64,000 nucleotides of DNA from Fimbriimonas ginsengisoli Gsoil 348 (lineage in GTDB: Bacteria > Armatimonadota > Fimbriimonadia > Fimbriimonadales > Fimbriimonadaceae): NCBI GenBank assembly GCA_945881865.1, contig CAMCVK010000001.1, positions 1-64,000 on the forward strand, in the 5' to 3' direction. A program made the translations under genes and the position numbers. Below, in pieces: positions 1 to 64,000 of the stretch. The notes below the pieces were generated by a model. It had not been told where the DNA came from. It worked only from the letters and a program-made list of their open reading frames with translations, and searched no databases. How positions within the stretch are numbered: position 1 is the first letter of the stretch; each line of letters opens with the position of its first letter.

Positions 1-274
1 AAACCGTATCGATGGACCCGCGCATGCGCGAAAAGGCGTCGTTCACGAAGGCAACTCGCCGCGTATCGGTTCCGCGAACGGTTCCCGTGGCGGCCAAGAC
101 GCCCAGTCGCTTCACCGTCAGCGCGGTCTGAATCATGCCGTCGGCGGCCATTTCTCGCCGAAGGTCAGCCGGAAACAGCCGGGGAGAAACCGCAAACGGA
201 GACGAAACGGCCCACGACGGAGCCTGCGGGGCGGTGTCCTTCACTGCAATTTTCTTCTTTAACCAGTTCAACAT
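1..274 (-). CDS. Probable phage portal protein (3' part off window)
   Basis: The ORF track misses this frame because it runs off the left edge. It starts with ATG at 274, five bases after the terminase stop codon, and is open for 91 codons. The visible N-terminus begins MLNWLKKKIAVKD and contains MAADGMIQTALTVKRLGV, which resembles the early segment of portal proteins, where a short D-x-x-I-x-x-A helix precedes the clip and stem domains. A portal would form the dodecameric DNA gate of the capsid and dock the terminase. The call rests mainly on position directly downstream of a terminase large subunit, the usual phage order, and only weakly on sequence. A different head protein cannot be excluded from 91 residues. 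Confidence 0.6.
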   Translation of the reverse strand, partial: MLNWLKKKIAVKDTAPQAPSWAVSSPFAVSPRLFPADLRREMAADGMIQTALTVKRLGVLAATGTVRGTDTRRVAFVNDAFSRMRGSIDTV

Positions 275-279
275 TTTGT

Positions 280-1521
280 TTAGCCAAGGCGGATGCCGAG
301 CCTGGACTCGGCGGGAAGGTTGTGGGCCGCGAGGGCCAGGGCCATGACGAGGTCGTCGTGGGCGGTTCCGCGCGCTTCGTATCGGATCGCGCCCGAGTCG
401 GTGCGCCGCGCCGAAAAAGCGTTCAGCTCGCTTTCCAAAGTCGGGTTCGGCCGGAAACGGATCGCGGCGCGTTCGAAAAGCTCCGCCAAACCCTCGACGA
501 GGGTCCAGCGCGACCGCGCGTTGAAGTCGAATCCCTGCACGGGGACGTTGGGAAGGCGCTCGCGCAACCGGTCTGTTACCGGGTTGCCGAGGCCGGTTGA
601 GTCGCAAAGCACGCGTGCGCCGGGGTAGCGCAACACGATGGCCGCCGCCCGCAAAACGAGGTCTTGCCAGGTTCCGCGCGGAACGCGGGTGCACTCGACC
701 AGGTAGGCGAGGTCGCGGCTCCCCTGCAAGACGGCCACGGCAGTGTGGTCTTGGGTTTGCGCCCAATCGATGCCGATCGACGTCTCGCCGCGCACCTCAT
801 CGGGCAGTTGCGCGACCTTCGCGCGGTCGATGTTTTCTTGGCTGATGAGCACGTTCGCCGCGTCGGCGAACGACGCCTCGTACTCAGTGGCGAAGCTACG
901 CGCCGAGATTTGGGCTTTCTGGGCTTCCAAAAACTCCGGCGACACCCGCGGGTTTTCGCGACTTGGCGCGCGTCGGCTCCAGAATCCGCCTTCGCCGCGT
1001 TGCCCCATCTCGAAGAATCGCCAGAAATGGTTGAGGCCGTTGGGCGTGCTGATGAGCGTGAGTCTTCCGGCTGTCGTCGCCAGCATCGGCCAGAGGCTCT
1101 CGGTGATTAGCTCTTCGGGAACGAACGCGGCCTCGTCGACGATGACGTGGTCCGCCTCGTCTCCCCGCAGGCTGTCCGGGTGATGGCCCGACCGCGCGAC
1201 CACCGAGTGCCCCTCGAACTCGACGGACGGGAAAGGCGTTCGCCGGACTTCGTTTTTGCCCAACATGCATCCGATCTTGGCGAGCAGATCGGTGACCCGG
1301 CGGAAAAGAATCTGGGCTTGGGCGAGGGTGGGGGCGACGAGAAGCTGCCTCGAAGGCGGTCCGCGCTGAAGCCGGGCGACAACGTCGGCGGCGCAGGCTT
1401 CGGTTTTGCCCCACCTCCGTCCGCAGGCGAGCACGCGGTTCGTCGCCTCGGCCAGCAGGAATTGCCGCTGGCCGGGGTGCGGCCGCCACACGGCGGCAAT
1501 TTGGTTGAGGAACGACTCCAT
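280..1521 (-). CDS. Phage terminase large subunit (packaging ATPase/nuclease)
   Basis: This is the motor that pumps DNA into the prohead and cuts the concatemer. The N-terminal ATPase domain carries a Walker A-like GRRWGKTE near residues 35-42, a Walker B HVIVDEAAF near 125-133 and a coupling motif LISTPNG near 160. The C-terminal RNase H-fold nuclease shows acidic motifs in GIDWAQTQDHTAVAV, VLCDSTGLGNP and the terminal HDDLVMALALA. At 413 residues it is full length and uninterrupted. I chose ATG 1521 over the GTG at 1533; a TTGACA lies about 30 bp upstream of it. It begins a minus-strand phage operon that continues off the window, yet the gene upstream is an ordinary secreted protein. No terminase small subunit is visible. 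Confidence 0.9.
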   Translation of the reverse strand: MESFLNQIAAVWRPHPGQRQFLLAEATNRVLACGRRWGKTEACAADVVARLQRGPPSRQLLVAPTLAQAQILFRRVTDLLAKIGCMLGKNEVRRTPFPSVEFEGHSVVARSGHHPDSLRGDEADHVIVDEAAFVPEELITESLWPMLATTAGRLTLISTPNGLNHFWRFFEMGQRGEGGFWSRRAPSRENPRVSPEFLEAQKAQISARSFATEYEASFADAANVLISQENIDRAKVAQLPDEVRGETSIGIDWAQTQDHTAVAVLQGSRDLAYLVECTRVPRGTWQDLVLRAAAIVLRYPGARVLCDSTGLGNPVTDRLRERLPNVPVQGFDFNARSRWTLVEGLAELFERAAIRFRPNPTLESELNAFSARRTDSGAIRYEARGTAHDDLVMALALAAHNLPAESRLGIRLG

Positions 1522-1598
1522 GGTTCCTAACACGCGGCGAGGCGTCGGTTGTCAACCTTGCGTTGCGTCCGTGACCCTGGGACGGTTTCTTAGTTGAG

Positions 1599-3167
1599 TT
1601 ACGGTTGCAGGTTTATGGTCACCCGAAAGCCCTTCTCTCCGGGCTCGATAAGAATCGATTCACGATCGACGGTGACGGAGTCGTACCTGTAGCCGCGCAC
1701 CGTCACGCCGCGCCGCGTGAGGTAGAAATAATTTGGGTAGCTGTTGTCCTGCCAGCCTGTGGCAAGAAGGAGCTTCTTCAAACGTTCTTCCGCTACGGCG
1801 GCGTGCTCTTTAGGGAAGATAAGTATCCATTCCCGAAGCCCGTCTGATCCGGGTGGCCGGTTAGGTCCAACCCAAAATCGTGCCGCAGGTCCGGACGTTG
1901 CCTCAACCCTGCGCGGATTGAGATCAAAAAGCGAAGCAAAAGGATCGAGCCGAAGCTGGACATCCGGACGGAGCGCCGCAAGCGAACGCCCCTTAAGCGG
2001 AGTCGGCAAATCGACGCGCCTCAGGGATTTCAGCGAAGCCAACGACCGCAAGTCCGCTTCCGATATTTGCGTGTTCATGAGGCTCAGGTATTCGAGCTTT
2101 GGCAAGGGGGAGAGGGCCGAAAGGTCTATGTCCGTCACATTTGAGCCATCCAAGAACAGCCGCCTAAGACTCCTCAGATTACCGATTGAGCGGAACTGGG
2201 CTGGAGTTAAGTTCGCGCCGCAAAGATAGAGATTCTGCAGGTTACGGTAGCGCGGAAGCGCGGCCCACTGCCGGTCCGGAATCGGATCTGGCCCGAGGGT
2301 CACCCAAACCACGCGGCCATCCTCATCGGGCGGATCGGAGAACGGAACCGATACGTAGTGACCGAGCTGCGTGAGCACCTTAGCCGCCGCACGGCGCACC
2401 GGAGCGTAACGGTAGGTCAACAACCTCTCGCCACGCCCGTAGGTCGAAAAGGCCCAAAACGGATCGCGCAGCGCAGACCGCAACCGGCCCAGATTTGCCT
2501 CGGAAGGGAAAAAGCGCAGGGCTTCAACCGCGTTTTCGCGGGCGGCGGGGGTGCCATCTCGAATCGCCCGCTGGGCGCGTGCTTCCAGACGTTCATCAAT
2601 GGGCACCTGAACCGTGTAGTCGCCTTCCCAGTACCGGTCATCGATGCGCGTTCGCGCGTATCGGGCGCGCGGCACGAACTCTCCGAAGCTTCCGCGATCT
2701 GGGCCGCGGGTACGCACGATGCTTTTTCGAAGCTCGGCAAGAATGGCATCTTCGGATTCGAGCGGCACGAGGTCCCCGCTGAGCGCGCTGACTTTGGGGT
2801 GGTCCAGCCGTTGAAAGCGAGTCTGCTTTGCCCCGATCGCCACGAGGTACAGCCGAGAGTTCCGGTATCGGACGTCAAAAGACGCCCCGAAGCATTGCTG
2901 CGGTGTCAACTTGCGCCGAGGCTCGGGTGCGCCCTTCAGCGTCTCGCGCACGTCGAATTCAATGGGGATTGCCTCATCAAATTTCGCATCCGGGAGGTAG
3001 GTCGCAACCGTGCCGACGAAGATGACATCCGACTCCATCGCCACGACGTCAAGGCTCTCGAGCTTTGGAGGTTGCGGCGGGGCCATCTGGGCCGAGGCGA
3101 CGGAGGCGAGATCCACCCAAAGCAATAGCGGGAGAAGCCGGGAAAACGGATGCGCGATCGACCTCAT
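1599..3167 (-). CDS. Secreted leucine-rich-repeat protein with HEAT-like segment
   Basis: Function is not recognised. The first 26 residues form a signal peptide ending ASVASA, so the protein is exported. Residues about 35-165 form an unassigned beta-rich domain. A short HEAT-like stretch follows (ARENAVEALRFFPSEANLGRLRSALRDP). Residues about 300-395 contain three or four LRR units such as LQNLYLCGANLTPAQFRSI and LEYLSLMNTQISEADLRSL. The C-terminus holds about 100 residues of unknown fold. LRR domains usually bind proteins, so a surface binding role is possible but unproven. Its start codon overlaps the start of the divergent membrane gene by 18 bp. No lipobox is present. Confidence 0.7.
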   Translation of the reverse strand: MRSIAHPFSRLLPLLLWVDLASVASAQMAPPQPPKLESLDVVAMESDVIFVGTVATYLPDAKFDEAIPIEFDVRETLKGAPEPRRKLTPQQCFGASFDVRYRNSRLYLVAIGAKQTRFQRLDHPKVSALSGDLVPLESEDAILAELRKSIVRTRGPDRGSFGEFVPRARYARTRIDDRYWEGDYTVQVPIDERLEARAQRAIRDGTPAARENAVEALRFFPSEANLGRLRSALRDPFWAFSTYGRGERLLTYRYAPVRRAAAKVLTQLGHYVSVPFSDPPDEDGRVVWVTLGPDPIPDRQWAALPRYRNLQNLYLCGANLTPAQFRSIGNLRSLRRLFLDGSNVTDIDLSALSPLPKLEYLSLMNTQISEADLRSLASLKSLRRVDLPTPLKGRSLAALRPDVQLRLDPFASLFDLNPRRVEATSGPAARFWVGPNRPPGSDGLREWILIFPKEHAAVAEERLKKLLLATGWQDNSYPNYFYLTRRGVTVRGYRYDSVTVDRESILIEPGEKGFRVTINLQP

Positions 3168-4211
3168 ACCATTCGGACGACGAAGACGACCGCGAGGGAA
3201 CGGTGGCTGCTGGCGGCGTTCCTCCCGCTGACGATGCTGCTTTGCCTGCCGCTTTGGACCAGCGACCGCGCCTACCCGACGATTCCGGTTGTTCCCGGCT
3301 TACCGGCTTTGCCAAACGGCTTGTCGATTTTTCTCTCGCTTGGGTTGGCACTTGGTGCCGTTGCGATGGCGGTTTGGCCGTCGAAGCGGCTGGCCGCTAC
3401 GTGTGTTGGTTTGGCGCTGGTTTTGATTTTGTTCGACATCAACCGGTTGCAGCCTTGGATATACCAGTGCATTCTTATGTATGCTCTTCTGGCTCTGCTC
3501 GACGACCCCGGCGATGCGGTGCGGTTTCTGGTGGTCGCCATGTATGTCTACAGCGGCTTGCACAAGCTGAACCCGGCGTTCCAGACGGTGGTCTTTCCTT
3601 GGCTGTTTGGTACTTCACTCTCGCCGGTTTGGTTCTTGGTGCCGCTGGTCGAGGTCGCCGTCGGGGTCCTGCTTTGGGTTCCGCAAACGCGGCGGTTTGG
3701 GGTTGCGGGGGCGGTCGTCATGCACCTGGCGCTTTTGGTCATTCTCGGTCCGTTCGGGCGCAACTTCAACCCGGTCGTTTGGCCCTGGAACGTGTTCATG
3801 CCGGTGCTTGCGTATCTGATGTTCTGGGGCGAGCGCGGGCCGATCTGGCCTTCAGTGCGGAGTTCTTGGCCCGGGAAAGTTCTTGTCGTTCTGGCCGGCG
3901 TTTTGCCATTCTTTGGCGCATTTGGCTGGTGGGATACATCGCTTTCGTTCGCGCTGTACTCGGGTCGGTCGAAAAGCGGCTGGATCTACCTTTCGCCAAA
4001 AGGCGTAGCGCAGCTTCGCAAGTCGTACGCCGTGCCGGACGACGCCCTCTTCCGCGAGGCCGACGGCCGCTACCGGCTGAACCTCTTCGCCTGGTCGAAC
4101 GCGACCCTCAACGTCCCCGCCTATCCCGAAAAGCGGGTCTTCGTCTCCGTCCGAAACCGGCTCATCGAGAAAGGCATCGCCCCGGAGGACATCAAGCTGA
4201 TCGTCCAGTGA
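3150..4211 (+). CDS. Multi-pass inner-membrane protein, HTTM/DoxX-like
   Basis: The 353-residue product has eight or so hydrophobic segments covering residues 20-270, then a soluble tail of about 80 residues. The segment VAMYVYSGLHKLNPAFQ resembles the conserved core of HTTM/DoxX-like membrane proteins, in which a small polar motif sits between helices. The substrate is unknown. There is no in-frame start between ATG 3150 and the first helix, so the gene truly begins inside the 5' end of the divergent LRR gene. The next gene, the ATPase, follows within 50 bp on the same strand, but no functional link is evident. Confidence 0.6.
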   Translation: MRDRPHTIRTTKTTARERWLLAAFLPLTMLLCLPLWTSDRAYPTIPVVPGLPALPNGLSIFLSLGLALGAVAMAVWPSKRLAATCVGLALVLILFDINRLQPWIYQCILMYALLALLDDPGDAVRFLVVAMYVYSGLHKLNPAFQTVVFPWLFGTSLSPVWFLVPLVEVAVGVLLWVPQTRRFGVAGAVVMHLALLVILGPFGRNFNPVVWPWNVFMPVLAYLMFWGERGPIWPSVRSSWPGKVLVVLAGVLPFFGAFGWWDTSLSFALYSGRSKSGWIYLSPKGVAQLRKSYAVPDDALFREADGRYRLNLFAWSNATLNVPAYPEKRVFVSVRNRLIEKGIAPEDIKLIVQ

Positions 4212-4256
4212 CAAAGATCAAGCTGACGGCCCGTGCAAAGTAATATCAGGTTAGCA

Positions 4257-5603
4257 ATGGACACTCCTCTGGCACGACTGTTTCAGGCCTGCGACCCGAT
4301 GAAACCGGCGACGGCCCAGCAGTACATCGACTGCAGCGATGTGCGCGGTGGCCACGCCTTCACGGAGCGATTCATGGGTGCCTTGCGCAACGCCGGAACC
4401 AGCGGCGGGTTCATGCGGTACCTGATTACCGGCCACGTCGGCGGCGGGAAGTCGTCGGAGCTGGTGCACCTGAAAGCGGAACTCAGCCGCGGCGGCCCGA
4501 ATCCAGGAGATCGGAAGTATCTCGTGGTCCTGCTGGACGCCAGTGACTTCATCGAGGATTACGATGCGACGCCGAACGATGTTTTGGTCGCCATCATCGC
4601 CGAGCTGGCGTCAACGCTGAAGACGGAAGCCGGCATCGAACTCCAGGACAGCTACCTTAAGCGAAAACTGAACGAATTCATCGGCTTCATGCGGCGAGAT
4701 GTCGACGTGGAGGAAGCGGAGGTTCCCCTCTGGGAGGCCAAGGCGACCATCAAGCTGCTGAAGAAGAACAAGTCAGCCCGCGAGGAAGTGCGGGCGGCAT
4801 TGGTGGGATCCGAAACCACTTTCCTAGAAGAAATCAACCTCTTGTTCGAGGAAGCGCGCGTCCAACTTCGGAAGAAGGGCTACGCCGATATCGTCCTCAT
4901 CTTGGACAACCTCGAGAAGATTCGGCGGCTGAAGGACGCGGAAGAAGGTTCGCAAAGCCACGAATCGCTATTCATTAGCAACGCCTCGAAGTTCACCGGA
5001 CTAGCGTGCAGCTTCGTCCTGACGGTTCCGCTCACGCTGGTCCGAACGAACCCTGGGGCACTGCGTACGGCGTACGGTCAGGTTCCGTTTTCCTTGCCGA
5101 TGATCAAAACGAGAACCCGAACCGGGGCTCCATACGAGGCAGGAATTGCGAAGCTTCGCGAGTTGCTTGAACTTCGCGGAGCTTCGGAGGAAGTCCTCAC
5201 CCAGGACGCCGAGGACCTACTGATCCAGTACTCCGGAGGGCACGTCCGCGATCTCTTGGGCACCGTCCGTGAGGCGATCAGTCTGGCCGGTAATGGGCCG
5301 GTAGAGCTCAGGCACGCGCGCTCGGCCCTGGGCCAGATCGTGAACTCGCTGCAGGTTTCGACTGCCGGATGGGATCGGTTGGCAAAGTTGGAACTTGATC
5401 CGGACCGGAAGATTGATCCCGATGACCCGATATGCGCATACCTTCTGGAGCAACTGTTCGTCTTGGAATACATCAACGGCGGCGAGGACGATCAGTTTCT
5501 TCAGCACGACGAGACTTGGTACGCCGCCGCGCCGTTGCTCCAGGGAATGCGGTCTTTTGCGAGTGCCAAACAAAGGATCATTGACGCGCATAAGAGTTCC
5601 TGA
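4257..5603 (+). CDS. P-loop ATPase, AAA/ORC-like, paired with TPR protein
   Basis: An intracellular ATPase of 448 residues (start revised to ATG 4257; the ORF track uses GTG 4233). Walker A is GHVGGGKSSEL near residue 62, and Walker B is IVLILDNLEKI near 210. The C-terminal half has a helical lid with YSGGHVRDLLGTVREA, similar to the sensor-2/lid region of ORC/Cdc6-like AAA ATPases, followed by a helical domain of about 110 residues. The region after Walker A includes a KLLKKNKSAREEVRAAL helix that may form a coiled coil. It is followed 11 bp later by a TPR protein and is almost certainly co-transcribed with it. The family is recognisable as a P-loop NTPase, but the biological role is unknown; signalling or defence is inferred from the architecture. 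Confidence 0.7.
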   Translation: MDTPLARLFQACDPMKPATAQQYIDCSDVRGGHAFTERFMGALRNAGTSGGFMRYLITGHVGGGKSSELVHLKAELSRGGPNPGDRKYLVVLLDASDFIEDYDATPNDVLVAIIAELASTLKTEAGIELQDSYLKRKLNEFIGFMRRDVDVEEAEVPLWEAKATIKLLKKNKSAREEVRAALVGSETTFLEEINLLFEEARVQLRKKGYADIVLILDNLEKIRRLKDAEEGSQSHESLFISNASKFTGLACSFVLTVPLTLVRTNPGALRTAYGQVPFSLPMIKTRTRTGAPYEAGIAKLRELLELRGASEEVLTQDAEDLLIQYSGGHVRDLLGTVREAISLAGNGPVELRHARSALGQIVNSLQVSTAGWDRLAKLELDPDRKIDPDDPICAYLLEQLFVLEYINGGEDDQFLQHDETWYAAAPLLQGMRSFASAKQRIIDAHKSS

Positions 5604-5614
5604 GCGAGGCTATC

Positions 5615-7465
5615 GTGCATGACGAGTTCGAATTAGATCTCCCTTCCGAGGAGGAGCAGCTCTCGGCAATTGCGCAAAGCGTTCGCTTTGCGAAAGATTT
5701 TGCCGTCATCGTGGCCGTCTGCAATGACGCTGGACTTCGGGATCGGCTGATTCAGCGGCTCGCGGCCTTATTGCCGGGCGTTTCCGGCCGCACGGCCCGC
5801 GTTACGAAAGGCGACGACAGCTTGATTCCTTTCCTCGAGGAGGCCGGTTCCGAGGCCTATCTCAACGTTATTGGGATGGGCGACATCGTTCCGGCGGGCA
5901 CCGAAGGCGACGAACATCCGTTGGTGGCAAGCCTGAACGCGAACCGGAACGCGTTGCCTTCGTTGTTCGGCGGGGTGGTAATTCTGTGGCTCCCGGCATT
6001 TCTGGCGGCCGCGATCCATCGCGGCGCCCCGGACTTTTTCTCAATTAGGTCTGGGCTGTATCGTTTCGCGGTTTCGAAGGAGGAGCTGAAGGCGCAGGCA
6101 ACGGAGCTTGCTGGCCTGCCGTTCCTAGAAGGGCTCAAATTGGAGCCTCAGATTCGTGAATCGAGAATAGCGCGTCTGCTTAGCCTCATCGAGGAGGTTG
6201 GGGAGCAGTCGTCTTTACAAGAGCAGTTGGTGTTGGCCCGCCTTCACGTTCAGCTAGGAGACACTTATGCTACCGGGAGGCTAGATCATGGCGGATCAGA
6301 CCTCGCCATCCAAGCATGGTCTCAAGCACAAGATTTTTATCAACGTTCCGGAAATCTACTCGGACAAGCAAACATGCTTCTGAGGCGAGGAGCTCTCTAC
6401 TACCAAGCAGGAAGATACCATCTAGCTACCCAAGCTTTGGATGCAGCTTACACACTCTACCAACAAGACGGAAATCTGCTTGGACAAGCGAACGTGCTAC
6501 TAAGGCGGGGAGACGTTCACTATCATTCAGCGAGGCCTGAGCAGGCGAATCTGGCATGGGACCAAGCTGAGTCACTTTACCTGCAAATCGGAAATAAAGT
6601 AGGTGAAGCAAATATTTTATTTCGTCGGGGAGACCTTCACTACCGAGAAGGAAGAACAGATTTGGCTGCGGAGGCATGGGTCAATGCGCAGCAACTTTTC
6701 CAACAAACTGGCAGTTCACTCCGACAAGAAGATACGGTTGGCAGCCGACGTGCGCTCCACTACGCACAAGGGAGTCAGCAGGAAGACATAGAGAGAGGGA
6801 ACCAAACACAGGAAATCTTAGGTCAGCCCAGCGGACAACTCGGAGAGGCGCATGTGCTCCTTCGATTGGGACGGCTCCACCGGACGGACGGAAGGTATGA
6901 ATTAGCCGCTGCCATCTGGAACCAGGCACAAAAACTCTTCCAGCGAGCCGGAGACCCTCTTGGAGAAGCGAACGTGCTAGTGAGTCGAGGCGACCTCTAC
7001 CACGATGAAGGAAGAATTGAAGAAGCCTTGCAGGTATGGAACCGGGCTGAAAATCTTTACAAAATCGCTACGGTTCTAGTAGGACAAGCGAACGTTTCAA
7101 AGCGCCGGGGAGACCTGAACTACCGAATCGGGAGAGATGGCGAGGCCCTCGACGAGTGGAGTCAGGCCGAACGCCTGTACCAAGAATCCGGCTCGGTGCT
7201 CGGCCAAGCCGCCGTTCTTTCAAGCCGGGGGCTCTTTGCGCTTTCGGAGGGTTCAACCGAGGAGGCTCGAAAGTTTTTTGGCGAGGCCGGAACCCTTTAT
7301 GCGGTGCTAGGGATGGCCCTTGAAAAAGGGGAGACAGAGGCACTTCTCTGTCAAACCTATCCGCCAAACTCGCTCGAGGCCCGGCATCACCGAGCCGAAG
7401 CCGAGCGCATCTGGCGGGAGATCGGTCGAGAAGACGCCATCCCCGACTATTTCCCGACCGAATAA
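5615..7465 (+). CDS. TPR-repeat protein with N-terminal signalling-like domain
   Basis: A 616-residue protein starting at GTG. Residues 1-190 form a globular domain with CNDAGLRDRLIQRL, LNANRNALPSLFGG and LWLPAFLAAAIHRGAPDFF. This LN-x-x-R/LWLP/APDF pattern occurs, from memory, at the N-terminus of many bacterial TPR or STAND-associated proteins, where it looks like a nucleotide-binding-type domain; no intact Walker A is visible here. Residues about 205-590 are eight or nine TPR units of 40 residues, each near (L)LGQANVLLRRGDLHY plus an A-helix ending QAxxLYQ. One unit (residues about 370-410) is degenerate. It lies directly behind the ATPase gene, suggesting a sensor/scaffold partner. The repeats are more A+T-rich than flanking DNA. 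Confidence 0.7.
   Translation: MHDEFELDLPSEEEQLSAIAQSVRFAKDFAVIVAVCNDAGLRDRLIQRLAALLPGVSGRTARVTKGDDSLIPFLEEAGSEAYLNVIGMGDIVPAGTEGDEHPLVASLNANRNALPSLFGGVVILWLPAFLAAAIHRGAPDFFSIRSGLYRFAVSKEELKAQATELAGLPFLEGLKLEPQIRESRIARLLSLIEEVGEQSSLQEQLVLARLHVQLGDTYATGRLDHGGSDLAIQAWSQAQDFYQRSGNLLGQANMLLRRGALYYQAGRYHLATQALDAAYTLYQQDGNLLGQANVLLRRGDVHYHSARPEQANLAWDQAESLYLQIGNKVGEANILFRRGDLHYREGRTDLAAEAWVNAQQLFQQTGSSLRQEDTVGSRRALHYAQGSQQEDIERGNQTQEILGQPSGQLGEAHVLLRLGRLHRTDGRYELAAAIWNQAQKLFQRAGDPLGEANVLVSRGDLYHDEGRIEEALQVWNRAENLYKIATVLVGQANVSKRRGDLNYRIGRDGEALDEWSQAERLYQESGSVLGQAAVLSSRGLFALSEGSTEEARKFFGEAGTLYAVLGMALEKGETEALLCQTYPPNSLEARHHRAEAERIWREIGREDAIPDYFPTE
6270..7310 (+). repeat. 120-bp tandem coding repeats in the TPR gene
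   Basis: The TPR units are visible at DNA level with a 120-bp period. For example, the ggaaatctactcggacaagc near 6349 reappears almost unchanged near 6469, and related versions follow near 6589 and 6949. High nucleotide similarity between neighbouring units suggests recent duplication or gene conversion within the repeat tract, so the copy number probably varies between strains. Confidence 0.75.
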
Positions 7466-7477
7466 CCCGACTTCGCC

Positions 7478-7483
7478 CATAAT
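7478..7483 (+). promoter_or_regulatory. Candidate -10 for leaderless deaminase transcript
   Basis: CATAAT ends 8 nt before the ATG at 7492, and no Shine-Dalgarno lies between. It would start transcription at or next to the start codon. The assignment rests on the recurring pattern across the window. Confidence 0.4.
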
Positions 7484-7491
7484 TGCCAGTA

Positions 7492-7965
7492 ATGTCGGAG
7501 CGGCCAAGCTGGGATGCGTACTTCATGCAGATCGCGCATTTGGTTTCCACTCGGGCCACGTGCCCGCGCCGGTCGGTGGGCGCGGTCATCGTACGCGACA
7601 AGCACGTGCTGGCCACCGGCTACAACGGCGCGCCGAGCGGCCTGCCCCACTGCCCCGAACAAGGCCCGACCGCCGACTGGCCGACCGGCTGCATGCGCGC
7701 CGGCCACTGCATCCGTTCGCTGCACGCCGAGCAGAACGCGCTGCTTCAGGCGGCCAAGATCGGCATCGCCTGCCAAGACGCCACCATCTACGTCACCTGC
7801 CAACCTTGCAACGCCTGCGCAAAAATGATCATCAATGGCGGCATCCGGCGCGTCATTTATGAAGGGGACTACCCAGATGAATTTAGTAAAGAACTTTTCC
7901 GCGAAGGTGGGTTAGAGGTGTTTCGGTACCGCGACACCGGCCTCGTTGAGGTCGACCTCTCTTGA
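7492..7965 (+). CDS. Cytidine/deoxycytidylate deaminase family protein (dCMP deaminase-like)
   Basis: A zinc deaminase of 157 residues that probably converts dCMP to dUMP for thymidylate synthesis (ComEB/dCMP deaminase type). The zinc site is complete: LHAEQNALLQAA supplies the His and the catalytic Glu, and VTCQPCNACAKMI supplies the two Cys. The extra cysteines and histidine in LPHCPEQGPTADWPTGC match the insertion of dCMP deaminases with a second metal site. I moved the start from TTG 7483 to ATG 7492. Its TGA overlaps the TTG start of the next gene, so translation into the envelope operon is coupled although the reactions are unrelated. Confidence 0.88.
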   Translation: MSERPSWDAYFMQIAHLVSTRATCPRRSVGAVIVRDKHVLATGYNGAPSGLPHCPEQGPTADWPTGCMRAGHCIRSLHAEQNALLQAAKIGIACQDATIYVTCQPCNACAKMIINGGIRRVIYEGDYPDEFSKELFREGGLEVFRYRDTGLVEVDLS

Positions 7966-8990
7966 CGGAGCTTTTGGCGGCGGCCAACACCGGCTTTTTG
8001 CACGGCTTTCGCGCGCCGCTCGTCGCCGCGTTGGTCGCGCTGGCGGTGAGTTGGCTGCTGACGCCTAGCATCATCAAGCTCGCGTTCGCCAAGGGCGCGG
8101 TCGATGACCCCAAGCGCGACGACCGCCGCATCCACAAGGTGCCGCTGGCCCGCTGGGGCGGGCTTTCGATCTACGCCGGGGTCGTGGTGGCCCTGCTGGT
8201 GGTGCTTCCCTTCGCCTATCCGGGCGGAAAACCGTTCCCGATGTACCTCATCGGCATCCTGGTCATCGGCGGCCTCCTGGTGGTGTTTGGGCTTCTGGAT
8301 GACCTGAAGTCGTACTCAGCGAAGTGGCAGCTGTTGGCGTTGTTGGGTGCCGGAACGGTCATCCAATTCTGTTTCGACCCGGCCGGACGGGTTCAAATCG
8401 GCTCATTGGCGGTGCCACTCTCCACGCCGCCGGCCTACTTTTTGCTGGGCATCGCCGCCGTCCCGATCACCGCGTTCTACATCTTCGTCGTCAGTAAGAC
8501 GATGGACACGATCGACGGCGTCGACGGCCTGTCCTCCGGCATCGCGACCATCTCGGCCGGAACGCTCACGATCATCGCGGCCTACGGTGGCCAACCGCGA
8601 GTGGCCATCTGCGCGGCGGCCATCGCGGGCGCGTGCCTAGGCTTCCTCAAGCACAACTACAACCCGGCGAAGATCATCATGGGCACCAGCGGGCCCTACT
8701 TCCTGGGGTTCATGCTGTCTTGCCTCAGTATCGTAGGGGCGTTCAAAACGGCGGCGGCAGTTTCGCTGCTCATTCCGATTTTCGTCTTCGGCGTGCCGAT
8801 TTTTGATGCGTTCTTCGTCATTGTGAAGCGCATTCGAAGCGGAGTTCCCATCACCACCGCCGACAAACGCCACGTGCACCACACACTTTTGGGCAAGGGC
8901 CTAAGCCAACGGCAAACGGTTTGGGTGTTGTATACGGCGGCGGCTACCCTTGGCGCGGTGATTCTCGCCATAATTCATTGGTATGCCTAA
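7962..8990 (+). CDS. Undecaprenyl-phosphate GlcNAc-1-phosphate transferase (WecA/TagO family)
   Basis: An integral membrane enzyme of 342 residues with about ten helices. It moves GlcNAc-1-phosphate (or a similar sugar-1-phosphate) from a UDP-sugar to undecaprenyl phosphate, the first step of O-antigen, ECA or teichoic-type polymer synthesis. The MraY/WecA signatures are intact: DDPKRDDRRIHKVPLARWGG, LLDDLKSYSAKWQL, MDTIDGVDGLSSG, and KRHVHHTLLGKGLS, whose HH motif separates WecA/TagO types from MraY. It uses TTG overlapping the deaminase stop (TTGA) and overlaps wecB by 8 bp. Substrate identity is inferred from the adjacent epimerase. Confidence 0.9.
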   Translation: MTELLAAANTGFLHGFRAPLVAALVALAVSWLLTPSIIKLAFAKGAVDDPKRDDRRIHKVPLARWGGLSIYAGVVVALLVVLPFAYPGGKPFPMYLIGILVIGGLLVVFGLLDDLKSYSAKWQLLALLGAGTVIQFCFDPAGRVQIGSLAVPLSTPPAYFLLGIAAVPITAFYIFVVSKTMDTIDGVDGLSSGIATISAGTLTIIAAYGGQPRVAICAAAIAGACLGFLKHNYNPAKIIMGTSGPYFLGFMLSCLSIVGAFKTAAAVSLLIPIFVFGVPIFDAFFVIVKRIRSGVPITTADKRHVHHTLLGKGLSQRQTVWVLYTAAATLGAVILAIIHWYA

Positions 8991-10113
8991 GCCTCTCGTG
9001 GTTTGTGTTGTCGGCACGCGGCCGGAAGCCATCAAAGTCGCGCCCGTTGTGCAGGAATTCCGCCAGCACGATGCGGTGCAGACGCTATTGGTCTCGACCG
9101 GTCAGCACCGTGAAATCCTCCTCAGCGCGCTGGCGGCATTTGGCCTGGCGCCCGACGAAGACCTTGCCATCATGCAGCAGGGCCAGACCCTAGCACAGGT
9201 GACGAGCCGCGCGATGGAAGGTCTGGACGGACTTTTCGACCGCTTGAAGCCGGCCATGGTGCTCGCTCAGGGCGACACCACGACCACGTTTGTGGCGGGG
9301 CTCGGTGCGTTCTACCGCCGCATTCCGTTCGGCCACATCGAAGCCGGCCTCCGAACCGAGTCCATCGATAACCCATTTCCCGAGGAGTTCAACCGGCGCG
9401 CGGTCGGCCTCATCTCCGGCCTGCACTTCCCTCCCACGACGTGGTCGCGCGATAACCTTCTCGCCGAGAAGAAGAATCCGGACGACATTTTCGTGGTCGG
9501 CAACACGGTCATCGATGCCGCGCAATACACGGCCAACCACGCCAGCGACTCCTGGTATCCCGAGTTCGAGGGTCGCGTCATCCTGCTTACGACCCACCGA
9601 CGGGAGAACTGGGGCGAGCCGCAGAAGGCGATTGCCGAAGCCGCGCTGGAACTCGTCAACCGATTCCCCGATACCCTGCTCGTGGTCGCGATGCACCCGA
9701 ACCCGGTCGTGCGCGACACGCTGGTTCCGATTCTTGGCAACCACGACCGCATCAAACTCATCGAGCCGCCGGATTACGGTCCGTTCGTAAAGTTGATGCA
9801 GCGCGCGACGCTGATTCTCAGCGATAGCGGCGGCGTCCAGGAAGAAGCCCCGGCGTTTGGTATTCCCGTTTTGGTCTTGCGCGATACGACCGAGCGACCG
9901 GAAGGCGTTCATGCCGGTACGGCGAAGCTGGTCGGAACGAACAAGCAGCGCATCATCGAGGAAGGCGCGAATTTGCTGTCGGATCCAGCGGCGTACAAGG
10001 CGATGGCCCAGTCCGTGAGCCCGTACGGCGACGGAAAGGCTTCGGCTCGAATCCGCGCGGTGGTCTTTAACCGCCTCGGAATCGAAACCGAGCCGGTCGA
10101 GATGTGGGCCTAA
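8983..10113 (+). CDS. wecB: UDP-N-acetylglucosamine 2-epimerase (non-hydrolysing)
   Basis: A cytoplasmic GT-B-fold enzyme of 376 residues that interconverts UDP-GlcNAc and UDP-ManNAc. Diagnostic segments are GTRPEAIKVAPVV at the N-terminus, GHIEAGLRTESIDNPFPEE, TTHRRENWGEP, and the C-terminal SDSGGVQEEAPAFGIPVL and LRDTTERPEG. These match the family throughout and length is normal. It overlaps the preceding transferase gene and precedes uppP by 4 bp, so GlcNAc/ManNAc lipid-linked precursor synthesis and carrier recycling are encoded together. A CATAAT 8 nt before the ATG might add an internal promoter. Confidence 0.95.
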   Translation: MPKPLVVCVVGTRPEAIKVAPVVQEFRQHDAVQTLLVSTGQHREILLSALAAFGLAPDEDLAIMQQGQTLAQVTSRAMEGLDGLFDRLKPAMVLAQGDTTTTFVAGLGAFYRRIPFGHIEAGLRTESIDNPFPEEFNRRAVGLISGLHFPPTTWSRDNLLAEKKNPDDIFVVGNTVIDAAQYTANHASDSWYPEFEGRVILLTTHRRENWGEPQKAIAEAALELVNRFPDTLLVVAMHPNPVVRDTLVPILGNHDRIKLIEPPDYGPFVKLMQRATLILSDSGGVQEEAPAFGIPVLVLRDTTERPEGVHAGTAKLVGTNKQRIIEEGANLLSDPAAYKAMAQSVSPYGDGKASARIRAVVFNRLGIETEPVEMWA

Positions 10114-10117
10114 ACCG

Positions 10118-10942
10118 ATGACCATCGTCGAAGCCATTCTGTACGGCATCGTTCAGGGCCTAACAGAATGGCTTCCGGTGTCGAGCACGGCGCACCTTCG
10201 CATTTTGCCTTCGCTGCTGGGCAAGCCCGACCCGGGGGCCGGTTTCACCGCCGTCATCCAGCTTGGAACCACGCTCGCGGTGCTGATCTTCTTCCGAAAA
10301 GAGTTGAGCGCGGCGATCGGCGGCTGGCTGAAGAGCTTTAAGAAGGGATCGAAGTCCGGCGTGGACGCCAAGGTTGGTTGGGGCGTTTTCTGGGGAACCT
10401 TCCCCATCATCATCATCGGCTTCCTCGCGCAAGATTTCATTAAGAGCGACGCCGTGCGGTCGCTTTATGTCATTGCCGCGACGCTGATGCTGGGTGGCCT
10501 CTTGATGCTCGGCGCCGAGCAATATGCCAAGGGCCGCAAGGGTCGCGGCGAGGCGAAAATCGAAGTGAAGGATGGTTTGGTGGTGGGTGCCTTCCAGGCG
10601 CTTGCACTCATTCCGGGCATGAGCCGGTCGGGCAGCACGATCAGCGGCGCGCTGTTCTCCGGGTTAGATCGCAACACGGCGGCGCGGTACTCGTTCCTGC
10701 TCAGCGTTCCCAGCGTCGCCGCGGCTGGGTTGTATGAGCTTTACAAAGGCAAGGCAGAACTGTTGGATGCAGGGATTACCAACGTGTTGGTGGCCACCGC
10801 CGTCTCGTTTGTCGTCGGCTACGCCAGCATCGCGCTCCTTCTAAAATTCATCCAGAAGCAAGGCATCGGCGTTTTTGTTCTCTACCGATTTGTGGTTGCC
10901 GGTGTGCTGTTGCTGATGCTCCAGCGCGGACTGATTCAATAG
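10118..10942 (+). CDS. uppP: Undecaprenyl-diphosphatase (UppP/BacA)
   Basis: An inner-membrane phosphatase of 274 residues that regenerates undecaprenyl phosphate for cell-wall and polysaccharide synthesis and commonly confers bacitracin tolerance. It has the family motifs GLTEWLPVSSTAHL near residue 14 (the E-x-x-x-P and SS-x-x-H region) and PGMSRSGSTISGAL near residue 166. About eight hydrophobic helices are visible. The operon with wecA- and wecB-like genes explains its role in carrier recycling. It is followed 7 bp later by pth. Confidence 0.95.
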   Translation: MTIVEAILYGIVQGLTEWLPVSSTAHLRILPSLLGKPDPGAGFTAVIQLGTTLAVLIFFRKELSAAIGGWLKSFKKGSKSGVDAKVGWGVFWGTFPIIIIGFLAQDFIKSDAVRSLYVIAATLMLGGLLMLGAEQYAKGRKGRGEAKIEVKDGLVVGAFQALALIPGMSRSGSTISGALFSGLDRNTAARYSFLLSVPSVAAAGLYELYKGKAELLDAGITNVLVATAVSFVVGYASIALLLKFIQKQGIGVFVLYRFVVAGVLLLMLQRGLIQ

Positions 10943-10949
10943 CCCGACG

Positions 10950-11555
10950 ATGTTCCGCAAGAAACCGGTTGAGCCAAGCACCCCGCCCGTGTGGATGCTC
11001 GTTGGTCTGGGCAATCCCGGGCCAGAGTACAAAGGCACGCGGCACAACGTCGGCTTCGAGTTCATCGACTTGCTCGCCGAGCAAGAAGGCATTAAACTCA
11101 GCACGGCAAAGCACCAAGCACGATATGGCATCGGCACCGTCGCCGACGTTTCGATCCTACTGGTAAAGCCCCTCACCTTCATGAACCTTAGCGGACGTTC
11201 GGTGGCTCCGCTTGCGCGGGAATATGGACTCGCGCCGGAGAAAATTTGCGTGGTGGCCGATGACCTCGACCTCGAAGTTGGGCGGGTTCGACTCAAGCCA
11301 AAGGGGTCGGCGGGCGGCCACAACGGCCACAAGAGCCTGATTGCTTCGCTGCAGTCCTCCGAATATCCGCGCCTCAAGATAGGCATCGGCAGCGTGGATC
11401 GATCGCAAACCGTGGATTACGTCCTGGGGCGATTCAACCCGGACGAGCGTTCCCGGATTGAGTCCGCGTTTGGACGATGCCGGTTGGCCGTCGAAGCGTT
11501 GGTGACGCGCGGGCTGGAAGCCGCCCTGAACGTGGCGAACGAACCCGGAACCTAG
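10950..11555 (+). CDS. pth: Peptidyl-tRNA hydrolase
   Basis: This enzyme cleaves peptidyl-tRNA released from stalled ribosomes. The conserved core is complete: GLGNPGPEYKGTRHNVGF with the catalytic His, VKPLTFMNLSGRSV with the substrate-contacting Asn, VVADDLDLEVGRVRLKPKG, and GGHNGHKSLI. The 201-residue length is standard, apart from about 16 extra N-terminal residues (FRKKPVEPSTPPV). It is the last gene of the envelope operon and its 3' end overlaps the convergent lamin-tail-like gene by 4 bp. Confidence 0.95.
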   Translation: MFRKKPVEPSTPPVWMLVGLGNPGPEYKGTRHNVGFEFIDLLAEQEGIKLSTAKHQARYGIGTVADVSILLVKPLTFMNLSGRSVAPLAREYGLAPEKICVVADDLDLEVGRVRLKPKGSAGGHNGHKSLIASLQSSEYPRLKIGIGSVDRSQTVDYVLGRFNPDERSRIESAFGRCRLAVEALVTRGLEAALNVANEPGT

Positions 11556-11923
11556 CGGAGCAACAAACCGACCGGACGTTCGGTGTAGCTGTGTTGCAGG
11601 TTCATCAAGTGAATCGGGTTCGAAGTGTGCTCCCAGACTGCTTCCGACCGGTTCATGTAGGTGTGGAAAACCAGGGAGCCATCTTTCGACCTTGCCCAGC
11701 GGGACTCCCCTTCGCCCGTGGCGAGGAGAACAAACATCCCGGCGGGAATCAAGGCGTCATCCGAAAAAATGAAGGCGCCGGCGGAGAACGATCCGGTCGC
11801 AACGGCAAGTTCACTCACCAGCACATGGCCGCGTAACTGAATGCGGAGTGAACCCTGGTTTTGAAGGATGACGAACTCCTCTGATGGGTGGTTGCTTCGT
11901 TGAATGCCTACGATCCGAATCAT
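11552..11923 (-). CDS. Small lamin-tail-domain-like protein
   Basis: A 123-residue protein with no signal peptide. The pattern EEFVILQNQGSLRIQLRGHVL and IPAGMFVLLATGEGE resembles the lamin tail (LTD) Ig-like fold: an E-x-V-x-I-x-N strand, an x-L-x-G-x-x-L strand, then the I-P-x-G strand. In bacteria LTDs are usually fused to nucleases or sit in secreted proteins; a stand-alone cytoplasmic copy is less common. Function is unknown. A candidate -10 (TATCTT) lies about 15 bp upstream of the start, and the gene stands alone between pth and the MarR gene. Confidence 0.6.
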   Translation of the reverse strand: MIRIVGIQRSNHPSEEFVILQNQGSLRIQLRGHVLVSELAVATGSFSAGAFIFSDDALIPAGMFVLLATGEGESRWARSKDGSLVFHTYMNRSEAVWEHTSNPIHLMNLQHSYTERPVGLLLR

Positions 11924-11956
11924 GTTTGTCCCCGGTTAAAGATATGACGGTCCGAA

Positions 11957-12406
11957 TCACTTAATTGTGGCTTCGTTTGTCATTTGGGCGAGGGTTTTGT
12001 TGCAGGCTTTCAGCACCTGTATCGCGGTTTGGAGGTCCTCCGTGCTGATGCCTTCTTTCATCAGAACTTCGGCGTTCGCCAGTTCAGTCAGCACTTTTCG
12101 CAGGGCCGCATGACCACGAAGCGTGAGCGTAAGGTGCTTCGACCGGCTGTCGTCTGGACTGACCGTTTGGTTAACGAACCCTCGCACGACGAGGACCTTG
12201 ACGGTTTCGGAAAGCGTGGGCGGACGGACCCCCATTCGCCGCGCGATGGCGGCTTGGCTGGCACCCTTTTCGCTCGCGCGAATCGCAGAAAGGACTTCAA
12301 ACGTGGACATCGTGAGTCCGGCGGACTCCAGCCGGGGCAGCAGTAGATGCGAGACGAGTTCATTCATCAAGCCGGCTTGCGCAGTTAACGACTCCGAGAC
12401 GTCCAT
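11957..12406 (-). CDS. MarR-family transcriptional regulator
   Basis: A 149-residue dimeric winged-helix repressor. The helix-turn-helix is GASQAAIARRMGVRPPTLSETVKVLVVRGF, and the wing carries the typical SPDDSRSKHLTLTLRG. Flanking N- and C-terminal helices would make the dimer interface. I moved the start from 12478 to ATG 12406, where the family homology begins and a -10 lies 6 nt upstream. A palindrome in the promoter suggests autoregulation. The ligand is unknown and no obvious efflux or enzyme target sits next to it. Confidence 0.88.
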   Translation of the reverse strand: MDVSESLTAQAGLMNELVSHLLLPRLESAGLTMSTFEVLSAIRASEKGASQAAIARRMGVRPPTLSETVKVLVVRGFVNQTVSPDDSRSKHLTLTLRGHAALRKVLTELANAEVLMKEGISTEDLQTAIQVLKACNKTLAQMTNEATIK

Positions 12407-12412
12407 GGCCAA

Positions 12413-12443
12413 AGTATGACAGGCATTAGTTCGCCAAACGAAC
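12413..12443 (-). promoter_or_regulatory. MarR promoter with palindromic operator candidate
   Basis: On the minus strand CATACT (12413-12418) lies 6 nt before the ATG, implying a leaderless mRNA. Upstream, GTTCGCCAAACGAAC (12429-12443) is a perfect 5-bp inverted repeat with a 5-bp spacer, placed over the -35 region. This is a typical position and size for a MarR autoregulatory operator. Confidence 0.5.
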
Positions 12444-12462
12444 GGTAGGAATTGAAGACACG

Positions 12463-12495
12463 AAAAAGGCCCGCCCAATTCTGGGCGAGCCTTAA
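12463..12495 (-). terminator. Rho-independent terminator of the RRM gene
   Basis: On the minus strand the hairpin GGCTCGCCCA-gaat-TGGGCGGGCC is followed directly by TTTTT. It lies 16 bp after the RRM stop codon and insulates the MarR promoter region downstream. Confidence 0.88.
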
Positions 12496-12510
12496 GATCT
12501 TATCGAGGGT

Positions 12511-12954
12511 TCAGAACCGGCCGCGTCCGCCGCCGCCGCCACCGCGACCGCCGCTTCCGCCACCACGCGGCTTACCGCCGCCAAATCCGCCGCCGCCACC
12601 GCCGCCGCCAGGACGTCCGCCGCCGCCGCCGCCACCCGGTCGACCACCGCCGCCGCCGTAACCGCCGCCACCGCCGCCGCCTTCACGTCGCTCGAATCCG
12701 CCGCCGCCGCCACCGCCGCCGCCGAAGGATTTCGGTCGTGCTTCGTTCACGTTAATGTTTCGGCCGCCCATGGCGCTGCCGTCCTTGTCTTGGATGGCCT
12801 GGTCGGCCTTGTCGCCGTCGACATCGACGAATGCGAAGCCCCGGCCTTCGATGATGCGCACGTTCGATGCACCATAGGCGGAGAAGTAGTTCAGCAGATC
12901 CTGCTCAGTTGACGAATACGGGATGTTTCCCACGTAAAGGGATTTCGTAGCCAT
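12511..12954 (-). CDS. Glycine-rich RRM RNA-binding protein
   Basis: Residues 1-75 form a single RRM with RNP2 LYVGNIPY and RNP1 GRGFAFVDV, followed by NINVNEARPKS. Residues 76-147 are almost pure glycine with interspersed R, F and Y (GGGGFERREGG, GGGRPGGGG), ending GGGRGRF, an RGG-like disordered tail. Such proteins in cyanobacteria and other bacteria bind single-stranded RNA and often respond to cold or stress. The tail is longer and more repetitive than in most bacterial RRM proteins. The long leader of about 100 nt and an own terminator indicate a monocistronic gene under possible post-transcriptional control. Confidence 0.9.
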   Translation of the reverse strand: MATKSLYVGNIPYSSTEQDLLNYFSAYGASNVRIIEGRGFAFVDVDGDKADQAIQDKDGSAMGGRNINVNEARPKSFGGGGGGGGGFERREGGGGGGGYGGGGGRPGGGGGGGRPGGGGGGGGFGGGKPRGGGSGGRGGGGGGRGRF

Positions 12955-13062
12955 TATGTTGTCCTTCCGTATCGATTCTCAAGGCGAGTCTAGCAGTCAT
13001 ATCCGTTCGATCCAGAAGGACGTAGCTACAAGGCCGGGACCATTTCGATTCGTTACCCCCGG

Positions 13063-13068
13063 AGTATA
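13063..13068 (-). promoter_or_regulatory. Extended -10 of the RRM gene
   Basis: On the minus strand TGCTATACT is an extended -10 element about 110 bp upstream of the RRM start. No good -35 is present, as is common with TGN-extended sites. The resulting leader of about 100 nt could carry regulation. Confidence 0.45.
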
Positions 13069-13166
13069 GCAGATATGCGCAAAACTGCGGAAAATTACCG
13101 CATTTTTCCGACGTTTGGCCCTTTGCGGTCACGCTGGCCCGCAGGCGAACCAGGTAAACCGACGGC

Positions 13167-14099
13167 ATGAACACGCAGCGAGTGGGTCAAACCGACCTCG
13201 TTTCGAGCCGACTCTCCTACGGTTGCATGAGGATCGCCGGAACCTGGAACCCCAACGAGATTACGCCCGAGCGAGAAACCGCCGGCCGAGCCGCCCTCCT
13301 CGCCGCCTATGAAGCGGGGTACACGCTGTTCGACCACGCCGACATCTACTGCGCCGGTGGCTGCGAAACGATCCATGGGAACCTGCTGCGCGACACGCCT
13401 TCCCTGCGCGACCAGGCGCTGATCGCCACGAAGTGCGGCATCATTTTTGGCGGCAACCCGAATCCAGATTCTCCACATCGATATGACTTCAGCAAGGCGC
13501 ATATTCTGGCGTCCGCCGAGAAATCGCTTAAGCGGCTAAACGTGGAGACGATTGATCTCTATCAACTTCACCGGCCCGACTTGCTGATGAACCCGGCGGA
13601 GATCGCGGAGGCGTTCGACTTGTTGCACAGGGCCGGAAAGGTCCGCTGGTTTGGCGTCAGCAACTTCTCGCCGTCGTTCGTCACCGCGCTTGCCCGCCAC
13701 ATCGGTCGGCCGGTGGCCGTCAATCAGGTCGAGATCCATCTAGGTCGGCTCGACTGCTTCAGCGACGGCACGCTGGACCAGTGCATCGCCGACGATATCA
13801 CTCCGCTCGCTTGGAGCCCTCTAGGTGGCGGCTGGCTGGGCGAGGGCGGCACGGTCGGGGCCGGCGACCCGCGCCATCATCTCCTCTCCTTGCTGGACGA
13901 CCTAGCCAAGCAGCATGAGGTGACGCGAACCGAGATTTCCTTGGCCTGGTTGCTCAAGCATCCGAGCAAGATCATTCCCATCGTGGGTTCGACGAAGCCG
14001 GAGAAGATTCGCCAGGCCGTCAAGGCCGACGCCATCGACTTGCACCGGGAAGATTGGTACCGATTGCTGGTGGCGGCGCGACAAAAGGGCCTGCCCTGA
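13167..14099 (+). CDS. Aldo/keto reductase
   Basis: A cytoplasmic TIM-barrel NADPH-dependent oxidoreductase of 310 residues. The catalytic tetrad is recognisable: Asp and Tyr in LFDHADIYC, Lys in LIATKCGI, and His in YQLHRPD. NADPH-binding segments GVSNFSPSF and PIVGSTKPEKIRQA are present. It resembles the YdhF-like bacterial AKRs. The physiological substrate is unknown. It is divergent from the RRM gene and no functional neighbour points to a pathway. Confidence 0.9.
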   Translation: MNTQRVGQTDLVSSRLSYGCMRIAGTWNPNEITPERETAGRAALLAAYEAGYTLFDHADIYCAGGCETIHGNLLRDTPSLRDQALIATKCGIIFGGNPNPDSPHRYDFSKAHILASAEKSLKRLNVETIDLYQLHRPDLLMNPAEIAEAFDLLHRAGKVRWFGVSNFSPSFVTALARHIGRPVAVNQVEIHLGRLDCFSDGTLDQCIADDITPLAWSPLGGGWLGEGGTVGAGDPRHHLLSLLDDLAKQHEVTRTEISLAWLLKHPSKIIPIVGSTKPEKIRQAVKADAIDLHREDWYRLLVAARQKGLP

Positions 14100-14124
14100 G
14101 GCCGAGGTTGGCGTAAAATGGGTT

Positions 14125-14313
14125 GTGCGTTCCGATTGGCCCGAGCAAGATGAGTGGGGAATCGACCTGGAGCTAATCCGGGCGTACCAAGCCATGAGTC
14201 CCGAAGAGCGATTCCTGCGCCATCAAGCAGCTGCCGAATTTTTATTCGAGGTCAAACGTGCAAAAAGACTTCCAAAGCCAAGCGTCGATTCTGGCGCAGC
14301 TGACGTCGCGTAA
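14125..14313 (+). CDS. Small ORF of a nucleotidyltransferase-type pair
   Basis: A 62-residue product starting at GTG 14125, with TAAAAT 5 nt upstream. The pattern DLELIRAYQAMSPEERFLRHQAAAEFLFEVKRAK matches, from memory, small helical proteins commonly encoded just ahead of MNT-like nucleotidyltransferases (D-x-x-L-I-x-x-x-L-x-x-T/S-P-E-E-R). It overlaps the next frame by about 56 bp, typical of such pairs. Because the partner is truncated, this gene may be a remnant with no present role. Confidence 0.55.
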   Translation: MRSDWPEQDEWGIDLELIRAYQAMSPEERFLRHQAAAEFLFEVKRAKRLPKPSVDSGAADVA

Positions 14314-14476
14314 GATCGACTTTGTTGTCGTCGGTGGTTGGGCGGCAGTTTTTCAAGGCGCGGCGGAGAGGACGGAGCAGGACCTCATTGCCATGAAGTC
14401 GGGCACTGGCCGGGGCCACGATGAAGAGCACGTTCGGCAGCTAATGGCAATCCAGCGCGTCCAATCCGAAGGCTGA
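14258..14476 (+). pseudogene. Internally deleted MNT-like nucleotidyltransferase
   Basis: The 72-codon frame joins an N-terminal segment (ILAQLTSRKIDFVVVGGWAAVFQGA) directly to a C-terminal segment (EQDLIAMKSGTGRGHDEEHVRQL). In intact proteins of this class, the GG-x-A-A motif is followed by the catalytic D-x-D strand and about 70-90 more residues before the DLIAMK helix. The catalytic aspartates are missing. The sequence shows an in-frame deletion that left both ends readable, so I call it a dead gene. It begins at GTG 14258 inside the upstream small ORF. Confidence 0.6.
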
Positions 14477-14484
14477 CCTTCCGC

Positions 14485-15159
14485 ATGCTTTTGCCCACCA
14501 TTTACCTTGCCTCGCACCCCGGACCGTATGCGGCGGCGGTGATCCCCGCTGACGAACTCGCGGCCCGAACCCACGAACTCGGCCCACCATCTCGCGAAAT
14601 CTTGGTTTTGGATCTCGAGCTTCTCGCACCGCTCGAACGGCTGGGCAAAACCGCCGCGTTCTTTGAAAACGCACCACCGGCCGAAGACGACGCCGTCTAC
14701 CGGCTTTGGGAACCGAATCCGTGGCTCGTCGAAAACCTCCCCGATACGCCCGGAACGGCCCTCGACCTCGGCTGCGGAACCGGGCGAGACGCCGTTTTCC
14801 TCGCCGATCTCGGCTGGCAAGTCACCGCCATCGACCGCCTTCCCGACGCACTGGAACGAGCCGAGGACTTGCGGCGGCGCTACGCGCACGGCAGAAGAGT
14901 CGCCTGGCAACAGGCCGACCTACGCAGCTACCACCCAGTCGAAAAGTTCGATCTCATCCTCGGTTTGATGAGTCCCGTCGCATTGCGGATCCCAGAAATC
15001 CAGGGCTGGCTAAACCCCGGGGGCAGACTTTTGATCGAACTATTCCACCCCGAGAACCGCACCCAAAATGGCAAACCCGCCTCCGACGACATGATCCTCG
15101 ACGGCGAACCAATCCGAAGCGTAGAAAAAGTCCTAACCCGCGCGCGGTTCGACGCCTGA
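14485..15159 (+). CDS. SAM-dependent methyltransferase with partial rhodanese-like N-terminus
   Basis: Residues about 85-215 form a class I methyltransferase: motif I is ALDLGCGTGRDAVFLADLG, followed by AIDRLPDALERAEDL and a motif IV-like FDLILGLMS and LNPGGRLLIELF. Residues 1-50 read HPGPYAAAVIPADELAARTHEL, resembling the H-I-P-G-A-x-x-I-P-x-x-E-L stretch of rhodanese domains without a catalytic Cys. A rhodanese-methyltransferase fusion is known in several bacteria, so this looks like a trimmed version. The substrate is unknown. It is convergent with the carboxyltransferase gene, leaving only 2 bp between the stops. Confidence 0.75.
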   Translation: MLLPTIYLASHPGPYAAAVIPADELAARTHELGPPSREILVLDLELLAPLERLGKTAAFFENAPPAEDDAVYRLWEPNPWLVENLPDTPGTALDLGCGTGRDAVFLADLGWQVTAIDRLPDALERAEDLRRRYAHGRRVAWQQADLRSYHPVEKFDLILGLMSPVALRIPEIQGWLNPGGRLLIELFHPENRTQNGKPASDDMILDGEPIRSVEKVLTRARFDA

Positions 15160-15161
15160 CC

Positions 15162-16769
15162 TCACATCCGAAACATTCGGAAGCCGGGCTTTTGCGGCGG
15201 CGCGTTGCGCGCCAATTCGATGCCCAGCGCCACCACGCGGCGCGTATCCACCGGGTCGATAATGCCGTCGTCCCACAGTCGCGCGCCGGAGTACACCGCG
15301 CTGGATTCTGCCGCGTACTTATCGAGAATTGGGCGGGTGAACGCCTCGTTCTCGTCCTCACTCATCATCACGCCGCGAGCGGCCAACTGGTCCTGCTTTA
15401 CCGTCAGCAAAACGTTCGCCGCCTGGGTTCCGCCCATCACCGAGATCCGCGCGTTGGGCCACATCCACATCTGCCGGGGGCCAAACGCTCGCCCGCACAT
15501 GCCGTAGTTCCCTGCCCCGTACGACCCGGCCACCACCACCGTGAACTTGGGCACGCACGCCGTCGAAACCGCCGTCACCAGCTTCGCGCCGTGCTTGGCG
15601 ATGCCTTCGTTCTCGTAACGGCGGCCGACCATGAACCCCGCGATGTTCTGCACAAACAGCAACGGAATGCCGCGCTGCTCGCAAAGCTCGATGAAGTGGG
15701 CGCCCTTCTGCGCCGACTCGCTAAAGAGAATTCCGTCGTTGGCGAGGATGCCAACTCGGTGACCGAAAATCCGCCCGAATCCACAAATCAACGTTTGCCC
15801 AAAACGCGGCTTGAACTCATGGAATGCGCTGGCATCCAAGATTCGCGCCAACACTTCGCGCATCGGGAAGGGGGCCTTCGGGTCGGTCGGAACCAACGAA
15901 TACAGGTCCTCGGCCGGATAAAGCGGTTCCGCAGGTTCCTCGTCGGCCGGATCGCTCACGTCGGGCCGGGGCAAAACGGAGATGATGCCGCGCAGGATTT
16001 CCAGCGCGTGGGCGTCGTCCTCGGCAAGATGGTCGGCAACGCCAGACAGTCGCGTATGCACGTCTCCGCCGCCTAGATCCTCTACCGAAACCTCTTCGCC
16101 GGTGGCGGCTTTGACGAGCGGCGGTCCGCCCAAAAAGATCGTGCCCTGGTTCCGAACGATGACCGTTTCGTCACTCATCGCCGGGACGTAGGCGCCGCCC
16201 GCCGTGCACGAACCCATGACGGCCGCGATTTGGGGAATTCCCGCCGCCGACAGATTGGCTTGGTTGTAGAAAATCCGGCCGAAGTGGTCGCGATCGGGGA
16301 AAACTTCGCTTTGCAGCGGCAGGAATGCGCCTCCGCTATCCACCAGATACACGCACGGAAGGTGGTTTTCCAGCGCGATTTCCTGGGCGCGAAGATGCTT
16401 TTTGACCGTAATCGGGAAGTACGTGCCGCCCTTCACGGTCGCATCGTTCGCCACGATCACGACGTCGCGCCCGTGCACCCGCCCGGCACCGGTGACGACT
16501 CCCGCACCCGGGGCATCGCCGCCGTACATATCCTCGGCGGCAAGCGGACAGAACTCCAAAAACGGCGAGCCAGGGTCGAGCAATCCGTCGATCCGGTCTC
16601 GCACTAACAGCTTGCCTCGGCCGGTGTGTTTCGCCCGGGCGTCGGCCCCGCCGCCTTGCCCAACTCGGGCAAGGCGCGTTCGGGTGTCGGCCAGAAGGGC
16701 ATCCATGGCAGCCCGGTTTGCCCGGCTGGCTTCAGAATTCGGGTCCAGGCGAGACGTCAACGGCTCCAT
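15162..16769 (-). CDS. Acyl-CoA carboxylase carboxyltransferase subunit (methylcrotonyl-CoA type)
   Basis: A 535-residue crotonase-fold carboxyltransferase that transfers CO2 from biotin to an acyl-CoA. The length and the segments [70 protein letters not shown] and [15 protein letters not shown] match the beta subunit of methylcrotonyl-CoA carboxylase (leucine breakdown) better than PccB. The C-terminal half holds [18 protein letters not shown] and [10 protein letters not shown]. The biotin/carboxylase alpha subunit is not nearby. It stands alone between the methyltransferase and msrB. Confidence 0.88.
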
Positions 16770-16789
16770 CGGTCGCCAGATGTTACCGG

Positions 16790-17200
16790 CTAGGCCGGGT
16801 CGGGCACAAACTTCAGGCAGACGCCGTTGATGCAGTAGCGAAATCCGGTCGGCGTGTGCGGAGCATCCTCAAACACGTGGCCCAGGTGGCTGCCGCAGGT
16901 TTTGCAAACAACTTCCACCCGGCGCATTCCGTGGCTCATGTCGACCTTCTCTTCGACGCGGTCGCCCTCGACGGCCTGGTAGAACGCCGGCCAGCCGCAC
17001 GCGCTGAAGAACTTGGCGGTGTCGCGAAACAACCCGGTGCCGCACGCCGCACACTCGTAGGTGCCCTGCGCCGGCGACTCTTTCCAGAACTCGTGGGTGA
17101 ACGGCCGCTCGGTGCCAGCTTGCCGCAGCACGCGGTACTCCTCAGGGGTCAGCTGGGCTCTCCACTCGGCGTCGGTCTTTTCAATTTCTCGGTTTGGCAT
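16790..17200 (-). CDS. msrB: Peptide-methionine (R)-S-oxide reductase
   Basis: A 136-residue cytoplasmic repair enzyme that reduces methionine-R-sulfoxide. Two zinc CxxC pairs are visible, CAACGTGLF and [12 protein letters not shown]. The active-site Cys lies in [13 protein letters not shown], where the usual serine-rich INSAS is INGVC. Also conserved are [19 protein letters not shown] and [10 protein letters not shown]. The gene has a TATTCT 7 nt before its ATG. Confidence 0.95.
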
Positions 17201-17207
17201 GCTCTTT

Positions 17208-17213
17208 AGAATA
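17208..17213 (-). promoter_or_regulatory. Candidate -10 for leaderless msrB mRNA
   Basis: TATTCT on the minus strand ends 7 nt before the msrB ATG and no Shine-Dalgarno is evident in the gap. Confidence 0.4.
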
Positions 17214-17220
17214 CGTCAGC

Positions 17221-17242
17221 CACCGGCGGAGTTCCGCCGGTG
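17221..17242. repeat. Perfect 10-bp-arm palindrome between msrB and the RCC1-like gene
   Basis: CACCGGCGGA-GT-TCCGCCGGTG is a perfect inverted repeat with a 2-bp centre. No T-run follows on either strand, so it is not a standard terminator. A related GGCGGAGTTCCaCCG is found at 19881, on the other side of the intervening gene. Confidence 0.6.
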
Positions 17243-17254
17243 TGTGGCAATCCG

Positions 17255-19723
17255 CTACTTCAGTAGCTTCACCGCCACCGAGGTCTGAATCCGTCGAAGG
17301 GTAAGCGTAACCCGGGAATTCTTCGTTTCGCTGACTTTGAAATGGCGAACCGGGAACACCGCACGGCGCCCGCCAGGCTTGATGAAGACGCATTTTTTGC
17401 CGCGAAGGTGTCCGTCCGGATATTGAACAGAGATAGTAAGGCCGCCCTCTGGCGCGTAGCCACTCAGCTCGACCGCGACCTGAATCGGACCGCCGGTGCC
17501 TCCGACCAGTTCGGACGGCGTCGCCCTAGCCGACTTGATGCTTGGCGGCGACAGATAAACGTAGCCGGTCGTACTGGTCTCTGCGGTCGATGCGACAACG
17601 GAAACGCGTTCGGGACGGATGACGCTGTCCGCCCGGGCACTAAAGCTCACCGAATACTGACCTTTCCGAAGGACCACATACTCCGGCACCGTTACCGACG
17701 GCGAGGCCGAAGCAAGGTCGATGCGAATATTCTCGACCGCGGCGGCCGACATCGAAACCGTGCCGCGCAGTTGCTCGGGGCTGCCGTTTTCCTTCGGTAG
17801 GGGTGTGAAGCCCAGCGTCGTCAAACGCGGCATGGTCACCGTCAGTGGTGCGCCGACGGCTTCAAACCCTTCGAAGAAGTCCGGGTTCTTCGGGCGGACG
17901 TAGTCAGTCGTCAATATGCGTACGGTTCTGGTTTCGCGCGTACCTAGAGTCCGAACGTCGACGGGAACCGATTGCGACCCCGCTGGTACCGTGACGGTTT
18001 TTGGAAAGGTTACGGTTTGCGGCCCCGTGCCTTCGACGCCGAGCCCGATGGTCACGTCAACCGGGTAGACGTTGTTCAGAGTGATCGTGCCGACCGCCCG
18101 GCGCCCGGCAACCACGGTTTCTGGCGCAATGACAAACGACGCGACATCGGCAATGCGGAAACTTTGGGGTGTCGAGGACGCGAATCCATTGTTGTGAATT
18201 GCCCGGAATGCAAGCTCACGCCGCTGAATCGTCCAGTTCTGACCGTTGTAGGCACCTTCCAGGAGCCGCCATATCCGCAGCGGCACGGGCACGACGAATG
18301 ATTTCGAGACCCCATCCATCACGATTCTCGCGGGCGGCCCTTCGCGATCAATAAACCCACGGCCAGTGCCCGTGAACTTCGCAATTGGCGTCAGCTCCAA
18401 CGGGCTCGCGTCCGGGGGAACATCAAACGAAACCGTTACCGGAACGGTCGAACCGATGATCAGATCGCCGGCAGGTGGCGTCACGGTCATCCGGTTCGGG
18501 ATGAAGATGTCGTTCCGAGAATCCACCCACGTTCGATTGTAAGATTTAAGTTCGGTGTCTTGATATCCGTCGAGATCCCGGTCCCCTTCTGACGCGAGGT
18601 TCTCGCTGTAAACCGTTAACCTGTCGACATCACCCCACTTACCGTCGGCAGACCGTACGTACAGCTTGGTGCCGCCAACAATCTCTTTTCGGCCGTCTCC
18701 CGGAGAGATTTTGGATACGCTCCCGCGCGACTCGTAAATTCTTCCATCTTTAAGAATCGCATGGTACGAGATCGGGGCACCGGCCCCGTAAAGATCGTGC
18801 AGCACAACCGCAAAATCAGACGCCGGTGGCAGGTCAGTCGGGACGCCCGTGATGAGCTCTTTGTAGCCTGGCCCGCGACCATAGGTACCGTACGCGTTTG
18901 TGTTGGCAAGGCGCCAGAGGTAGACTTTTCCTTGGGTATCGATGACGATGGCGTGACCCCGAAACGCCCGAATCTTGTCAATCGGCGCGGTGAAGGTCGG
19001 CATCGGGCGGGCAGCCTCGGCAACTTCGCCCCACATTCGGAGCTTCCCGCTTGCGTCCACCGCCATGCTGTAGCCGTCGCCGGCGGCGAACTTCTCGACC
19101 GGGCCGAGGTCATCGGGCACGGGATACTCGTTACCACCGGATAAGTCAAACTGCATCAGTCGGTTGTCCTGGCCTTGTGCCAGCGCGTGAGAGTGACCTC
19201 CTTCGAGCCGCTTCCAGTTCTTTAGTGGCGGGATATCCCCGCCGAAGCCTTCGGATTGATGCCATTTCAACAGCCCGTCGGCATCCTCATAGATGTAATT
19301 CCGGTACATCGCGGCGAGCTTCGTTGGGCCAAACGTGGTGAATCGTTCTCCGGACCAGGGGTAGTAAATGTCCGGGTCCAGGCCCCAGGAGAAATTGGTG
19401 AAGTTTCGAACCAGGGTTGAAGCGTTGACCACGAAGTCGCCCGTGCGCCAGCGGCCGTCGAGCGGAGTGGCAACGACTTCAAAGGAAGAGTTGGCGGGAA
19501 GGGCCTTGGTGATGCCATTCCGGCCGTCGAAACGCGTGTTCTCCGCGTGCAGCTTCACCCAAACGTCCTGGGGCAAAAGGTTCTGGATCTGGATAGATAC
19601 TGGCTCCGCGCTACCAGCCTTTGGAATTCTATCGAATCCAATCAGAATCGGATCATCCGCGAATGCGCACACCGCGAGCAGCATGGCTAGCAGCAAGGTC
19701 AGGCAACCACGAAAAAATATCAC
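17255..19723 (-). CDS. Secreted protein with RCC1-like propeller and Ig-like repeats
   Basis: Start revised from 19936 to GTG 19723: there the product begins IFFRGCLTLLLAMLLAVCAFA, a clean signal peptide, with TATGCT 6 nt upstream. After a beta-rich N-terminal domain, residues about 155-330 contain RCC1-like units (GGHSHALAQGQDNRLMQF, AAGDGYSMAVDASGKLRMWG, FRGHAIVIDTQGKVYLW). Ig-like modules of about 90 residues follow, such as VIAPETVVAGRRAVGTITL. These modules resemble those of the giant protein at 43-47.6 kb. It is probably exported and cell-surface associated; the function is unknown. Confidence 0.75.
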   Translation of the reverse strand: MIFFRGCLTLLLAMLLAVCAFADDPILIGFDRIPKAGSAEPVSIQIQNLLPQDVWVKLHAENTRFDGRNGITKALPANSSFEVVATPLDGRWRTGDFVVNASTLVRNFTNFSWGLDPDIYYPWSGERFTTFGPTKLAAMYRNYIYEDADGLLKWHQSEGFGGDIPPLKNWKRLEGGHSHALAQGQDNRLMQFDLSGGNEYPVPDDLGPVEKFAAGDGYSMAVDASGKLRMWGEVAEAARPMPTFTAPIDKIRAFRGHAIVIDTQGKVYLWRLANTNAYGTYGRGPGYKELITGVPTDLPPASDFAVVLHDLYGAGAPISYHAILKDGRIYESRGSVSKISPGDGRKEIVGGTKLYVRSADGKWGDVDRLTVYSENLASEGDRDLDGYQDTELKSYNRTWVDSRNDIFIPNRMTVTPPAGDLIIGSTVPVTVSFDVPPDASPLELTPIAKFTGTGRGFIDREGPPARIVMDGVSKSFVVPVPLRIWRLLEGAYNGQNWTIQRRELAFRAIHNNGFASSTPQSFRIADVASFVIAPETVVAGRRAVGTITLNNVYPVDVTIGLGVEGTGPQTVTFPKTVTVPAGSQSVPVDVRTLGTRETRTVRILTTDYVRPKNPDFFEGFEAVGAPLTVTMPRLTTLGFTPLPKENGSPEQLRGTVSMSAAAVENIRIDLASASPSVTVPEYVVLRKGQYSVSFSARADSVIRPERVSVVASTAETSTTGYVYLSPPSIKSARATPSELVGGTGGPIQVAVELSGYAPEGGLTISVQYPDGHLRGKKCVFIKPGGRRAVFPVRHFKVSETKNSRVTLTLRRIQTSVAVKLLK

Positions 19724-19880
19724 ATACCGAGCATAAACCAAAAAAGAGTTCGCCGGTGAGTTTAGGGCTGATACATTTACCGGCTTAATGCCAGCGCAGC
19801 GCAGATGAACGTCGCCTAGTCGATTAGTTGGCGATTGATCCCGGCCGGGGCGGAACCCCAGGTGAAGCCAAGCCGCACTC

Positions 19881-19895
19881 GGCGGAGTTCCACCG
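19881..19895. repeat. Imperfect copy of the 17.2-kb palindrome
   Basis: GGCGGAGTTCCACCG repeats the core of the palindrome at 17221-17242 with one base changed. The two copies bracket the RCC1-like gene and could be a dispersed palindromic element. Confidence 0.35.
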
Positions 19896-19945
19896 CGTGA
19901 TGTTTTGTATGCAGCCTTCGTGTAAACCAAACCCAAAATGCGTGG

Positions 19946-19976
19946 TTGACATATGTAGAATAACGTCTACTATAAT
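19946..19976 (+). promoter_or_regulatory. Promoter of the phage head cassette, with operator-like dyad
   Basis: A perfect -35 (TTGACA, 19946-19951) and a perfect -10 (TATAAT, 19971-19976) are 19 bp apart; an overlapping TACTAT at 19968 would give 16 bp. The spacer holds GTAGAATAACGTCTAC (19955-19970), an inverted repeat with 5-bp arms, exactly where a repressor would block polymerase. The -10 ends 6 nt before the ATG, so the transcript should be leaderless. Confidence 0.7.
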
Positions 19977-19982
19977 TCGACC

Positions 19983-20771
19983 ATGCGGCCACAACTTCAA
20001 CTCCGGCCTGCCCCTAGCCCGTCGCCCATCTCGGAGGACTGGATCGAGCGGCGGGCAAAACTCTTCGAGTGCGGTGCCTACCCCGACAAGGGCGTCACCA
20101 TCGCTCCCGGCGACCTGCAACGGCTCGCCGCCGGCTTCTCTGCCCCCGTTCCGGTGCTCATCGAACACGCCGATTCGCCCCTCGAAATGGGCATGCTCAT
20201 CTCCGTCGAGCCGGTCGGCGAGGAGCTCTTTGGCAACCTGCGATTCTCGCCCGAGGCCAACGCGCTGATCGAGCGATCCGGCGCGAAGTCACTCTCCGTC
20301 GGAATCTCGGCCGACCTATCCACGATTCGCGAGGTCTCGTTGGTGCGGAATCCCCGGGTTCCCAGTGCCCAGATCTTCCACAACGGCGACAGCCTGGCAT
20401 TTTTTGCCGAGGTCAGCGCGGTTGACTACCGTCGCGAATACGAGCGCTTGCGGCGCGAGACTCTGGCCAGCGAAAACGAGAAAGCCCTCCAGGCTTTGCT
20501 CCGCGAGGCAAAGATTCTCCCCGCCGAGGTTCCGTTTGCCCGAGCTCTGCTGGAGGCCGAAGCGTCGGTGACCTTCAGCGGAAGCCGAACGACCACGCGA
20601 GAACTGACGCTGCGGATGTTCCAATCGCGAACCCCGCACGCTTGGTTCACCGAGACCGCGACCGCCGCGATGAGCAGCGAAGCCAACCCGTTGCTCCTGC
20701 CCGAGGAGACGGCGTTCTACCGCCAGTACTTCCCCGAAATCCCCATCGGCGAGATCGCCAAGAACCGATAA
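19983..20771 (+). CDS. Phage prohead protease / scaffold-like protein
   Basis: A 262-residue product. Residues about 35-135 match phage head-maturation proteases: PVPVLIEHADSP carries the probable catalytic His, AKSLSVGIS the probable catalytic Ser, and TIREVSLVRNPRVPSAQIF is the family-typical last strand. Residues about 140-260 are helical (VDYRREYERLRRETLASENEKALQALL) and probably act as the internal scaffold, as in Mu gpI/gpZ-type proteins. It is the first gene of the head cassette, directly behind the promoter, and is intact. Confidence 0.82.
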   Translation: MRPQLQLRPAPSPSPISEDWIERRAKLFECGAYPDKGVTIAPGDLQRLAAGFSAPVPVLIEHADSPLEMGMLISVEPVGEELFGNLRFSPEANALIERSGAKSLSVGISADLSTIREVSLVRNPRVPSAQIFHNGDSLAFFAEVSAVDYRREYERLRRETLASENEKALQALLREAKILPAEVPFARALLEAEASVTFSGSRTTTRELTLRMFQSRTPHAWFTETATAAMSSEANPLLLPEETAFYRQYFPEIPIGEIAKNR

Positions 20772-20776
20772 CCAAG

Positions 20777-21217
20777 ATGCCTGCCCTACAAAAACCCTAC
20801 GAAAACTTCGAGAAACCCGGCCTGGTGGTGAGCTACCAGATGGCCGCCGTCAAGATCTACAAAGGATCGCTGGTGGGCGTGAACGCCGCCGGATTCCTGG
20901 TGCAGATGGCCCACGGAACCGCCGGATTGCGCTTTGTTGGCGTGGCCAACGAGACCGCCGACAACTCGGCCGGTGCCGCCGGTGACCTCAGCCTGAACGT
21001 GAACAAAACCGGGACCTTCGTGTTCAAACCCGTCGCGGGCTACACCCCGGCCCAGGGCGACCTCGGCAAAGACATCTACGCCAACACCGATTGGGAGGTG
21101 CAAGTGAGCGCAACGGGACTCACCAACGCCTATAAAGTCGGCTCCGTGACTCGCCTCGAGACGACGAGTACCGGCTCGGCCGGTGTTCGCATCCGAATCG
21201 GCAACTACACGCTTTGA
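20777..21217 (+). CDS. Phage head decoration protein (DUF2190-like)
   Basis: Start revised to ATG 20777, 5 bp after the protease stop; the ORF-track extension to 20642 lies inside that gene. The 146-residue product is beta-rich. It begins PALQKPYENFEKPGLVVSYQ and includes VKIYKGSLVGVNAAGFLVQM and FVGVANETADNSAGAAGDLS, the pattern of DUF2190 capsid-stabilising proteins. Such proteins bind the outside of the assembled shell. The position between protease and major capsid protein supports the call. Confidence 0.78.
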   Translation: MPALQKPYENFEKPGLVVSYQMAAVKIYKGSLVGVNAAGFLVQMAHGTAGLRFVGVANETADNSAGAAGDLSLNVNKTGTFVFKPVAGYTPAQGDLGKDIYANTDWEVQVSATGLTNAYKVGSVTRLETTSTGSAGVRIRIGNYTL

Positions 21218-21229
21218 TCTTACGAAACC

Positions 21230-22168
21230 ATGCCAATTACCACCTCTGACATGCGCGAGCTGATGCTGCCCGGGCTCCGGGCCGAGTTCGCCCTCGCCTA
21301 TCGCAACGAAATCGACAACTCGACGTTCGAGTCGCTGGCCACGGTCATCCAAACCACGCAGCCATCGCAACGCTACGGCTGGCTGGGTGCCGCCCCGGCG
21401 ATGCGCGAATTCACCGACGAACGGCGTCCGACGGGCCTCGCCGCCTACTCGACTACGATCGAGGACAAGACATTCGAAGCCACGATCGCCGTCGAGCGGA
21501 AGGCGTTGGAAGACGACCAGCTCGACGTGATCCGCTTGCGAATCCGCGACCTTGCATCCCGCGTGGCCGCCCACCGGCACCAGCTTCTGGCCGAGGCCCT
21601 TGGCCAAGGATTCTCGGCGACCGGGTACGACGGCGTCCCGTTCTTCTCGAATAGCCACCCCACCGGACCGGCAACGGCCTCGAACGTAACGAGCGATGCG
21701 CTTGCGGAAGCCTCGCTGGCCGCCGGAATCACGACGATGATGAGCCTGGAGGACGACCAGGCAGTTCCGCTTGGCATTGTGCCGGACACCCTGGTCGTCG
21801 GGCCCAAGCTACAATGGCTGGCGCGCGAACTTGTCGAAAGTCCGGTCGTGGTCTACCGAGGAAACGACGTCGATACCGCACCGTCGACGCCGTACAAGAA
21901 CGTCATCCAAGGTCGGCTGCGGCTGATCGTGTCGCCGTACCTGCGGGGCACGAACGACGACCGTTGGTTCCTGCTCGACACCACCCGCGCGGTTCGCGGC
22001 CTCATCTTGCAGCAACGCAGCGACGTTCCGGTTGAGTTCAGCGCCCTTGATTCGCGTAGCGGCAGCGAAAGCGCGTTCATGCGGGACCTCTTCTACTACG
22101 GCGTCCGCGCCCGCTACAACGTGGGCTACGGCATGTGGCAGGCAGCGTTCGGCGGGGACGTGCTTTGA
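21230..22168 (+). CDS. Phage major capsid protein (Mu gpT-like)
   Basis: A 312-residue HK97-fold shell protein of the Mu-like major-head-subunit type. Recognisable parts are the N-terminal LRAEFALAYRNEIDNSTFESLATV, then WLGAAPAMREFTDERRP, TIEDKTFEATIAVERKALEDD, the P-domain LGIVPDTLVVGPKLQWLARELV, and the C-terminal DRWFLLDTTRAVRGLILQQR and FYYGVRARYNVGYGMWQ. It is full length and uninterrupted. G+C and codon use look like the host genes, suggesting long residence. Confidence 0.88.
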   Translation: MPITTSDMRELMLPGLRAEFALAYRNEIDNSTFESLATVIQTTQPSQRYGWLGAAPAMREFTDERRPTGLAAYSTTIEDKTFEATIAVERKALEDDQLDVIRLRIRDLASRVAAHRHQLLAEALGQGFSATGYDGVPFFSNSHPTGPATASNVTSDALAEASLAAGITTMMSLEDDQAVPLGIVPDTLVVGPKLQWLARELVESPVVVYRGNDVDTAPSTPYKNVIQGRLRLIVSPYLRGTNDDRWFLLDTTRAVRGLILQQRSDVPVEFSALDSRSGSESAFMRDLFYYGVRARYNVGYGMWQAAFGGDVL

Positions 22169-22226
22169 TTCTGGCCCTCGGATTCATCTGGGATTGGCTG
22201 GAATCTCGTCTTCGAAGGCTGCCGCG

Positions 22227-22643
22227 ATGGTTGGTACGCCGGTGATCGTATCCGTGAGCGGCGCACGGGTCAAGGAAAAGTGCGGCGTTTCCGGAACGAC
22301 CTACGACACCGTGATCAACAACCTGATCGGCGAGACCGTCCCGGCGGTCCGGTTGCTGGTTTCCGAAGAGACCCTAGCCTCGGAGGACGCCGATCTTGCC
22401 GCCCTGGTGAACCTGGCCGCTACCGAGTGGGTGGCAGGTGAATTCATTGCGCAACGCCTTCGCGAGCCAGGCGTCGCCGACGGGATCACGGTCGGAGAGC
22501 TCACGCTTCGGCCACCGGCGCGGAACCTTGTCGATCCGTCTGGGCTCAAAGCCCAGGCGATGGCTCGGCTCCTTCCGTACCTTCGCTTTCCGGCGGTCGC
22601 CGGAGCGGCGTTTGGCGTCTTGGCGGGAGGCGAGGACCGGTGA
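22227..22643 (+). CDS. Probable phage head-tail connector protein
   Basis: Start revised to ATG 22227, after the capsid gene; the ORF-track start lies inside it. The 138-residue product has helical stretches DADLAALVNLAATEWVAGEF and KAQAMARLLPYLRFPAVAG around ITVGELTLRPPARN. The architecture and position after the major capsid gene suggest an adaptor that sits between portal and tail or stopper, but I do not recognise a specific family. Its 3' end overlaps the next gene by 4 bp (GTGA). Confidence 0.5.
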   Translation: MVGTPVIVSVSGARVKEKCGVSGTTYDTVINNLIGETVPAVRLLVSEETLASEDADLAALVNLAATEWVAGEFIAQRLREPGVADGITVGELTLRPPARNLVDPSGLKAQAMARLLPYLRFPAVAGAAFGVLAGGEDR

Positions 22644-22939
22644 GCGTGCTTTCCGACCGCGCAACGACGGCCATTCTCGCGCACGCGGACGACTTAACTC
22701 TCGCCGGCGTAGGTCGAAAAGCGTTGGTTACGATGCTCGGCGGGGCCCGCGCCTACCTGTCGGATGCTGAGTACGAAGCCGCCGGCCGCCCCATTCTTGG
22801 CGCGGTCGTCCCCGCGAGCGACACCACGACCGCCGGCTCGTCCGCGAACTATCTCGGACGGGCGCTCACGGTGAAACGGGCCATCGACCTTCGATGGGAC
22901 GGCGCGACGGTCGCGCGCCTACTTGTTCTGGTCGGCTGA
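22640..22939 (+). CDS. Small phage-cassette protein, last gene of the head module
   Basis: A 99-residue product starting at GTG and overlapping the preceding gene by 4 bp. Visible are two helices (RATTAILAHADDLTLAG, VGRKALVTMLGGARAYLSD) and a beta-rich tail (ALTVKRAIDLRWDGATVARL). Family unknown; by position a head-completion or stopper protein. Its last 21 bp overlap the 3' end of the convergent rseP gene, so the phage cassette ends exactly against a housekeeping gene. Confidence 0.5.
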   Translation: MSVLSDRATTAILAHADDLTLAGVGRKALVTMLGGARAYLSDAEYEAAGRPILGAVVPASDTTTAGSSANYLGRALTVKRAIDLRWDGATVARLLVLVG

Positions 22940-24229
22940 TCCGGCCTTCGGCTCCACTGTTCGAATCTTCGCCGGAGGTTCGGACGGCTTCCCAAAGAAC
23001 CGGTTGAAGTCGACGAACAGCACGCCAAAGAACATCGTGGCCACCAAGATGAGGCCGATGGTGCCCACGAAATTCTGGGTACGCATGCTCACCCGTCGCC
23101 CCCGGCGCAACATCTCCACGACCGCCACCATCATCTGGCCGCCATCCAGCGGGAAGATGGGCAGCAGGTTAAAGATGCCAACCGAGATGCTGAGCAACGC
23201 CGCGACCCGAATGACCGCCGCAATGCCGTCCTGGGCCGCCATCGAGGTGAACGAGAACATCGTCATCGGTCCGCCCACGTTGTCCTTCACCGTCTCGGGC
23301 TTCTTCACCATGCTGCCGAGGTTGGCGATTGCCATCCCAGGAAGCGCCGACGCACGGGCCACCGCGGCCGGAAATGCCAACGGCACCTTGCGATAGCCCC
23401 AACTCACGCCAATTTTCGCTTGTTTTGCGGTCTCTCCGGTCGGCATCAAGTCTCGGTCCAGCACCGGCGTCTCGGAAGTCGGGGCCAACGGCGTGAGCTG
23501 CGTGCTTGCTTGCTTGCCTTCGCGCAGGTAGGCCACGGAAATCGTCTTTCCGCCCTGATCCTTCACCTGCTGGATCATTTCGTAGACGTTCGCGACCTTG
23601 GTGCCGTTGATCTCCAGGATCTGGTCGGCGGGCTTTAGGCCGGCTTTGTCGGCCGGGCTACCGACAACGATTCCGGCAATCTTCGCCGTTTTCTCCGGCA
23701 CGGCGTCGCCATCCCACATCAACACGGGAATAAAGAGCAAAATACCCGCCAAAATGCTGAACGCCGGTCCGGCGAACAGAACGATAAATCGTTGCCAAGG
23801 CGGCTTGCTGTAGAAGCCACCGGGAATGTGAACTTCGCTTCCATCATCCGCCGGCATCATTCCCTTGATGCGGACAAATCCGCCCAGCGGAAACGGTCGC
23901 AGTGTGAAGTGCGTCGTCTCGCGGAGCGCCTTGCCCGTCGGCGTGTCTACGACCTCGATCGTATGCGACTGGTCGCCGCCTTCTAATGCCGATCCCTCGG
24001 ATCGCCGGGTGCCGCTCTCCGGCACCGGATCGTTCGGCCCAAGCGGAATCAAGTAAGTCTTCTTTGCGTACACCCAGCGCTTCGGGCCGAATCCGATGGC
24101 GAACTCCTCCGCACCCATGTTGAAAATCCGCGCGAAGAGGTAATGCCCGTACTCATGGGCCGCTACCAGAACGGAGATCACGACAACGAACGTGAGGATG
24201 TAAAGCGGAATCTGCAGAAATGGGGGCAT
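22919..24229 (-). CDS. rseP: Site-2 membrane metalloprotease RseP
   Basis: A 436-residue intramembrane zinc protease that normally cleaves anti-sigma factors or signal-peptide remnants. The first helix contains VLVAAHEYGHYLFARIF with the HExxH zinc motif, and the last core helix contains NLLPIFPLDGGQM with the third ligand. A PDZ domain lies near residues 190-270 (GSPADKAGLKPADQILEINGTKV). It directly follows dxr with no gap, a common bacterial gene order. A loop of about 40 residues after the first helix (LGPNDPVPESGTRRSEG) is longer than in E. coli. Confidence 0.93.
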   Translation of the reverse strand: MPPFLQIPLYILTFVVVISVLVAAHEYGHYLFARIFNMGAEEFAIGFGPKRWVYAKKTYLIPLGPNDPVPESGTRRSEGSALEGGDQSHTIEVVDTPTGKALRETTHFTLRPFPLGGFVRIKGMMPADDGSEVHIPGGFYSKPPWQRFIVLFAGPAFSILAGILLFIPVLMWDGDAVPEKTAKIAGIVVGSPADKAGLKPADQILEINGTKVANVYEMIQQVKDQGGKTISVAYLREGKQASTQLTPLAPTSETPVLDRDLMPTGETAKQAKIGVSWGYRKVPLAFPAAVARASALPGMAIANLGSMVKKPETVKDNVGGPMTMFSFTSMAAQDGIAAVIRVAALLSISVGIFNLLPIFPLDGGQMMVAVVEMLRRGRRVSMRTQNFVGTIGLILVATMFFGVLFVDFNRFFGKPSEPPAKIRTVEPKAGSADQNK

Positions 24230-25357
24230 TTAGGCCACGCCTCCGGCGGATTGCATGTGCGTGCGGGCTTCTTCCCGCGCGGTCACGTCGGCCTGAACCA
24301 CGTTCTCCAAAGTCGCTTCCTGTGCCGCGTGATTCTCCATCGTCTTTTCTACGACGTCTGTAATCTCCAAAAATCCAATTTCCCCACGCAAAAATGCATT
24401 TGCGGCTTCTTCGTTCGCCGCGTTCATCACGCAGGGCAGGGTTCCGCCGGTTTCGCACGCCTCTTGGGCCAGCCGAATCGAGCGGAAAGTCTCGTGATCC
24501 ACTTCCTCAAAAGTCAAGTTCGGCGTATCGATCGGGTTCCACGGGCGCATCGTGTTCGCCATCCGTTGCGGATAGAGCAGGCTGTATTGGATCGGCAGCC
24601 GCATATCGGGCCAACCCATTTGTCCAAGCACGCTGCCGTCGTTGAACTTCACCATGCTGTGAACGATGCTTTGCGGATGGATGACCGTTTGCACCTGCCG
24701 GATTCCGACCCCGAACAACCACTTCGCCTCGATGGTTTCGAGCCCTTTGTTCATGAGCGTCGCGGAGTCGATCGTGATCTTTCCGCCCATGCGCCAGGTC
24801 GGGTGATTGAGCGCTTGCTCGACCGTGATGTTTCGCAGGTCGGCCCGCTTCTTGCCGCGGAACGGTCCGCCGCTCGCGGTGAGAATCAGCGAATCCACCT
24901 GGTCGCTGGTATAGCCCTGAAGGCATTGGAAGAGCGCGCTGTGCTCGCTATCGATCGGCGTCAGCTGGATCTTCGCCTTTTGCACGCGCGGCATCACGAC
25001 TTCGCCGGCGGCAACCAGAACCTCTTTGCTGGCTAGCGCAATGTCTTTTCCTTCGTCGATGGCGGTGAGGGTCGGCAACAGGCCGATCACGCCGGCCACG
25101 GAGATGACTACCAGGTCGGCTTCGGTGCTTCGAACAAGGTCGAGAATCGCATCCATCCCGGACGGAATGCCTTGCGTATTTTCTTCGAACAGCGCGAGGC
25201 GGCTCACGCCGAACTCGGTCGCCTGGCGGCAAAGCTTCTCGGCGTTGCGCCCGGCTGCGATTCCGACGAGGCGCAACGAATCGGGCAGTTGCGAGATCAC
25301 GTCGAGGGTCTGGGTGCCAATGCTGCCGGTTGACCCGAGAACGACGACGCGCTTCAT
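24230..25357 (-). CDS. dxr: 1-deoxy-D-xylulose 5-phosphate reductoisomerase
   Basis: The second enzyme of the MEP isoprenoid pathway, converting DXP to MEP with NADPH. The 375-residue sequence has the Rossmann GSTGSIGTQTLDV, ASKEVLVAAGEVV, the metal- and substrate-binding PIDSEHSALFQCL and TASGGPFRG, and HPTWRMGGKITIDSATLMNKGLE. It is complete. It supplies precursors for undecaprenyl phosphate, consumed by the envelope operon at 8-11 kb, and for the carotenoid-like pathway hinted at by the CrtI-like gene. Confidence 0.96.
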   Translation of the reverse strand: MKRVVVLGSTGSIGTQTLDVISQLPDSLRLVGIAAGRNAEKLCRQATEFGVSRLALFEENTQGIPSGMDAILDLVRSTEADLVVISVAGVIGLLPTLTAIDEGKDIALASKEVLVAAGEVVMPRVQKAKIQLTPIDSEHSALFQCLQGYTSDQVDSLILTASGGPFRGKKRADLRNITVEQALNHPTWRMGGKITIDSATLMNKGLETIEAKWLFGVGIRQVQTVIHPQSIVHSMVKFNDGSVLGQMGWPDMRLPIQYSLLYPQRMANTMRPWNPIDTPNLTFEEVDHETFRSIRLAQEACETGGTLPCVMNAANEEAANAFLRGEIGFLEITDVVEKTMENHAAQEATLENVVQADVTAREEARTHMQSAGGVA

Positions 25358-25415
25358 GTGGGCGTCAGGATACTAGAACCGGCGGTTTCCCGGTAGTCCT
25401 GGTGCCCAAAACTCG

Positions 25416-26387
25416 TCACAACTCGACGGTTTGGGTTCCGTCGGTGACGGTGATGCGCGGGCATTCGTCAAGGCCCAGCCGAATACTGAACTTCGGGCGG
25501 CTGGAAGGACCACTCATTCTTGACAGCGCGGTCCGCGCCTTTTCGGGCAGAGTCTGGAAGTTCTTGCGAATCCAAGCGGTCGCGATAGCGGCGACTCTCG
25601 GCATCCTGTTCCCTTCTGGTTGCACGGAAATTCGCGCGGTTTCCGCGAAATCTGCAATTGCAGTGTCATCAAGGGCCATCGTGAGGTCCGCCGCAAGTTG
25701 ATAGCGGGCGCGTAACGTCGCCGAATCGACCTGCGGAATGCACGCCCGAAATGCTCCGGCGATTCTGGCTTGGAATCGGCTCGGCTCGGGGATAAGCTTC
25801 GCAACCGATGCGCTCTGCTCGATCCTCGCACCAATTGCCGAGGCCACGCAGTTGAGAAACTCAGCGCGGGATACGTCTTTCCCAAATCCTGCAAGTCGAA
25901 GTTTTCCAATTACGGTGCCGTGAGTGGCAAGCGCTTTCCCGCCAGATGCGCTGTAAATTGTGGCGAAGATTCCTGCCAAAGTCGGGCCGTTTACTGCCGG
26001 AAAACTCAGCGTCATGCGCCCATCTGCTTGGAATTCATGGACGTAGACTCGGGCCGCCGTAGGCGCCGAAGGGTCTTGCCGTTTCGTTGGCTTTTTCGTT
26101 ACGGGATCAGGCCAGTTCGCAATAATGCTCGGAGGGTAGCTGGTCTCGCAGAAACCCAAGTCATCCATCCCACCGTTCTGAAAATCATAGGCGTCCGCCA
26201 CCGCGTTCGAAAGCGAGCGAATCGTCTCCGTCGTCTTCTCAAACGCCGGAAACTTCTGCCGCGTCGGGCTCACCATCAGCACCGGCTTGCCGGTTGCCTC
26301 AGACAGCGACTTCGCAAAAGCATCGGCATCTCCGCCGGCGAAAGAAAACGAAACGGCAAGTGCCGATAATGCCAGGACCATATTCAT
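25416..26387 (-). CDS. Secreted protein of unknown function
   Basis: Start revised from 26555 to ATG 26387, giving NMVLALSALAVSFSFAGG, a short signal peptide. The 323-residue product has no domain I recognise. It opens with ADAFAKSLSEATGKPVLMVSP, suggesting an alpha/beta fold that recalls domains of secretin-like or peptidase-associated proteins, but this is weak. The ORF-track extension overlaps lysA on the opposite strand and is rejected. The intergenic region shared with lysA is only 48 bp. Confidence 0.6.
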   Translation of the reverse strand: MNMVLALSALAVSFSFAGGDADAFAKSLSEATGKPVLMVSPTRQKFPAFEKTTETIRSLSNAVADAYDFQNGGMDDLGFCETSYPPSIIANWPDPVTKKPTKRQDPSAPTAARVYVHEFQADGRMTLSFPAVNGPTLAGIFATIYSASGGKALATHGTVIGKLRLAGFGKDVSRAEFLNCVASAIGARIEQSASVAKLIPEPSRFQARIAGAFRACIPQVDSATLRARYQLAADLTMALDDTAIADFAETARISVQPEGNRMPRVAAIATAWIRKNFQTLPEKARTALSRMSGPSSRPKFSIRLGLDECPRITVTDGTQTVEL

Positions 26388-26397
26388 AGGACGCCCC

Positions 26398-26428
26398 TTG
26401 GGTAGGCCCGTTACGGGTCTGCCATACT
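26398..26428 (+). promoter_or_regulatory. lysA promoter, near-leaderless
   Basis: CATACT (26423-26428) ends 7 nt before the lysA ATG; a weak -35 TTGGGT is 19 bp upstream. Between them GCCCGTTACGGGT contains the dyad CCCGT-t-ACGGG, a possible regulatory site. Confidence 0.4.
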
Positions 26429-26435
26429 TGTGCGA

Positions 26436-27803
26436 ATGGCCTCCGCCGACTCGCCGACCCCCGTTTCCGACCCCCGATTTCGACTCTCGCCGACCGTGGC
26501 GCGGGAGCTTTCCGCCGAATATGGCACCCCGCTGTACGTCGTCGACGAAGCCCACTTTCGGGCGCGAATTCAGCGATATCGGGCCGCATTTCTGGCCGCC
26601 TACCCCCAGGCGGAGATCACCTTTGCCTCGAAAGCGAACTCAACCCTCGCCGTTATTGCCCTCGCTCACGCCGAAGGATGCGAGATTGACGTCGCCAGCG
26701 AAGGCGAACTGCGCGCCGCCATCGCGGCCGGCGTACCGGCCTCGAAGTGCCACCTCCACGGAAACAACAAGCAGCTCGGCGAGCTCGAGTTTGCCCTCTC
26801 GGTCGGTGTCGGAAAGATCATTCTCGACCACTTTGGCGAGATCGAGACCGTCGCGAAACTAGATCGACCGGCCGAGACCCGGTTTGTTATTCGGCTTGCG
26901 CCCGGCGTCGATCCGGTTACCCACGCAAAGATCTCGACCGGCCAGGCCGATACGAAGTTTGGATTCAACATTACGGATGGAAGCGCAGAAAAGGCGACCC
27001 AGCGTGCTCTTGAACTCGGCCTGAACCTCCTTGGCTTCCACTGCCACGTCGGCTCGCAGTTGCTGGACCCCGAGGCGCAACGCTCGGGCGGATTCCTCAT
27101 CGCCGAGTTCGCCGCCAAGATCGCCCGCGACCACGGCTTCATCGCCAGCTACCTGAACGTCGGCGGTGGCCTCGGCGTGAAATACACCGACAAAGATGAG
27201 CCGATGCCTGTCGAGGATTACTGCCGCCTCGTAGCCGAGTCCGTCAGCGAAGCCGTCAAAGGCTCCCCACTCGAAAACGTTCCTTTCAGCCTCGGGCAAG
27301 AACCAGGACGATCGCTCATCGCGGAAAGCGGGGTGACGCTCTACTCCGTCGGCGTCATCAAAACCGTTCCCGCAAAGGACCGCGGAACTCGCACCTACGT
27401 CTGCGTGGATGGCGGCCTCAGCGACAACCCGCGCCCCGTCATGTACGGCAGCAAATACACCGTCGAAGCCATCCGCGCCAACGATTGGACCTACACTACC
27501 GACGGCCCGGGGGCCGTGATGGTAGATCCTTCGGAGTCCACCGTGACCGTCAGCGGCAAGCACTGCGAAACCGACAAGCTGTTCGAAGATATTTCCCTGC
27601 CATCCGACCTAGCCATCGGCGACTTGGTTCAAGTGCTTTGTACCGGAGCGTATAACAGTGCGATGGCGAGCAATTACAACCGGTACCCACGCCCCGCCAC
27701 CGCCCTCCTTCGCACGGACGGCACGCACATTTTGGTTCAGCGGCGAGACACGTGGGACGAAATGTTTGCCCGGGAATCGGTTCCGAGCGGGCTGGTGAGC
27801 TAA
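26436..27803 (+). CDS. lysA: Diaminopimelate decarboxylase
   Basis: A PLP-dependent fold III decarboxylase that makes L-lysine from meso-DAP. The N-terminal barrel carries the PLP lysine in ITFASKANSTLAV, the stacking His in FHCHVGSQL, the phosphate-binding GGGLGVKY and QEPGRSLIAESG. The C-terminal domain contains CVDGGLSDNPRPVMYGSKY and LCTGAYNSAMASNYN. I use ATG 26436 instead of GTG 26430. The downstream M50 protease start overlaps its stop (TAATG), so the two are translationally coupled. Confidence 0.95.
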   Translation: MASADSPTPVSDPRFRLSPTVARELSAEYGTPLYVVDEAHFRARIQRYRAAFLAAYPQAEITFASKANSTLAVIALAHAEGCEIDVASEGELRAAIAAGVPASKCHLHGNNKQLGELEFALSVGVGKIILDHFGEIETVAKLDRPAETRFVIRLAPGVDPVTHAKISTGQADTKFGFNITDGSAEKATQRALELGLNLLGFHCHVGSQLLDPEAQRSGGFLIAEFAAKIARDHGFIASYLNVGGGLGVKYTDKDEPMPVEDYCRLVAESVSEAVKGSPLENVPFSLGQEPGRSLIAESGVTLYSVGVIKTVPAKDRGTRTYVCVDGGLSDNPRPVMYGSKYTVEAIRANDWTYTTDGPGAVMVDPSESTVTVSGKHCETDKLFEDISLPSDLAIGDLVQVLCTGAYNSAMASNYNRYPRPATALLRTDGTHILVQRRDTWDEMFARESVPSGLVS

Positions 27804-28474
27804 TGTCGTTCCCGCCGGAAGAAATTGCGCGCATCGCCGCCCAGATCCTGGTGCTCTTTTTAGGGATTGGCCTCCACGAATATGCCCACTGCAAGTTCGC
27901 CGATATGGCGGGCGACCCGACGCCGCGGTTCTACGGCCGCGTCACGCTGAACCTCTTCAAGCATTTTGAACCTGTGGGCACGGCAATGATGGTTCTCTCC
28001 TCCCTTGCCGGGTTCGGGCTCGGATGGGGCCGGCCGGCACCCGCGGACCCCCGCAAGATGAACAACCCACGCTGGGACTTCTTTGCCAGCGTCGCCGCCG
28101 GTCCGCTCTCGAACCTAGTGCAGGCCACCATCTACGCGTTATTCCTTCGGATCTACCTGCGAACGGCCGAGCTGGCGCTCAGCGGCAACATCGTCCAAGA
28201 GTTCCTTCTCTACTTCCTCATTTTCGGGGTCGCCATCAACATCGGTCTCTTCTTCTTCAACCTCATCCCGTTTGGTCCGCTTGATGGTCACTGGCTGGTT
28301 GGCCTGCTACTGCCGGAGCGGCAACGGTGGCAGTGGTTCAAGCTGAACCAGCAGATCGGTATGCCCGGGCTGTTCATCGCGATCCTCTTTCTGCAATTTA
28401 GCAATATCTCCATCACACGCGGACCGGTGAGCTGGTTGTTCCCAATTCTCACCGGCATACCGTTCCCCGGCTAG
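27803..28474 (+). CDS. M50-type site-2 protease family protein
   Basis: A short membrane zinc protease of 223 residues without PDZ domain, like B. subtilis YwhC. The metal motif is GIGLHEYAHCKFADMAGD in the first helix; the second ligand motif is FNLIPFGPLDGHWLVG near residue 160. About six helices are predicted. Start revised to ATG 27803, which overlaps the lysA stop. The substrate is unknown. It differs clearly from the PDZ-containing RseP 4 kb away. Confidence 0.88.
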   Translation: MSFPPEEIARIAAQILVLFLGIGLHEYAHCKFADMAGDPTPRFYGRVTLNLFKHFEPVGTAMMVLSSLAGFGLGWGRPAPADPRKMNNPRWDFFASVAAGPLSNLVQATIYALFLRIYLRTAELALSGNIVQEFLLYFLIFGVAINIGLFFFNLIPFGPLDGHWLVGLLLPERQRWQWFKLNQQIGMPGLFIAILFLQFSNISITRGPVSWLFPILTGIPFPG

Positions 28475-28556
28475 GCCGGTCCCTTCGGAAAAATGCCGGT
28501 TCTCGGGTACCCTTATCGGTATCGCCCGGTCCCTTCATCTTCCCATCCGAACTTGT

Positions 28557-28787
28557 GTGGGCTGCCGAGAACGGCAACCCCAAAGCAAACTCGTTCGGTT
28601 ATCGAAAGATGAGGGGGACAGGCTTGTGCCCTGGAACGGAGCCGGACGGAGTGTTTACATCTGTCCGACGCCGGACTGTATCGAATCTGCCTTCCGCCGT
28701 GGCCAAATTGAACGAGGCCTGCGCGGTAGTGTTGAGCCGCAGAGCAGGGCCCGGGTGAAAATCGACCTTTTATGCAAACCCAGTTGA
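28557..28787 (+). CDS. YlxR/DUF448-family RNA-binding protein
   Basis: The visible frame begins at GTG 28557 with GCRERQPQSKLVRLS and continues GRSVYICPTPDCIESAFRRG, the YlxR signature. The family core starts upstream with R-x-C-V-x-C, and in this frame the codons for IRTCV do precede GTG 28557. No ATG, GTG or TTG lies further upstream in frame. An ATC at 28521 has TACCCT 7 nt before it and would give IARSLHLPIRTCVGCRE. So the true start may be a rare codon. YlxR usually sits between nusA and infB; here infB follows with a 16-bp overlap and nusA is absent. Confidence 0.72.
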   Translation: MGCRERQPQSKLVRLSKDEGDRLVPWNGAGRSVYICPTPDCIESAFRRGQIERGLRGSVEPQSRARVKIDLLCKPS

Positions 28788-30712
28788 AGAACCCCACCGG
28801 AATGACCGTCAAGATCGCCGACATCGCCAAGAAATATGACCTGCGCCCGGGAGCCGCCTTCGGCGTTCTTGCCGAGCTCGGGATCGAGCATGACGGGGTG
28901 GGCTTTGACGCCGATGAGGACACCCTTGAACTCATTCGGGAGTCTCTTAACGAAGCCCGTGGTAGCAAAGAGCTTGTCCTAAAGCCGAATCCGACCATTC
29001 GAGATCTTGCCCAAGCACTCGGAATTCCGCAGCCAGAAGTCCAAAAGCAACTCAACCAGAAGTTGCGCGTTATGGCAACCGTAACGACTACCTTAAAGGA
29101 CGAGGTTGTTGAAAAGTTTCTTGCCCTCTACGACGCCACGTTTAAGTACGCCGACGCGCCGAAGCCGAAAGTAGCCGTAGCCCCCAAGAAAGGGAACGGC
29201 GGTGCGCAGCCCCGCCCGCCCGTGGTCACCATCATGGGTCACGTTGACCACGGCAAGACCTCGCTGCTGGACTACATTCGGAAGGCGAACGTCGCGGCCA
29301 AGGAGCACGGCGGAATCACCCAGCACATCGGTGCCTACCAAGTTGAGGTTCCCGAAGGGCGAATCACGTTCTTGGACACGCCGGGCCACGCCGCCTTCAC
29401 GAACATGCGCGCTCGTGGTGCCCAGGTAACCGACATCGCAATCTTGGTGGTTGCCGCGGACGACGGCATCATGCCGCAAACCCGCGAGGCGATCCAACAC
29501 ATTCTTAACGCGAAGGTCCCGATGATCGTCGCGGTCAACAAGATCGATAAGCCGGACGCAAACCCGGACAAGGTCCTTCAGCAGCTTCCGGAGTACAACG
29601 TCATTCCCGAAGCCTACGGTGGCCAGGTCATCACCGCGCCGGTTTCTGCCCTCACCGGGCAGGGCGTTCCCGAGCTGCTCGAGCTGATCCTTCTCCAGGC
29701 GGAAGTCATGGAGCTCAAGGCCGACCCGAAAGCCGAAATGCGCGGAGTTGTCGTCGAGGCCAAGCTCGAAAAGGGTCGCGGCCCCGTCGCCACCATTTTG
29801 GTTCAGCAAGGCACCCTCAAGGTCGGCGATGCCGTAGTCGTTGGCCAGGCCTTCGGCCGATTGAAGGCGATGACCGACTACAAGGGCACCAAGATTACCG
29901 AGGCCGGACCGAGCACACCCGTCGAGATTTTGGGGCTTTCCGAAGTTCCGCTCGCCGGTGACAAGGTCGAATTTTCAGTTGACGAGCGCTCCGCACGCGA
30001 AGTTGCCGAAGCTCGTGCCACCCTCGACCGCGCCAAGACGTTTGTCGTCAAGAATCGCGGCATCACCCTCTCCGACTTCCGCCGACTTCAGCAAGAAGAA
30101 GGCATGAAGGAGCTGAACCTGATCATCAAGGCCGACGTTCAGGGCTCCGTGGAAGCCGTCAAGGGCATGCTGGAGAAGGTTCGCAATGAGGAAGTCGAAG
30201 CCAAGGTCATCCTCTCCGGCGTCGGTGGCGTCACCAAGGCCGATATCGACCTAGCCGCCGCTTCGAACTCCATCGTGGTCGGCTTTAACGTCAAACCCGA
30301 CGGCGAAGCGAAGAAGGAAGCCGAAAAGCGCAAGGTCGAAATTCGAACCTACACGATAATCTATGAGCTGATCGAGGACATCGAAGCCGCCGTCAAAGGC
30401 ATGCTTGCGCCGAAGTTCGAGGAGCAGTATCTCGGCTCGGTCGAAATCCGGGTTCGCTTCCAGTTCTCGAAGAAGGGCATCATCGCTGGCTCCTACGTCA
30501 CCGACGGCAAGGTCACGCGAAACGCACAGTGCCGCGTCCGCCGCGCCAAGCAGCTGGTCTACGAAGGCAAAGTCGGCACGCTGAAGCACCTTAAGGACGA
30601 CGTCCGCGAAGTCACCCTCGGAATGGAATGCGGACTCACGTTCGACGACTGGACTGACTTCAAGGAAGGCGACATCGTGGAAGCCTTCGAAATGGTCCAG
30701 ATCAACGCTTAG
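28772..30712 (+). CDS. infB: Translation initiation factor IF-2
   Basis: A GTPase that places fMet-tRNA on the 30S subunit and promotes subunit joining. The G domain begins near residue 148: G1 is [10 protein letters not shown]3 DTPGHAAF, and G4 NKIDKP. Domains II-IV follow with VLRG-type beta barrels and the C-terminal C2 domain. At 646 residues it is among the shorter IF-2 proteins; the variable N-terminal extension is only about 150 residues with one IF2-N-like unit ([21 protein letters not shown]). ATG 28802 is an alternative start. It is coupled to ylxR. Confidence 0.95.
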
Positions 30713-30728
30713 TCACGGCCAAGCCGTC

Positions 30729-30734
30729 TAAAAT
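30729..30734 (+). promoter_or_regulatory. Candidate -10 of the VapBC-like pair
   Basis: TAAAAT ends 6 nt before ATG 30741, without Shine-Dalgarno in the gap, as in other leaderless candidates here. Confidence 0.4.
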
Positions 30735-30740
30735 AGCGTT

Positions 30741-31028
30741 ATGGCACTCCGGATGAACCCCGAAGAGGTAGATCGGCTCGCACGAGAAATTGCGAGTCGA
30801 CTTCCCTCGTCGTCCCCGGCTGACGTGCGCCGAGCGGTGGCTCAATCCCTTTCGGTTTTGGAGACAACCGTGCTCGACGAAGCTACCCTGGAGAGGGTCC
30901 GGCTGCTGAACGAGCGAATGGAAGAGTTGGTGTGGTCGAAGCTTCCACCGGATATTCGCGGTAACGGAATTTCTCAAGCGGAGCAAGATGAAATTCTAGG
31001 CTACGGACCGGCGGGTCACTGCGTTTGA
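30741..31028 (+). CDS. VapB-like antitoxin
   Basis: A 95-residue product. The first 25 residues (ALRMNPEEVDRLAREIA) match the Rv0623-like/PSK antitoxin N-terminus, which pairs with PIN toxins. The remainder is longer than usual and helical (LERVRLLNERMEELVWSKLPPD). It would bind the PIN active site and its own promoter. It overlaps the toxin gene by 4 bp (TTGA), supporting coupled expression. No second DNA-binding motif is visible. Confidence 0.6.
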   Translation: MALRMNPEEVDRLAREIASRLPSSSPADVRRAVAQSLSVLETTVLDEATLERVRLLNERMEELVWSKLPPDIRGNGISQAEQDEILGYGPAGHCV

Positions 31029-31420
31029 GGCTGACGCTAGACACGTCCTGCATCGTGGCGTACTTGACGAAGGAGTTGAACTGGCACGAACTCTCGGTAT
31101 ATCTAGGTTCCGCCGAACAGCTGATCGTTGGGGAAGCAACTCTGCTCGAGGCAAATCTTGTTTTGTATGGTCGATCACTTCCGGGTGAGGAAATGCTGGG
31201 GATCCTCTTGAGGGAAGCACCGATCCGACGAGAAGCATTTCATCAGATTCACTTTGAAATTGCAACTACTGCTCTCATAACGTACGGCAAGGGCCGACAT
31301 ACGGCGCGTCTCAACTTTGGGGACTGCATGTCCTACGCTACCGCGAAAGTTGCCGACGCGCCGTTACTCTATTGCGGTGACGACTTCGGAAAGACCGATC
31401 TCAACTGCATCCGAGTTTAG
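31025..31420 (+). CDS. PIN-domain ribonuclease (VapC-like toxin)
   Basis: A 131-residue PIN domain starting at TTG. The metal-binding acids are visible: Asp in RLTLDTSCIVAYL, Glu in GEATLLEANLVL, Asp in LNFGDCMSYATAK, and a final acidic cluster CGDDFGKTDL. VapC-type nucleases cut tRNA or rRNA in translation control. The weak TTG start would keep toxin below antitoxin. Its stop codon interlocks with that of a copied nuoD tail on the opposite strand. Confidence 0.85.
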   Translation: MRLTLDTSCIVAYLTKELNWHELSVYLGSAEQLIVGEATLLEANLVLYGRSLPGEEMLGILLREAPIRREAFHQIHFEIATTALITYGKGRHTARLNFGDCMSYATAKVADAPLLYCGDDFGKTDLNCIRV

Positions 31421-31465
31421 CGGTCGATCTCGCCCAACACGATATCAATCGAACCGATGATCAAT
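31417..31465 (-). pseudogene. Detached copy of the nuoD 3' end
   Basis: On the minus strand this segment encodes LIIGSIDIVLGEIDR followed by TAA, the same C-terminus as nuoD at 31550-31594. Compared with nuoD there are three base changes in the shared codons (ATT/ATC, ATC/ATT, CGG/CGC), all synonymous. The frame continues upstream as FAWAPSWTS, which is not nuoD sequence. It looks like a scar or the end of a lost paralogue. Confidence 0.65.
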
Positions 31466-31549
31466 GACGTCCAAGATGGTGCCCATGCGAAGCGGGGGAA
31501 CCGTGGGGGAGGGGGCTTTTCAACTCTAACGAAGCCCTAGTTAAAAAGC

Positions 31550-32767
31550 TTACCGGTCGATCTCGCCCAACACGATATCGATCGAACCGATAATCGCGAT
31601 GAGGTCGGAGAGCAAGCGCCCCTTGGCCAACACTTCCAGCGACTTCAGATTCATGAACGAAGACGGTCGCTCATGCCAGCGGTAAGGTCGGTTCGAGCCG
31701 TCGCTGACGACGTAGAACCCAAGCTCGCCCTTCGACCCTTCAATGGCCGCATAGGCTTCTCCAACCGGCGGGCGATATCCCTCCGTCCAGAGCTTGAAGT
31801 GGTGGATGAGCGACTCCATCGAGCTATCCAGCTCGGCGCGCGGCGGAGGGGTGATCTTGCGATCGGCCGTGCTCCACGCGCCACCCGGCAGCCCGTCAAT
31901 CGCCTGCTGAAGGATCTTGACCGACTCCTTCATCTCGGCAATCCGAACCAAGAATCGGTCGTAGACATCTCCCCTTGAGCCAACCGGAATCTGGAAGTCG
32001 AAGTCCTCGTAGCTGGAGTACGGATTCGACTTGCGCAAGTCAAAGGCAACGCCGCTGGCGCGGGCGATCGGGCCCGAACAGCCCAGTTCCAAACACTCCT
32101 TGCCGGTGAGGATGCCGACGTCAAACGTTCGCTCCTTCCAAATTGGATTCTCAACGAGAAGGTCCTCAACCTGCTTCAACTCGGCCGGAAAGTTCTTCAG
32201 GAACTCGCGCAGCTTCGGCTCAAAGCCATCCGGCATGTCGCCGCGCAGACCGCCCGGAACGATCCAGGAGGGCATCATGCGCACGCCGCTGAACATCTCG
32301 AACATGTCGAGGATGTATTCGCGCTGCTGCCAAACGTAAAAGAACGGCGTCATCGCGCCCAGGTCCAACGCATGGGTTCCAAGCCACACCAAATGGGAGG
32401 CAACCCGGCTGAGCTCGGCAAGGATAACCCGCAGGTATTGACCACGCTTTGGGATCTCGCAGCCCAGCAACTTCTCCACCGCCAGCGCGTGGGCGAGGTT
32501 GTTGCCGTTCGCATTCAAATAGTCCATGCGGTCCGTCATCACGGTGCACTTCTGATATTGCTGGAACTCGGCCTCTTTCTCCATGCCGGTGTGGAGGTAG
32601 CCGATCACACACTTGGCTTGGATGATCGTCTCGCCTTCCAGTTCCGCGATGATGCGAAGCACGCCGTGGGTCGATGGGTGCTGCGGCCCCATATTAACGA
32701 CCATCGTGTTTTCGCCGATGCGCTCGAACACGGTTTCGGTGGAGGGCATGAAGGTGGCGTTGCTCAT
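31550..32767 (-). CDS. nuoD: NADH-quinone oxidoreductase subunit D
   Basis: A 49-kDa-type subunit of complex I that forms part of the quinone-binding site with NuoB. Conserved segments include NMGPQHPSTHGVLR, GYLHTGMEKEAEF, DRMDYLNANGNNLAHALAVEK, and the C-terminal GSIDIVLGEIDR. At 405 residues it is a stand-alone NuoD, not a NuoCD fusion. It is separated from nuoC by 2.7 kb of pseudopilin/lipoprotein genes and from nuoB altogether, yet keeps the same orientation as nuoA and nuoC. Confidence 0.96.
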   Translation of the reverse strand: MSNATFMPSTETVFERIGENTMVVNMGPQHPSTHGVLRIIAELEGETIIQAKCVIGYLHTGMEKEAEFQQYQKCTVMTDRMDYLNANGNNLAHALAVEKLLGCEIPKRGQYLRVILAELSRVASHLVWLGTHALDLGAMTPFFYVWQQREYILDMFEMFSGVRMMPSWIVPGGLRGDMPDGFEPKLREFLKNFPAELKQVEDLLVENPIWKERTFDVGILTGKECLELGCSGPIARASGVAFDLRKSNPYSSYEDFDFQIPVGSRGDVYDRFLVRIAEMKESVKILQQAIDGLPGGAWSTADRKITPPPRAELDSSMESLIHHFKLWTEGYRPPVGEAYAAIEGSKGELGFYVVSDGSNRPYRWHERPSSFMNLKSLEVLAKGRLLSDLIAIIGSIDIVLGEIDR

Positions 32768-32821
32768 GTCTAGGTTCTAGGGTACCTAGCCAGAAACGTT
32801 ATCGTCTGGCGGCTCAGACAC

Positions 32822-32855
32822 AAAAAATCCCCCTGCCATGCGGCAGGAGGATTTC
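32822..32855 (-). terminator. Terminator after lipoprotein cassette 1
   Basis: On the minus strand AATCCTCCTGCC-gcat-GGCAGGGGGATT is followed by TTTT. It closes the pseudopilin-lipoprotein unit and separates it from nuoD. Confidence 0.9.
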
Positions 32856-32866
32856 ATTCGTTAGGC

Positions 32867-33082
32867 TTACTTAGCGTCTTTGGTCATGGAACCAATTCGA
32901 CTTTCAACCGTCGCGTTACCAGGGCCAGGCTGCAACTCAGCAGACTGGGCCTGTTCGCTTCGACCCGTCGGAACAGCGGCTTCCGGCGTCGTGGCGGTTT
33001 CCGTCTTGGGAGCCTCGCCGGAACATCCGGCGAGTGCAACCATGAGGATTCCGACGGCAAGCAGTAACAGCCGTCGCAACAT
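32867..33082 (-). CDS. Small lipoprotein of pseudopilin cassette 1
   Basis: A 71-residue precursor with signal peptide and lipobox VALAGC-SGE, so the mature form is a lipid-anchored peptide of about 50 residues. The tail ELQPGPGNATVESRIG is shared with the lipoprotein of cassette 2 (EMQPGPGNASADTRLG); the linker between is low-complexity T/A/E. It begins 2 bp after the pseudopilin stop. I know no function for this family. The conserved tail may be a docking segment for the pilin or its assembly machine. Confidence 0.65.
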   Translation of the reverse strand: MLRRLLLLAVGILMVALAGCSGEAPKTETATTPEAAVPTGRSEQAQSAELQPGPGNATVESRIGSMTKDAK

Positions 33083-33084
33083 TC

Positions 33085-33945
33085 TTACTCAGCGTCCCAA
33101 ACGTACTTGGTCTTGTCGTTCTGAACCAACGAACCGACCGGAAGGGTCTTGGTCCAGTTGGTACCAGCAGCAAGTGCACTTGCCTTCTTAGCCGTAACGT
33201 GGCCGTCTGCCCAAGCAACAACCGTGAGCTCAGCACCGCGAACGGAGTTACCGCCCGTGTAGGCACCAGCAGCGTAGTTGCCGCGGAGGTAGGTCACGTC
33301 GTAGAAGCCGCCCGTGCCCCAGTTGTCAAAGCACCACTGCGGGATGCTGTAGCAGTCCGGGGACTCGACACCAATCGTCGTGGTGATCGATCGTGCGCCG
33401 TACCAGTAAACGCCGGTTGCACCAAGGCTGTCCTCTGCGGTCGAGAACTTCGATGCAAGCATCACCGTCTCGGCGACGTTGCCAAGCGAAGTCTGGCTGA
33501 TCGGGGTGAACGTTCCACCGCTCGGAGCAGGACCGGTGAGCGGGCTGAGGTAGGTGTAGTTGTATCCGTACTGCGTAGCGAGAGCGTCCGTGGTGAGCGG
33601 GTTCCAAGTGGTCGGCCATGCTTCCTTAGGAGGAGCGGTCGGATCCTGGAAGATGCCGCCGGTCTTGATGTAAGGCATCACGAGCCAGGACCACGGCTGG
33701 TAGCCGTTTCCGCCAAGGAATGCTGGTGCACCGCTGTCCGACCATGCGATTGCGACCGGGAAAAGGTCGTCGGCATCGCCGGAGTACATGAGAACGCCGA
33801 GCGACAACTGCTTAGCGTTGCTGATGCTCTGGGTCTTCTTTGCAGCCTGCTTTGCCTGAGCAAAAACAGGGAACAGGATGGCGGCTAGGATCGCGATGAT
33901 CGCGATAACGACGAGTAGTTCGATGAGGGTAAATGCTTTTCGCAT
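33085..33945 (-). CDS. Type IV-pilin-like pseudopilin 1 (DUF1559/SBP_bac_10-like)
   Basis: Start revised to ATG 33945 so that the short leader MRKAFTLIE fits a prepilin peptidase site followed by the hydrophobic helix LLVVIAIIAILAAILFPVFA. The globular part of about 240 residues carries SNAKQLSLGVLMYSGDADDLFPV and a C-terminal AWADGHVTAKK, the Dx-G-H variant of the H-x9-DG class typical of Planctomycetes and Armatimonadota. It would be exported and assembled by a type II/IV-like system. It is about 75% identical to its tandem paralogue. Confidence 0.85.
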   Translation of the reverse strand: MRKAFTLIELLVVIAIIAILAAILFPVFAQAKQAAKKTQSISNAKQLSLGVLMYSGDADDLFPVAIAWSDSGAPAFLGGNGYQPWSWLVMPYIKTGGIFQDPTAPPKEAWPTTWNPLTTDALATQYGYNYTYLSPLTGPAPSGGTFTPISQTSLGNVAETVMLASKFSTAEDSLGATGVYWYGARSITTTIGVESPDCYSIPQWCFDNWGTGGFYDVTYLRGNYAAGAYTGGNSVRGAELTVVAWADGHVTAKKASALAAGTNWTKTLPVGSLVQNDKTKYVWDAE

Positions 33946-34058
33946 TGCTGTATTTGGACTGCTCCTTTGATAAGTGCACCGATGAGCCTTTCGGCCCTCC
34001 GCGTGAGAAATATGATAAGCCACGTTTTCCGGAAAGTGAAGCCTGGTCAAGAAAAGCA

Positions 34059-34086
34059 AGTATAAATACTAGTCCCAGCGGGTGAA
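34059..34086 (-). promoter_or_regulatory. Candidate promoter of pseudopilin cassette 1
   Basis: On the minus strand TTCACC (34081-34086), a 16-bp spacer and TATACT (34059-34064) precede the gene by about 115 bp. The -10 lies inside ACTAGTATTTATACTTG (34057-34073), a sequence also found upstream of cassette 2 in the opposite orientation. The leader contains AAGGAG 16 nt before the ATG. Confidence 0.4.
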
Positions 34087-34163
34087 CTTTTCGGAACTTT
34101 CCACGAACAGCGAACAGTAGGGGCGGCCACTTAAGTTGAATCACATTACTCGTACAAAAAGAC

Positions 34164-34199
34164 GCAAAAAAGCCTCCTGCACAATGTGCAGGAGGCTTT
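34164..34199 (-). terminator. Terminator after lipoprotein cassette 2
   Basis: On the minus strand AAGCCTCCTGCACA-tt-GTGCAGGAGGCTT followed by TTTT forms a strong rho-independent terminator 15 bp after the lipoprotein stop. Confidence 0.92.
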
Positions 34200-34213
34200 C
34201 GAAGCCGGAAGTT

Positions 34214-34432
34214 CTACTTTCCGCCGGCGTTTGTACCAAGCCGGGTATCAGCTGATGCATTGCCGGGTCCCGGTTGCATCTCTGCCGTACCGGCTTCTTG
34301 TCCGCGTCCGGTCTTAGCGGCTTCGGCCGCACCGGTCGCTTCAGTCTTCGTTTCGGCCGGCGGGTTACACCCGGCAGCCACGAGGACGAGGAGGCCAACG
34401 ACGAGAAGGGGAATTATTCGAATAGTTTTCAC
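34214..34432 (-). CDS. Small lipoprotein of pseudopilin cassette 2
   Basis: A 72-residue precursor starting at GTG, with lipobox LVAAGC-NPP. The mature peptide has an A/T/E-rich linker and the conserved tail EMQPGPGNASADTRLGT. It overlaps the pseudopilin stop by 4 bp (GTGA), so the pair is translationally coupled. It is a paralogue of the 32867 lipoprotein and its function is unknown. Confidence 0.65.
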   Translation of the reverse strand: MKTIRIIPLLVVGLLVLVAAGCNPPAETKTEATGAAEAAKTGRGQEAGTAEMQPGPGNASADTRLGTNAGGK

Positions 34433-35289
34433 TCGTTATCCCAGACGTACTTGGACTTGTCATTGGTGACAAGTGCGCTGGAAGCGAGTTCCTTCGTCCA
34501 GTTCGTTCCGGCGGCCAAAGCTCCCGGCTTCTTAGCAGCAACGTGACCGTCGGCCCATGCAACCACCGTCAGATCGGCTCCTCGAACGGAGTTACCGCCG
34601 GTGAGTGCGCCCGCGGCGTAGTTGCCCTTCAGGTACGTCGTGTCGTAGAAACCGCCCGTGCCCCAGTTGTCGAAGCACCACTGTGCGATCGACAAGCAGT
34701 CCGGCACTTCGACGGTCGTCGTCGTCGTGATGGAACGAGCTCCGTACCAGTAGGTTCCGTTGTACGGCTGGTTGTCCTCGCTGCTCGAGAACTTGGACGA
34801 GAGCATGACCGTCTCGGATGGGCTACCGAGAGCCGTCTGGCTGATCGGGCCGAACGTGCCGGTGGTCGGGCTGGCGCCGGTGAGCGGGCTCAAATAGACG
34901 TAGTTGTAGCCGTACTGGGGGGCAAGAACGTCCGTGGTGAGCGGGTTCCAAACCGACGGCCATGCGTCCTTGGCCGGTGCCGTCGGATCCTGGAAGATGC
35001 CGCCGGTCTTGATGTAAGGAATCACGAGCCAGGACCACGGCTGGTAGCCGGCTCCGCCAAAGAAGGCCGGCGCGTTGTTGTTGTCCCACGAGACTGCGAC
35101 CGGGAAAAGGTCATCGGCATCGCCGGAGTACATGAGAACGCCGAGCGACAACTGCTTGGCATTGCTGATGCTTTGCGTCTTCTTTGCGGCCTGTTTTGCC
35201 TGAGCAAAGACCGGGAACAGGATGGCGGCAAGGATCGCGATGATCGCGATAACGACGAGAAGTTCGATGAGGGTGAATGCTTTTCGCAT
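34429..35289 (-). CDS. Type IV-pilin-like pseudopilin 2 (DUF1559/SBP_bac_10-like)
   Basis: A 286-residue protein with the same leader and helix as pseudopilin 1; the first 60 residues are identical or nearly so. Differences cluster in the globular middle (SWDNNNAPAFFGGAGYQPWSW versus AWSDSGAPAFLGGNGYQPW). The terminal AWADGHVAAKK is conserved. Tandem duplication together with the lipoprotein gene is clear. Both copies are intact, so functional divergence or dosage is more likely than decay. Confidence 0.85.
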   Translation of the reverse strand: MRKAFTLIELLVVIAIIAILAAILFPVFAQAKQAAKKTQSISNAKQLSLGVLMYSGDADDLFPVAVSWDNNNAPAFFGGAGYQPWSWLVIPYIKTGGIFQDPTAPAKDAWPSVWNPLTTDVLAPQYGYNYVYLSPLTGASPTTGTFGPISQTALGSPSETVMLSSKFSSSEDNQPYNGTYWYGARSITTTTTVEVPDCLSIAQWCFDNWGTGGFYDTTYLKGNYAAGALTGGNSVRGADLTVVAWADGHVAAKKPGALAAGTNWTKELASSALVTNDKSKYVWDNE

Positions 35290-35400
35290 TGGCGTAAAAC
35301 GGAAGGCTCCTTGTATAGGTCCACTAAGAGACCGTGTCGGCCCCCGGTGAGTTCCTATTCTAACCCCTGATTTCCCCGAATATTTACTGGAGTGATCAAC

Positions 35401-35417
35401 ACTAGTATTTTTACTTG
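35401..35417 (+). repeat. Inverted copy of the cassette-1 upstream motif
   Basis: ACTAGTATTTTTACTTG here differs by one base from the ACTAGTATTTATACTTG found on the minus strand at 34057-34073. Both lie upstream of a pseudopilin gene but in opposite orientation relative to it. Confidence 0.5.
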
Positions 35418-35445
35418 ACTATCCCGTCGTTTTGATGCTGGCTTC

Positions 35446-35497
35446 AAAAAAAAATGGGTCGAACCAACGGGAAAAGTCCCGGGTCCGACCCATGGGG
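35446..35497 (-). terminator. Terminator after nuoC
   Basis: On the minus strand ATGGGTCGGACCCGGGAC pairs imperfectly with CCCGTTGGTTCGACCCAT around a TTTT loop and is followed by nine T. It ends the nuoA-nuoC transcript, so nuoD needs its own promoter. Confidence 0.88.
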
Positions 35498-35508
35498 TGG
35501 TAAAGGGT

Positions 35509-36111
35509 TTAGCGGCCGCTTACGTCGCGGCTACCGGTCTTCCCTTCGAAGCTTTCGCCGGCGTGCGGAACCATGCGATCTTCAATGGCCGGTCCGCGGT
35601 CGCCACCGTCAAAGAGAACGTCCTCGCCGCCGAGGCCAACGTCCTTGCGCAACGGAAAACCAACCCAGTCATCGGGTAGCAGGAAGCGGCCGGGGTTCTC
35701 GTTGCCGTCGAAGACGACGCCGAACAGGTCGGCGACTTCGCGCTCGGGATACTCGGCTCCGAGGAACACGTGCTTGAGTGTGGGAATCGTTTCGCCGTCG
35801 CTCACGCCCACCTTAAGGAAAATGCGGGACGAATGCTTCGTCGAGAACAGGTTGTATACAACCTCAAACCGTCCGGCAAGATCGCGCGGTTCCGTCCACG
35901 TGAGATAGTCCACGCCCAGGCACTCGACAAAATAATCGTAGGCCAGTTCCTCGGAACCTTTCAGGAACTCAACCGCCGCAACGATGTGCGCACGGTCCAA
36001 CAGGATAAACGTGTCGCCGCGATACTCCTTCACACCCAGAACCGCGTCCGGCATTGCGTCGCGCAGGCGAACCAACTCAACTCGCTCGTTCTCGATGAGC
36101 GGCAAAGCCAT
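35509..36111 (-). CDS. nuoC: NADH-quinone oxidoreductase subunit C
   Basis: The 30-kDa-type hydrophilic subunit of complex I. The diagnostic block is LGAEYPEREVADLFGVVFDGNEN followed by FLLPDDWVGFPLRKDVG. The C-terminal 35 residues (GGEDVLFDGGDRGPAIEDRM) extend beyond the usual end and are acidic. It starts in a 1-bp overlap with the nuoA stop. In most genomes nuoB lies between nuoA and nuoC; here it is absent. Confidence 0.94.
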   Translation of the reverse strand: MALPLIENERVELVRLRDAMPDAVLGVKEYRGDTFILLDRAHIVAAVEFLKGSEELAYDYFVECLGVDYLTWTEPRDLAGRFEVVYNLFSTKHSSRIFLKVGVSDGETIPTLKHVFLGAEYPEREVADLFGVVFDGNENPGRFLLPDDWVGFPLRKDVGLGGEDVLFDGGDRGPAIEDRMVPHAGESFEGKTGSRDVSGR

Positions 36112-36572
36112 TACCGAACCTCTCCGGCCGGAATCAGCTCGGTCAGCGAACTCTCCGGCTCGGTTGCCGGACTGCCCAGCTTCTCGGGAGCCAGCGAAGT
36201 GGTCTCATCCCAATCGATGGCACCCACTCGAATCGCGTAGATGTAGCCGAGGATCCAGGTCGACATGTAGGCGAGGAACTCGAAGAAGCTGAACACCATG
36301 AATTGGGTGTCGCTATTCTTAAACGTCGTGTACCAGCTCCACAGGAAAACGGCTTCGATGTCGAACAGGATGAAGACGATCGCGACCAGATAGAACTTTA
36401 CGGGGAAGCGATCTCGCGCGCCGCCAATCGGCTCGACGCCACATTCATACGGTGCCGACTTGTAGGGCGTGTTGTTCTTTGGTCCAAGAACCCAGCTAAG
36501 GGTCACCATGAGCCCGCAAATGACCGCCGCCACGCCAACCATCACCAAAATGCCGAGGTACTGAGTCTGCAT
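36111..36572 (-). CDS. nuoA: NADH-quinone oxidoreductase subunit A
   Basis: A small membrane subunit of complex I with three helices (residues about 8-30, 65-87, 95-115). The conserved loop YECGVEPIGGARDRFPVKFYL is intact, followed by FILFDIEAVFLWSW with the acidic residue of the E-channel. At 153 residues it has an extra C-terminal tail of about 35 residues (SLAPEKLGSPATEPESSL) compared with the usual 120-130. It is divergent from nuoF. Confidence 0.94.
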   Translation of the reverse strand: MQTQYLGILVMVGVAAVICGLMVTLSWVLGPKNNTPYKSAPYECGVEPIGGARDRFPVKFYLVAIVFILFDIEAVFLWSWYTTFKNSDTQFMVFSFFEFLAYMSTWILGYIYAIRVGAIDWDETTSLAPEKLGSPATEPESSLTELIPAGEVR

Positions 36573-36653
36573 CTACGGCTAAACGATACCGCTTTTTGGG
36601 TTGCCGCCGATGCACTTCGCGGGCTCGCTTCGTAGTACCATTCGGTAGTTCCC

Positions 36654-37949
36654 ATGGCCGAATACAAGCTTCTTCTCGAACATTCGCACGACTCCGCGTT
36701 TCGCACCCTTGCCGGATACCGCGCAACCGGCGGATATGCAGGTTTGACGAAAGCCATTGAGATGGAGCGATCGGCGATTGTGGATGCGGTGAAGGCCAGC
36801 GGCCTTCGCGGTCGCGGCGGCGCCGGTGCGCCGGCCGCCCTGAAGTGGGGCGGAATGCCGAAAGAAAAGAAGTCGGCCCACTATCTCATTTGCAATGCGG
36901 ATGAAGGCGAGCCCGGCACCTTTAAGGATAAGCAGCTTCTTGAAACATGTCCTTTCGAGCTCGTCGAAGGAATGACCATTGCCGCCTACGCGGTTCAAGC
37001 AGATTCTGGCTTTGTCTACATTCGCGGAGAGTTTATGGATGCGGCGAAGTCGCTTCGGGCCGCTATCGACGAAGCCTACGCCGCTGGCTTGCTGGGAAAA
37101 AATATTGCCGGAAAAGAAGGCTTCAACTTCGACCTTTACATTCACTGCGGCGCCGGAAGCTATGAGTGCGGTGAAGAGACCGCCCTCATGAGCAGCCTGA
37201 TGGGCGAGCGCGGCATGCCCCGCCTCAAGTTCCCGCACGCCCCCTTCCCCGTCATCAAGGGAGTCTGGGATCTGCCGACGCTCATCCACAACGTCGAGAG
37301 CTACAGCAACGTGCCTTACATCATCGACCGCGGCGCGGAGTGGTGGGCCTCGCTGGGCGCCAGCACAAAGAACTCTCGCGGAACGAAGATTTTCTCGGTC
37401 TCCGGCCACGTGAACAAGCCCGGCAACTACGAAATTGAGTTCGGCACGCCGCTGATGGAGCTGATCGAGCTCGCGGGCGGACCGCGTGGAACCATGAAAG
37501 CCTGCATCCCAGGCGGCTCCTCGATGCCGATCCTTGACGTCGAAAAGACAAAGACCGCGATTATCGGCTACGAAGAGATGATGGCGGCCGGCTCGATGGT
37601 GGGTTCCGGTGGTTGCATGGTGCTCAACGACACGACCGACATCGTTCGATTCGCCTGGCGCACCGCCATTTTCTACGCTAACGAAAGCTGCGGAAAGTGC
37701 ACGCCGTGTCGCGAAGGAACGCGCTGGATGGTCCAGATCCTAGAGCGCATCGTTCAGGGCAAGGGCCGTGAAGGCGACGTCGACATGCTGGTGCAGGTTG
37801 CCGACCAAATCGATGGTCGGTCGTTCTGCCCGCTCGGCGACGCCGCCGCCTGGCCCATCAAGGGCATGGTCAAGGTCTTCCGCGAGGAGTTCGACTACTA
37901 CGTGGCGCATGGCCACAGCATGGTCGGGCGCGAAGCCGTCCTTGCCTAA
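36654..37949 (+). CDS. nuoF: NADH-quinone oxidoreductase subunit F
   Basis: The NADH-oxidising subunit with FMN and one 4Fe-4S cluster. Visible are the FMN/NADH site [18 protein letters not shown] and [32 protein letters not shown], and the cluster motif [13 protein letters not shown] with the fourth Cys in SFCPLGDAA. The 431-residue length is standard. It is transcribed away from nuoA and overlaps clpB by 4 bp at its 3' end. nuoE and nuoG are not adjacent in this window. Confidence 0.95.
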
Positions 37950-40534
37950 GCCACGCTGAACGCCAGATCGTCCCCGTCGTACTCCACGCGGACGGTCTGG
38001 CCGTCCTGCACTTCGCCCCTTAGCAGCTTGGTGGCCAGCGGGTTGACGAGTTCGCGCTGGATGGCCCGCTTCAGCGGCCTTGCGCCGTAAACCGGATCGA
38101 ACCCGGCCACCGCCAAGTGGTCCATCGCGCCCTCCGAGAGGTTCAGCGAGATGCGTCGCTCTTCGAGCCGCTTCACCAATCCGCCGAGCTGAACGCGCAC
38201 GATCTCCTTGATCTGCGCGGCGCCGAGCTGGTGGAACACGATCATGTCGTCCAGCCGGTTAATGAACTCCGGCCGAAGCACGAGCCGAACATCCTCCAGC
38301 ACCAATTCTTGAATCCGCGAGAAGTCCTCGCCCTCGATCGGATTGCCGTAGTGGTGCGAGCCAATATTGCTCGTTAGGATGAGCACGGTGTTCTTGAAGT
38401 CCACCGTTCGGCCCTGGCCGTCGGTTAGGCGGCCGTCATCAAGAACCTGAAGGAGGATGTTGAAGACCTCCGGGTGGGCTTTTTCGATCTCGTCAAGCAG
38501 GATGACGCAGTACGGTCGCCGGCGCACGGCTTCCGTTAGCTGGCCGCCTTCGTCGTAGCCCACGTAACCCGGAGGCGCACCGACGAGCCGCGCGACCGAG
38601 TGCTTTTCGCTGTACTCGCTCATGTCGATGCGAATCAGGCTCTTCTCGTCGTCGAACAGGAATTCCGCAAGGGCCTTCGCCGTTTCGGTTTTGCCGACGC
38701 CCGTCGGACCGAGGAACAGGAACGAACCGACCGGTCGGTTCGGGTCACTGAGTCCCGACCGTGATCGCCGCACTGCCTCCGAGACCGCCGAGATCGCTTC
38801 GTCTTGGCCAATCACGCGCGAGTGCAGCTTCTCTTCCATGCCCAACAGCTTCGCCATCTCGCCTTGCAGCAGGCGGCTGACCGGGATTCCCGTTGACTTT
38901 GCCACCACTTCGGCGATATCGTCACTGTCGACTTCTTCCTTCAGCATCTTGCCGCCGGCCTGAACGCGGTCAAGCTCGTCTGTCTCAATCGACATCTTTC
39001 GCGTCAATGACGGAATCAGCCCGTTCTGAATTTCCGCCGCACGTGACCAGTCTGCCTCGCGCTGGGCGATCTCCAGCTGGTTCTTCAGCTGCTCGATCTC
39101 TTCCTTGGTGCGGCGGACGGACTCGATGATGTCCTTCTCGCTTTGCCACTTCGCCCGAAGGGTCGACGCGCCCTCGGATAGTTCGGCCAGCTTGCGTTCC
39201 GTGGCCGTCAGGCGAGCCCGGCTGGCCTCGTCCGTCTCGTTCTTCAGGCCCTCGCGGTCGATCTCCAGCTGGATCATCTGCCGTTCGACTTCATCGATCT
39301 CGGCCGGAACCGAGTCGATTTCGATCTTCAACCGCGAGGCGGCTTCGTCCATCAGGTCGATCGCCTTGTCCGGCAAAAACCGGTCGGAGATGTATCGATT
39401 CGAAAGCGTTGCCGCCGCGACGAGCGCGGAGTCCTTGATGCGCACGCCGTGGTGAATCTCGTAGCGCTCCTTGAGGCCGCGGAGAATCGAGATCGTCTCC
39501 TCGACGCTCGGCTCGCCGACCAGCACCATCTGGAACCGTCGCTCGAGGGCTTTATCCTTCTCGATGTACTTCCGATACTCGTCGAGGGTAGTCGCGCCGA
39601 CGCACCGCAGCTCGCCGCGCGCCAGCATCGGCTTCAGCATGTTGGCCGCGTCCATCGCGCCATCCGCCTTCCCAGCCCCCACCAGCGTGTGCAGCTCGTC
39701 GATGAATAGGACGATCTGGCCGTCGGACCCTTTGATCTCCTCCAAAACCGCCTTCAGTCGCTCCTCGAAGTCGCCCCGGTACTTTGCGCCGGCGACCAAC
39801 GCGCTGAGGTCCAGCGAGATGACCGTCTTATCTCGCAGGCCCTCTGGCACATCACCGCTGACGATGCGCTGCGCGAGACCCTCGGCGACGGCCGTCTTGC
39901 CGACGCCCGGCTCGCCGATGAGCACCGGGTTGTTCTTGGTCCGTCGGCTGAGCACCTGGATCACGCGCCGAATCTCCTCGTCTCGGCCGATGACCGGGTC
40001 CAGCTTTCCGCTTCGCGCCCGCGCGGTGAGGTCGATGCCGTATTTCTCCAGCGCCTGGTATTGGCCCTCCGGGTCAGCCGTCGTGACGCGGCGGCCACCA
40101 CGAATCTCCTCGATCGCCTTGCGAAGGACGTCTTGCGAAGCCCCAAACTGGCGAAGCGTCTTCCCGGCCGATCCTTGGTCTTCGCTGATTGCCAGCAGGA
40201 AATGGTCGACCGAGACGTAGTCGTCCTTCATCTCTTCGGCCAGCTTGAACGCACGGTTGAATATTCCGGAAACCCGGTTGGACATGCTTGAGCCGTAGCC
40301 AGAGCCACCCTGGACCTTTGCCATTCGGGCGAGGTCGCCTTCCAGCGCGGAAAGAATGGCATTTCGTGGTGCGCCCACCTTATCGAGGATAGGCCCGGTG
40401 ATCCCACCTTCTTGCGAAACCATTGCGACCAGCAGGTGCTCGGAATCGATGCTGCTGTGCTGAAACCGCTCGGCCACTCCCTGCGCCAGCTGCACGGCCT
40501 CTTGCGCCTTCAAAGTCAGTTTGTCCATTCTCAT
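37946..40534 (-). CDS. clpB: Chaperone ClpB (AAA+ disaggregase)
   Basis: A hexameric disaggregase that works with DnaK. In 862 residues it has the Clp N-domain (residues 1-145), NBD1 with [13 protein letters not shown] and [14 protein letters not shown], the coiled-coil M-domain near 400-530 ([20 protein letters not shown]), and NBD2 with [14 protein letters not shown] and [14 protein letters not shown]. No ClpP-binding loop is visible. A TATAAT about 35 nt upstream and a CTTGAGT half-site fit heat-shock type regulation. Confidence 0.97.
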
Positions 40535-40549
40535 AAGTTAGCCCTATAC

Positions 40550-40575
40550 ACTCAAGTCGTCTGATAGTGATTATA
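40550..40575 (-). promoter_or_regulatory. clpB promoter region with HspR-like half-site
   Basis: On the minus strand TATAAT (40570-40575) lies about 36 nt before the ATG. CTTGAGT (40550-40556) follows; this equals one arm of the HAIR/HspR operator CTTGAGT-N7-ACTCAAG, but the second arm is not present. No CIRCE element is seen. Confidence 0.35.
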
Positions 40576-40624
40576 TCGGTAGGAATCGTGTTGGTCCGGT
40601 GCCCTGGGTCATTTGCCCCTTCGG

Positions 40625-40630
40625 TATGAT
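40625..40630 (+). promoter_or_regulatory. Candidate -10 of gpmA
   Basis: TATGAT ends 7 nt before ATG 40638. No Shine-Dalgarno lies in the gap TTTAGCG, consistent with a leaderless transcript. Confidence 0.4.
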
Positions 40631-40637
40631 TTTAGCG

Positions 40638-41246
40638 ATGCCGAAACTCATCCTTGTTCGCCACGGGCAATCGCTTTGGAACCTTGAAGACCGCTTTACA
40701 GGGTGGGTTGACGTTCCGCTGACACCGCTCGGCGAAGCCGAAGCCCTGGCGGCCGGCGAGAAGCTACGCGGAATATCCGTCGACGTGGCGTACACCAGTG
40801 TGCTTACGCGCGCCCAGCGCACGCTCGCGCTGATTTTGGAAGGAATGGGAGTGACGGTGCCAACGATTCGCGATGTGGCGTTGAACGAACGACACTACGG
40901 CGACCTGCAGGGCCTCAACAAGAAGCGAACCGCCGAGAAGTACGGCGCGGAGCAGGTTCACATTTGGCGTCGAAGCTACGACGTTCCGCCGCCAGGCGCT
41001 GGCGGAGAGTCGCTTGAGATGACCGCCGCGCGAACCCTTCCCTTCTTCGAGCGCTGCATCCTCGGCGACATCGCCCAGGGCAAGGACGTCTTGGTCGTTG
41101 CCCATGGCAATTCGAACCGATCCATCGTGATGGACCTGGACAAGCTGACGAAAGAAGAGGTCCTCAACCTGAACCTCGGCACCGGCGTTCCGCTCATCTA
41201 TGAGCTGGAGCTCGACGGCGCCGTCATTTCGAAGTCGATCCTTTAG
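40638..41246 (+). CDS. gpmA: 2,3-bisphosphoglycerate-dependent phosphoglycerate mutase
   Basis: The glycolytic 3-PG/2-PG mutase of the histidine phosphatase fold. The phosphohistidine motif is [10 protein letters not shown] at residues 5-14, followed by [26 protein letters not shown] with the catalytic Glu and Tyr contacts, and [12 protein letters not shown] with the second His. Start revised to ATG 40638. At 202 residues it lacks part of the C-terminal tail of E. coli GpmA (about 250), as seen in many short bacterial forms. It overlaps the CrtI-like gene by 4 bp, convergent. Confidence 0.92.
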
Positions 41247-42667
41247 AGCATCTCAGCGGCAAAGCGTCCGCCGAGCGTCACCATCGGCAGCCCGGCACCG
41301 GGCTGCACGCTTCCTCCGCAATAGAAGAGGTTTTTGAATTCGTCGTCGCGGTTGCTGAGCGGGAAAAGCCCGCCAAGGATTCGGTGCTTCTCATCTGGCC
41401 CGTACAGCGAGCCCCGATGGTTTCCGTGCTGCTGCTGGAAATAGACCGGGGTTTGGATCCGCCGGAAGTCGGTTTCCGCGACGTCGATTCCGAAGGTCCT
41501 TAACTGTGCCTCCAGGTTGTCGGCGAGCCTTTCTTGGTTGGCCGGCCAATCCAGATGGTCTTCCATTGCGGGCGACGTTACCACCGCGAAAAGGTTCGTT
41601 TTTCCCTTAGGCGCAACCGTTGGGTCCGTCATCGACGTATTGTTCAGATAGACAATCGGCTCGCTGGCGAAGGTCCGGGTGTCGTAAAGCGACTCAAACC
41701 CCTGCTCGAATGACTTGGGGACAAGCAGTGTGTGGTGTTCGACCTGTGGCAAGGGCTTTCGCACCCCCCAGTGCACGGTGAAGTAGCTATAGCTGGGCTC
41801 CATGTTCGCGCTTCGCCCGACCATTTCGCCAAAGGTGAGTCGATCCAAATTCGAAATGAAGCTCTCTGCTTCGTAGCGGGCCCCAAGGTTTGTGCGAACC
41901 GCCGTGATCCGGCTGCCCTCCTTTTCGACTTCCGTCACTTTCTCGGCGCGGAACTCTACGCCGAGCTCCTCGGCCAGTCGCCGGAACGCTTGCGGGATCG
42001 CCGAAATTCCGCCTTCCGGGTACCAAACCCCGTTTTGGAGCATGTAGTAGGGAATCAGCAGCGCGCCAGGCGCTTTCGACCGGTAGCTTTGGCCGCCGTA
42101 GGACGGGAATCCGTAGAAGAACGCACGGAGCAACGGAGTGCGAAACCAACCATCGACCATCTCGCGGTAGGTCTGCCGGACGTTGAATCGTGCGCCCACC
42201 TTCATCAGTTGCGGGTCGATGAGTTGCCAAATCCGATCGTACGGACGCGCAAACACGCTCTTCTCGACGGCGGGCGCGACCTCATCCAGCTTGGACATGA
42301 GCTCGGCGAAGTTCTTTCCGTCGGCCGCGTCAAGACCGGCCACGAGTTGCTCTGCCTGCTTTCGGTCGTCCGGCAAATCAAGCGGCTCCGAACCTTCGAA
42401 GCAAACCCGGCTAAGCGGTCGGAGTCTCTGAAACGTTAGGTAGTCCTCTCGCTTGCGTCCCGCATCCCGAAAAACGCGATCATAGAGCTCGGTGAGAATG
42501 ATGATGGAAGGGCCTGGATCAAGCCGGTAGTCGCCTTCCTGAATCGGAGCCGCTTTCCCTCCCGGAGTCGGGTCAAGAATAAGCACCTGGTGCCCTCTCA
42601 GCCTCGCGTAGATGGAGGCCACTAAGCCGCCCTGCCCGGCTCCCACGATGATGACGGCCTTTGGCAC
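41243..42667 (-). CDS. CrtI-like FAD-dependent oxidoreductase (phytoene desaturase family)
   Basis: A 474-residue flavoprotein. The N-terminal dinucleotide fold is [29 protein letters not shown], with GxGxxG intact; residues [19 protein letters not shown] match the CrtI/CrtN block. The C-terminal [27 protein letters not shown] is the typical FAD-closing motif of carotenoid desaturases and related ketolases or isomerases. Start revised to GTG 42667. No crtB or other carotenoid gene is adjacent, so desaturase versus oxygenase activity cannot be decided. Confidence 0.85.
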
Positions 42668-42674
42668 GCCTGTT

Positions 42675-42860
42675 CTACGCAGTCTGCGTTTCGGACCGCT
42701 CGCCGAATCGTTTCTCAAGCCGCTCGACTTGATCATGAAGCTGATTCACCACGGTTTCCGGATCGTTGTTATCGACGAATGAGCGAAGCCGCCGGTACAG
42801 CATGGTGCCCACCACCCCGATGGCAATTCCCAGAAAAATGGTGGATGCAGTCTTTCCCAC
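42675..42860 (-). CDS. Small single-helix membrane protein
   Basis: The ORF-track start (TTG 42917) lies inside the terminator of the neighbouring gene, so I place the start at GTG 42860. The 61-residue product has one membrane helix (STIFLGIAIGVVGTMLYRRL) and an acidic/coiled C-terminal tail (NDPETVVNQLHDQVERLEKRF). It precedes the CrtI-like gene by 7 bp and may be co-transcribed with it. The function is unknown. Confidence 0.5.
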   Translation of the reverse strand: MGKTASTIFLGIAIGVVGTMLYRRLRSFVDNNDPETVVNQLHDQVERLEKRFGERSETQTA

Positions 42861-42887
42861 GACCTCTTTGTACCCAACTTTATGAAC

Positions 42888-42930
42888 AAAAAGGCCCGAC
42901 CCTGGAGCGAACTCCAAGATCGGGCCCTTT
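42888..42930 (-). terminator. Terminator of the giant SBBP/Ig gene
   Basis: On the minus strand GGGCCCGATCTTGGAG-ttcg-CTCCAGGGTCGGGCC is followed by TTTTT, beginning about 14 bp after the stop codon. It has a UUCG-type tetraloop, an especially stable loop. Confidence 0.9.
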
Positions 42931-42943
42931 GGTCCGACTGATC

Positions 42944-45900
42944 TTAGCGAAGGATGGAGAGCACGACGCTCTTCGTAACTTCGCCCGCCGTGGCGGTGAT
43001 CGTTGCGTTCACCGGCACCGAAAGCTGCTTCGGTACGAGGGTGAACTTGCCGCTGGTTTGGCCGGCGGCAATCGTGATGGTTTGGCCGGCCGGGAAGGTC
43101 GTGAACAGATCCCGGTTGAAGTTGAGTGTGACTACAAGTCCACCCGTTGGAGCCGGAGCGTCAAGGGTGACGGTCCCGGTCGCGGTTTGACCAGCCTTCA
43201 ACTGTTGCGGCGAGATGGTGAACGTTCTCAGCGATACCGGCAGGACGGTGATGTCTGCCGTTCTCGCTGCGGCGAGGAAAGACGCCGTGATCGTTGCGTT
43301 GGTCGACGAGAACACGCCTCTCGTCACAACGGCGAAGTTCACGCTGGAGGCGCCTACCGGTACCGTCACTTCGGCCGGAACCGTGACGGAGCTGGAAGAG
43401 CTCTTGAGCTTGATCCTCGTAGCTACGGCCGCCGGGAATTCCAGCGAGACCGTACCGGTTGCCGAGAGACCACCTCGGATCGAGGTCGGAGCCACGCTTA
43501 CCGAGAAGTCCGAACCAAGAACCGTGAAGGTCGCGGTTTCGGGGAAACCAGTCCTTCGGATGGCGCTGATCGTTGCCACCACGTCGAGACCGATCGTGGA
43601 GATCGGCGTCAGCGCAAACGTCGCTTCGGTAGCGCCGGCTGCAATCGAAACGCTTGCAGGAACGGTCGCCTTCGAGGACGAGCTGGTTAGCCTCACCACC
43701 ACGCCGCCGGCCGGAGCCGCCGCCGAGATGGTTACCCGACCGGTAACGGTGTCGCCGGTTCTGCCGGAGTTCGGCGTAAGCGAGACGCCCGTTACGTCAA
43801 TGTTGTCCACGAGCAGCGTGCCACTCACGGTTCCTCCGGCCGGCGTATTGTCGGCGTTCAGGACCTGAGCGGTTACGGTGCGCGAGGTGTTGATCGGCTC
43901 ATACACCGTGTCCAGGTTGAAGTTAATCGTCCCGGTGTTCGGCGGCACATTGAGAACGAGCGGATAGGCTGCCGTCGTGGAACCCACTTCCCGCAGCTTA
44001 TAGCCCGGCGTTCCCGCATTGAACGTGAGCCGAATCTTGGTAGCTACCGGCGAAACACCGGCAAAGGTTACGGTTCCCGTCGAGCTCGTTCCACCGGCAA
44101 CACGCGCCGGATTGAACGTCACGCTATCCAGTTTGATGGGTAGCACGATGAGCGGCTGCGAGACGTTCACTCCCAGGAGTCCAGCGGTGATGCTAGGCGT
44201 CCTCGTGGAAGTCACGCCTCGGGTTCGGATGATGAAGTTCGCCGTCAGCTGACCGGCCGGAACGGTGACCGTTCCGCCACCTGGGTAGGTGATCAACGTC
44301 GAGTCGGTGCTTGTAAGCGGGATCGTAACCCCACCAACCGGTGCCGGGAAGCTCAGAGTTACCGTTCCGGTGGCATCCTGTCCGCCAACGACTTCGGTCG
44401 GATCAAGCAGCAGACCGGTTAGCCAAGGCTTGACGGTCAGCGTCGATGTGGAGAACTTACCGAGGTAAGTCGCCGTCACGTCCGTGGTTTCGTCTTTAAG
44501 GACAGCCTTGGAGAAGATCGTAATCGTCCCCGTGGTTGCTCCCTGCGGAATCGTAAACGTCCGGGTGAAAACGTCGGCCGTTTGAGAGAACGAAGCCGCA
44601 ACCGGATTCGAAAGCTCAATCAGAACCTGCGCACCACCCGGACCTGCTGGGGTGTTTAGGGTAACCGTCGCAACCGAAGTCGCTCCAAGCCCTCCAGGAA
44701 TCGAGTTAGGAACCAGATCTAGAGTCGTGATGAAGGGGAAAGCAACTCTCTTTCGGAGGATGAAGCCGTCCCGTGTGTTCTGAGTAGAGATCACCGTCGC
44801 ATCTCCGCCGAGAGGGTTTTGCGCCGGTACCTGGAACGGCCAGAACTCGTCGTAGGCACCGAACTTCACCGTTATGCCGCTCGCGGCACCCTGGTCTCCG
44901 TTAGCCTTGAAAGCCAATCGATTGATTAGACCTGCCGGCAACGAGGCAACATCCCCTCGAAACGTAGGCGTACCAGTGCTTGAACGAAGCACGTAGCTTC
45001 GCGAACTGTCAGTCCAGCCGACGGTCCAGAGGTCGCCGAGGCTGTCGACGTAAGGGCCGAATACGAAGTCGTCCAGCAGGCCGCCAATGTAGCTACCGTA
45101 GACGAGGTCCGATCCTTGCGCGTTGAGAACGAGCATGAAGCCTTCCGTCGTTGGCAAGTCCGGAGCGTCTGGAGACGTGTATTCAGGGTCGAGTGCGTCG
45201 GCACTGAGCGGGATGCTCGGATAGAGGTTTTCCGTCGGCTCGTTCGGATCGCCCGGCGTGCTACCGTGCGTGTCCGGGAAGTTGGCCGTTGGCTTTAGAT
45301 TTCCGGTAACAACGGCGTTGCCGCCGATGTCAACCGCGATGCCTGCCGGAACCAGCTTGTCGAAGCCGCCAGAGCCAACGCGCATGTTCGTCGAGTAAAC
45401 GAGGTCCTTACCGTCTGAGCTCAACTTGGTCACGACCAAGTTCGGGCTGGCGTTGAAAACTTCGCCGTAAACGCCGCGAGTTCGCGGGTAGTTGAACGAC
45501 GTGGTGATGCCGGTGACGTAGGCGTTACCGAGCGGGTCGATGGCGATGGAAGAACCAGCGTTGACCGGCTCAAATCGCGTCGTGGTGTCGATGCTTCCGA
45601 TTCGCTCGTCGAGGTTTCCACCAAGAAGAACGGAGTAGCTGATCTTCGCTTCCGGAGCGTACTTACGAACGTACATGTCCGCCCGTCGCAGAAGACGCGC
45701 ACCAACGAAGTTTGCCGGCGTCGTCACCCACGTCGGGTTTGTTGCGGTTTCGGTCGTGCCCGAACCGAAGACGGTTCCAGCGATGTAGACGAAGCCGTCC
45801 TTATCCATCACAAGGCCGCCAATCTCGCTCTCAACTTGGTCGGGGAGATAGAAGGTCGATTTGGTTACGCGAGCGTAGTTCTGCTGCGTCGCGAGGAAGT

Positions 45901-47596
45901 CGTATCGAGCAACGAACGTCTTCTCGGCAAAGCCACCCGTACCGGCCGGGAAGCCACCAAAGATATTCGGAATGATGTCAGTCGTCTGTCCACCGAAGGC
46001 CAGGCGAACGTTGCCGCTCGCGGTGCCGTCTGCCGAAGGGGCAACATCGAAACCAGCAAGCGCCTCTTGTCCGTCGCCGCCGAAGATCAGCGACTTCGTC
46101 GGAAGCGGGTTTAGCCCGTTTGCCGTCCGCTTGAAGCGGATGACGAAGATGTCCGAATTCTTCAAAATCGAGTAAGGGAATAAGAAGTCTCTCCCTTGGA
46201 AGGTGATCGCAACGGAGCTGTTGACGATCTGCGCTTGGCCTCCGGATCGAACCGGGGTTTCGACGCGGTACTCGGCTCCCTTTGAGAGCGTGCCGTCAGC
46301 ACCGGCAGTGTTGCTGGAGACGGTGACCCTGCCCACTCCATAGACTGGCTCTAGAGCCGCCTGGACTTCGGCCGCAGTTGAGCTGAAGCTAAGTTCAGCC
46401 GTCGTTCTGCCTCCGTGGCGAATGCGGTAGGTGCCCTTAGTCGCGTTGTTCACCGGGTCGTAGGGCGACTGAATGTAGTAGACGTCGTTCTTGAAGAAGC
46501 CGGGAAAATTCGTTGATCGCGTTTGGCCAGCGACCCAAATGTCGCCGTACTGATCGCGTCGGATGAAGTTGCCCTGCTCGTCCGCGCCGCCGCCGAAGAA
46601 GGCAGAGTAGCGGTGGATGTAGGCGTCGCCTTCAAATATGGAAACGAATGCGTCCCAACCGCCGGCGAGGTTGAATCCGTACGGACCGGCGATAACGGGA
46701 AAGTTCGCGGATCGCGTTCGACCGGTCATGTAGGCCGTGCCCTGAACGTCGGTGGTCGTGGCGAAGACTTCGTCGAAGCCGGTGTCGCCACCGTAGTAGC
46801 TACCGTAGATCAGCGGGTCAATCACCAGATCGCGGTTTCGATCGTAGGCGCCAAGCTTGAAGCCAACGACATTGTTCTTTGCAACGGTGAACGAAGCCGG
46901 AACGACGACGCGCTTGCCGTTAACCACCTGGAAAACGGTGAGGCCAACGTGCTTCTTTTCGCCGAACTCGGTCTTAACGATGAGGTCGCGTCCCTTAGCA
47001 ACCACTCCGCTTGCTCCGGCAAAGCTCATCCCAATCTTGGATGGGTTTGCCTTTGCGCGGACAATGAGATCGTATCGCGGGGTGCGGGACTCGGTGTAGC
47101 TTCGAAGGTCAACGCCGTCATAGATGCCTCGGCTCATGACCTCGGCGTAAGCCTTGGTGGTCTTGCCGCCCTTTCCGTCGGCAGCCATATATCGCTCTAC
47201 GGCAGGCTGCGGTTTCACTCCGAAAGGCTTCACCTTGTTGCCACCCACGAACGATACGTGGACGGCCTGGCCGGCATATTTTGCCTTCGCGGAAGCGGGT
47301 GCCTGGTTCTTGTAATCCAGGATGAAACCGGTGGGCGTGACCCAGTAGTTGACGCCGGGACCCTTCAGCAGGAAGTCGCCGCGGGCATCCCATTGCCCCA
47401 CGTTCTCAGTAAAGCCAGCGGGCCGTTGAAGGGCACCTTTGGTTTGCTTCGATGCCGATTTCGTGGCATGGCTCTGCTTATCGCCGACCTTTGACTGATC
47501 GCCGGCGAACGCGGTTCCGCTAAGAACCGCCCCCGACAGCAACGAGACCAAGCCGACGGCGAGCGTGTTACGGACTCTTTTTCGATTCAAAAACAC
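42944..47596 (-). CDS. Giant secreted SBBP/Ig-like repeat protein
   Basis: Start revised to GTG 47596, which has AGAGGTG 8 nt upstream and gives a clean signal peptide FLNRKRVRNTLAVGLVSLLS...GTAFA; ATG 47644 is the alternative. The 1550-residue product has an N-terminal FTENVGQWDARGDFLLKG domain that usually precedes SBBP repeats (about 60-270), SBBP beta-propeller blades such as GSYYGGDTGFDEVFATTTD (about 270-950), an inserted GTYRIRHGGRTTAELSFSST repeat domain of the A-x-x-V-Q-x-A-L class, and eight or nine Ig-like modules of 85-95 residues (GG-x-x-ATGTVTL) to the end. No anchor or sorting signal is visible. Probable extracellular or surface protein. Confidence 0.85.
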   Translation of the reverse strand: MFLNRKRVRNTLAVGLVSLLSGAVLSGTAFAGDQSKVGDKQSHATKSASKQTKGALQRPAGFTENVGQWDARGDFLLKGPGVNYWVTPTGFILDYKNQAPASAKAKYAGQAVHVSFVGGNKVKPFGVKPQPAVERYMAADGKGGKTTKAYAEVMSRGIYDGVDLRSYTESRTPRYDLIVRAKANPSKIGMSFAGASGVVAKGRDLIVKTEFGEKKHVGLTVFQVVNGKRVVVPASFTVAKNNVVGFKLGAYDRNRDLVIDPLIYGSYYGGDTGFDEVFATTTDVQGTAYMTGRTRSANFPVIAGPYGFNLAGGWDAFVSIFEGDAYIHRYSAFFGGGADEQGNFIRRDQYGDIWVAGQTRSTNFPGFFKNDVYYIQSPYDPVNNATKGTYRIRHGGRTTAELSFSSTAAEVQAALEPVYGVGRVTVSSNTAGADGTLSKGAEYRVETPVRSGGQAQIVNSSVAITFQGRDFLFPYSILKNSDIFVIRFKRTANGLNPLPTKSLIFGGDGQEALAGFDVAPSADGTASGNVRLAFGGQTTDIIPNIFGGFPAGTGGFAEKTFVARYDFLATQQNYARVTKSTFYLPDQVESEIGGLVMDKDGFVYIAGTVFGSGTTETATNPTWVTTPANFVGARLLRRADMYVRKYAPEAKISYSVLLGGNLDERIGSIDTTTRFEPVNAGSSIAIDPLGNAYVTGITTSFNYPRTRGVYGEVFNASPNLVVTKLSSDGKDLVYSTNMRVGSGGFDKLVPAGIAVDIGGNAVVTGNLKPTANFPDTHGSTPGDPNEPTENLYPSIPLSADALDPEYTSPDAPDLPTTEGFMLVLNAQGSDLVYGSYIGGLLDDFVFGPYVDSLGDLWTVGWTDSSRSYVLRSSTGTPTFRGDVASLPAGLINRLAFKANGDQGAASGITVKFGAYDEFWPFQVPAQNPLGGDATVISTQNTRDGFILRKRVAFPFITTLDLVPNSIPGGLGATSVATVTLNTPAGPGGAQVLIELSNPVAASFSQTADVFTRTFTIPQGATTGTITIFSKAVLKDETTDVTATYLGKFSTSTLTVKPWLTGLLLDPTEVVGGQDATGTVTLSFPAPVGGVTIPLTSTDSTLITYPGGGTVTVPAGQLTANFIIRTRGVTSTRTPSITAGLLGVNVSQPLIVLPIKLDSVTFNPARVAGGTSSTGTVTFAGVSPVATKIRLTFNAGTPGYKLREVGSTTAAYPLVLNVPPNTGTINFNLDTVYEPINTSRTVTAQVLNADNTPAGGTVSGTLLVDNIDVTGVSLTPNSGRTGDTVTGRVTISAAAPAGGVVVRLTSSSSKATVPASVSIAAGATEATFALTPISTIGLDVVATISAIRRTGFPETATFTVLGSDFSVSVAPTSIRGGLSATGTVSLEFPAAVATRIKLKSSSSSVTVPAEVTVPVGASSVNFAVVTRGVFSSTNATITASFLAAARTADITVLPVSLRTFTISPQQLKAGQTATGTVTLDAPAPTGGLVVTLNFNRDLFTTFPAGQTITIAAGQTSGKFTLVPKQLSVPVNATITATAGEVTKSVVLSILR

Positions 47597-47833
47597 TAGT
47601 AAGACACCTCTAGAACGGTTCTCCTCATCAATTCCCGCGTTCATCCTGCCTTTCCGAATCCCGAAAAAGCGAAGACAACTCCCAAGTCGATGCAAGGCAT
47701 TATAGATCAATAGACCCAAAAACTCGCCTTACAACGACCCGTCTGTTAGACGCGACGTATGGGGCGAATGGTGCACACGGATTTAAGCTTTTCCGCCCGC
47801 GCCGACAAAATTGGCTGCGGGCGGAGAATCCGA

Positions 47834-48589
47834 CTACTTGCCCATCTTTCTTAGGTTGTCCAGGCAGCGCTGAACACTCTCCATCGGGGTCATTCCCTCA
47901 TACGATTCGTGCTCCACGATGTACCACTCGGTTCCGGCCACGCTCTCGCAAGCCTCAAACACGCGTGCCCAAGGCACGTCACCCTCGCCGATGACCGCCG
48001 CGCCATGCTCGCCGCTCCACTCCTTCAAGTGCTCCGTGATGCCTCGACCCGGGAAAGCCAGAATCGGCTCGATCGGGTCGGCGCCGGCCGACATGCCGTT
48101 GGCCGTGTCGTACTGCATGATGAAATCGTCCGGCGTGTTCTCGCCGAGAATCTGCCAAGCGGTCTTGCCGGAGTCGAGGGGAAGCATGTCGTCGCCATGA
48201 ACGTGAAATCCGGTTCGGAATCCGAGGTCGCGGAGACGGCCCGCCAAGATCGTCAACTCGGCCGCCGTTGCCGTCGTCGTGGCGTCGGTGTCGCGCTTCT
48301 CCTTCGGAATCCAGGGGATCACCAGGTTCTTGCAGCCCAGCGTCGTGTGGAAGGCGATCGTCTCGTCAAACTTCTCGTCCGTGAAGAAGCTGAGGTTCAC
48401 GTGGGTTCCGGCGACCTTCAGGTCGGCGGCGTCGAGGGCGGCTTTGACGTCTTCGGCGGAATGGCCGTGATACCCGGCAAATTCGACTCCGTCGTAGCCC
48501 ATTTTTCCGACGGCATCAATCACGCCGAGAAGGTCTTTGGCCGCGTCGTCGCGGACGGAGTAGAGCTGAAGTGCAATCGGAATACCCAT
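47834..48589 (-). CDS. Sugar phosphate isomerase/epimerase-like TIM barrel
   Basis: A 251-residue cytoplasmic protein of the xylose-isomerase-like AP endonuclease 2 superfamily. It opens IALQLYSVRDDAAKDLLGVI, then GYDGVEFAGYHGHSAEDV, VAGTHVNLSFF, GFHVHGDDM, and WYIVEHESYEGMTPMES, giving His, Glu and Asp metal ligands around the barrel. The ring substrate is unknown; inositol- or sugar-related isomerisation is typical. A -35 TTGCCC, 17-bp spacer and TAGAAT precede it, back to back with the tRNA promoter. Confidence 0.82.
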   Translation of the reverse strand: MGIPIALQLYSVRDDAAKDLLGVIDAVGKMGYDGVEFAGYHGHSAEDVKAALDAADLKVAGTHVNLSFFTDEKFDETIAFHTTLGCKNLVIPWIPKEKRDTDATTTATAAELTILAGRLRDLGFRTGFHVHGDDMLPLDSGKTAWQILGENTPDDFIMQYDTANGMSAGADPIEPILAFPGRGITEHLKEWSGEHGAAVIGEGDVPWARVFEACESVAGTEWYIVEHESYEGMTPMESVQRCLDNLRKMGK

Positions 48590-48598
48590 GGCGGTGGG

Positions 48599-48627
48599 AT
48601 TCTACATGAATCGGCGCGGATGGGCAA
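48599..48627 (-). promoter_or_regulatory. Promoter of the sugar isomerase-like gene
   Basis: On the minus strand TTGCCC (48622-48627), a 17-bp spacer and TAGAAT (48599-48604) end 9 nt before the ATG. The predicted leader is only 2-3 nt. Confidence 0.6.
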
Positions 48628-48639
48628 TTCGGAGGCCGC

Positions 48640-48668
48640 TTGACAACTCCTGCTCAACCGGGTATATT
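48640..48668 (+). promoter_or_regulatory. Promoter of tRNA-fMet
   Basis: A consensus -35 TTGACA (48640-48645), exact 17-bp spacer and -10 TATATT (48663-48668) place the transcription start about 5 nt before the tRNA. This is the best sigma-70-type promoter in the window besides that of the phage cassette. Confidence 0.85.
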
Positions 48669-48679
48669 GATCTTCTTGC

Positions 48680-48756
<77 letters not shown>

Positions 48757-48858
48757 AGTCCAAACAATATTCTTTTTGGACTTCGGCAAGCCGCTCTCCA
48801 TGGAGCAGACGCTGTCCCTTCAAGGCCAGATTGCCGCGAACGGATATCATTCTAGGCT

Positions 48859-49857
48859 ATGGCCGAAACCAACCGACGCATCCTCAGCGGGATGCGCTCC
48901 ACAAATCCGCGCTTGCACCTGGGGAACTACGAAGGAGCCCTGCGGAACTGGGTCGACCTACAAAACGAAGGCTACGATCTTTTCTGTATGGTTGCCGATC
49001 TGCACGCCCTCACCACGATGGCCGAGAACAGCGGCGAAGTCAGCCGGAACGCCCGCGAGATCGCGAAAGACTACATCGCGGCTGGAATCGACCCGGCAAA
49101 GTCGGTCGTGTTCATCCAGAGCCACGTGCCCGAGCATTCCGAAGCGCACGTCCTCCTCAGCATGATGACGCCGCTCGGCTGGCTGGAACGCACGCCAACC
49201 TACAAGGAAAAGCAAACCGATCTGGGCGGTGCCGAACGCGAACCTTACGGCCTTCTCGGCTACCCGGTCCTGCAGACCGTGGACATTCTTCTTTACAAGC
49301 CGTATGGCGTGCCTGTCGGGCGCGACCAAGCCCCGCACCTGGAGATCGGGAACGACATCGCCCTTCGGTTCAACCGAATAACCGGGAAGGAAGTATTCGC
49401 GCCGTACAAATACTTGATCCCGGAGGACGAGAACCGAGCGAAGCTGCCGGGCCTGGATATGCGCAAGATGTCGAAATCCTACGATAACTGCATCTACCTA
49501 TCGGACAGCGAGGACGAAACCGCCGAGAAGCTCAAGTCGGCCTTCACCACGCCAACGAAGCTGCGCAAAACCGACCCGGGGATTCCGGAAGGTTGTGCGG
49601 TTTGCCAGTATCTTCGCGTTTATTCGCCGAACTGGGAAGCCGCCTGGAACGAGGATCGGGCCGGCGAACGCGGCTGCATGCAAAGCAAGAAGGAGGCTAC
49701 CGAGGCCATCAACGAATACCTGCGACCGATGCGCGAACGCCGCAAGGAATTGGATGGCGACGCCATCGAGGACATCCTGCGCGACGGTGCCAAGCGAGCC
49801 CGCGAGTTCGCCGGTGCGACCCTTGCCGAGATGCGCGCCGCCATGGGGATGTACTGA
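48859..49857 (+). CDS. trpS: Tryptophanyl-tRNA synthetase
   Basis: A class Ic synthetase of 332 residues charging tRNA-Trp. The HIGH-type motif is in SGMRSTNPRLHLGNYEGAL, and the KMSKS loop is LPGLDMRKMSKSYDNCIYL. The tryptophan pocket and dimer helices QTVDILLYKPYGVPVGRDQ are present. The first motif has RSTN where most TrpRS have QPTG. The TGA overlaps the ATG of the HAD gene, so they are coupled. TATCAT lies 8 nt before the start. Confidence 0.93.
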   Translation: MAETNRRILSGMRSTNPRLHLGNYEGALRNWVDLQNEGYDLFCMVADLHALTTMAENSGEVSRNAREIAKDYIAAGIDPAKSVVFIQSHVPEHSEAHVLLSMMTPLGWLERTPTYKEKQTDLGGAEREPYGLLGYPVLQTVDILLYKPYGVPVGRDQAPHLEIGNDIALRFNRITGKEVFAPYKYLIPEDENRAKLPGLDMRKMSKSYDNCIYLSDSEDETAEKLKSAFTTPTKLRKTDPGIPEGCAVCQYLRVYSPNWEAAWNEDRAGERGCMQSKKEATEAINEYLRPMRERRKELDGDAIEDILRDGAKRAREFAGATLAEMRAAMGMY

Positions 49858-50621
49858 TGCCGCACCTAAACGGCATTAAAGTGGTCTACTTCGACCTGGA
49901 CGACACCCTCTGCGGCTACTGGAACGCCAGCAAAGCCGGCCTGCGCCGGGCGTTCGGTGAGCACGCTCCGGAAGGCGTGACGGTCGAGGAAATGGTGATT
50001 CACTGGGCCGAGGCGTACCGCGAGTTCGCCCCGCAAGTGAAAACCGAACGGTGGTACGAGCCGTATCTCACCAGCGGTGAGCCCACGCGGACCGAGCAAA
50101 TGCACATGGCACTGCGGCGGGCCGGGCACGACGACCGTACCCGCGCGGAGGCCCTGTCTCGGGCATACATGCTCTACCGCGACGCCGAGCTACAACTGTT
50201 TGAAGATGCGATCGACGTTCTCACCGCCCTTCGTGGGCGATTCGAACTTGGGTTAATCACGAACGGACCGGCAGACATCCAACGCATGGAGATTGCCACC
50301 CTCGGCATCGGTCAATTCTTCGACCACGTGTTCATCGAGGGCGAGATGCGGGAAGGAAAACCGAAGCCGGGCGTGTTCGCTCGCGCGAACGAGGCCGCCC
50401 GAAGCCGTCCGGAAGAAACGGTGATGGTTGGGAACAGTTTCGGTCATGACATCGCCCCGGCGATTGCCGCCGGTTGGTATGGCTTCTGGATTCGCCGCGA
50501 CAGCGACGTCCCGCCTAGCGCGCATCCGAATACGAAGCCGGAGGATAGGCCGGCCGACTCGGTTCCGCCGACCGCCACAATTAACGCTCTCTCGGAGCTA
50601 CTTCCCTGGCTTATCGACTGA
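49857..50621 (+). CDS. HAD-family hydrolase (YjjG/N-acylneuraminate-9-phosphatase-like)
   Basis: A 254-residue phosphatase with C1-type helical cap. Motif I is VYFDLDDTLCGYWNAS, motif II LITNGPADIQRMEI, and motif III/IV KPKPGVFARANEAA...VMVGNSFGHDIAPAIAAGW. Start revised to ATG 49857, overlapping the trpS stop. The probable substrate is a nucleotide or sugar phosphate; it may act as a house-cleaning phosphatase. Its 3' end overlaps the convergent lipoprotein gene by 24 bp. Confidence 0.88.
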   Translation: MPHLNGIKVVYFDLDDTLCGYWNASKAGLRRAFGEHAPEGVTVEEMVIHWAEAYREFAPQVKTERWYEPYLTSGEPTRTEQMHMALRRAGHDDRTRAEALSRAYMLYRDAELQLFEDAIDVLTALRGRFELGLITNGPADIQRMEIATLGIGQFFDHVFIEGEMREGKPKPGVFARANEAARSRPEETVMVGNSFGHDIAPAIAAGWYGFWIRRDSDVPPSAHPNTKPEDRPADSVPPTATINALSELLPWLID

Positions 50622-51707
50622 AGGCTTTTCGGGCACCGGCGTTTCTGGTTTTGGCTTTTCGGCTTTCGGACGAGGGCGAAGCACCAGGCCAACGTTCGCG
50701 GTTCCGCGGAGGCGGCCGTCGTTGCCAGTCCAGCGTGCCTCACCGATGTTCAGCGAAGGCTTGATGCGGATCCGCTCGGCCGGCGTCTTCACCGCCATGC
50801 GATAGAGCCCGGCAACGGTCTCGTCCGTGCCCGGATTGACGTAGATCAGGTCGTCTCCCGTCGCCGAGAATGTGGCGCCGCGTTCGTCGTCTTCCGGCGT
50901 TCGGGTCAGGCGAACCTCGTTCTGACCGTCGGGCGAGATCGCGTAAAGGTCGAACTTCTCCTTCTCGGACTCACGGCCCGAAAACACGATCCGGCTGCCG
51001 TCTCGGTTGAACTGCGGGAATCGTTGCTCGGCGGTCTTTGCGCCGAGCGGCCTGATCTTGCCATTCAGCTTGACTCCGCTGATGGCCTGAACCGAGAGTT
51101 TGCCGTTCGTGAAAACGATCCGGTCCGACTTTGGCGAGACATGAAACGCAGTTGCCGTGGCAATCGCCAACGGAACGGCCCCTTTGGTGCGTAGCGGAAG
51201 CAGGAATAACTTTGCTTCGCCCTCTTTCGGCTGTCCAATAAATGCGGCAAACCGACCGTTCTCGGCAACTTGAAGCGAACGAATTTCCTTCAACTCGGCC
51301 TTCGGTGTGAGGTCCTCCGCGCCGGAAACCGCCAATCGTCGCGCGTAGAAGACGTGAGCTCCGGTTGCCGCTGAGGCGGCAAAGTACCAGGTCTTCGGGT
51401 CGCGAGGGTCCGGGCACAGCGCCGTGATCTCCTCGGGAATCACCGCGTAAGGCGCATCGCCGACGCCGGTCGGGTCAATCGTGCGAAGGAGGTAGGTGCC
51501 ATCGACGAACTCGTCGTACATCACCTGGTTTCGGGGCACGATGCCGGGCACCGCCGGGTCGCTCGTTCCGGGCCCGCTCCGGCTCCGGTCCAGTGCCGAT
51601 GAGTCCGCGGTGGTCAGGCCATTTCCGTTGCCCACGCCTCCTCCGCCGGTTCCGCCGCAACCGAATAGGGCGAGCCCCAGCAGGCCCACGAACGCACTTC
51701 TCTTCAC
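50598..51707 (-). CDS. TolB-like beta-propeller lipoprotein
   Basis: Start revised to GTG 51707, giving KRSAFVGLLGLALFGC with a lipobox, and TAAAAC 7 nt upstream. After a glycine-rich linker, residues about 60-340 show PD40/TolB-type blades: FPQFNRDGSRIVFSGRESEKEK, YAISPDGQNEVRLTRTPEDDE and ATFSATGDDLIYVNPGTDE. The C-terminus is a proline/lysine-rich tail (KAEKPKPETPVPEKPSVDK), perhaps cell-wall interacting. The propeller probably binds proteins or peptides in the periplasm. Only the blades are family evidence. Confidence 0.75.
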   Translation of the reverse strand: MKRSAFVGLLGLALFGCGGTGGGGVGNGNGLTTADSSALDRSRSGPGTSDPAVPGIVPRNQVMYDEFVDGTYLLRTIDPTGVGDAPYAVIPEEITALCPDPRDPKTWYFAASAATGAHVFYARRLAVSGAEDLTPKAELKEIRSLQVAENGRFAAFIGQPKEGEAKLFLLPLRTKGAVPLAIATATAFHVSPKSDRIVFTNGKLSVQAISGVKLNGKIRPLGAKTAEQRFPQFNRDGSRIVFSGRESEKEKFDLYAISPDGQNEVRLTRTPEDDERGATFSATGDDLIYVNPGTDETVAGLYRMAVKTPAERIRIKPSLNIGEARWTGNDGRLRGTANVGLVLRPRPKAEKPKPETPVPEKPSVDKPGK

Positions 51708-51862
51708 AACCACTGTTTTACCGACGTTTCGCCGCTTTATTCGTTCCCGCCGGTTCGATTGTTAAGATTTGATCTGGGTCACACTCCGAAAGAAACATGT
51801 TTGGTTTACTCAATCTACTGTTTTGCGAGGGATTGTTTGCAAACTGAGCCAGGTGGAGAAGT

Positions 51863-52615
51863 ATGAGTCAGAACGCGGATGTTAGAAGTCGTCGTACGGT
51901 TACGTTTATCCTAGGATCGCTGGGGTTCTTGTTCTTTGCTTTGGCCATCTGGCTGTTCGTAATCAAACCCGGGCAAAATGCGACCGCTCGACCAAACGAG
52001 AAAATCGGAGCGAAGCGGAGCCAGGAGTCGCCGGATCGGGAGCCCAACACCGTTCCGCCTTCCGGCGGGAGAGTTGGCTACCAGAAGCGATACGAACTCA
52101 AAGATGGCAAAGAAATCAGCCGAACAAGCTTTCGTCAATTCAGCTTCTGGACCCCTTCCGTTGCGACAAAGACCACGATTTACGACGATTCTAAGAATAA
52201 GGGCCAACGGAAAGAGTGGCAATCCTTGGGTAGCGAGGAAAAGACCGAAACTCTCAGCCTGATCCTCTCAGGAACAATCGCTGACAACGACGGGGTCGAC
52301 TGGAAGAAAAAAGGTGGAATCGTCGGCTGGAGACGCTACCGGGTGTATGGTAGCGGGAGCTCAAAGTCGCCAGACGGCAAAACGTCCTCACGAAAAGAAG
52401 GCTGGTGGTGGACGATGACCGTTGATGACAACTTCTACATCAATAAGTTCCTGAAACTCTATCGTGAGGTCTACTTTGCGAATATTAAGCCAAACGGTAT
52501 CACAGGAACTAGGTTTGACTTTCCGGACGAAAAGGACCCGCTGAACCGTGCGAAGTGGAAGAGCGAGGACATATATATCGAGGAATTGGACTTGCGCTCA
52601 TCGCCAGACTTCTAA
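51863..52615 (+). CDS. Membrane-anchored protein of unknown function
   Basis: A 250-residue product with one N-terminal helix (TVTFILGSLGFLFFALAIWLFVI, about residues 13-35), a disordered linker, and an extracytoplasmic domain of about 180 residues rich in W, K and G (GWWWTMTVDDNFYINKFLKLY). No domain is recognised. GGTGGAG lies 5 nt before the ATG, one of the clearer Shine-Dalgarno sequences in the window. Its 3' end overlaps the convergent Nudix gene by 4 bp. Confidence 0.55.
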   Translation: MSQNADVRSRRTVTFILGSLGFLFFALAIWLFVIKPGQNATARPNEKIGAKRSQESPDREPNTVPPSGGRVGYQKRYELKDGKEISRTSFRQFSFWTPSVATKTTIYDDSKNKGQRKEWQSLGSEEKTETLSLILSGTIADNDGVDWKKKGGIVGWRRYRVYGSGSSKSPDGKTSSRKEGWWWTMTVDDNFYINKFLKLYREVYFANIKPNGITGTRFDFPDEKDPLNRAKWKSEDIYIEELDLRSSPDF

Positions 52616-53085
52616 AGGCAACCCCGGCGGTCGATGACCGCCTTGGAATGCTGGAACACCAGTTCCGTCAGCTCGTTCCAAACGTGGTAGATCGCCCCGA
52701 TCTCCTCGAGCCGGTAGAGCTGGCGGCCCAAAGACTCCTCGCACATCTGGATCTCCTCGAACCGTTCCACCCGGGCCGCGAAACAGTCGGCCCACCGGAC
52801 CTCGTGCCGTTCGCTGATGTGGTAGCAGCCGATGTATTGGATGCCTGACAGCACCAGACCGCCTTCCTCCACTGCTTCGCGGCGCGCGGCCTCCAGAGAG
52901 TTTTCGTACGGCTCAACGCGCCCCGACGGAATGCACCATCCGCGGTCGGCGATGTTACAAAGCACGATTTGATCGCCGTGCCACGGGAACACAAGGGCGG
53001 CAAAAGCGCGGATTGGCGCCCGGTAAGGTGCCGCGAAGAACTGTAGCTTTTGCCGTCCGTACTGGCCGCACGGGAACCTCTTCAT
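52612..53085 (-). CDS. Nudix hydrolase
   Basis: A 157-residue pyrophosphohydrolase of nucleoside-diphosphate-linked compounds. The Nudix box is complete: GRVEPYENSLEAARREAVEEGGL (G-x5-E-x7-R-E-x-x-E-E-x-G). The N-terminus has an extra GQYGRQKLQFFAAPYRAP segment. It starts within the stop codon of lepB (4-bp overlap), so it is co-translated with the signal peptidase, without an obvious functional link. The substrate is unknown. Confidence 0.88.
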   Translation of the reverse strand: MKRFPCGQYGRQKLQFFAAPYRAPIRAFAALVFPWHGDQIVLCNIADRGWCIPSGRVEPYENSLEAARREAVEEGGLVLSGIQYIGCYHISERHEVRWADCFAARVERFEEIQMCEESLGRQLYRLEEIGAIYHVWNELTELVFQHSKAVIDRRGCL

Positions 53086-53534
53086 CCCCCGACGAGCACC
53101 TTCCCCACGACGAGATCTTTGCTGATCGGACCAAACGATCGACTGTCTTCACTCTGCGACCGATTGTCGCCGAGGAGAAAAACCATCTCTGGCGGAACCG
53201 TGAAGTTTGGATTCTCGATGCCGTAGTTCTTTGGCCAGTAAACGTTTTCAATCTCGTCCCCGCCTAGGCCCACAACCCGCTTGATGAAAAAGCCGCCGCG
53301 CTTCGTGAACTCTTTCACCACGACGATGTCGTTTTTTCGGATCGGCCCGACGAGCCAATAGGCATCGCTCACGACAAGGCGGCGGCCCGGTTCGAAGGTC
53401 GGCACCATCGACTCGCCACGAATTACGACGGTTTTCACGTGAAAGTAGGCAAAGATCACCATCCCCAGCGCGAGGAAAAGGAACACCGTAAAGGCGGGGC
53501 TAGGTCTTCGCTTACTTCGTTTCATCGGCTTCAT
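53082..53534 (-). CDS. lepB: Signal peptidase I
   Basis: A 150-residue membrane serine protease that removes signal peptides. After one N-terminal helix (TVFLFLALGMVIFAYFHV) come the catalytic Ser in IRGESMVPTFEPG, the catalytic Lys in FFIKRVVGLGGDEIE, and the conserved LLGDNRSQSEDSRSFGPIS. This is a short Gram-positive-like form. It is the first gene of a coupled pair with the Nudix gene and is divergent from the DUF4446 gene. Confidence 0.93.
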   Translation of the reverse strand: MKPMKRSKRRPSPAFTVFLFLALGMVIFAYFHVKTVVIRGESMVPTFEPGRRLVVSDAYWLVGPIRKNDIVVVKEFTKRGGFFIKRVVGLGGDEIENVYWPKNYGIENPNFTVPPEMVFLLGDNRSQSEDSRSFGPISKDLVVGKVLVGG

Positions 53535-53603
53535 TCGGTTGTTCGTTCGAGGGCGGGGACAAGTTCCGATATACTGAACTTCCGCCCGTCTGGCGCGACA
53601 ACC

Positions 53604-54125
53604 ATGGGTGTTCTTACCAACAGCTTAACCCAACATCTCGGCGAGGCTTTCCTTTTTTTGACGCTTCTCCTGGTGATCGTTGCGGGAACCGCGATTAGCA
53701 CGGCCCGACGACTCCAAACGTTGCAGAAGAAATGGGATCGCCTTCTGAAGGGTTCAAGCACCGAAAATCTTGAAGAACTGCTCCTGCAGCATTTAGAGGA
53801 GCGCGCCGGCTTAACGGCCCAAAGCCGACGGCATGGTGAACGCATTTCGCAACTTGAAGCCCTCGCAAAAACCGCAAAACGGCACGTCGGCCTCATCCGC
53901 TACGACGCCTTTGAAGACGTCAGCGGTAAGCAATCGTTCGCGCTGGCTGTGTTCGATAGTGAGGGAAATGGAGCCGTGCTGAGCTCCGTTGTCGGTAGGA
54001 TGGACTGTAGGGTTTATGCAAAGCCACTGGTCAACATGCAATCCGAGCGCATGTTGTCGCAGGAGGAGCGGCGCGCAATTGCCGAAGCAAGAGAAGATGG
54101 CCCAAGGTCCATCGTCTCCGAGTAA
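53604..54125 (+). CDS. DUF4446-family membrane protein
   Basis: A 173-residue product (start revised to ATG 53604). One membrane helix (AFLFLTLLLVIVAGTAIS) is followed by a coiled coil (RLQTLQKKWDRLLKGSSTENLEELL) and the DUF4446 core KRHVGLIRYDAFEDVSGKQSFALAVFD, then GAVLSSVVGRMDCRVYAKPL and LSQEERRAIAEA. DUF4446 proteins are often near chromosome-partition or sigma genes, but their function is unknown. A TATACT lies about 30 nt upstream. The ECF sigma gene follows 30 bp later. Confidence 0.85.
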   Translation: MGVLTNSLTQHLGEAFLFLTLLLVIVAGTAISTARRLQTLQKKWDRLLKGSSTENLEELLLQHLEERAGLTAQSRRHGERISQLEALAKTAKRHVGLIRYDAFEDVSGKQSFALAVFDSEGNGAVLSSVVGRMDCRVYAKPLVNMQSERMLSQEERRAIAEAREDGPRSIVSE

Positions 54126-54154
54126 GTTTTGTACCGGTCACGGTGGGAGAAATA

Positions 54155-54748
54155 TTGAGCGAGAGAACTTCCGACGACCAAATGTTTATTGAGCGTGCCC
54201 AGCGGGGAGACCGCAGCGCCCTCAACGAATTGGTGCGAAAACACGAGCAGAGGGCCTACCAGTTTGCGTTTCGGCTTACGCGAAACCCCGAGGAAGCCGC
54301 CGACGTTGTCGCAGAAGCTTTTGTGCGCGTCTACAACGCTTTGCCAAACTTTAAGGGAAACGCCCAGTTCACCACATGGCTCTACCGAATCCTCACAAAC
54401 TGCTTCCTTGACATTCGCAAAAAAGAGTCAAAGCGAGGCACGGTTTCTCTCGATAGTTCTGTAACCGTCGGCGAGGGCGAGGTCGAGCGGCAGATCGAAG
54501 ACCCCACCGCGAACCCACACGAGGACCTACTGAGAGACGAACGCGGGCGTCGGGTGCAGCGTGCGCTCGAGAAACTTCCCGCCTACCAGAAGGCGATGAT
54601 TCTGATGTATCACGCCGAGCAGCTGAGCTACGAAGACATCGCCGAGTCATTAGACCTACCCATCGGAACCGTGAAGAGCCGGCTTAACCGCGCGCGTCTA
54701 AGCCTTAGAGAGCATCTGACGAAAGATGAGGAACTTTTCCGTCTGTAA
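54155..54748 (+). CDS. ECF-family RNA polymerase sigma factor
   Basis: A 197-residue sigma factor with region 2 (ALNELVRKHEQRAYQFAFRLT and DVVAEAFVRVYNALPNFKG) and region 4 (LEKLPAYQKAMILMYHAEQLSYEDIAESLDLPIGTVKSRLNRAR). Start revised from GTG 54143 to TTG 54155, which has GGGAG 5-6 nt upstream. A 50-residue acidic linker joins the two regions. It is followed by a probable anti-sigma gene, the classic autoregulated pair. Confidence 0.92.
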   Translation: MSERTSDDQMFIERAQRGDRSALNELVRKHEQRAYQFAFRLTRNPEEAADVVAEAFVRVYNALPNFKGNAQFTTWLYRILTNCFLDIRKKESKRGTVSLDSSVTVGEGEVERQIEDPTANPHEDLLRDERGRRVQRALEKLPAYQKAMILMYHAEQLSYEDIAESLDLPIGTVKSRLNRARLSLREHLTKDEELFRL

Positions 54749-54802
54749 TCCGTCGTACGAAGGAGATCGAACGGCCCTTGGGGCATTTCGACTATTTGCC
54801 AT

Positions 54803-55642
54803 ATGAACGCATCACGCGCACGCGAATATTTTTCTGCTTTTCATGAGGGGAGTCTCGACGCTGGTCTGCGTCAACAGTTCCAGAAAGCATTGGCCAGCGA
54901 TCCTAAACTTCAAGAGGAGTTCGCCGACTTCGCCATTGCCTACGAAGCCCTAAACTTCCAAGCGGATGAGGTCATCGAAGTCCCGATGAACCTGTCCGAT
55001 CAGATCGCCACCCGTCTCGAAGCCGCCCAGAACGCAAAGCCGCGCGTCGGCTTCGTTTGGCAGGGCTGGTTCCGGAACCTCGCGCTCAGCGGCATCGCCG
55101 CAGCCGCGATTCTCGGTGCCGGCTTCGGAATCATGTCCAAAGGCGGCAACAGCTTCACCAGCAATATGTTTGGCACCGGCGGAGGCGCGACCAACGTTCC
55201 GAAGAACGAGCTGATTTTTGAGGTCATGAACAAGTCGCTAGTAGTGACTTACACCCCGACCGACAGCCGACCGATCGTCGTCGATGGCAAGTCTTTGCCG
55301 CCGACCAACGGGCCGTTGCGTATTCCGTTTGCGAACCGAAACCAGGCTCCCGCCGCTTTCACCCTGAACATCGACGGCAGCAAAACGGTCGAGACGGTGG
55401 TCATCCCGGGCAAGGAAGTTACGCAGGAGATCCAGGGCTCGGGCACGATCCTCGCTTTCGCCAAGGCGCTCGCTTCGCGCTACCAAACTCCGGTCCGAGT
55501 TTCGGCCGGCGAGACTAGCTCGGCCGTCGCTTGGACGATGACCGACAACAACCCTTACGAAGCGGCGACCGCTGCTCTTCGGGACACGCCGTACAACGCC
55601 GACAAGCGCGAAGACGGCCTGATCTGTATCACGTCACGCTGA
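54803..55642 (+). CDS. Probable membrane anti-sigma factor
   Basis: A 279-residue protein. The N-terminal cytoplasmic domain (residues 1-85) has the helical layout of anti-sigma domains (REYFSAFHEGSLDAGLRQQF) but lacks the H-x3-C-x2-C zinc motif of classic ZAS anti-sigmas. A membrane helix follows (LALSGIAAAAILGAGFGIM), then a periplasmic beta-rich domain. AAGGAGATC precedes the start by about 35 nt; TATTTG/GACTAT lie 4-7 nt before it. The regulatory link is inferred from position. Confidence 0.68.
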   Translation: MNASRAREYFSAFHEGSLDAGLRQQFQKALASDPKLQEEFADFAIAYEALNFQADEVIEVPMNLSDQIATRLEAAQNAKPRVGFVWQGWFRNLALSGIAAAAILGAGFGIMSKGGNSFTSNMFGTGGGATNVPKNELIFEVMNKSLVVTYTPTDSRPIVVDGKSLPPTNGPLRIPFANRNQAPAAFTLNIDGSKTVETVVIPGKEVTQEIQGSGTILAFAKALASRYQTPVRVSAGETSSAVAWTMTDNNPYEAATAALRDTPYNADKREDGLICITSR

Positions 55643-56491
55643 CACTTCGAACATGTTCCGGGCCGTCTCCCAAAGCCGAATGCGGCGGAGATGGTCCGGC
55701 ATTTTTGTTTTTAGCCGGTCGAAGATCGCGAGGGAGACGACTTCGCTCGTCGTGACTTTCCCTTGTAGCTCCTCCACATCGACGTCCAAGTTGCGGTGGT
55801 CGTAGCGATCCAGAATCTCGGCGGTCACGGTTTCATCCAGCGCGTCCAGAGAAACCATCATCCCGGTTTCCGGGTCTGGTTCGCCGCCCACCGTCACTTC
55901 CAAAACATAGTTATGTCCGTGGCCCTGGGGATGGTTGCACTTCCCGTAGCGCCGCACATTTTCTTCGTCTGAGAGTTGCGACGAGTTGAGCCGGTGGGCG
56001 GCGGCAAACTCGTAGATGCGGGTGAGCGAAACGGATCGGGTCGACATATCAAGTTCTCCGTAGAATAGCGGCGTTTCTTCAAGGCGCAAGGCAGTGAGCT
56101 TAACGGCGGCATCGGTTTGCCCGCCGACATCCCGCGAGACCGAGAGCATCGATCCCCCTAGCCGGTCGGCGATGTAGCCAAGCAGGTTCTCCACCGACGG
56201 TGCACGGTTGGCAAAGTAGGGAATCTCGTCGTTGATGCTGCGCTGGTCAAACTCGGCCAACACACGCGAACGGAGGGCGTCATCAACTCGCTTGATGTTC
56301 ACCACCATGCCGTCCTCCGGGCCGACCGGGCCCTCAACGGTCACATCCAGCACGTAGTTATGGCCGTGGTTGAACGGCGACGCCCAGCGGCCGAACTTCG
56401 CGCGATTTTCCTCAGGCGACAACGCGGGTAACCAATATCGGTGGCCGCTCGAGAACGTCACCCGGCGAGTCATTTGAACAATCGAACTCAT
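55634..56491 (-). CDS. Tandem-fused 6-pyruvoyl-tetrahydropterin synthase/QueD-like protein
   Basis: Start revised from 56698 to ATG 56491, which overlaps the permease stop by 4 bp. The 285-residue product contains two T-fold PTPS domains. Domain 1 (residues about 5-130) has the zinc histidines SSGHRYW and NHGHNYVLDV, but its Cys position reads GRWASP and its catalytic His position FDQRS. Domain 2 (about 150-285) has AAHRL, GKCNHPQGHGHNYVLEV with the catalytic Cys, YDHRNLD with the His, and RLWETARN. So domain 2 is probably active and domain 1 structural. The role is pterin or 7-deazapurine (queuosine) synthesis. Confidence 0.85.
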   Translation of the reverse strand: MSSIVQMTRRVTFSSGHRYWLPALSPEENRAKFGRWASPFNHGHNYVLDVTVEGPVGPEDGMVVNIKRVDDALRSRVLAEFDQRSINDEIPYFANRAPSVENLLGYIADRLGGSMLSVSRDVGGQTDAAVKLTALRLEETPLFYGELDMSTRSVSLTRIYEFAAAHRLNSSQLSDEENVRRYGKCNHPQGHGHNYVLEVTVGGEPDPETGMMVSLDALDETVTAEILDRYDHRNLDVDVEELQGKVTTSEVVSLAIFDRLKTKMPDHLRRIRLWETARNMFEVSA

Positions 56492-57363
56492 TCGCCCCTC
56501 CGAAAGGCCTGACCCAAGGCCGCCGGCGCGCCGCCGGCGAACCGCTTGCCCTTGCCGACCACGACCAAAACAAGCAGAGTCAGCACGTACGGCATCGCCA
56601 TGATCAGCGGATATGGCACCTGCACACCGGAGGCCTGGAACCGAAATTGAAGGGAATCGGCGGCGCCGATGAAGAGAGCAGCAAGCAAAACGCCCCACGG
56701 CCGCCAGCGGCCGAACGTGACCATCGCGATGGCGACAAAGCCACGTCCGGCGGTGCAGTTGTCGGCGAACGAGCCGGTAATGCCGACCGTGAGGTACGCT
56801 CCGGCGAGCCCTCCCAGCATTCCCCCAACCAACATCGCGCCCGTTCTCAACCTAAGCACAGAGTAGCCCGCCGCCTCGGTGGCCTTTGGGTACTCGCCCG
56901 CCGAACGAAGCGCCAAGCCCCAACTGGACTTCGCTAAGAGGAACCCGATGACCGGCACGCCGACCAGCAACAATACCAAAACCAGGTCGAGCCCGCCCCA
57001 GAAGGTCGGCAACTTCCCTACGCTGAGCAACTTTCCGCTCTGGCCAAACTGCGAGCGAAACAGCGTCCCGGTCAGGCCAATCGCCAGAAGATTCAGAGCC
57101 GTCCCGACGACGACCTGGTCTGCCGCCCGCCAGATCGTGAACCAGCCAAAGACGATTGCCATCGCCGCGCCGATGAGCAAAGCCGCCCCCAGGCCAAGCC
57201 CGACCGAGCCGGTGAGGGCGACCACCCACATGGCAAAGAAGGCTCCGGTAAGCATCGTGCCCTCTAGGCTGATGTGAATGAGACCGGCGCGCTGGACGAC
57301 CGTCTCGCCCAGCGCCGCGATGGCGACCGGGGCAGCGTAGCGCAGCAACTCGATCGGATCCAT
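56488..57363 (-). CDS. BMP-type ABC transporter permease 2 (YufQ/NupQ-like)
   Basis: A 291-residue permease with eight or nine helices (start revised to ATG 57363). The segment LGETVVQRAGLIHISLEGTMLTGAFFA and VVVGTALNLLAIGLTGTLFR are typical of the branched-chain/nucleoside permease family (BPD_transp_2). It forms a heterodimeric channel with the next upstream permease for nucleoside or purine uptake. It is translated just after the first permease (1 bp gap) and overlaps the PTPS gene by 4 bp. Confidence 0.9.
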   Translation of the reverse strand: MDPIELLRYAAPVAIAALGETVVQRAGLIHISLEGTMLTGAFFAMWVVALTGSVGLGLGAALLIGAAMAIVFGWFTIWRAADQVVVGTALNLLAIGLTGTLFRSQFGQSGKLLSVGKLPTFWGGLDLVLVLLLVGVPVIGFLLAKSSWGLALRSAGEYPKATEAAGYSVLRLRTGAMLVGGMLGGLAGAYLTVGITGSFADNCTAGRGFVAIAMVTFGRWRPWGVLLAALFIGAADSLQFRFQASGVQVPYPLIMAMPYVLTLLVLVVVGKGKRFAGGAPAALGQAFRRGE

Positions 57364-57364
57364 G

Positions 57365-58387
57365 CTAGTCGGCCCCCGCAGCGGCGGTCTTGCGCCGGAG
57401 GCGTAGCGTCGACAACCCAACGAATCCTAGCACCGCCACCGCTTGAATGACAAAGATCATCGTAGGTCCGGCCGTCGTGTAGCGAGCGAGGTTGTCCGAG
57501 CCAGCAAAAAGCGCCCCGAAGTAAAGGGCCGCCGGAACCACGCCCGCCGGATTTAGCCCGGCGAGCAGCGCAATCGGGATGCCAAGAAAGCCCCAATCTT
57601 GTGGAAAGTTAAAGCCCAGCTGCCCCGCCGGACCTAGATAATCGATGCCGCCCGCGAGACCGCACAGCCCGCCCGAAACCGCCATCGAAAGCAGTTGCAC
57701 CCTTCCGGCTGGGATAAAGTTTGCCCGGGCGACGTTACGGTTGTCGCCGACGAGCCGGATTCGGTAGCCCGCCCGGGTGTAGAAAAGGAACAGCCAAACG
57801 ACCACGACCATCGCCAGAGCGATGAAGGTTCCGATATGAAGGTCCATCTGCCGGTCAAACTTCGCGAGGGCCAAGGCCTTAGGCACGAGGTCGCTTTCCG
57901 GCACCTGCCGCTTGGCTTCCTGCAGCGGGCCCGTCACCGCATACCGCAGGAGTTGCACCGCGACGAAGTTCAGCAAGATCGTGCTGATGACGACTTCCAC
58001 GCCGCGCGCCACGTAGAGCCATCCGGCCAGCAGCCCGTACCCGGCACCACCAACTACCGCCGCCACCAAGATCAGTGGACCGAACAACGGATGCGGATTG
58101 GGAAGCACCCCCTTGACAACCGTCGCGGCGAACATCGCGCCGATAATGTATTGGCCTTCCCCGCCAATGTTGTACATTCCGCCCTTCCAGGCAACGACCA
58201 TCCCCAACCCGGTCAGCACTAGAGGGGTCGCCTTCACCAAGGTCCGGGCGATGGCGAACTTATCCCCAAAGGCGCCTTCGCCGATGAGAGCAAGGCTGGG
58301 ACCGACGGGCAGACCGAAAACCGCCAGCGTGAGCACCAGGACCAAGACCAGCCCGACCGCCATTCCCGCAACATTCCACAACTTCAT
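57365..58387 (-). CDS. BMP-type ABC transporter permease 1 (YufP/NupP-like)
   Basis: A 340-residue permease of the same family with nine or ten helices. Recognisable are GLGMVVAWKGGMYNIGGEGQYIIGAMFA and VVISTILLNFVAVQLLRYAVTGPL. A 60-residue soluble segment after residue 160 (EAKRQVPESDLVPKALALAKFDRQ) is characteristic of the first permease in these systems. It overlaps the ATPase gene by 4 bp. Confidence 0.9.
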   Translation of the reverse strand: MKLWNVAGMAVGLVLVLVLTLAVFGLPVGPSLALIGEGAFGDKFAIARTLVKATPLVLTGLGMVVAWKGGMYNIGGEGQYIIGAMFAATVVKGVLPNPHPLFGPLILVAAVVGGAGYGLLAGWLYVARGVEVVISTILLNFVAVQLLRYAVTGPLQEAKRQVPESDLVPKALALAKFDRQMDLHIGTFIALAMVVVVWLFLFYTRAGYRIRLVGDNRNVARANFIPAGRVQLLSMAVSGGLCGLAGGIDYLGPAGQLGFNFPQDWGFLGIPIALLAGLNPAGVVPAALYFGALFAGSDNLARYTTAGPTMIFVIQAVAVLGFVGLSTLRLRRKTAAAGAD

Positions 58388-59847
58388 CGGCTTGCCCCCA
58401 CAAGGGCGGCCGCCCCGCCTTCCTCGCGCAGCTCACCCCGGCTGAGGAACAAAACGCGGTCCGCGAGGGCGTACAGCTCGTCCAGGTCGGTGGTAAACAG
58501 CGCAATCGCGGCCCCGCCGTTCCGCGCCTCGATCATCTTTTCGTGCACGTACTCGGTGGCCTTGATGTCCAAGCCGCGCGTCGGATTTAGGACGATCAAC
58601 AGGTCGGGTTGCGACTCCAAAGCCCGGCTGACGACCACCTTCTGCTGATTGCCACCGCTGAGCGACGAAACCATTTCTTCCGGCGAAGAAGCTTTGATTC
58701 CGAAGCGCTCAACCAACCCCCGAGCCCAGGCGTGCACCCGCTTGGCAATCAGCAGCGGACCCCTGCGTAGCGAAAGGTTGCGGTGGCCGGTCACCAAAAG
58801 GTTGTCCTCGATGCTCATTCCCATCGCGAGCCCGTCCGTTTGGCGATCTTGCGGGATGTAGGCGATGCGAAGGTGGTCCGGCGAAACTGGCACCCCGGCA
58901 AAGGTGATGTCGCCCGTTCGGGCGCGAATCGAAAGCAGCGCCTCGGCCAATTCCACCTGGCCGTTTCCATCCACGCCGCCAAAGCCCACGATCTCGCCGC
59001 GTCGAATCTCGAACGAGACGTTGCGCACGGAGTCCTCTCCGCGGTCGCCTTTAACGGAAAGCCCTTTCGCGACGATGCCGGGCTGACCACCGCCAGACGA
59101 TCTGGCCACATGCCCGACTGGCAGCTCGCCGACCATCCACGTTGCCAGCTGAGTCTGGTTGGTCTCGGCCAACGGCGAAGTGGCGATCCATTTCCCTTTG
59201 CGCAAAACGGTCACCCGGTCGGCAACCGCCATCACTTCACTGAGTTTGTGGGCGATCAGGACGATGATCCGCCCCTCATCGCGCAGTTGCCGCAGTACAC
59301 GAAACAGATCGTCCACCTCGTCCGGCGAAAGCACCGCCGTGGGTTCATCGAAGACCAGGACGCGGGCGTCGCCACCCAGCGCTTTCAAAATCTCGATGCG
59401 CTGAAGCGCCCCGACCGAAAGGTCTCGAATTCGGGCCTCCGGGTCCACCGCCCAGCCCAGCCGCTCGGCGGCGGCGAGGCTCGGCTTCGCCCGATCACGA
59501 ACATGCGCCAACGAATACAGGCTGGGCAACCGCGCCAACGCAAGATTCTCTGCCACCGTGAACGCCGACACCAGCGTGAAATGCTGGTGGATCATTTCGA
59601 TGCCAATTTTCTTGCACTCGAACGCACGCCCGACCGGAATCGGCGCGCCGTTGTAGGTCACCGAACCCGAATCTGGCGTCACAAATCCGGTGAGAATCCC
59701 CATCAGGGTGGACTTCCCCGCCCCGTTCTCGCCGAGCACGGCATGGATCTCCCCAGGGAAGAAGGTTGCGTCAATCGCGTCGAGAGCGACCAGCGCTCCG
59801 TAGCGTTTGGTGACGTTCTCGACATGCAGTCCGGCTTCGGCAGTCAT
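58384..59847 (-). CDS. BMP-type ABC transporter ATPase (double NBD, YufO/NupO-like)
   Basis: A 487-residue protein with two nucleotide-binding domains. NBD1: GENGAGKSTLMG, LSVGALQRIEILKAL and VFDEPTAVLSPDE. NBD2: GVDGNGQVELAEALL, which is the usual degenerate P-loop of this subfamily, LSGGNQQKVVVSRAL, and LLIVLNPTRGLDIKA, in which LNPTRG replaces a normal Walker B Asp-Glu. It powers nucleoside import through the two permeases. The start is 60 bp after the BMP lipoprotein. Confidence 0.92.
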   Translation of the reverse strand: MTAEAGLHVENVTKRYGALVALDAIDATFFPGEIHAVLGENGAGKSTLMGILTGFVTPDSGSVTYNGAPIPVGRAFECKKIGIEMIHQHFTLVSAFTVAENLALARLPSLYSLAHVRDRAKPSLAAAERLGWAVDPEARIRDLSVGALQRIEILKALGGDARVLVFDEPTAVLSPDEVDDLFRVLRQLRDEGRIIVLIAHKLSEVMAVADRVTVLRKGKWIATSPLAETNQTQLATWMVGELPVGHVARSSGGGQPGIVAKGLSVKGDRGEDSVRNVSFEIRRGEIVGFGGVDGNGQVELAEALLSIRARTGDITFAGVPVSPDHLRIAYIPQDRQTDGLAMGMSIEDNLLVTGHRNLSLRRGPLLIAKRVHAWARGLVERFGIKASSPEEMVSSLSGGNQQKVVVSRALESQPDLLIVLNPTRGLDIKATEYVHEKMIEARNGGAAIALFTTDLDELYALADRVLFLSRGELREEGGAAALVGASR

Positions 59848-59907
59848 GTCTTTTGTTCGCAGTCAAGCGTCCGGCAGGAGGAATTCCTGCCGGACGGGGC
59901 ACGGAGT

Positions 59908-60912
59908 TCAGAACTCGGCTTTCGGAACGACCAGTTTGCCGCTCTTGATATCGGCCTTCATCTGCTCCAACTCTTTCACGAGTTCCGGCGGAACCTTGGC
60001 GGTGAAGGTCGGGTTGATCACGAAGTCGATCGCGTCCTGCTCCATTCCGAAGAGTGAGACCGCGCCCTCGTACTTCTTTTCTTGAACCTGCTTCGCCAGC
60101 GCAAGAAACGCCGGCTTCGCAATGATCGTTGCACTGGCGACTACGGCACCGCTCGGGTTCTCGTTCTGGTCCGAGTTCGAACCGAAGGCGTTTGCACCGC
60201 GCTCCTTGCAGGCGTCGAACACGCCCTGCGCGGCCGAGTTTGCCTGGTGAATGATGAAGTCTGCGCCCTGCGCGAGCACGCTCTCGGTCGCCTTTTTGGC
60301 TCCCGCGATGTCGCCCTCGTTGCCAAAGAAGACCGGCGGAATGATGACGATCTTCGGGTTGGCAGCCTTCGCACCTGCTTCGTACGCCTTGATCGTCGAG
60401 GCGATGCTAGGCACGTCGATGACGGCAACCGAACCAATCTTCCCGGTCTTGCTCATCTTGGCGGCCATCACGCCGGCCAGATAGAAACCCTGCTCCAAGT
60501 AGAAGCGGAACGCGCCCGCATTCTTGGCCGTCTTTCCGCCCGATGAACTGACGAAAACTGTGTCTGGGAAGTCGGCCGCAATCTCTGCGCCCGGCTCGTT
60601 GTACTCGTAGCCGTGGCCAAAAACGAGGTTGTAGCCCTTCTGGGCGTAGGCTCGCATGGCCTCCTGGGCCTTCGGCCCGGCGGCTTCCTGGTTGTCGACC
60701 GTGGCGCTCATGTCGGACTTGATCGCTTGAAGGCCATCGTAGGCCAGGGCGTTCCAGCCCGAGTCGTTCACCTTTCCGGGCGTGATCAAGGCGACTTTAA
60801 ATTCTTGCGTCGTGGACGGCTTTTCGCCCTCGGGGGTTTTCGCCGTTTCGTTGCCGGCGCTGCATCCGATGGCCACCATGGCCAAGATCGGCAGGAGATG
60901 CCAGAGTTTCAT
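59908..60912 (-). CDS. BMP-family substrate-binding lipoprotein
   Basis: A 334-residue lipoprotein (start revised to ATG 60912; TATATT is 6 nt upstream). The signal peptide ends VAIGC-SAG. The periplasmic binding fold begins FKVALITPGKVNDSGWNALAYDGLQ, and continues NLVFGHGYEYNE, GKIGSVAVIDVPSIAS and GADFIIHQANSAAQGVFDAC, all typical of Bmp/PnrA-like proteins that bind purine nucleosides. It heads the transporter operon. Confidence 0.93.
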   Translation of the reverse strand: MKLWHLLPILAMVAIGCSAGNETAKTPEGEKPSTTQEFKVALITPGKVNDSGWNALAYDGLQAIKSDMSATVDNQEAAGPKAQEAMRAYAQKGYNLVFGHGYEYNEPGAEIAADFPDTVFVSSSGGKTAKNAGAFRFYLEQGFYLAGVMAAKMSKTGKIGSVAVIDVPSIASTIKAYEAGAKAANPKIVIIPPVFFGNEGDIAGAKKATESVLAQGADFIIHQANSAAQGVFDACKERGANAFGSNSDQNENPSGAVVASATIIAKPAFLALAKQVQEKKYEGAVSLFGMEQDAIDFVINPTFTAKVPPELVKELEQMKADIKSGKLVVPKAEF

Positions 60913-60918
60913 CATCCG

Positions 60919-60924
60919 AATATA
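60919..60924 (-). promoter_or_regulatory. Candidate -10 of the BMP transporter operon
   Basis: TATATT on the minus strand ends 6 nt before ATG 60912. A clear -35 is lacking. No riboswitch-like structure is visible in the short gap to rsmG. Confidence 0.35.
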
Positions 60925-60944
60925 CGTGAAGATTTTGGAAACCG

Positions 60945-61625
60945 TTAGTCCGCTGCCGGTCCGAACAACGGTTTCGCTTTCATTTCTGCCCATCGGCGCG
61001 GAAATTTGCCCGGGGTGGCCTCAGTTTTCATGTAAACCGGGAAAATCCGCTCCACTTCCGTGCCCGGCAACAACCGCCGAACCACTTCTTTAAGTTCCAG
61101 CCCTAACTGCGCAATCGTAGGATGCTCAAGCAGCGGCAAGTCCGAGAGTCCCCGCATCGGAATGACTCGGCCGCCGATCTTGGCCTGATTCGCACTGAGC
61201 TCCAATTGAATCGCTAAAGGGGCCAACGCCCGACCGGTGACGACGTTGTACTTCTCGCGCCCAGGAAGCTCCTCCGCGCGGGCTTGCAGAATCTTTAGGT
61301 TCGGCAAGGGCTGGCTGCGCAGAAAGTCGAGCATTTTTCCGTTCGAATCCACCGCCACAACGAACAGATCGGGCCGTGCCCAGGCTAGCGGCCACGCGGG
61401 AAAGCCCGGACCGGTTCCAATATCCATGATCTTTGCGCCATGCGGAATCAAGTCCTGGAACAGCAGCGAATCTAAAACATGCCGAACCCAGAACTCATCT
61501 CGCCAGACCCGCGTCAGGTTTTTCGATTCGTTCCAGGCGTAGAGGCCGGCCTCGAAGTCTGCCATCAGCGCGGACTGCGCTTCGGAGACTCCAAGACCAA
61601 TTGCAGATAGGTCGTAGGCGGTCAA
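60945..61625 (-). CDS. rsmG: 16S rRNA (guanine527-N7)-methyltransferase
   Basis: A SAM-dependent methyltransferase of 226 residues modifying G527 of 16S rRNA. Motif I is IMDIGTGPGFPAWPLAWARPD, followed by VAVDSNGKMLDFLRS and the characteristic VVTGRALAPLAIQLELS. The N-terminal NLTRVWRDEFWVRHVLDSLL is also conserved (NLT-x(n)-HxxDSL). It overlaps the following (upstream) gene by 4 bp. rsmG is often near parAB at the origin; here no par genes are seen. Confidence 0.92.
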   Translation of the reverse strand: MTAYDLSAIGLGVSEAQSALMADFEAGLYAWNESKNLTRVWRDEFWVRHVLDSLLFQDLIPHGAKIMDIGTGPGFPAWPLAWARPDLFVVAVDSNGKMLDFLRSQPLPNLKILQARAEELPGREKYNVVTGRALAPLAIQLELSANQAKIGGRVIPMRGLSDLPLLEHPTIAQLGLELKEVVRRLLPGTEVERIFPVYMKTEATPGKFPRRWAEMKAKPLFGPAAD

Positions 61626-64000
61626 CCGATTAGGTTAGCATCCACGACCTTCACCGACGACGTGAACTCCTTCCCATCGACCGTCAGCGTGATTCGGTAA
61701 TCGCCCGGAACCAGCGTGCCTTCGACGCGACCGTTCCATCGCACCACGTTCAGACCGGCCTTGTTCGTCACGCCCGTCAGCGTCTGCGTTCGCTTGCCGC
61801 TCGCGTCCGAGATCACGATCTTGGGCGTGTCTTTCGCGGCGGCTGAAAGGTGGAACATTACGCGGGTGCCGGGCTGCGAGTTCGGCACCGAGTAGGAATC
61901 ACCATCCCACTGGCTGCCTCCGATTCGCCCCAGGATGAGGACGTCCTGCGGCGTCAGCAACGCCACCGGATCCTTTCGCGCGGAGTCGGTGAGCTGCTCC
62001 AGGCCGCTCACATCGAGCGTCCAAAGCGAACGACCGTGGGTTGCAATCACGAGATCGAGCTCGCGCGGATGCACGACCAAGTCGTGCACGGCGACGGTCG
62101 GAAAACCACCGCTTCGGAACCGGGTCCAGTTCTTGCCGCGATCGAGAGACACTCGCAGCGACATCTCGCTGCCTAGGAACAGCAGGTCGTCGTTCTTCTC
62201 GCCTTCCCGAATCACGTAGACCGAGTCGTAATCGGCAAGCCCGGCCGCCAGGCTCGTCCAAGTTTTGCCGAAGTCCTCGGTTACGTAAACGTACGGCTCG
62301 AAGTCGTTAGAACGGTGACCATCGAAGGTGGCATAGGCGCGCCCTTCGGCCCATTTACTGGCAATCACGCGGGAGCACCACGTGTTCTTCGGCAAGCCCG
62401 GAAGGTTGTCCGTAACGTTCGTCCACGTTGCGCCATCGTTCTGGGAGACCTGAACCTGGCCGTCATCGGTACCAACCCAGAGCAATCCGGGCTTGAGCGG
62501 GCTTTCGCTGGCGGTCGTGATGGTGCAGTGTCGCTCGGCACCGGTGTCCTCCGGAGTCACGCTCTTCTGCCCGGCTTTGTTCTTCTCCGGGTTGTTCGTG
62601 GTGAGGTCGGGCGAAACCGGCTGCCAAGCATCGCCTCGGTTCACAGTTTTGAACAGTCGATTCGCGCCTAGATACAGCGTCCGCGGGTTGTGCGGGCTGA
62701 TGAAGAACGGCGTGCTCCAGTTGAAGCGCAGACCCTCGCCGCGCGGGCGGATGAATCGGGAAGCGCCGGTGGAAAGGTCCGTCCTCACGATCGCGCCGCC
62801 CTGGCTTTCGCTGTAAACCGTGCGCCAATCCGTCGGATCGACCGCGCAGTAGAAGCCGTCTCCGCCGCCGAGCGGCACGCTGTGGAAGTAGTTGATGCTG
62901 CCGTAGCTGGTTTGCGTGGGAACGCCCCAGCAGGAGTTATCTTGCAGGCCGCCGTAGATCCAATACGGCCGTCGATTATCCACCGCCGCCGCATAGAACT
63001 GCCCAAGCGGCATTCCGTTGTCATGAATCCAGGTTTTGCCCTTATCACGGGTGTGAAAAATGCCGCCATCTCCGCCGATGAGGATATGGTTCGAGTCCTT
63101 CGGATTGATCCAAAACGCGTGGTAATCGGGATGCACCGAGTTGTTTTGGACGGCGAACTTCTTGCCACCGTCTACCGACACTCGGAGACTGTCCGCCGGG
63201 AGATAGATCGTTTTCTCGTCGTTCGGGTCGATTTTGGGCAGGCTGAAGTAGAACGGACGCGGGTTCAGCGGGTTGATCATCTCGAAGCTGTCGCCGCCGT
63301 CGCTCGAAAGGAACGTTCCGCCGCCGTAGTTCTTCACCACGCCGCCGTCGCGGGGCCGATTCGGCTCCTTCTTCGGGTCGGGCCGATACTCGATCGTCGC
63401 GACGATCTTCTTAGGGTTTGAGCGCATGTAGTCGAAACCAATCCGGCCAAGCGGCCCTTCCGGCAGGCCCTTAGTAATCTTGCGCCACGCCCGGCCGCCA
63501 TTCGTCGTTTTGTACAGCCCGGAACCCGGACCGCCGGAGATGAAGTCGAAGGGCATGCGAACCCGTTGCCACATCGAAGCCAGCAGCTCGTTGGGATTCG
63601 CCGGATTCAGCGCGAGATCGACGGCACCGGTCGCTTCGTCAACCTTCAGAATCTGCGTCCAGGTCTTTCCGCCGTCGGTAGTTTTGTACACTCCCCGCTC
63701 CGGATTCGAACCCCAGAGGCGGCCCAGCGCAGCCACGTAGACGACGTCGCTGTTTCGCGGATCGATCACGATCTTGCTGATGTGCCGGGTTTCGACCAAG
63801 CCCATGTTTTTCCAGGTCTTGCCGCCGTCGGTCGAACGATAGACGCCGTCACCCCAAGCGACCGAGTTGCGCGACGTGTTTTCGCCGGTGCCGACCCAAA
63901 CCACGTTAGGGTCCGTCTGCGATACGGCCGTCGCGCCCAGTGAGATTGATCCTTCGCGCTCGAAAACGCACGTGAAAGAGCCGCCCGCATTCTCGGTTTT
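61622..64000 (-). CDS. BNR/VPS10-like beta-propeller protein (5' end off window)
   Basis: The frame extends beyond the ORF-track start (63904) to the window edge, reading SISLGATAVSQTDPNVVWVGTGE; 792 residues are visible and the N-terminus is missing. Asp-box repeats are abundant (GVYRSTDGGKTWKNMG, GVYKTTDGGKTWTQIL, LRVSLDRGKNWTRF), forming one or two large propellers as in sortilin/VPS10 and sialidase-like glycosyl hydrolases. The last 100 residues form a fibronectin/Ig-like tail (GLNVVRWNGRVEGTLVPGDYR). Probably secreted; the hydrolase name used in databases is not supported by visible catalytic residues. Confidence 0.85.
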   Translation of the reverse strand, partial: KTENAGGSFTCVFEREGSISLGATAVSQTDPNVVWVGTGENTSRNSVAWGDGVYRSTDGGKTWKNMGLVETRHISKIVIDPRNSDVVYVAALGRLWGSNPERGVYKTTDGGKTWTQILKVDEATGAVDLALNPANPNELLASMWQRVRMPFDFISGGPGSGLYKTTNGGRAWRKITKGLPEGPLGRIGFDYMRSNPKKIVATIEYRPDPKKEPNRPRDGGVVKNYGGGTFLSSDGGDSFEMINPLNPRPFYFSLPKIDPNDEKTIYLPADSLRVSVDGGKKFAVQNNSVHPDYHAFWINPKDSNHILIGGDGGIFHTRDKGKTWIHDNGMPLGQFYAAAVDNRRPYWIYGGLQDNSCWGVPTQTSYGSINYFHSVPLGGGDGFYCAVDPTDWRTVYSESQGGAIVRTDLSTGASRFIRPRGEGLRFNWSTPFFISPHNPRTLYLGANRLFKTVNRGDAWQPVSPDLTTNNPEKNKAGQKSVTPEDTGAERHCTITTASESPLKPGLLWVGTDDGQVQVSQNDGATWTNVTDNLPGLPKNTWCSRVIASKWAEGRAYATFDGHRSNDFEPYVYVTEDFGKTWTSLAAGLADYDSVYVIREGEKNDDLLFLGSEMSLRVSLDRGKNWTRFRSGGFPTVAVHDLVVHPRELDLVIATHGRSLWTLDVSGLEQLTDSARKDPVALLTPQDVLILGRIGGSQWDGDSYSVPNSQPGTRVMFHLSAAAKDTPKIVISDASGKRTQTLTGVTNKAGLNVVRWNGRVEGTLVPGDYRITLTVDGKEFTSSVKVVDANLIG

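Follow-up and report, generated by a model that had tools for sequence, protein, structure and literature searches.

The 64-kb stretch of DNA analysed here, which we call the window, carries phage-type head and packaging genes at two places 18 kb apart and on opposite strands (Table 1). One is a five-gene capsid cassette and the other a large terminase gene followed by the first part of a Mu-type portal gene that is cut by the end of the contig. The capsid promoter opens the cassette amid host genes, with a divergent RCC1-like ORF of 826-893 aa on one side and, on the other, genes that we take by eye to be rseP and dxr, and the cassette stands between host genes both in the window and in the seven relatives examined for gene order. 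No phage regulatory, integration or replication genes were recognised around the cassette, and no tail, delivery or lysis genes were recognised adjoining either the cassette or the terminase/portal locus. The protease of many relatives (L012, L014, L017, L018, L022, L024, L027, L029) is longer at its N-terminus, by about 40-60 aa that include a GPG(Y/F)RG-like motif; the copy in the window has no such extension. Relatives encode the Mu-type portal (PF06074) after the terminase; a portal of the PF04860 type was considered and set aside, as the genome has none. Single in-frame stops interrupt otherwise conserved terminase or portal genes in several genomes (G009, G015, G018, G043, G045, G050, G053, G055, G056, G057 and G059) and could stem from assembly errors, recoding or local decay. 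On contig C14 (L002) the same genome carries a Mu-type prophage that is separate from the cassette and unlike it, with its portal at 11031-12092 and a protease-like gene near 27077.

Table 1. Features of the two loci, in coordinates of the window.
Feature	Position	Strand	Basis or remark
Mu-type portal, N-terminal part	1..274	-	cut by contig end; remainder at start of contig C16, 2-742
Large terminase subunit	280..1533	-	Terminase_6N/6C, phrog_2; likely start ATG 1521
Terminase promoter	1519..1557	-	GGTTGACA at 1557-1550 to ATG at 1521-1519
Capsid promoter -35 element GGTTGACA	19944..19951	+	TTGACA at 19946-19951; also at terminase promoter; kept in capsid and terminase orthologues
Predicted LexA/SOS box GTAGAATAACGTCTAC	19955..19970	+	arms GTAGA 19955-19959 and TCTAC 19966-19970; within promoter spacer, touching -10; from sequence only
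Alternative -10 TACTAT	19968..19973	+	16-bp spacer
-10 hexamer TATAAT	19971..19976	+	19-bp spacer
Putative head maturation protease, cassette gene 1	19983..20771	+	ATG at 19983-19985; position and local match to protease-like gene of C14 prophage; no HMM match of its own
Head decoration-type virion protein	20777..21217	+	phrog_1731
Major capsid protein, Mu gpT type	21230..22168	+	PF10124
Conserved 138-aa cassette protein, probable head-completion protein	22227..22643	+	function inferred from position
Conserved 99-aa cassette protein	22640..22939	+	conservation

A base-by-base check gives the sequence from 19944 to 19985 as GGTTGACATATGTAGAATAACGTCTACTATAATTCGACCATG. The first-pass annotation had described a near-consensus promoter with an inverted repeat between its hexamers and six bases between the -10 and the ATG; the repeat and the distance stand as described, and the hexamers are perfect, but the 19-bp spacer departs from the ideal of 17 bp. 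A promoter scan that allowed spacers of 16-18 bp favours TTGACA-N16-TACTAT instead (19946-19973). Under either choice of -10 the predicted +1 falls at the ATG or no more than about 3 nt away, and the promoter may be leaderless, with a start of transcription that would coincide with the start codon. The dyad can be extended to GTAGAA-N4-GTCTAC, with 6-bp arms and one mismatch. GTAGA-N6-TCTAC is present as a single copy in the 64 kb, as is TTGACA-N15..21-TATAAT.

The terminase promoter of the window has neither TATAAT nor the dyad, and the dyad was found in none of 26 terminase promoters at a threshold of at least 8 of 10 matching positions. The TTGACA placed by the first-pass annotation about 30 bp before the terminase start is there, with a measured gap of 28 nt to the likely ATG, and its suggestion that terminase and capsid are co-regulated is borne out to the extent that the two promoters have the GGTTGAC element in common, not in the SOS box, which the terminase lacks. 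Across the relatives GGTTG(A/C/T)C stands 5' of 20 of 30 terminase starts and 32 of 49 capsid starts, compared with about 8 among 268 other genes. In family f2 the terminase and capsid promoters have both switched to GGTTGCC while lexA there keeps TTGACT, and the -35 elements of lexA are mostly CCTTGAC, with GG in only 2 of 35. Given this enrichment and the joint switch in f2, we posit that GGTTGAC probably couples the two loci through a common factor or promoter class; we are cautious about this, however, because an unrelated multicopy non-coding element in two genomes, G013 and G014, has this -35 too. The many GGTTGAC...CCTATAAG promoters before unrelated non-coding stretches in these genomes would fit an alternative in which GGTTGAC is an ordinary sigma-70 -35 element, terminase and capsid have no special co-regulation, and LexA is the sole specific input and acts on the capsid only. 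This alternative competes only with the second-input part of the explanation developed below, and the rarity of the element before other genes, the different -35 of lexA and the f2 switch lead us to consider it rather unlikely, albeit a serious contender.

The element in G013 and G014 is present at about ten or more dispersed places, as GGTTGACTTTCCGCCGC-N-CCTATAAG with a non-coding stretch of about 110 nt behind it that has AATTTACA..CGCCAAGGCGGGAGCATTAATAAATAAATTTT (L162, L163, L165, L166, L169, L172, L182, L183, L185, L189). Several copies have a tRNA gene no more than about 0.5 kb away, and an Rfam search of the element returned no name apart from the neighbouring tRNAs; it is possibly a small RNA or a mobile element with its own promoter. 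As a finder of co-regulated genes, the pattern GGTTGAC-N-TA-N-ATG was abandoned, since in the genome of the window it returned the two known loci and four sites that seem to be intragenic, and in G013 and G014 it returned the multicopy element instead. On contig C16, from 16187 onwards (L221:988-1451) and some 15 kb away from the fragment of the portal gene, a one-mismatch SOS box with GGTTGAC 5' of it precedes the gene of a 142-aa protein that by eye we take to have a sigma-region-4-like helix-turn-helix. We considered this protein as a candidate regulator of the module and rejected it, as it has no Pfam hit and no homologue at the loci retrieved.

The exact form of the dyad, GTAGAMN4KTCTAC, occurs three times in the 3.23-Mb genome, where base composition would lead one to expect about 0.4 sites by chance. 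Besides the capsid promoter, these sites mark only SOS genes: a Y-family DNA polymerase (IMS, PF00817), whose start codon the box overlaps, and uvrA on contig C13, where the box lies 4 bp 5' of the ATG. The recA gene of this genome has a site at only 8 of 10 positions. A near-perfect box, ATAGACATATGTCTAC, abuts the ATG of a RhuM-family gene (PF13310) at 97008-97023 of contig C3 (L224), and at 2275-2290 of the same contig (L223) a one-mismatch box lies 5' of a 337-aa ORF that resembles the C-terminal half of UvrA and is separate from the uvrA gene on C13. Counts of the dyad over whole genomes were dropped as sole proof: perfect 12-base dyads slightly exceed the reversed control across relatives (16 versus 11 sites), and one-mismatch dyads are rarer than the control in the genome of the window (21 versus 45). 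Given counts barely above or even below the control, the case for LexA rests on the identity of the genes behind the sites.

In the relatives, these genes include those of the SOS response. The dyad precedes recA at 8 or more of 10 positions in 25 of 29 relatives (mean of shuffled sequences 1.8) and at 9 or more in 14 of 29 (0.14), and in some relatives, such as G004 with TTAGTAGAATAACGACTACTATAAT, the recA site is nearly letter-identical to the sequence in the window. Y-family polymerases have it at 9 or more positions in 10 of 16 cases (shuffle mean 0.04). Perfect dyads are also found in relatives 5' of genes that, from a reading of their protein sequences by eye, are presumably ImuB-, AlkB- and SplB-like. 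In lexA promoters of the order we find TTGACAnGTAGAC, with GTAGAC in nearly all those inspected and the second arm, TCTAC, in most; here the half-sites flank the -10 as GTAGA-N20-TCTAC, with a gap of 20 bp in 24 of the 25 measured (L036-L065, L085, L206-L215), in contrast to the N6 dyad at recA, uvrA and the capsid cassette. A LexA gene is present in every genome searched, nearly always as one clear copy, and the LexA of this genome has the PF01726 DNA-binding and PF00717 (S24) domains, an Ala-Gly cleavage site and the Ser and Lys expected in a repressor that cleaves itself. Based on the sites at recA, Y-family polymerases and uvrA, the half-sites at lexA and the cleavable type of LexA encoded, we propose that GTAGA-N6-TCTAC is most likely the LexA/SOS box of Fimbriimonadales. 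The wider gap at lexA, which implies that autoregulation of LexA does not proceed through an identical site, could be taken to mean that the dyad belongs to another dimeric repressor of repair genes, such as a regulator of the response to alkylation or oxidative stress, or another repressor of the S24 type. We judge this improbable given that LexA is encoded in every genome and that the genes marked, recA, uvrA and Y-family polymerases by the dyad and lexA by its half-sites, make up the core LexA regulon; lexA, recA and the error-prone polymerases are named as the core LexA-regulated set across phyla (PMC8565304).

In orthologous cassettes the dyad, at 8 or more of 10 positions, is found in 15 of 43 distinct capsid promoters, compared with a mean of 0.64 and a maximum of 4 in 500 dinucleotide shuffles, a test in which identical promoters were merged and related ones are taken as independent. 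Where present, it is located between the -35 and the -10 and always begins 3-5 nt 3' of the -35 (GTTGAC), in fixed register. The first-pass annotation had staked its proposal on conservation of the dyad at such cassettes, and such conservation is seen, with the qualification that 28 of the 43 promoters lack the dyad at this threshold. The box is found mainly in the family of the window, and other families have the cassette without it. Given that about two-thirds of the orthologous promoters, mostly from other families, are without the box, SOS control of the capsid would be a lineage-restricted layer, gained or lost by lineage. A comparison of G013 with G014 illustrates how closely the promoter can be kept: the 52 nt starting at GGTTGAC are identical, the 120 nt 5' of them are only about 55% identical, and synonymous sites differ by 0.33-0.41. 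Conservation of the dyad within this set of promoters and its match to the predicted host LexA box speak for the repression proposed by the first-pass annotation, and its companion claim, that the cell rather than a resident phage repressor controls the capsid genes, likewise gains from a box common to the repair genes.

Of 61 genomes of the order, 40 carry the capsid gene, and these cover 25 of 33 genera; the gene is almost always single-copy, and its orthologues are mostly 53-68% identical. Capsid loci that carry organism names belong to Fimbriimonadales/Fimbriimonadaceae and other Armatimonadota, with the exception of a few doubtfully named records and one weak Caulobacter match. For the protease, decoration and capsid genes, comparisons of close relatives give dN/dS values of 0.03-0.18, two more distant pairs being near synonymous saturation, and capsid distances follow RecA distances across 16 genomes (Mantel r 0.86, p 0.0001). 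The low dN/dS and the congruence with RecA show that the cassette has been inherited vertically, is held by strong purifying selection and is not decaying. An active temperate prophage was rejected given an isolated five-gene cassette among host genes without a contiguous genome of integrase, repressor and tail genes. That the cassette is instead a decaying prophage, its LexA box a relic of prophage induction with no present function in the cell, is scarcely credible and we reject it: some true phages are LexA-controlled, stops interrupt some of the terminase and portal genes of other genomes, and a Mu-type prophage resides on contig C14, but the purifying selection, the congruence with RecA, the breadth across genera, the conserved promoter and the lack of recognised phage regulatory or integration genes around the cassette all weigh against it. 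Head and packaging genes that are inherited vertically and under purifying selection, at dispersed loci and with no recognised replication or integration genes, are as expected of a gene transfer agent, and on our best reading the two loci constitute a domesticated Mu-type head and packaging module, perhaps of this kind.

Considering these observations together, all of them read from the sequences of draft genomes, we think it very likely that the dyad in the capsid promoter is an operator of the host LexA, and that the cassette would be a LexA-repressed, damage-released part of a domesticated Mu-type module with two loci. A LexA dimer on the box would occupy the spacer together with the upstream edge of the -10, and RNA polymerase would thereby be kept off. 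Cleavage of LexA upon DNA damage and the co-release of SOS genes are established SOS biology. After damage, with RecA stimulating LexA to cleave itself, a strong leaderless promoter would become available, and the protease-decoration-capsid cassette would be made alongside recA, uvrA and the polymerase. The module comprises two chromosomal loci, the capsid cassette and the terminase with the portal, with Mu-type head and packaging genes that descent and selection have kept in Fimbriimonadales, and GGTTGAC would serve as the second input, at both. What the scheme takes from observation is the sequence and its conservation, the match to the boxes of repair genes, the cleavable type of LexA, vertical inheritance and purifying selection, to which we add by inference LexA binding, repression, induction, the start of transcription and the role of the particles.

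The predicted box resembles the SOS boxes of other phyla in being a short repeat at recA, Y-family polymerase and uvrA promoters alongside an S24-type LexA. LexA motifs are highly variable, 17 having been reported to 2021, and GTAGAM-N4-KTCTAC is none of the three quoted for other phyla, TTAC-N3-GTAA, GGTT-N10-AACC and GTTC-N7-GTTC (PMC8565304). The literature that we searched gave no LexA motif for Armatimonadota, a phylum for which the dyad provides a likely LexA operator. The module shares with phage Mu the gpT-type capsid (PF10124) and the Mu-type portal (PF06074), but is split over two distant loci without recognised transposition genes alongside, and its capsid protein is about 32-36% identical to the best phage records. 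Host LexA boxes at phage-derived promoters are familiar from the LexA-repressed prophages coliphage 186, CTX phage and GIL01; these are mobile, whereas the Fimbriimonadales module is fixed, conserved across genera and without recognised integration or replication genes alongside. An earlier survey described Fimbriimonadales prophages as incomplete, one of them with portal, head and capsid genes (PMC8597652). The closest parallel is with the gene transfer agent of Rhodobacter capsulatus and its relatives in Dinoroseobacter and Caulobacter, which are likewise domesticated head and packaging genes, passed on vertically, spread over more than one chromosomal locus and controlled by host regulators, with a link to LexA. 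The Fimbriimonadales module differs in its Mu-type head (gpT capsid, Mu portal) and its armatimonadotal host, and no tail genes were recognised beside its loci. We put forward, giving equal weight to its being right or wrong, the hypothesis that Fimbriimonadales possess a gene transfer agent-like system not recognised before, with a Mu-type head and two dispersed loci, whose capsid half would be directly repressed by LexA through a motif new to the phylum, with a dedicated GGTTG(A/C)C element at both halves and capsid production within the SOS response. If the LexA reading is true, a domesticated virus-head module is tied directly to the DNA-damage response of its host. The links to LexA in gene transfer agents described so far run through intermediates or rest only on predicted sites: indirectly via CckA in R. 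capsulatus (PMC6363796), with putative LexA sites at the cluster in D. shibae (PMC6473078), and with repression by the LexA-like RogA in Caulobacter (PMC9632790). Here, by contrast, the predicted box lies inside the capsid promoter itself, which makes testable the question of which stress triggers particle production.
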